A stretch of 20,243 nucleotides of DNA from Saccoglossus kowalevskii. Lineage: Eukaryota; Hemichordata; Enteropneusta; Harrimaniidae. Under the pieces are notes generated by a model. The model made no database searches and had not been told where the DNA came from. It saw only the letters and a list, made by a program, of their open reading frames with translations. Both the position numbers and the translations under genes were made by a program. Positions 1 to 20,243 of the stretch are shown one piece after another. The stretch's first letter is position 1; each line of letters starts with the position of its first letter. The stretch is taken from positions 404,162 to 424,404 of the forward strand of contig NW_003150758.1 of the NCBI RefSeq assembly GCF_000003605.2, in the 5' to 3' direction.

Positions 1-330
1 TAATAAAAAATAGAAAAATAAAAAAAAATAAGCTAATACATTACAGAGAAAAAAATATTAAGACTAAATTATAAACAGCGTTCCACATTTTATACAGATA
101 CAAAATTTCATTTGATAGGCAAAATGTCTACCAACCGCTGTCCAATTCTGATTGAAATCTACCAGTGAATAACAAAATAACCATAAATAATCAATAAAAA
201 ATATTGATTGTAAAGACTAGGGACTTCTATATTAAATTTCGACACAATTTTTTAGACAGGTTACATTGTATAACCCTGTCAAACATGCATCAATCGTCAC
301 GGTGGTCGGGTTGATTCATGTCATACTTAC
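1..330. other. AT-rich non-coding DNA, probable intron of the minus-strand gene
   Basis: The first 60 bases are A-rich and low in complexity. No open frame of note is present. If the minus-strand exon ending at 331 is real, this is the start of its first intron. An imperfect inverted repeat (GACAGG at about 255 and CCTGTC at about 275) could form a short stem-loop. Confidence 0.4.
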
Positions 331-573
331 TGAAGCCATGTCACTTAAAACCCGTCTTTGGTGAAAAACTTGAAAACTTGCTAGATGAAAATGACGTGAA
401 TATGTAAAAGAGGAACATGATCGAAGAAGGTGACGATTTGGCGAGTAAGTTATCCAACGCTTCAAGTTGTGAAAGCGATTTTCAAGTACTGGCTTTATAA
501 CATCGCACAATTGTGCTGGTAATGGTGAATTCACAGTTCTGGCAAACTGGCGAAATACGTGGCTAAATGTCAT
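331..573 (-). CDS. Probable first coding exon of an unidentified gene, mitochondrial-presequence-like N-terminus (partial)
   Basis: Seen: the ATG at 573 has a strong start context (ACC before ATG) and an in-frame stop just upstream (601-603). The frame stays open for 81 codons to a near-perfect splice donor, TCA|GTAAGTATG, with the intron starting at 330; the splice phase is 0. The translation is rich in Arg, His, Ser and Phe and poor in acidic residues, with stretches such as SHVFRQFART and NRHLLRSCSSF. That composition is typical of cleavable mitochondrial targeting sequences. Inference: this is exon 1 of a nuclear-encoded mitochondrial protein whose remaining exons lie beyond the left edge of the window. 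I do not recognise the family. CG dinucleotides are more frequent here than in the flanks, and a cluster of regulatory motifs lies just upstream at about 655-720. The alternative is a chance open frame with a fortuitous donor. Confidence 0.42.
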
Positions 574-639
574 GGTAGATGTATATACATTAAACTCTGA
601 TTACAAGTGCAAGTTCTTCTCAACAAGAGCCACACGCAC

Positions 640-725
640 GAGCGCCAACATACCTTACGTCAGGCAATGACGAAATCATGTGACTCATGTCACCTGACGC
701 AGGTCAAATTGCAGGTCAGCTTAAA
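640..725. promoter_or_regulatory. Candidate promoter or enhancer: CRE, AP-1 and AGGTCA direct repeat
   Basis: Within about 65 bases there are a CRE-like TTACGTCA (655-662), a perfect AP-1 site TGACTCA (681-687) and two AGGTCA half-sites (701-706 and 713-718) in direct orientation with six bases between them. This stretch has more GC and CG than its surroundings. It lies between the minus-strand exon (ATG at 573) and the plus-strand zinc transporter (ATG at 1186), so it could serve as a shared divergent promoter. Assigning actual factors is inference from motif matches only. Confidence 0.4.
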
Positions 726-1185
726 GGTTTTTGTGAGTGTTTTATTTTATTTTATTGTATATTTCCGTTACTAATTTCAATTTAGTCTTTTTGTTTTTGG
801 TTGTGCTTTAAACTCTTAGCCATTGTAATTAACAATTTTTTATTTGCAATTTTCTTTTGTAGCCTTTAACCTCCTCCTGCAACCATACTTCAACATAGCA
901 ATGTATAATTTCTTATAGATTGTGAATTTAATTTTACTTTAAACCATTTAAATTAAAAAAAAAAAAATTACGTTAATTTACAAATACTTGCACATATACA
1001 TGAATAAATTGTACAATGAAACTGTTACACACAAAATTTAACCTACTCTCCCCTCCACCAAGCCTCATAATGGAACAAACCAATGCAATATCCGTTAGCA
1101 GAAGTTCGCCATTATTTCATCATATCGTGAACATATCGAACCGGTACTAACGTTTTCTGTTGATCGCCCAGTAATTATTATCGAA

Positions 1186-2250
1186 ATGGCACTTAAAGTC
1201 GAGTTCACAAAGACGATCGCATTATTTGGAATGCTTTTCCTGAACTTGTTATTCGGTTTACTGCCATGGAAGTTCAAGAACTTGGGCGAGGATGGAACCG
1301 ACCAGCGGAAAAATTTGATATCACGAATATTGAGTTTTCTAAGTTGCTTTGCCGGTGGAGTATTTCTATCAACATGTCTCTTAGACCTTCTCCCAAGTGT
1401 TAGAGACAATCTCAGTTTAGTATTTGATCGTCTTGAGCTATACACTGCGTTTCCTATCACTGAGTTTGTAATGTCAATCGGTTTCTTCATTATTGTTATC
1501 GTTGAACAAACTGTCCTCGCCTGTAAAGAAAACGACAGCCAATCGGCCTCAGACACCGAAGAAGGAGGTGTCACGAAGCCGTTGCTTGAAGGAAGTTGGA
1601 AAAATGGACGAAACCATGGAGCTATCAACAGCGTCGATGAGCACAACATTGGCCATGACATAGACTTTGTGGACACTGTTGACAATGACCGGCATGGCCA
1701 ACAACACAGTGTAGGTCATAGTCACAGCCATGGGCATACAGACCCCCATGCACACTCTAGGTTTAGGTCGTATGTGTTAATTTTAGCACTATCCCTGCAT
1801 AGTGTATTTGAAGGCCTTGCTGTTGGATTACAAAAAGACAATGAAGCTGTCATGGAAATATTTACAGCTTTAATATTACATAAATGTATTTTAGCCTTTA
1901 GTTTAGGTATGAATTTAGTTCAAAGTAGACTCAGTCGGGGAGCGTTCTTCCGTGGACTGTTCTGTTTTGCTATCATGGCACCTATTGGTATAGCAATAGG
2001 GATTGGAGTGATGGAAGAGGCATCTGATTTTACTAGCAGTCTTATCAATGGAATTCTGCAAGGCCTTGCAACTGGGACGTTTCTCTATGTGACATTTTTT
2101 GAAGTCCTGGCACACGAGATGAATGGTGGAAAGGACAGACTTCTAAAAGTACTTTTTATGATTCTAGGGTTTTCAGTCATATGTGGTCTTCTCTTTTTAC
2201 ACAACAATGTTATTAGACCAACTTGTTACCGATCTGCAGAACCAGTTTGA
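1186..2250 (+). CDS. SLC39A1: ZIP-family zinc transporter, SLC39A1/2/3 (ZIP1-like) type
   Basis: This protein imports zinc into the cytosol, normally across the plasma membrane. The 354 residues have eight hydrophobic segments, at about 7-28, 47-70, 92-112, 192-215, 222-245, 255-275, 285-307 and 320-340. The TM3-TM4 loop carries the expected His-rich cluster at 170-190 (HSHSHGH at 178-184). Segment 4 has the family signature LSLHSVFEGLAVGLQ (202-216). Segment 5 has HK at 232-233 followed by AFSLGMNLVQS, and segment 7 reads GLATGTFLYVTFFEVL (293-308). These motifs and the length fit the ZIP II subgroup (ZIP1/2/3) rather than LIV-1 ZIPs, which carry HEXPHE. The ATG has a good context (GAA ATG G) and the frame has an upstream stop at 1096-1098. 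The reading frame is uninterrupted by introns; a CAG at 1169-1171 could be a 5'-UTR splice acceptor. I am sure of the family, but the exact paralogue (1, 2 or 3) is inference. Confidence 0.93.
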   Translation: MALKVEFTKTIALFGMLFLNLLFGLLPWKFKNLGEDGTDQRKNLISRILSFLSCFAGGVFLSTCLLDLLPSVRDNLSLVFDRLELYTAFPITEFVMSIGFFIIVIVEQTVLACKENDSQSASDTEEGGVTKPLLEGSWKNGRNHGAINSVDEHNIGHDIDFVDTVDNDRHGQQHSVGHSHSHGHTDPHAHSRFRSYVLILALSLHSVFEGLAVGLQKDNEAVMEIFTALILHKCILAFSLGMNLVQSRLSRGAFFRGLFCFAIMAPIGIAIGIGVMEEASDFTSSLINGILQGLATGTFLYVTFFEVLAHEMNGGKDRLLKVLFMILGFSVICGLLFLHNNVIRPTCYRSAEPV

Positions 2251-2760
2251 ATTTTTCCTAACTTTACATTTATTATGGCTATGTACCACATTTACATTTA
2301 TTATAGGACGATGGTTGTTGTACAGCGCATGTTCAAATTTTGTTCAAACTAACAGTGCATTTTACACATGTTGTATATGTCACTATGGAACCCATATCAA
2401 ACTGGACTGGGGCGATGACCTGCTGATAGCCTACACGGATAGCCTAGATAAATGGGAAAAAAGGGCACCAGCAGATAATTGTGTGAAAACAAATTATTTT
2501 TCAATATTGGGAATGTTTTGCATTTGCACTTAACCCACATGTAATACTCGCCATTTGGGTAAGGTTTTCATGTTGAAATGGCTGCATACTGTAAAATGCT
2601 TTATTTTTGCTGGAATTAATTTTTGCTGAAAAGACATTTTTGATGCTTTGTATGGAATTTATTTTCACTGATTTTTGACAAGTTGAATGTAAAATATAGG
2701 GAAAAAGGTATATTCGCTGGATAAAGCGAAAATAAAGTATTTTACAGTATTTAAAATTTG
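2251..2760 (+). other. Probable 3' UTR of the zinc transporter
   Basis: The stretch between the transporter stop and about 2588 has no repeat signature and no alternative AATAAA. The first canonical hexamer downstream of the stop is AATAAA at 2731-2736, inside the right end of a MITE. The open frame that overlaps the end of the transporter here looks like chance coding. Confidence 0.4.
2589..2747 (+). mobile_element. CTGTAAAA MITE, subfamily A, copy 1
   Basis: The left end reads CTGTAAAATGCTTTATTTT and the right end is its approximate reverse complement, ending AAAGTATTTTACAG. Both ends are flanked by TA (2587-2588 and 2748-2749), as expected for a Tc1/mariner-type target duplication. The 159-bp interior has no coding capacity and matches the interior of the copy at 14340. 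This copy contributes AATAAA at 2731-2736, about 480 bp downstream of the zinc transporter stop. Confidence 0.8.
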
Positions 2761-3285
2761 TTATTTTAAGCTCACAACAAACGAAAGCACCACAGTCGTT
2801 GCACTATGCACTTCAATCAGCTTTGAATGTAAATATCGGATATTGTGTGCATTCATTCTAATCCATTCTATAATACGAATTATTTTTTTGGAGAAAAACT
2901 GCAAAAAATTGCAATTTTGAAACAATGAGAATCCATGTAAAACATTGGAATACATGGAACTGTATTGAGGCCATAATAACAAGTTTGAAGGTTATATATT
3001 TGTAGTATGGCCTTTAAACATGTTTACGTAGTATTTTGATAGTCGAGTCATTAATTTTATTTACACTTCTAATAATTGTCTATCTTCGGATTGCCGTGTT
3101 AACAAAAACAATTTGCTATTGACTGTTTCAATCGGTAATGATGACTCACACTTTGCATTCATTATATGAAGTCAAAAGGTACATAGCACAAACACGAATA
3201 TACCAGACAAGCTATGAAATTTAGGAACACAATTTCAAACCCAGACCTGCATGTCCACACATACACAATATCTAGGCCAAATACT
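2750..3285. other. Intergenic, nothing recognised
   Basis: Non-repetitive-looking AT-rich DNA. Short frames on the minus strand are chance. No RNA gene or promoter-like cluster was seen. Confidence 0.4.
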
Positions 3286-3287
3286 TA

Positions 3288-3412
3288 CTGTAAAACCATT
3301 TATTTTTGCTGATGTTTAATTTCACTATGATGTTTTAAGTTCACAAATTTACCAGGGAAACAATGAGTTACATTGTTACATTACATGTTCATGCGGATTT
3401 AAATCGTTATCA
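3288..3412 (+). mobile_element. CTGTAAAA MITE, subfamily B, 3'-truncated copy
   Basis: It starts CTGTAAAACCATTTATTTT after a TA at 3286-3287. It shares interior blocks with the copies at 7428 and 8462: 'AAGTTCACAAA', 'CCAGGGAAACAA', 'TTACATGTTCA' and 'GGATTTAA'. The similarity fades near 3412 and no right terminal repeat is present, so the copy is truncated or decayed. Confidence 0.6.
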
Positions 3413-4917
3413 TAATATTCATCATTTCTTTTACGCTTTCATTAGTCATGGTCTATAATTATCATCTAGGTCAAAGTTCAGGGATATTTAATTTTGAACA
3501 ATAGCGAATTCAAAGTATGCCTTGTTTGCTATTTTAAATTAGTTTAAAATTCATTATTATAATGTACATTCAATTCAATATAATTAACAATGACACAATC
3601 GGTTGGTTCACTCACAAAAATTTAATACAGTGCTGGGTCTGTTGTCTATATGACCAAAGTTATAGTAATTTTGGCATAGAGTTGTATGAATGAATTGAAA
3701 AATGATTAAAATTGGCAAAACTGGTAGCCCATTCCCCTTTTGTGAGTCATTCTAATATGGGCTTCAAAAAGGTGGATTTATAAAATGACCTTAGACTTTT
3801 GGAATAACATGGAGAATATCAAAGGGCTCTAAGACAAACTCATTGGACATCAAGGCAATGTCCTCCAATGTCTCTGTAAAGTTTAAGGCCTGTTATAGCA
3901 ACTCCAAAAAACATGTGTATGTTTCATATGTATATAGCCCAATTTTTGCAGACAGGACATGTGGTGTTAACTTTATGACCATTCACCAGCTCATTATAAA
4001 TTCTTTATTTTTATACTCTGTATAAGCTAAAATTTATTTATGTATCTAAACTTTTATCTAAATCAGTTCATGTATTTTTAAATATAGTTTGGATTTTGCT
4101 CCAGGATATTTCACATATGTAACTTTCTTGATATACGTGGTACTAAAGTCGGGAAGCAACTTTGAGATTTTAATTTTCCTACAGGGTTTATCTGACACTG
4201 TATTTATGTCAGCTTTTATTGCAGCAGGTGATTAGTTAAAGGTTGCTGTAAATGACAATAGTGATTAACTGTGCCTGTGACCCAGTTAGTCACAAACAAT
4301 GAGTTGTAAATTAAGAGTCAAGAGAGTCATGTGGTAGTCAAATGAATTGTATAACTTACAGAAAGTCTACAACAGTCTTCTAAACTGACAGAATGGTGGG
4401 AAGATATCATATGAATGTAAACAGAAACATTCGTAATAGTGAGGCTGTTTTGTAAGAAATAATACGCTCTTGTAATGTAGGATAAATGTCCTATGTAAAA
4501 TAAATTTGTTGACATTCTGGTAAATTTGACAGCAATCTTATTCCAATTGTTGACAAATCAAGAATAGATATTATGGGAAAATTTACTCTATAATAGTAGC
4601 ATGTGTATAATCCATAAATAACAGGTGTGTTCATGGTCATAAGTCATATTTTAATGGTTCAGCATACAATACATGTGCACTTCGACTCAAGATGTGCTTC
4701 TAATAGAGTAAATACAGTACATGTTTAGACTTCAGGAAAACTAATCTTATCAACAGCTGTGTTGGTCTGACAAATCAAGATGACATCCATGACATAACAC
4801 TATGTATTGAAATGGTGAATGTTGAACAGTTTTAAATCTGATTTTTGTTGTATTTTTTAACATATTTTACATTATACCTGTATCCTGACAATAAATGGGC
4901 ATTCAGATTGTTATATA
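3413..4917. other. Intergenic, nothing recognised
   Basis: About 1.5 kb of AT-rich DNA with short open frames only (for example 3843-4025 and 4327-4515). None shows a protein family signature or splice context. No tandem repeat or hairpin stood out. Confidence 0.4.
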
Positions 4918-5045
4918 CAGTAAAACCTGTGTCAGTGACTACTCTATATAAAGACCACCTGCCTATAGTGACCACTTTTAGGCAGTCCGAAGGCCTATGA
5001 GCAACATGTGCATAAAGACCACCTGTCTTATGCAACCACCTTTTC
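4918..5045 (+). mobile_element. Fragment of a second MITE type, TACAGTAAAACCTGT family
   Basis: It begins CAGTAAAACCTGT directly after TA, a start typical of Tc1/mariner-derived elements. The interior has two diverged direct copies of an 'ATAAAGACCACCTG' block, at about 4948 and 5011, each followed by a GACCAC- or CAACCAC-type block. I recall similar 'CCTGTCTATAGTGACCACC' repeats as common in invertebrate genomes. No clear right terminus is visible, so the end coordinate is approximate. Confidence 0.5.
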
Positions 5046-6545
5046 AGCAGTATCTTATATACTGATGCAGATTAGTTTAAATGTGCATATCACTTGTATA
5101 TACAAAATGGAATTAGAATGTTGCAAGGATACAAGAGGTCAGAAAGTTGAATAAATACAAATTTTTGTCTTTGGTCATTGAAAATAGAATGACACTTTTT
5201 TGTCACCTATTTGTGATCAACAGATTGTATATAAACTGTACAAGCTACTGTCAATGATGAATTGTATACCAGTAAATGATTCAAGGAATGGCCGTAGCTG
5301 GAAGATTTGTTAAAAAAAATTGCAAGTTGGACACCTCGAGAAAAAAAAATGCATACATACATAAATAAATCTCATTCAGTTGATTTGTTGACCATCACAG
5401 ATCCATTGTTTTACACATTACTGGATCAGAAAACAATTACGCAATAAGACAATCAAAACCTTAAAACAATGTCCAATCACAGTCCCTCTATCCTCTCTAT
5501 GTGGTCCAATCAATCTTAAAATGTATTACTTACCTCCAAACACTTTTTTTTAAGGTACCCTTCAAAAAAATTACTTTTTAAAATGGCTTGTTTAATACTA
5601 TATTATTATTTCACTTAGAATTACCCTAGCACTATTCAGTAATGTATGTGTTGTCTCATCAGTTTTTTTGAGCACATTATGGGATAATTTTTTGGAAATT
5701 ATTGTCCACATTAACGTATTAAGTACTTTGTTTCCCCTGTCATGTAGAATCCTTCATTTGTGTTCAGTAATGTCATTCCAGATAATAGCCATGTGAATGG
5801 GTCAACCAGATCCTAAACACTGTTGAATACACAGTTGAAACACAAAATGCTGGCATTACAGTCATGTTATTTTCTTAAAATTTTAATTTTTCCTTCATTT
5901 TACTGATATTTACTTATTAATAATGCTAATAATATTAATAAATTTGCTCTTGCTGTACTGCTGTTGGTCTTACTCAAAACAATGTTTACTGGTACATTGC
6001 ACAATTACCAAGGACCATGAATATCTACAAGCATTTTCTATGAAGAAAAATGCTCCAGAAAAGCTTTGTCATCTGCATCATTTCAGATTTTGAATAGCCG
6101 TATTTCACAACATTCCAGTATCTCTAACTCAAAACAAAATTTGCCTATGTACATCTAAACATTTTACAAGCACCGAATCTGCAAAGTAAGTTGTATTTTG
6201 GGTCTAGCCCTATTTTATTATTCATTCATGCAGTTATTTGATCTGGTCGAATAAGAAGAAAAAATTATGATGAAATTAGTGATCAAATGACAGATTGGTG
6301 GTGGTGGTGGTGTTTGATATTTTTGTGACTTTCAGAAAATAAACTTGCTTTTAATGTCCCAGAGATGTGATCAAAACCACAACACAGTTACTAAATTTAT
6401 TTTTAAAACTACATTCTTGAATTGCATAAATCACGTTCGGTTATTATGGAAGCAGTCACTGGAACCAATTGGAATATCGCAAGGAAAAATGTTAAAAAAT
6501 GAACTATGTAAACACACAAAATCATAAACTATAGATAAACGGTTA
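5046..6545. other. Intergenic, nothing recognised apart from a GGT microsatellite
   Basis: AT-rich DNA without recognisable coding sequence. It contains a short (GGT)n run at about 6296-6312 and several A or T runs. The segment nearest 6547 holds a TTTATT that could be a minus-strand poly(A) signal for the C18orf32 homologue. Confidence 0.4.
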
Positions 6546-6546
6546 A

Positions 6547-6552
6547 TTTATT
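6547..6552 (-). terminator. Candidate poly(A) signal (AATAAA on minus strand) for the C18orf32 homologue
   Basis: This is the first canonical AATAAA downstream of the C18orf32-like stop on the minus strand, about 260 bases away. A closer variant, ATTAAA, lies on the minus strand at 6772-6777, about 37 bases past the stop, and could be used instead. Confidence 0.3.
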
Positions 6553-6813
6553 ATTTATGAAAGTATTATTATACCACATTGCACTTATACAAAACATTTA
6601 TGCATATAAAGATCAAAGTTCAAGATCAGCATCAAAGTTCACTACAGACGTGAATACATACATGTGTACATATAGTAAATGTATTGAAACTTGTATTGGA
6701 TTAAATAAACATAATTTCATAGGTAACAGTTTGTGTATTGGGTCACTGAATGAACATCAGCTTTGGTGATGTTTAATGTCTTTCTGTTGAGTTGATTTCT
6801 GCCTGGACTTGTG

Positions 6814-6894
6814 CTAATCGTTCTTTTTGTCTCCTCCTGCACCTTCCCCTGTGGCTGCAACACCATTAGCAATCCCTTTTTCTGACACTTTCTC
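6814..6894 (-). CDS. C18orf32: C18orf32 homologue, coding exon 2 (terminal)
   Basis: Codes for the last 26 residues, Gly/Ala-rich and ending DKKND-stop. The acceptor is TTTCAG. The exon was found by searching downstream for the conserved Lys-rich C-terminus. The matching splice phase and the short, precise ending support it. Confidence 0.82.
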   Translation of the reverse strand, partial: EKVSEKGIANGVAATGEGAGGDKKND

Positions 6895-9237
6895 CTGAAA
6901 TTAGACATCAACTTATTTATATTTTTGTGAAAAAACATGGAATGCTGGTAGATATTTTACTAAATTTTCACATGGTAGTTCTGTATCTTTTCTTTATTAT
7001 GAGGTTCTTGGAAATATTGTGTACCCTGTGTGATGTAAACTTGTCTTGAAATATTCAAAGCTAACCTACATATACAATATCACATATGAATCCAAAAAGA
7101 ACATCAAAGAAAATACAACAATGTCTGTACTACTGTTCTAGTGTAGGGAAGTTTTACATTTAAAAAAAAAAAATATTTTTCCTTCTCTAAATGTAACTTC
7201 CTCCCTACTCTTAGTCTTATATAATTTTTCTTGCTCTTATGTAGTCAATGCTCGTTATAAATTCACATCTCCTAACTTTATGCAAATTCTAATCATTCAT
7301 TACAAGTTAACCTTTATTGCTATTAAATATTCGTTTTTAGGAATAAATAAGGATAAATATTTTATGTTACATAATGCAAAAAAAGGGCAGCTGTACATAC
7401 TCTCATTTTGGATCTTTTTTCTTATTACTGTAAAATTATTTATTTTCACTGGCATTTAATTCCACTATTTTAATCATATTCCCTGGGTTTTCACATGAAT
7501 TTGCCAGGGATACAACGAATTCTATTGTTATTACATATGTTAATGTGGATTTAATTTAGCAGATTTTACTTGTGTGTTTACTTATGACTGATTGTGTTGT
7601 TGTTGTTGTTGTTGTTGTATCTTGTACAATATTTCACTCAGTTTATTCCATTTAAATTATGATGTGCTTTTTTTTACTGAAACTGAAATTTATGTATGCC
7701 CTATAACTACTGTAAAATGACTAATTTTCACTGGGTTTAAATTTCGCTGATTTGCCATTTCAGGCATATTCAGTGGGTTTAAAATTCATGGTTATATTAT
7801 TTAGATAATGTGTTCTATGCTAAATTTTACAATTTATTGCATTTTCTAGTCAGCGAAATAAGCAAAATTAATTAAAACCCAGTGAATAATTAACCCTTTT
7901 ACACTATACACTCACATGTACTGATACTGAACAAGATTACATTTTGTACTCTCTTATAAAGTATTACAAAAATTTATTTCCTTGTCCTCAAAATGAACAC
8001 AATTCTTGTTATATTTGAATGACATAATCTATGACCCAGAATTGATCCAAGGACAAATGTTTTAGAAAACCAACACAACACAATACTGTTTGGTTATCAA
8101 CTGCCATTCATAGTTTTTATACATTATTTAAATATTTATAAATTAACCATAATCCATATTCATGGATAAACTGAATATTGACAAAACTATAGACCAAAAT
8201 ATGGCATTATTGTAGATGAAGGGTGCAAAGTTTGATATACATCACCATTTTGAATATTACGCTGGTAACTAAATACTGAAAACTCAAACCATGTTGACAC
8301 ATAATCAATATCCTTGAAAAAAACGAACTGTATAACAATTTCAATTATTTCACTTAGTTTTTGTGTAATTAAAATCAACGTTCCTATGACAGGCCTAATG
8401 CCCCAATACATATTAACTTTACATAGCTGTCAACTATGCAACATTTCATTAAGGAAATCTACTGTAAAACCCTTTATTTTCGCTGACATTTACATGTAAT
8501 GTCACTCTTATGATCTTTTGAGCAATTTCACTGGGTTTTAAGTTCACAAACTTTGCAAGGAAGCAAAGTTTTAATATTATTATTATTTTACATGTTCACA
8601 TGGGGTTATTTTAGCAGATTTTACTTATCCATAAAAATAGCGAAATTAAAACCCACGAATAATTGAAGCATATACAGAAATTAAATTTTCACTAATGAAT
8701 GGTTATTTTTTTAAGTCATCCAATAACAAAATCATCATCATCAAAAAGTCTATAATTATATGTATTTAATGTGCTATTTGTAATATTAGTTGCGTATTAT
8801 TTCTGTTTTTGTTTTACAACCATAAAATTACTTTCTGTAGATTTTTGTGTTGAATGAAAATAATAATTATTATTATTATAATATTATTATAGCAACGTTG
8901 CCTATGTTGATTTTTCAAGGTAGAATTTCCGTGGAGAGAGTGGTGAACGGAAATAAAAAAAACCTTGTCGGATCGCCTGTTCATTATACGAGTACAGTTC
9001 ATTAAAAAGAGCTAAATATTAAATATACTAGGAATGGCCGCCGGTGCCGAATCTTCCTTATAAAAGCAAACGCAACACAAGTATTCAACTTACTTTCCCT
9101 GTCGTGGTGTCCGTCGTTGTTTCAGTCACTGCTTTTTTGGTTCCCCACACCTTATTGTAGTATGGTTGAAAATATTTGTGCCAGATCCATATAAAGAACG
9201 GCACGATAGCGTACATAATACAGGGTAAACACACCAT
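6814..9237 (-). CDS. C18orf32: C18orf32/UPF0729 homologue, small membrane protein (two coding exons, join 9237-9094 and 6894-6814)
   Basis: Splicing 9237-9094 to 6894-6814 gives a 74-residue protein; human C18orf32 is 76. The N-terminus MVCLPCIMYAIVPFFIWIWH has the family's MVC-PC start and a single hydrophobic segment at about 7-19. It is followed by a basic and aromatic stretch (KYFQPYYNKVW, 21-31) and KKAVTET, comparable to the KKA(I/V)QE region of vertebrate members. The protein ends GGDKKND, matching the characteristic DKKKD-like C-terminus. The donor is AAA|GTAAGT (intron from 9093) and the acceptor is TTTCAG|GAG (ending at 6895), phase 0, with a 2,199-bp intron. The start at 9237 is fixed by homology; an upstream in-frame ATG at 9279 would add 14 residues and is less likely. 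Known: the family is poorly characterised, and vertebrate members have been reported at the ER and lipid droplets. The intron contains three MITEs. Confidence 0.85.
7428..7581 (+). mobile_element. CTGTAAAA MITE, subfamily B, 3'-truncated copy in the C18orf32 intron
   Basis: It begins CTGTAAAATTATTTATTTT after TA (7426-7427). The interior shares 'TTTGCCAGGGATACAACGA', 'GGATTTAATTTAGCAGATT' and 'TTTACTTG' with the copies at 3288 and 8462. It is followed at 7596 by a TTG microsatellite, with no right terminus. Confidence 0.6.
7596..7618. repeat. (GTT)n microsatellite
   Basis: About eight uninterrupted GTT units, lying directly after the truncated MITE in the C18orf32 intron. Confidence 0.9.
7710..7904 (+). 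mobile_element. CTGTAAAA MITE, subfamily C, complete copy in the C18orf32 intron
   Basis: The left end is CTGTAAAATGACTAATTTTC and the right end is CCCTTTTACAC (expected TTTTACAG), with TA on both sides (7708-7709 and 7905-7906). The sub-terminal blocks CACTGGGTTTAA and TTAAAACCCAGTG form a longer inner inverted repeat. The 195-bp element is non-coding. Confidence 0.7.
8462..8677 (+). mobile_element. CTGTAAAA MITE, subfamily B, near-complete copy in the C18orf32 intron
   Basis: It starts CTGTAAAACCCTTTATTTTC after TA and ends near TATACAG (8677), preceded by AGCGAAATTAAAACCCACG, the inner right-end block. The interior matches the truncated copies at 3288 and 7428, so it defines the full subfamily-B length of about 216 bp. 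The right terminal repeat is degenerate and the second TA is not preserved. Confidence 0.65.
8860..8891. repeat. (ATT)n microsatellite
   Basis: An imperfect AAT/ATT trinucleotide run in the C18orf32 intron. Confidence 0.85.
9094..9237 (-). CDS. C18orf32: C18orf32 homologue, coding exon 1
   Basis: Codes for residues 1-48, including the Cys-containing N-terminus and the hydrophobic anchor. It ends with a Thr-rich run (TETTTDTTTGK) at a GTAAGT donor. CAG just upstream of the ATG, at 9244-9242 on the minus strand, could be an acceptor for a 5'-UTR intron. An alternative is that transcription starts within about 100 bases upstream, near an ETS-like ACCGGAAA (9265-9272, plus strand). Confidence 0.85.
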
Positions 9238-9239
9238 TT

Positions 9240-9560
9240 TGCTGTTTTCTTCGCTTCGAGATCCACCGGAAAAGAACACAACAGTGCAAAGGTCAGAGCT
9301 TTGGGCAGACCCTTTAAGTTACTGTTAATAGAAAAAAAACAAGCCTTTGAAAAATAAATACTCACAGTCGTTAATACATTACCACCAGCCATATATTTGT
9401 TATAGGAAATTATATTGATCTTTTTAAATTGAAAGTGAAAGGTAACTTGATATTTGTGTGTGTGTTTATTGCATCCAATATTACAGTATGTTAATAAAAT
9501 TCGATATTCGGCTAGGGAGCTATCCTATCTTGTGCGGGGCGCAGAGTTAGCGTCGCATTC
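9240..9560 (-). promoter_or_regulatory. Probable 5' region of the C18orf32 homologue
   Basis: It lies immediately upstream of the C18orf32 start. It holds an ETS-like ACCGGAAA (9265-9272), a minus-strand ACT|GTGAGT that could be a donor of a 5' non-coding exon (intron from 9365), and a GC-richer patch at about 9530-9560 (GTGCGGGGCGCAG) that may mark transcription initiation. The exact start site cannot be fixed from sequence alone. Confidence 0.35.
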
Positions 9561-10560
9561 AGCATTACAATGACCCAATGCCACATTCACATGCCCCTCA
9601 GGATAATAGTTTTAGTACATTCGTTTTGCCAATTTCCTTGTACATGTTATACGTAACAGTATATAAAAGCATGATAACAATATGTGCGTTTTCTCTTTTT
9701 TTTTTATTTTACTACTTTCGTTTATTTATTTATTTCTTTCTATGTGGTAACTTTATCTTACAACAAATAAAACAAAATATGAATAAATAACAAAATACAA
9801 ACATTTTAAAAACATACAGTCTATTTATTTATATTAATACTTGGAAAGAAATAGGGAAATTTCCCGCAAACAAGATAGTATAAAAATGAAAAAAAAAAAC
9901 ATTATATCGCCATTATCGGTCTATATTTTTAAAGGAAATTATCTATGACAAATATCCACCTATTTAGACAATTCAGTAAGTCCAAACTCTTCTTAGTATA
10001 TTTCACATCCTTCAGCTACGGTGTTCCGATAGTAACGTTGGATTTCACATGATGTGAATAGGTTAAATCGATACGAATATGACGCTAACTTCAAGCGCAC
10101 TAAAATGACGATTCGCTGCGTTTTGTTCATCACAATGTGAAATGCTGGTTGCAGGTTTTTAACTTTGAATAATTAATTGGTAAGAGAACAATACTTCAAG
10201 CATGTATATATGGAGTGTGAACTATTCGATAATGCGCTTCTATATACTTATGGTTTATTTCGATGCACGACCGTGTAGTTTAGGGACCTATTTTTATTTT
10301 AATACACGTGACTTTAGAATACACACACATACAGACATTGAGTGCATTTATAAAATAGATACCGGGGTAAATGCAGCGTTGCTGGTTGTAAGAAAACACG
10401 TAAAATTTAATACCAGCAATTTTAAAACTTGTGGTGAATTATTTTCTGTTTCTGACACGTGTTGCCACACATTACAAATAAAAATGTACAGTCCTATATG
10501 CCGGCCGATTTACAGTTTTATAGTACTAATAGTGCCTTAGTAACAGTTTCATCATTAATC
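9561..10560. other. Intergenic spacer between the divergent C18orf32 and MRPS16 genes
   Basis: Mostly unique-looking DNA with more CG dinucleotides than the rest of the window. The frame at 10202-10540 has no recognisable motif. CACGTG occurs at 10305-10310 and 10456-10461. No mobile element was recognised. Confidence 0.4.
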
Positions 10561-10760
10561 CTTTTTTTTCAAGTTACCAAGCACGTGACATGCATTTTGC
10601 GCAGCCTCAGTCAAGAACACTAGGTTAGGTTAGACTGAATTCTGTAAACCATGTTAATAATTCCGCTAGACGCACATTTTTGCAAGTTTTGTGAGTCAGT
10701 GTAAAATTTTGAAGTTTTGTAGCAGTGAGAATTTTTCTTGGTTCCTACAACATGGAGTAT
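10560..10760 (+). promoter_or_regulatory. Candidate promoter / 5' exon region of MRPS16
   Basis: It contains CACGTGAC (10582-10589), a USF/CLEAR-type E-box, then a GC-richer stretch (TTTTGCGCAGCCTCAG). A possible donor, TTTT|GTGAGT, lies at about 10689. The MRPS16 coding exon starts with a clear splice acceptor at 11303-11304, so a non-coding first exon should exist upstream, and this is the best candidate stretch. The choice is inference. Confidence 0.3.
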
Positions 10761-11058
10761 CGGTGACATTTTTTCTTCACAAATGCAGTACAGTCCTGAA
10801 ATAGAGTAAATTTCTAGCAGGGAAAATTAAAACTGTTACAGTAGCCAATGTGTGCGCTATGTTTTAGTCATTGATGCATCTAAATCCAGGTACAGTGTAC
10901 TTTCATTGGCTGGGAAGGCTCTTCTGAGTATCATTTCTCTATAGTCTTCTAGGTTTGCTGTTAATCACCCATTTATTGAAAACTATTATATTACTAGCCT
11001 TCAGAAGTTGAAATCTGATTTTTTATTTATTTTGAGGAGAAAAATCAATCATCATATA

Positions 11059-11231
11059 CTGTAAAAGACTTTAATTTCGCTCAGAATTTATTATTCAGTG
11101 AAAATAAAATGTCTTTTTCTTATATTTTAACTTTAACTCATCACAAATCAGTGAAATAAATTCCATAAAAAAACACCCAAAATGTCTTTTCAGCGAAAAT
11201 TAATTCCAGATAAATATAAAGTATTTTACAG
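11059..11231 (-). mobile_element. CTGTAAAA MITE, subfamily A, inverted copy just upstream of MRPS16
   Basis: The ends are CTGTAAAAGACTTTAATTTC and AAAGTATTTTACAG with TA on both sides (11057-11058 and 11232-11233). Its reverse complement carries the same interior as the copies at 2589 and 14340: GGAATTAATTTTCGCTGAAA, then TTATGGAATTTATTTCACTG. So it sits in the opposite orientation. It ends 73 bases before the MRPS16 exon acceptor. An ATG inside it (11182) opens a frame that runs into MRPS16, but this is transposon-derived. Confidence 0.8.
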
Positions 11232-11325
11232 TACATCACATGACCAAGTGTGTGATACAAGTATTGTAAGCCTTAAAAAATACTTTTTTTGTGTTTTTTT
11301 ACAGTTAAATAATCAAAAACACAAA

Positions 11326-11557
11326 ATGGTGCTGCGTATCAGGCTAGCCTTACATGGGTGTACCAATAGACCTTTCTATCATCTAGTCGTCATAAATCAT
11401 CTACTGCCCAGAAACCATGTACCCTTAGAACACATAGGCTCATATGATCCAATGCCGAATAAGCATAACGAGAAGTTAGTAGCAGTGAATTTTGAAAGGT
11501 TAAAATATTGGATTGCAGAAGGTGCTGAACTCACTAAGCCATCTGCATTATTATTAG
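11326..11557 (+). CDS. MRPS16: MRPS16, coding exon 1
   Basis: Codes for residues 1-77 and the first base of codon 78. It is preceded by a T-rich tract and ACAG (acceptor at 11303-11304), so the exon itself probably begins at 11305 with 21 bases of 5' UTR. Confidence 0.9.
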
Positions 11558-13839
11558 GTGAGTATGAAGTTCCACTCGGAATTATTAAATTAAAGTACAA
11601 CACTGCACATGATGGGGTTTTAATATATTTGGACTCATACCCTACTAAGTGCCCATCTCTCCAAATTTCCCCAAAAATTTGACTGTCTAGTCATAAAACC
11701 TGTTTTTTTTTACATATACTGGTAATCGAATGTATATATTACAGCATAGATATCCATTGCTATTAATATTGTGTGAATGTGTAAACTAAGCTTCAAAAAT
11801 GACCTGTTAAGAACCATCATGAAAGCCATTAAATACTTCTTTCAACATTTCAGTTTACATTTCAACAATTGCTAATTAATTTTTTTTTTAATTTTTCGCT
11901 GAAATCAATTTTTTGACATTGATAGTTCCCTTTCACATTGTTACCAGAATGCTTTCGGGAATTCTTAGAGAAATTTGTTGGTGCAACATTGGTCAATAAT
12001 TGACTCAACCTATCAGGTCAAGCAACGTTGCTGCAAGTTGTGCAGAAAACATAATTCGGGAAATGCTTTGTCTCAAGAGTTTGTATATGATCGAATTCAT
12101 TTAACATCAAAGATAATGTTAAACATTCTTGACTTCAATATTTTCCCACAGACCCTAATAATTAAGCATATATTTATAATTAAGTATAATGTAAATTCTG
12201 ATGGTACATGAATAATATTTAAATAAAATGTGCATGTTTTTTATGACCATTTTTGTTTCCTTGGTTGACCATTTTTGTTTCCTTGGTGTACTGTCATGGA
12301 AATTAATTAATGATGACGCAACTAATTTTGCAATTTTATTTTTCCCCACAAAAGACAAAAATTGCAATTGTCATTTGCTTAATTTTTCAAAGGATTGCTT
12401 GCGTAAGTGCTTAATTAGGATATACACAAAATTTAAAAACTTGGATGCCATTTTTGGCTCAACGGACCATAGGTCTACTGAGCCTATGGGATGGGTTTCT
12501 GACCTGCGTCTGTCGTCCGTCTATCTATCTGTCTGTCTGTGCACGACTTCTTCTCAAAAACTACCAAACCGTTTGACTCGATTTGGTGTGTGGATGCCTT
12601 GATGAGTGTAGATGGTAATTTGTTCATGAGAAGTCGATCTGCCAAAAATTATGCAAATTAGCCCCCTAAAACTCTGAAATTTCTTCTATGCTACTATGAC
12701 AATAAGTGGTCTACAGTGCTGATATTGATAGTGCATGTGCCTTGGGTTGTCCTGTATCAGTTTTGTTAATTTAGTAAGGAAATTTTCAATTGGCAAATAT
12801 TTTAAAATGGTCATTTTGGGTCAAAAATTCTATTTTTGACTTCTTCGTCAAAACCGGTAGCCTGAATGCTTTGATAATTGGCGTGTATGTACCTTGGGTG
12901 GACCTCTATCAGATTTGTTCATTTCATGTCCATATCTTCAATTTTCTATTTTTAGCGAATATTTTTTTTCATTTTTGGTCAAAAATGCTATTTTCGACTT
13001 CTTCTCCAAAACTGGCAGTCCGGTTGCTCTCAAACCAAAACTCTAAGTTTTCTTTGATTGGTCTATTGTGATTGTAATAAAAACATAACCACTCAACATA
13101 TTTAAATGTGTATAGACATGATTGATTTTGCTGGAATATTATGCAAATTGCCCAATTTACGTACCAATATTTAGGCTATTTTGGTGATATCTTGAGAACC
13201 ATTTAGTATGTTTTAATAAAACTTGGTGCATAGATGTGTTGGGGCAGTTTTTAGATATATTTAGTTTTTGGTGTAAATTTATGCAAATTATCTAATTTGC
13301 ATATCAGCTAGTGAAATTTCAACAAAACTTGGTATATACACGTATTACGAATTCAGATAATTGCAAATATCATGTTATGTTATTCTCTCAACATGCTGGA
13401 GTTCTTTTTAAGCTCTCTTTGATTCTAATTTTATTGAATATTTTTGTTATTTTTGTAAAAAATTCCACTTTTAACATTATGTTTTATTGTCTCACTCACT
13501 GCCTTTTGGGTATTTGTCATATACAGCACTAATCTTTTGTACAATAGCCGTTGAGCAACAGGCCATTGGCCTATTTTTGTCTTTTACTCAAGTTACAATT
13601 TACAAAGAAAACGGAAGATTCAAAATGAACAACCCCGGGGGGGGGGGGGGTAATAGCAATCCAAACATCTTGTCTTTTCTGTCTTCCTTTTTTATTCCCA
13701 TGCAGGATTATCTGGATTTTTTCCTATTCATCCAATGAGTTTTGTTCAAGCACGGCGAGCCAGGAATAAAGCAAAAGAGGAGAAAGCTGCTACAGCACAA
13801 CAGGAATCAGAAACCAATGACAATGAAGATGACAATTAA
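11326..13839 (+). CDS. MRPS16: Mitochondrial ribosomal protein S16 (two coding exons, join 11326-11557 and 13706-13839)
   Basis: This is a small-subunit mitoribosomal protein of the bacterial S16 (bS16m) family, acting in mitochondrial translation. The spliced product has 121 residues. Family features in order: MVLRIRLALHGCTNRPFYHL (1-20), then VPLEHIGSYDPMPN, LVAVNFERLKYWI and GAELTKP, then across the splice junction LLLG|LSGFFPIHPMS. The tail is charged (RRARNKAKEEK, then an acidic end). The donor is TTAG|GTGAGT (intron from 11558) and the acceptor is CATGCAG|GA (13705), phase 1, giving a 2,148-bp intron. The ATG at 11326 has a strong context (ACAAAATGG) and matches the start of bacterial S16 proteins. 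The frame is open upstream, but that part crosses a splice acceptor and a MITE. Human MRPS16 is longer at the N-terminus by about 14 residues. Confidence 0.93.
12244..12287. repeat. Perfect 22-bp tandem duplication
   Basis: Two identical adjacent copies of a 22-base unit starting TGACCATTTTTG and ending CCTTGGT, in the MRPS16 intron. Perfect identity suggests a recent slippage or duplication event. Confidence 0.95.
12467..12489 (-). repeat. 3' terminal hairpin of the minus-strand Helentron-like element
   Basis: CCATAGG (12467-12473) and CCTATGG (12483-12489) form a perfect 7-bp stem with a 9-base loop, next to the microsatellite. Confidence 0.7.
12505..12542. repeat. Compound tetranucleotide microsatellite (CTGT/CTAT/CCGT)
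   Basis: A run of GTCTGTCGTCCGTCTATC-type tetramers leading into (CTGT)n, lying between the core repeats and the hairpin of the minus-strand element. Confidence 0.8.
13637..13650. repeat. G14 homopolymer preceded by CCCC
   Basis: An uninterrupted G run of 14 preceded by four C, in the MRPS16 intron about 55 bases before the final acceptor. The exact length may be affected by sequencing error. Confidence 0.9.
13706..13839 (+). CDS. MRPS16: MRPS16, coding exon 2 (terminal)
   Basis: Completes Gly78 and codes for LSGFFPIHPMSFVQARRARN, a Lys/Glu-rich stretch and an acidic C-terminus (NDNEDDN-stop at 13837-13839). The acceptor follows the pyrimidine-rich TTCCTTTTTTATTCCCATGCAG region. A C4G14 run lies about 55 bases upstream of the acceptor. 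Confidence 0.9.
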
Positions 13840-13919
13840 AAGCATAATTAATATCTGCATTACTTGTTGGACACTGCCTCACCCTCCATCCAAATCTTAG
13901 GGATCATGGCATTGGAATG

Positions 13920-13925
13920 AATAAA
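13920..13925 (+). terminator. Poly(A) signal of MRPS16 (AATAAA)
   Basis: AATAAA lies about 80 bases after the MRPS16 stop and is followed by a T/G-rich stretch (TGCTGTCATGTTTGATTTTGTG region), the expected downstream element. A second AATAAA is at 13998-14003. Confidence 0.6.
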
Positions 13926-14049
13926 TGCTGTCATGTTTGATTTTGTGAAACAGAGGAAAGAAAGAAGAAAACTGAATGAGAACATGAATTCATTTTAAAT
14001 AAATTTATACTTTGTTTCAAATGTGAATTATTCCCCCTTTTTATGTATT

Positions 14050-14920
14050 TTTTTTTTATAATCATATTCATCATACTCCTAATACTATAAGTTGTGTTAT
14101 TTTTCGTTTTTATCAAATTTGACAGCCATTTTATTAAAATAAAATTGCAGTATATAAACATGTCCATAACTGTTTCTCGGAGATAGACAGGATGATTTCA
14201 TTCATCATAATCATGCATGGGTGCATGTTAAATTTTCAAAAAAATAGTCAATAGTCAGCCATTTTATTTAAGTTTTTATTTAAATTCATGCCTATTAATA
14301 TTTTGCCTGATTCAACCAAAAGTTTGTATGCAAGTACTACTGTAAAATAATTTATTTTAGCTGGAGTTAATTTTCGCTGAAAAAAAAATGTTTTGTATGG
14401 ACTTTATTTTCACTGATTTTTGAAAGTTGAATGTAAAATATACAAAAAAAAAGTTATGTAAACTGGATTTTATTTTCACTGAACCATTTCTTCTTTGAAA
14501 AACAGTGAAAATTAATTCCAAGTGAAAATAAAGTATTTAACAGTAAACTCTTCGGTAATAATGTAGGCTGTGGTATTTCATAATACATTGTAGATCAAAT
14601 TTGTCAAATTGATGGCCATTTTGTCTAAAATCGCAGTTTGTGAATGTGTCCTGATCCCTTTCTTCGAGACGAACATGGTAATTTTATTGTAACTTAGTAT
14701 CATGATCATGCAAATTGTCTTGCACATGCACGTCATATTTTTTTTATAAGATTCCAACAAAATTGGCCAACTGGCAGCCATTTTCTTTTTGTTCATGGTC
14801 ATGCTGATTCATCACTTATATATTGCCTGAGTTTAAACTTTGTACATAAGTACTATACCCATAGGTTGTGTGATTTTGTGTGACTTGATCAAATTTGTCG
14901 GATTGATGATTATTTTGTAT
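14050..14920. repeat. Degenerate tandem repeat block around 'caaatttg...gccatttt'
   Basis: Blocks around 14115, 14590 and 14885 share 'TATCAAATTTG/GATCAAATTTGTC', '(GG)CCATTTTGT' and 'AAAATTGCAGT', followed by a TGTCC or TGTG stretch. Two units also share the junction block 'GTATGCAAGTACTA'/'GTACATAAGTACTA'. The first of these junctions is interrupted by the MITE at 14340. No coding capacity. Confidence 0.55.
14340..14543 (+). mobile_element. CTGTAAAA MITE, subfamily A, copy nested in a repeat unit
   Basis: The ends are CTGTAAAATAATTTATTTT and AAAATAAAGTATTTAACAG, flanked by TA (14338-14339 and 14544-14545). The 204-bp interior matches the copy at 2589 (TTGTATGGA-TTTATTTTCA, GTTGAATGTAAAATATA). 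The flanking GTACTA is found uninterrupted in a related unit at about 14848, so the insertion site is visible. Confidence 0.82.
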
Positions 14921-15399
14921 AAAATCCTAAAATTGCAGTCTGTTAATGTGTGTGGAATCATTTCTCCTCACGAATGAATAGGGCTTTGTATTAGGATTAT
15001 ACATACTGGGGTTACAGATGCATGTCATTTTAACAACTGGCAATGTTTCATGGTGTATAGATTCTTATAGAACCTTTCATTAATGATTACTTCATAGTTA
15101 AACATGACATTCAAAATGAAACGAGTCATTTTAATGACATAGTTGGAATGTTATTCGTGCCAAAAATAAAGTTACGGACCAAAAGCTTAGGTACTAATTG
15201 AGAGTGAATAAATGGCTGGTCTAGCATCAACAGGAATTAGATCTATTAAATTCCAAAATCAAAATATATGGTCGGAAATTAAACAGGATATGCTATTCAT
15301 GCATTTTTTGTATCCAAACTGAATTTCATGTACAGAGATGTGGTAGTATGGTCAAAAAATTGCAAAAAACTGACAAATCCAGTCCAAAAAACCTCATTT
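14921..15399. other. Non-coding DNA between repeat blocks, nothing recognised
   Basis: AT-rich DNA with no coding signature and no clear repeat structure; it lies between the two oppositely oriented repeat blocks. Confidence 0.35.
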
Positions 15400-15720
15400 T
15401 CCAAAAGACTAGATGGATGCCAGTCGGCCAACTTTGATCTGATTTTGAAACAAACTGAAATAAACATGCATTCCTATATTTATAATGTATGTGCCAAATA
15501 AGAATGAAAATGGAGATGTAGTAGTATTGTCAAAAAGCAAGATGGCTGCCAGTCGGCCATCTTTGATCCGATTGTAAAACAAATTGTTGTGGACATGTAA
15601 TCTAAAATGTACAATGTATTTATCAAATTTGAACAAAATCTGACTAAGCATGCATAAGTATAAAGTACTAGGCACATACAAAAAATGAACAGATTTGGTT
15701 CAGGGTTCTGAAATATGACG
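15400..15720. repeat. Two 129-bp repeat units in inverted orientation to the 14-kb block
   Basis: 'GATGGATGCCAGTCGGCCA' at 15412 and 'GATGGCTGCCAGTCGGCCA' at 15541 start two diverged units followed by TTTGATC-GATT. Their reverse complement resembles 'GGCCAACTGGCAGCCATTTT' at about 14763, so this block faces the other way. AAGATGGC and GCCATCTT (15539-15563) form a perfect 8-bp stem. Confidence 0.55.
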
Positions 15721-16284
15721 GAATTATAAGTCCCGGTTTGAATGGAGACTAAAAATAACTAGCCAATCAGAGCATCATGCAAAACATTTTTATCGGTTCA
15801 CAAATTCACTAGCCTTTAGGATTGTGGACTGGTTAATGTTCTCAAAGTTTGTACAAATCAATGTCAGCTTGGTAGAGTTTTTTCTGTTTTGTAGGTCCAA
15901 ATAAGTAGTCATTTTTTTAGCCTAATGGTCTGTCATAATTCTGATGAATCCACGTGATGGCCACAAGCAAATTCCTGCGCAAAAAGCAAGATTTTCATTT
16001 TAGAAACAAATACAAGAACACATAATACTACAAAATAGATTTGAATTCCATGAAGCAGCGTTCTGAGAAAATTGATTTAGTTTTTGAAAGTTGTCCTTTT
16101 GGTTTGGTTTAAAGCATTGTTACCAAGTGTGAAAATATGGGTTTATGTGTCACCAATAACCTCCAATACTAGTAATAATGAACACAGTTCACCACAAAGT
16201 GTCAAAGGCAAGATGTTCAACACGTAATGTCTGTGGGAAATCTCAAGCTTTGTCTCCACAGTCCTGTCATATGCAAGCAATGTA
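15721..16284. other. Intergenic, nothing recognised
   Basis: No frames or repeats of note. It leads into the hairpin at 16285 and the Helentron-like element. Confidence 0.35.
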
Positions 16285-16317
16285 ATGGAATAGCTACTTT
16301 TTCTGCCGCTATTCCAT
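16285..16317. repeat. Perfect 10-bp stem hairpin upstream of the plus-strand Helentron-like element
   Basis: ATGGAATAGC (16285-16294) and GCTATTCCAT (16308-16317) are exact reverse complements separated by a 13-base loop. The hairpin lies 19 bases before the left sub-terminal repeat of the element. Confidence 0.75.
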
Positions 16318-16559
16318 GAATGTAATCAAAGAAAGGACTCCCGTGTGCTGAGAGTATTGGAGACACATTAAAATTAATTCAAAATTTAAGATTCGCTTTT
16401 CAAACAAGAAGCTTGGCAACTAATTTTTGTCTATCTGAGATGCATAACATGAAAAAAATGTGATTCACATTATCAAAATTTAAAATGTATACAGAAAATA
16501 CATTTGATTTTTCATCCATGGTTTTTAGTCTAAATAGTTCCAGAGCATCTCTGCAATGA

Positions 16560-17840
16560 ATTCAATTTAAATCTAATTTTTTAGATATCAGAATTGGGCT
16601 AATAATAGATAATCAATATGCATGTTCATCAACATTAAACTAATCATGTCTGTGGATTACCTCAATGAACCAAATGAATTATTATAAAAATTAAGCAATT
16701 ATTATGCATAGATTTAGTTCTGTATATTGTTTTAGGGTGCACATGTGCACAAGTTTCATTATAATATGATGATTAATCCTAACTAAATCAGTGGAAAGCT
16801 GAAAAGTAAATTATTATGCAAATTATTCATTTATTATAGATGTATATAAACCTAAAACTAATTTGATCATCATATTGTGTTGGAGTACATACCAAGATTC
16901 ACTGAATTAAAATAAGTACTGTCACAGACCATCTATGTACAAAGTTTCATTCGAATGTGATTAAAACCAAAAATTATGATTTATTATGCAAATTAGGTAA
17001 TTAATATGATCTGATTTTAACCTAAAAATGAGTGGGTCTGTGCATTGTTCTGGAGCATCAATGTACCAAGTTTCATTGAAATGAAATAATTAGTACATGT
17101 GATATCAGTGTAAAAGATGAAAATTGGCTAATTATGCAAATTAGGTAATTAATATGCACTGATTTTAATCCAAAACTAATCAGGTCTGTGCATTGTCCTA
17201 GAACATCTATGTACCAAGATTCATTAAAATGGAATAATTAGTACTTGCGATATCAGTGTGAAAGCCACAAATTAACTAATTATGCAAATTAGTTGATTAA
17301 TATGCACACATTTTTACTTAAAATTAATCAGGTCTTTGGGTGGTTCTAGTGCATCCATGTACCACGTTTTATTGAAAAGTAATGAAGTAATAGTACTTGT
17401 AATATCAATGGCTGAAAATTGATTAATTATGCAAATTAGGTAATTAATATTTCGCATATCTGTCTGTGCATCGTTACATGTCTCTATGTAAGTTTCATTG
17501 AAATGTGATGACTAGCACCTGAAATATCAGTGGAAAAGCCGAAAATTGACTAATCATTATGTAAATTAGGTTAATTTTATGCATGGATTTTTACCCAAAA
17601 CTAATCACATCTGTGCATTAGTCCAGAGCATATATGTACAAAATTTCTTCAAAATCTAATGAATGGCTCTTTGGATATCAGTGGAACAGTCAAGGAAGAG
17701 CTAAAAATTAGCTAATTATCATGCAAATCAGGCAATTAATATGTATGGATTTCAACCCAAACCTAATCAAATCTGCGCATTAGCCCAGAGCATATATACA
17801 CCAAGTTTCATTAAAAAACAACATACGGTTCTTGAGATAT
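16560..17840. repeat. ~148-bp core tandem array
   Basis: Successive ATGCAAATTA markers are 170, 148, 148, 147, 130 and 162 bases apart. Each unit contains an octamer-like ATGCAAAT, AATTAATATGCA, AAACTAATCA, GTACCAAGTTTCATT and a GATATCAGTG block. Units diverge by small indels, so the array is old. Shorter decayed units begin near 16590. Confidence 0.8.
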
Positions 17841-17864
17841 CACACACACACACACACACACACA
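17841..17864. repeat. (CA)12 microsatellite
   Basis: Uninterrupted CA dinucleotides joined directly to the last core repeat (GAGATAT-CACACA) of the Helentron-like element. Confidence 0.95.
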
Positions 17865-17886
17865 TACTGACAGGGTAATTGCAAAA

Positions 17887-17916
17887 ACTCCCATTGTGTG
17901 CTTCGCACACGGGAGT
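17887..17916 (+). repeat. 3' terminal hairpin of the plus-strand Helentron-like element
   Basis: An inner stem GTGTGC/GCACAC with a TTC loop is enclosed by an outer stem ACTCCC/GGGAGT, separated on one side by ATT. That gives twelve perfect pairs with one asymmetric bulge. The right arm doubles as the sub-terminal inverted repeat. Confidence 0.85.
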
Positions 17917-18840
17917 AAAAAAAACACGTTCGAAAAAAGGTAATCCAAAATCGAAAATAAGTATAATCAGCTGGTCATTTTGACCTATAATACACGTTTT
18001 CGTGCTGGGAGTCAACATGCCTGAAAGATAGTAACTGCCAGTGTATTTGTAGGCGTCTCTTGAATAAATAAATATATTTATTATAAAACGTAAATACAAG
18101 TACGCTAAGTAACCTCGTGATACACCTGCAATCTTATCGATATCACATAACACTTGTACAATACTATAAATAGACCTGTTAAATATATTTATTATTTTTT
18201 AAATAATATGATTGACCCTTTATTTGTGAAAGTTCCTCCCCCAGAGTTGTTAGTCCTACTACTGCACTGCCTGGAGAAAACGAGGTAACGGCAACAAAAT
18301 CCTGAAAATCCGTTTGTGTTTTCGTTATAACTTTTTTGTTTCGTGTGTTCGTAAACACTCTTAGTTTTCATTTATTTATTGGTATTTTCAAGATTTGTTA
18401 ACGCACAATCAGCAATGATGTACATTTCACACATGGTACACTATAGTTATAAGTGTGTCAACAACATGCTATTCCAATGTCATAATTTGAATTAGATAAA
18501 TCAGGCGCTAATGCCTTCAATAACAATATTTATAACACATTTTATTTTGATCGAGGTAAACTAAAATCCGCCTTTTAGCTGTAAGTGTTGTGATATGCCA
18601 ATGCCATAGCATATTCATTTCATAGCCCAGACACAGAAGCATTCTGTAAATTGCCATGTTTTATTTTTTTTATACATTTTCTGCCCAAATATAACTACAT
18701 GTATACTTTCTTCTGTACAGCCGAGATAAAGTTTGTCTTATACCCCTTTTATTCATTTTAATACCACAACAGTAATTTCAGCCAAGATAACTTTCTAGTC
18801 GTTGAGGAAGCCATTTGAAGAGACAATGTGTATTGTATGG
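17917..18840. other. Intergenic, nothing recognised
   Basis: AT-rich DNA with TATTTATTATAAA-type stretches at about 18070 and 18185. The frame at 17767-18153 is a read-through of the CA microsatellite and not a gene. Confidence 0.35.
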
Positions 18841-19260
18841 CGCCTTTGATACTGCACGTTTACAGACGCAATCACGGTGACTCAAGAGGCCCCGTCGCGT
18901 CATTTTGATTGGTTGACAATCTCAATAGGGCACGTCACAGCTCAGACGAGTAATACATTGTATAGTCTGAGGTCACAGTATGGGTCAATATTTTGTCACA
19001 CCCGAACCCTAAATCGCACGGCACCTCACTGTATGCCCACACATGCACAATAGGGTATGCGCACTACTGTCACTTGTGGATATACTATACTATACTGAGA
19101 ATCAGATAGCGTATCAGCGCCAGTTTATACTATTCACGACATTACCGGAAGTGAAGGACATTACATGAATCGGGCTTCTAAGTTCTAGTAAGTATACATG
19201 TTATTGAAGAGACCTGATTTGTCGTCGTATCTATAAATCGATTAAAGGGGTTTCACTGTC
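18840..19260 (+). promoter_or_regulatory. Candidate promoter of a plus-strand gene continuing to the right
   Basis: Higher GC and CG than the surroundings. Motifs seen: GCGTCATTTTGATTGGTTG (18897-18915), which combines a CRE-like half-site with an inverted CCAAT box, CACGTCACAG at about 18931, and a perfect ETS consensus ACCGGAAGTG (19144-19153). A (TATAC)3 run lies at 19081-19095. The cluster sits just upstream of a candidate exon ending in a strong donor at 19402. Factor assignment is inference. Confidence 0.42.
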
Positions 19261-19401
19261 CACTTCGCACCCCGGCACAGTACTCGGAGCAGTTCTTGCT
19301 ACTGCTGTATCTTGTGTTCCTTGTGTGCTCTGCACCCGGCTCTGCAGTTCAGTTACTTGTCAGCGCGTATTCTAGTCTCCGCGGAATGTAAAGCGTCCAG
19401 C
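19250..19401 (+). other. Candidate non-coding first exon with a start-stop uORF
   Basis: A GC-rich stretch, unlike the rest of the window, ends at a strong donor, CCAGC|GTAAGTG (intron from 19402). The only ATG I see near its end is at 19386 and is immediately followed by TAA, a minimal start-stop uORF. The apparent open frame from 19312 begins with TTG rather than ATG. The 5' boundary is a guess, and the rest of the gene would lie beyond the window. Confidence 0.35.
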
Positions 19402-19527
19402 GTAAGTGTAACAACGCCTATATATATTTGTGTAACGTCACACCCTAATGATTTCCATAACAACCCATTTTGCAACACGATTCGTAGGCTGTCTAGCATT
19501 CACGTTAAAGTGTGTGTGTGTTGGGGC

Positions 19528-19538
19528 GGGGGGGGGGG
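19528..19538. repeat. G11 run after a GT microsatellite and GGGGC
   Basis: GTGTGTGTG, TTGGGGC and then eleven G. A low-complexity tract capable of G-quadruplex formation. Confidence 0.85.
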
Positions 19539-19667
19539 TATTCTAAGACTATTGAGATGAGTCATTGACATCCGCTGCAAAGAGTTCAACCTCATGACCT
19601 TCATACGTTTATGTAACGCTGCTACTTTATAACCAGAAACAACAGACTTTCTGAAATTTGAAAGTCG

Positions 19668-19692
19668 TAATAATAATAATAATAACAACAAC
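19668..19692. repeat. (TAA)n/(CAA)n microsatellite
   Basis: A short TAA run continuing as CAA units. Confidence 0.85.
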
Positions 19693-20000
19693 ATTGATTA
19701 TTGCATATTTAGGAATACGAGTATTAGTATGCAGTAATAATATTTTATGAAAAAAGAAATACAAATATATAAAATGAAAAATAAATGAAGATACAGTTTA
19801 CATGTTTTTATATTTACTTTGGTTAATGTACTCGTACCATTAGTCTGTATCAGTCATATAAATTTGTCAGTATTTTTAAGTTTGTCATGTGATTTGAGTC
19901 TTGGCGTAAAATATTGTATTTTTAACATTCAATCTGAAAATCATTAATATCACACTGTTTACAAATTCTGTTCACTTTAGGATGTGTATATCTGCCTCTT
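19693..20000. other. Non-coding, nothing recognised
   Basis: AT-rich and low in complexity; no frame or repeat family recognised. Confidence 0.35.
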
Positions 20001-20100
20001 TCTTATACTTATACTTTATTAAACACATAAAATTCCCCAGGAGGAATTAAAATGGTTACATTTACACTAAACAAAAGTAGACTAATAATACAAAACATTA
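20001..20100 (-). mobile_element. Possible 3' tail of a non-LTR retrotransposon (minus orientation)
   Basis: On the minus strand the sequence reads a stem-loop AATTCC-TCCTGG-GGAATT (20048-20031), then TTTATGTGTTTAATAAAG and a (TATAAG)2 tail. LINE 3' ends of the CR1/L2 or RTE type often end with such a small hairpin and a short repeat tail. No reverse-transcriptase sequence is present in the window, so this is tentative. Confidence 0.3.
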
Positions 20101-20145
20101 AGACTAAACTAATGATTAAAAAATAATAATAATAATAATCAAAAT

Positions 20146-20168
20146 AAAAAAAAAAAAAAAAAAAAAAA
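20146..20168. repeat. A23 homopolymer in an (AAT)/A-rich tract
   Basis: An A-run of about 23 preceded by (AAT)n at about 20122-20139. Its translation on the other strand gives a meaningless poly-Phe frame. Confidence 0.9.
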
Positions 20169-20243
20169 CTTAAAAAAAAAACATGAATAGTAATAAATCC
20201 CACTAACAGCAATAATAAAGGTAGAAGCAACCATTGTTAAAAA

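Follow-up and report, generated by a model that had tools for sequence, protein, structure and literature searches.

Non-autonomous Helentrons (HINEs) have been described in oysters, mites and flies as composites of recurring modules. The Cg_HINE elements of Crassostrea gigas start with a 5' subTIR of 11-12 bp, followed by a complementary inverted repeat (IR) beyond a short spacer, a microsatellite, an array of tandem repeats, a 3' subTIR and a palindrome (Vojvoda Zeljko et al., 2020, PMC7492417). In the same study, their microsatellites consist mostly of 4-nt motifs and lie 10-500 bp from the array, their monomers are mostly 140-180 bp long and number up to 5 on average, and they insert at T-rich sites; no target duplication is reported for them there. 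The mite HINE-Mo and Drosophila DINE-1 elements have subTIRs of 12-15 bp (13 bp in DINE-1), a 3' palindrome and a T-rich insertion site, with a microsatellite and tandem repeats as optional parts; in HINE-Mo the subTIR lies 38-60 bp and the palindrome 8-35 bp from the 3' end, and in DINE-1 the 5' subTIR contains the 5' side of the IR (Thomas et al., 2014, PMC4067079). HINE insertion sites are described as T-rich, with at least 2 T on each side. The Pearl family of bivalves (CvA, CvE, CvG, DTC84 and MgE) consists of modular, non-autonomous molluscan elements whose internal repeats are similar to satellite monomers, and later papers file it with Helitron/Helentron (PMC11136912; PMC5139131; PMC7492417).

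Our analysis of a 20,243-nt stretch of Saccoglossus kowalevskii DNA (the window) showed that it very probably holds a non-autonomous Helentron of the DINE-1/Pearl/Cg_HINE kind on its minus strand (element 1), starting about 2.4 kb past the stop codon of a gene for mitochondrial ribosomal protein S16 (Table 1). Read on that strand, its parts follow one another as T8, 5' subTIR, complementary IR, (TG)12, core array, 3' subTIR and palindrome, and in described layout the element resembles Cg_HINE of oysters, DINE-1 of flies, HINE-Mo of mites and the Pearl family. The HINE class is well supported by this anatomy, since the subTIRs are exact, the two ends differ in the way seen in Cg_HINE, the microsatellite is on the 5' side, the array lies between the end modules, no open reading frame (ORF) with a Pfam domain falls in the element, and a second probable element, built alike, is located at a distance of 2.7 kb. 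As in DINE-1, the 5' side of the IR is nested in the 5' subTIR, and both optional HINE parts are present, the microsatellite belonging to the 5' module and the tandem repeats lying in the centre. As in Pearl, the whole is modular, with internal repeats of satellite-like appearance.

Table 1. Parts of element 1 and of the probable element 2, each listed 5' to 3' on its own strand, with positions in the window.
Element	Feature	Position	Strand	Basis
1	T8 run at 5' end	17917..17924	-	sequence
1	5' subTIR ACTCCCGTGTGC	17905..17916	-	exact match to other arm
1	IR complementary to 5' subTIR	17887..17901	-	fold: 12 pairs, 3-nt loop, 3-nt bulge
1	(TG)12 microsatellite, (CA)12 on the plus strand	17841..17864	-	sequence
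1	array of degenerate core units, about eight (106-158 bp) and two fragments	16598..17856	-	nhmmer
1	3' subTIR GCACACGGGAGT (minus-strand letters)	16337..16348	-	match to the ACTCCCGTGTGC arm
1	3' palindrome, perfect 10-bp stem, 13-nt loop	16285..16317	-	stem search; absent from the originally predicted coordinates
1	candidate 3' terminus, TT of 16280-16279 or of 16276-16275	16275..16280	-	spacing and T-rich ends only
2	T5, then 5' subTIR/IR GGCTCAACGGACC ATA GGTCTACTGAGCC	12451..12484	+	sequence, fold
2	degenerate GTCY-type microsatellite	12507..12541	+	sequence
2	pair of units of a separate tandem repeat, 152-158 apart	12720..13028	+	sequence
2	unit related to the element 1 core	13163..13304	+	nhmmer
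2	imperfect 3' subTIR CCGTTGAGC, palindrome AGGCCATTGGCCT (13560-13572), T5 (13574-13578)	13548..13578	+	weak taken singly

The original prediction had placed exact 12-bp inverted repeats near both ends, a (CA)12 tract and a 12-pair hairpin with the inverted repeat as its right arm, and all three were confirmed. The 12-bp arms fall within the roughly 11-15 bp of HINE subTIRs at both ends; ACTCCCGTGTGC, on the plus strand at the left arm and on the minus strand at the right, has no third match in the window even when 1 mismatch is allowed, and none of 100 dinucleotide shuffles contained two. The hairpin formed by the 5' subTIR and its IR (17887-17916) folds with a z-score of -4.4 on the plus strand and -3.9 on the minus strand, with none of 200 shuffles equally stable on either strand. 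In the AT-rich window, inverted 12-mer pairs are frequent as such: of 300 shuffled windows, 211 contained a pair 0.3-4 kb apart with a GC count of at least 5, and 14 contained such a pair with an adjacent complementary stretch of at least 6. This last figure would suit a dispersed array of satellite type, not mobile as a unit, with inverted repeats and hairpins beside it by coincidence or as remnants; such monomers are indeed described as also forming stand-alone arrays in oysters. An inverted pair with a GC count of at least 8, however, arose in only 2 of 300 shuffles and is represented in the real window by the ACTCCCGTGTGC pair alone, the hairpin surpasses all 200 of its shuffles in stability, and the HINE order of array, microsatellite and palindrome would still have to be accounted for. 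We regard a satellite array as the least probable of the readings considered and set a plain satellite aside for element 1 on account of its structured, asymmetric ends; the earlier view that this is a defined unit has its support in the anatomy.

The ends of the element also indicate its direction. The complementary IR and the T8 run occur only at 17887-17924 and the outward palindrome only at 16285-16317; the left arm has no inward complementary IR (best stem 5, or 4 with the arm), and nothing palindromic lies beyond the right arm (best stem 5). The original prediction had read the element on the plus strand, with a 5' end at 16337 and the hairpin as its 3' terminator. Stem-loops near the 3' end are indeed usual in Helitrons and Helentrons and the subTIRs of mite HINEs are themselves palindromic (PMC4067079), and the hairpin is stabler than the palindrome (-10.0 to -10.3 vs -8.1 kcal/mol). 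In that orientation, however, the 5' arm would lack its IR, the microsatellite would end up at the 3' side and the 3' subTIR would have no palindrome beyond it, so that the four hallmarks do not come in the right order as had been claimed. The published Cg_HINE order (PMC7492417) is obtained on the minus strand only, and the layout of both ends leads us to rank a plus-strand HINE low, as very unlikely. The HINE/DINE-like class proposed originally thus agrees with the anatomy of the minus-strand element, whereas the direction was wrong and the palindrome was left out.

The 3' palindrome is the weakest part of the element 1 anatomy. Of 2000 shuffles of 16265-16336, 3 gave a 10-bp stem of this type, as did 2 of 561 real segments of equal size and 27 of the 4036 tiles sampled from the window. 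The fold energy of the palindrome is unremarkable, whether it is folded by itself (z -1.6, 17 of 200 shuffles as stable) or together with the 3' subTIR (z -1.5, 15 of 200). It does lie beyond the 3' subTIR, as in HINEs, at an uncertain distance from the element's end. Judged by spacing and T-richness, the element probably stops near 16279 on its 3' side and would then be about 1.65 kb long. An end at 16279 puts the 3' subTIR 58 bp and the palindrome 6 bp away, and an end at 16275 puts them 62 bp and 10 bp away; each candidate breaks one of the HINE-Mo ranges, and the fit to the mite spacing (PMC4067079) is therefore only approximate. T content at the flanks is uneven, with T8 on the 5' side, which we consider a probable insertion boundary, and only TT at both candidate 3' ends. 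Element 1 thus probably extends over about 16279-17924 on the minus strand, with approximate termini, and the interval 16337-17916, previously called complete, is not so, because the palindrome that fits a HINE 3' end lies beyond its left boundary.

Direct repeats of at least 5 bp are absent from the inferred ends of element 1, and likewise from the originally predicted ends at offsets of -6 to +6 and -10 to +10, but repeats of this length occur at 156 of 500 random places, and the missing repeat therefore says little. Repeats shorter than 5 bp at the ends are possible; the 4-bp GTAA at 16285 and 17915 falls inside the element. This result bears on whether element 1 might instead be a MITE or fold-back element, in which the 12-bp repeats would be terminal inverted repeats and a cut-and-paste transposase would provide mobility. 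There are inverted repeats at both ends, and HINE-like elements were once classed as MITEs, yet the ends are asymmetric and show no such duplication, subject to the high background just given. On both counts we ranked a MITE or fold-back element low and think it highly improbable.

The minus-strand HINE reading agrees in most respects with Cg_HINE (PMC7492417): a 5' subTIR of similar length has a complementary IR across a short spacer, a microsatellite and an array come next, the 3' subTIR and palindrome close the element, and the flank on the 5' side is T-rich. It departs from Cg_HINE in that its microsatellite is a dinucleotide abutting the array, which we counted against a HINE reading, and in its number of monomers, about eight. 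Core units were searched for with an nhmmer model built from three of the element 1 units, which were recovered by construction; beyond these, the model found three units with E-values of 8e-21 to 4e-18, two weaker ones (2e-7 and 3e-6) and two fragments (1e-4 and 3e-4). Pairwise identity among the eight units is 54.5-83.1%. The originally proposed count of about eight cores of some 148 bp was therefore right in number, whereas a regular 148-bp spacing is confined to 16983-17426 and the Tandem Repeats Finder (TRF) reported 3.2 copies of 148 bp.

The window contains 20 stop-to-stop ORFs of at least 80 aa, 12 of which were scanned against Pfam. The one ORF that overlaps element 1 has no Pfam match, consistent with a non-coding HINE, and no Rep, helicase or endonuclease domain was found in the 12 of 20 ORFs scanned. 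Pfam identified two genes among these 12, a ZIP zinc transporter and ribosomal S16, and two other scanned ORFs gave matches below the family cut-off only. The ZIP transporter is a single open frame of 383 codons at 1099-2250 on the plus strand (E 1.3e-66). The S16 match lies within 11155-11682 (E 4.8e-21), and the gene, also on the plus strand, seems to be split into 11155-11557, followed by a GT donor, and 13706-13839, preceded by an AG acceptor at 13704-13705 and ending in a stop codon at 13837-13839. We take its product to be the counterpart of human mitochondrial S16. The window also carries a MITE-like family, with one copy at 2586-2750 bounded by 26-nt inverted ends that are 92% complementary; its start motif TACTGTAAA is found at seven places, namely in this copy and at 3286, 7426, 7708, 8460, 11057 and 14338. 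At 15402-15638, a 108-nt stretch is present in two direct copies, 74% alike and 129 apart, and there is an inverted match between this repeat and 14740-14790.

Searches of other collections returned little. The element had no match in plasmid and phage collections, its 21-bp end pattern had none in viral_contigs or genome_contigs, and three further scans of viral_contigs gave 0, 0 and 1 match, the last limited to a short motif and taken as chance; since these collections hold virus, plasmid and prokaryote sequences and the element is an animal one, their silence weighs little. Rfam and tRNA searches gave 0 matches each. A literature text search with four element strings gave matches by the 11-mer CACACGGGAGT alone, in 5 papers on other subjects by title.

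A second probable HINE, element 2, occupies about 12451-13578 on the plus strand and, 5' end included, apparently lies entirely inside the presumed S16 intron. Its 5' fold is stabler than all 200 shuffles (z -3.4), with a minimum-energy pairing at 12466-12489 that differs from the drawn one; the 9-bp complement at this end arose in 19 of 5000 shuffles, but complements of at least 9 are also present at 276 of about 6600 18-mers of the window. At the other end, a GC-rich palindrome of the AGGCCATTGGCCT type occurs in 70 of 20213 30-nt tiles, and the 3' fold is not significant (z -1.5, 22 of 200 shuffles as stable). ATTTTT flanks element 2 on either side, in a window where direct repeats of at least 6 occur at 55 of 500 random places; these flanks may be T-rich ends or a target duplication, and the latter would speak against a Helentron.

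The two elements are related in their cores. The three-unit element 1 model matches 13303-13176, on the strand opposite to the model (nhmmer E 1.2e-9), and this unit of element 2 scores 32.1, whereas its 200 shuffles reach 2.5 at most. It shares 62.0-69.0% identity with five of the eight element 1 monomers and 55.6-59.2% with the other three, and has the same orientation in both elements, each relative to its own microsatellite. The end modules, by contrast with these cores, showed no similarity when compared with each other beyond one 8-base match (E 0.13). Oyster HINEs are reported as related throughout, related in their flanks only, or unrelated, and related cores with unrelated ends are a combination outside these three groups (PMC7492417). 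We suggest tentatively, as a possibility that we hold to be rather unlikely, that cores pass between rolling-circle families or are repeatedly captured from one satellite, a core being a semi-independent passenger that changes vehicles; for the one pair of elements compared here, repeated capture from one satellite explains the data as well as an exchange of cores between families would.

Element 1 seems to be non-coding, and its copying is probably the work of an enzyme encoded elsewhere in the genome. By analogy with the Helentron family, from which its mobility, the enzyme and all copying steps are deduced, the Rep/helicase/endonuclease of an autonomous Helentron located elsewhere would recognise the hairpin of 5' subTIR and IR as well as the 3' subTIR and palindrome, and would nick the T-rich 5' end. 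One strand would then be copied or peeled off as far as the 3' palindrome, and the single-stranded rolling-circle product would be joined to a T-rich site without target duplication. The T8 run at the 5' end and the lack of a duplication of at least 5 bp are consistent with this scheme, the latter being a test of little power in view of the random background. Core monomers would be passengers, the number of which could shift by slippage or recombination, and with such a changeable core number the element would carry and seed satellite-like arrays.

Taken by itself, element 1 is an ordinary, well-preserved HINE. It illustrates that the direction of a HINE should be judged from the side that bears subTIR, IR and microsatellite, and not from the strongest hairpin. 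Together, elements 1 and 2, with their different ends and partly shared core, provide a concrete, testable example of a way in which satellite-like repeats may travel between Helentron families; if this were true genome-wide, it would mean that a core repeat spreads by switching vehicles.
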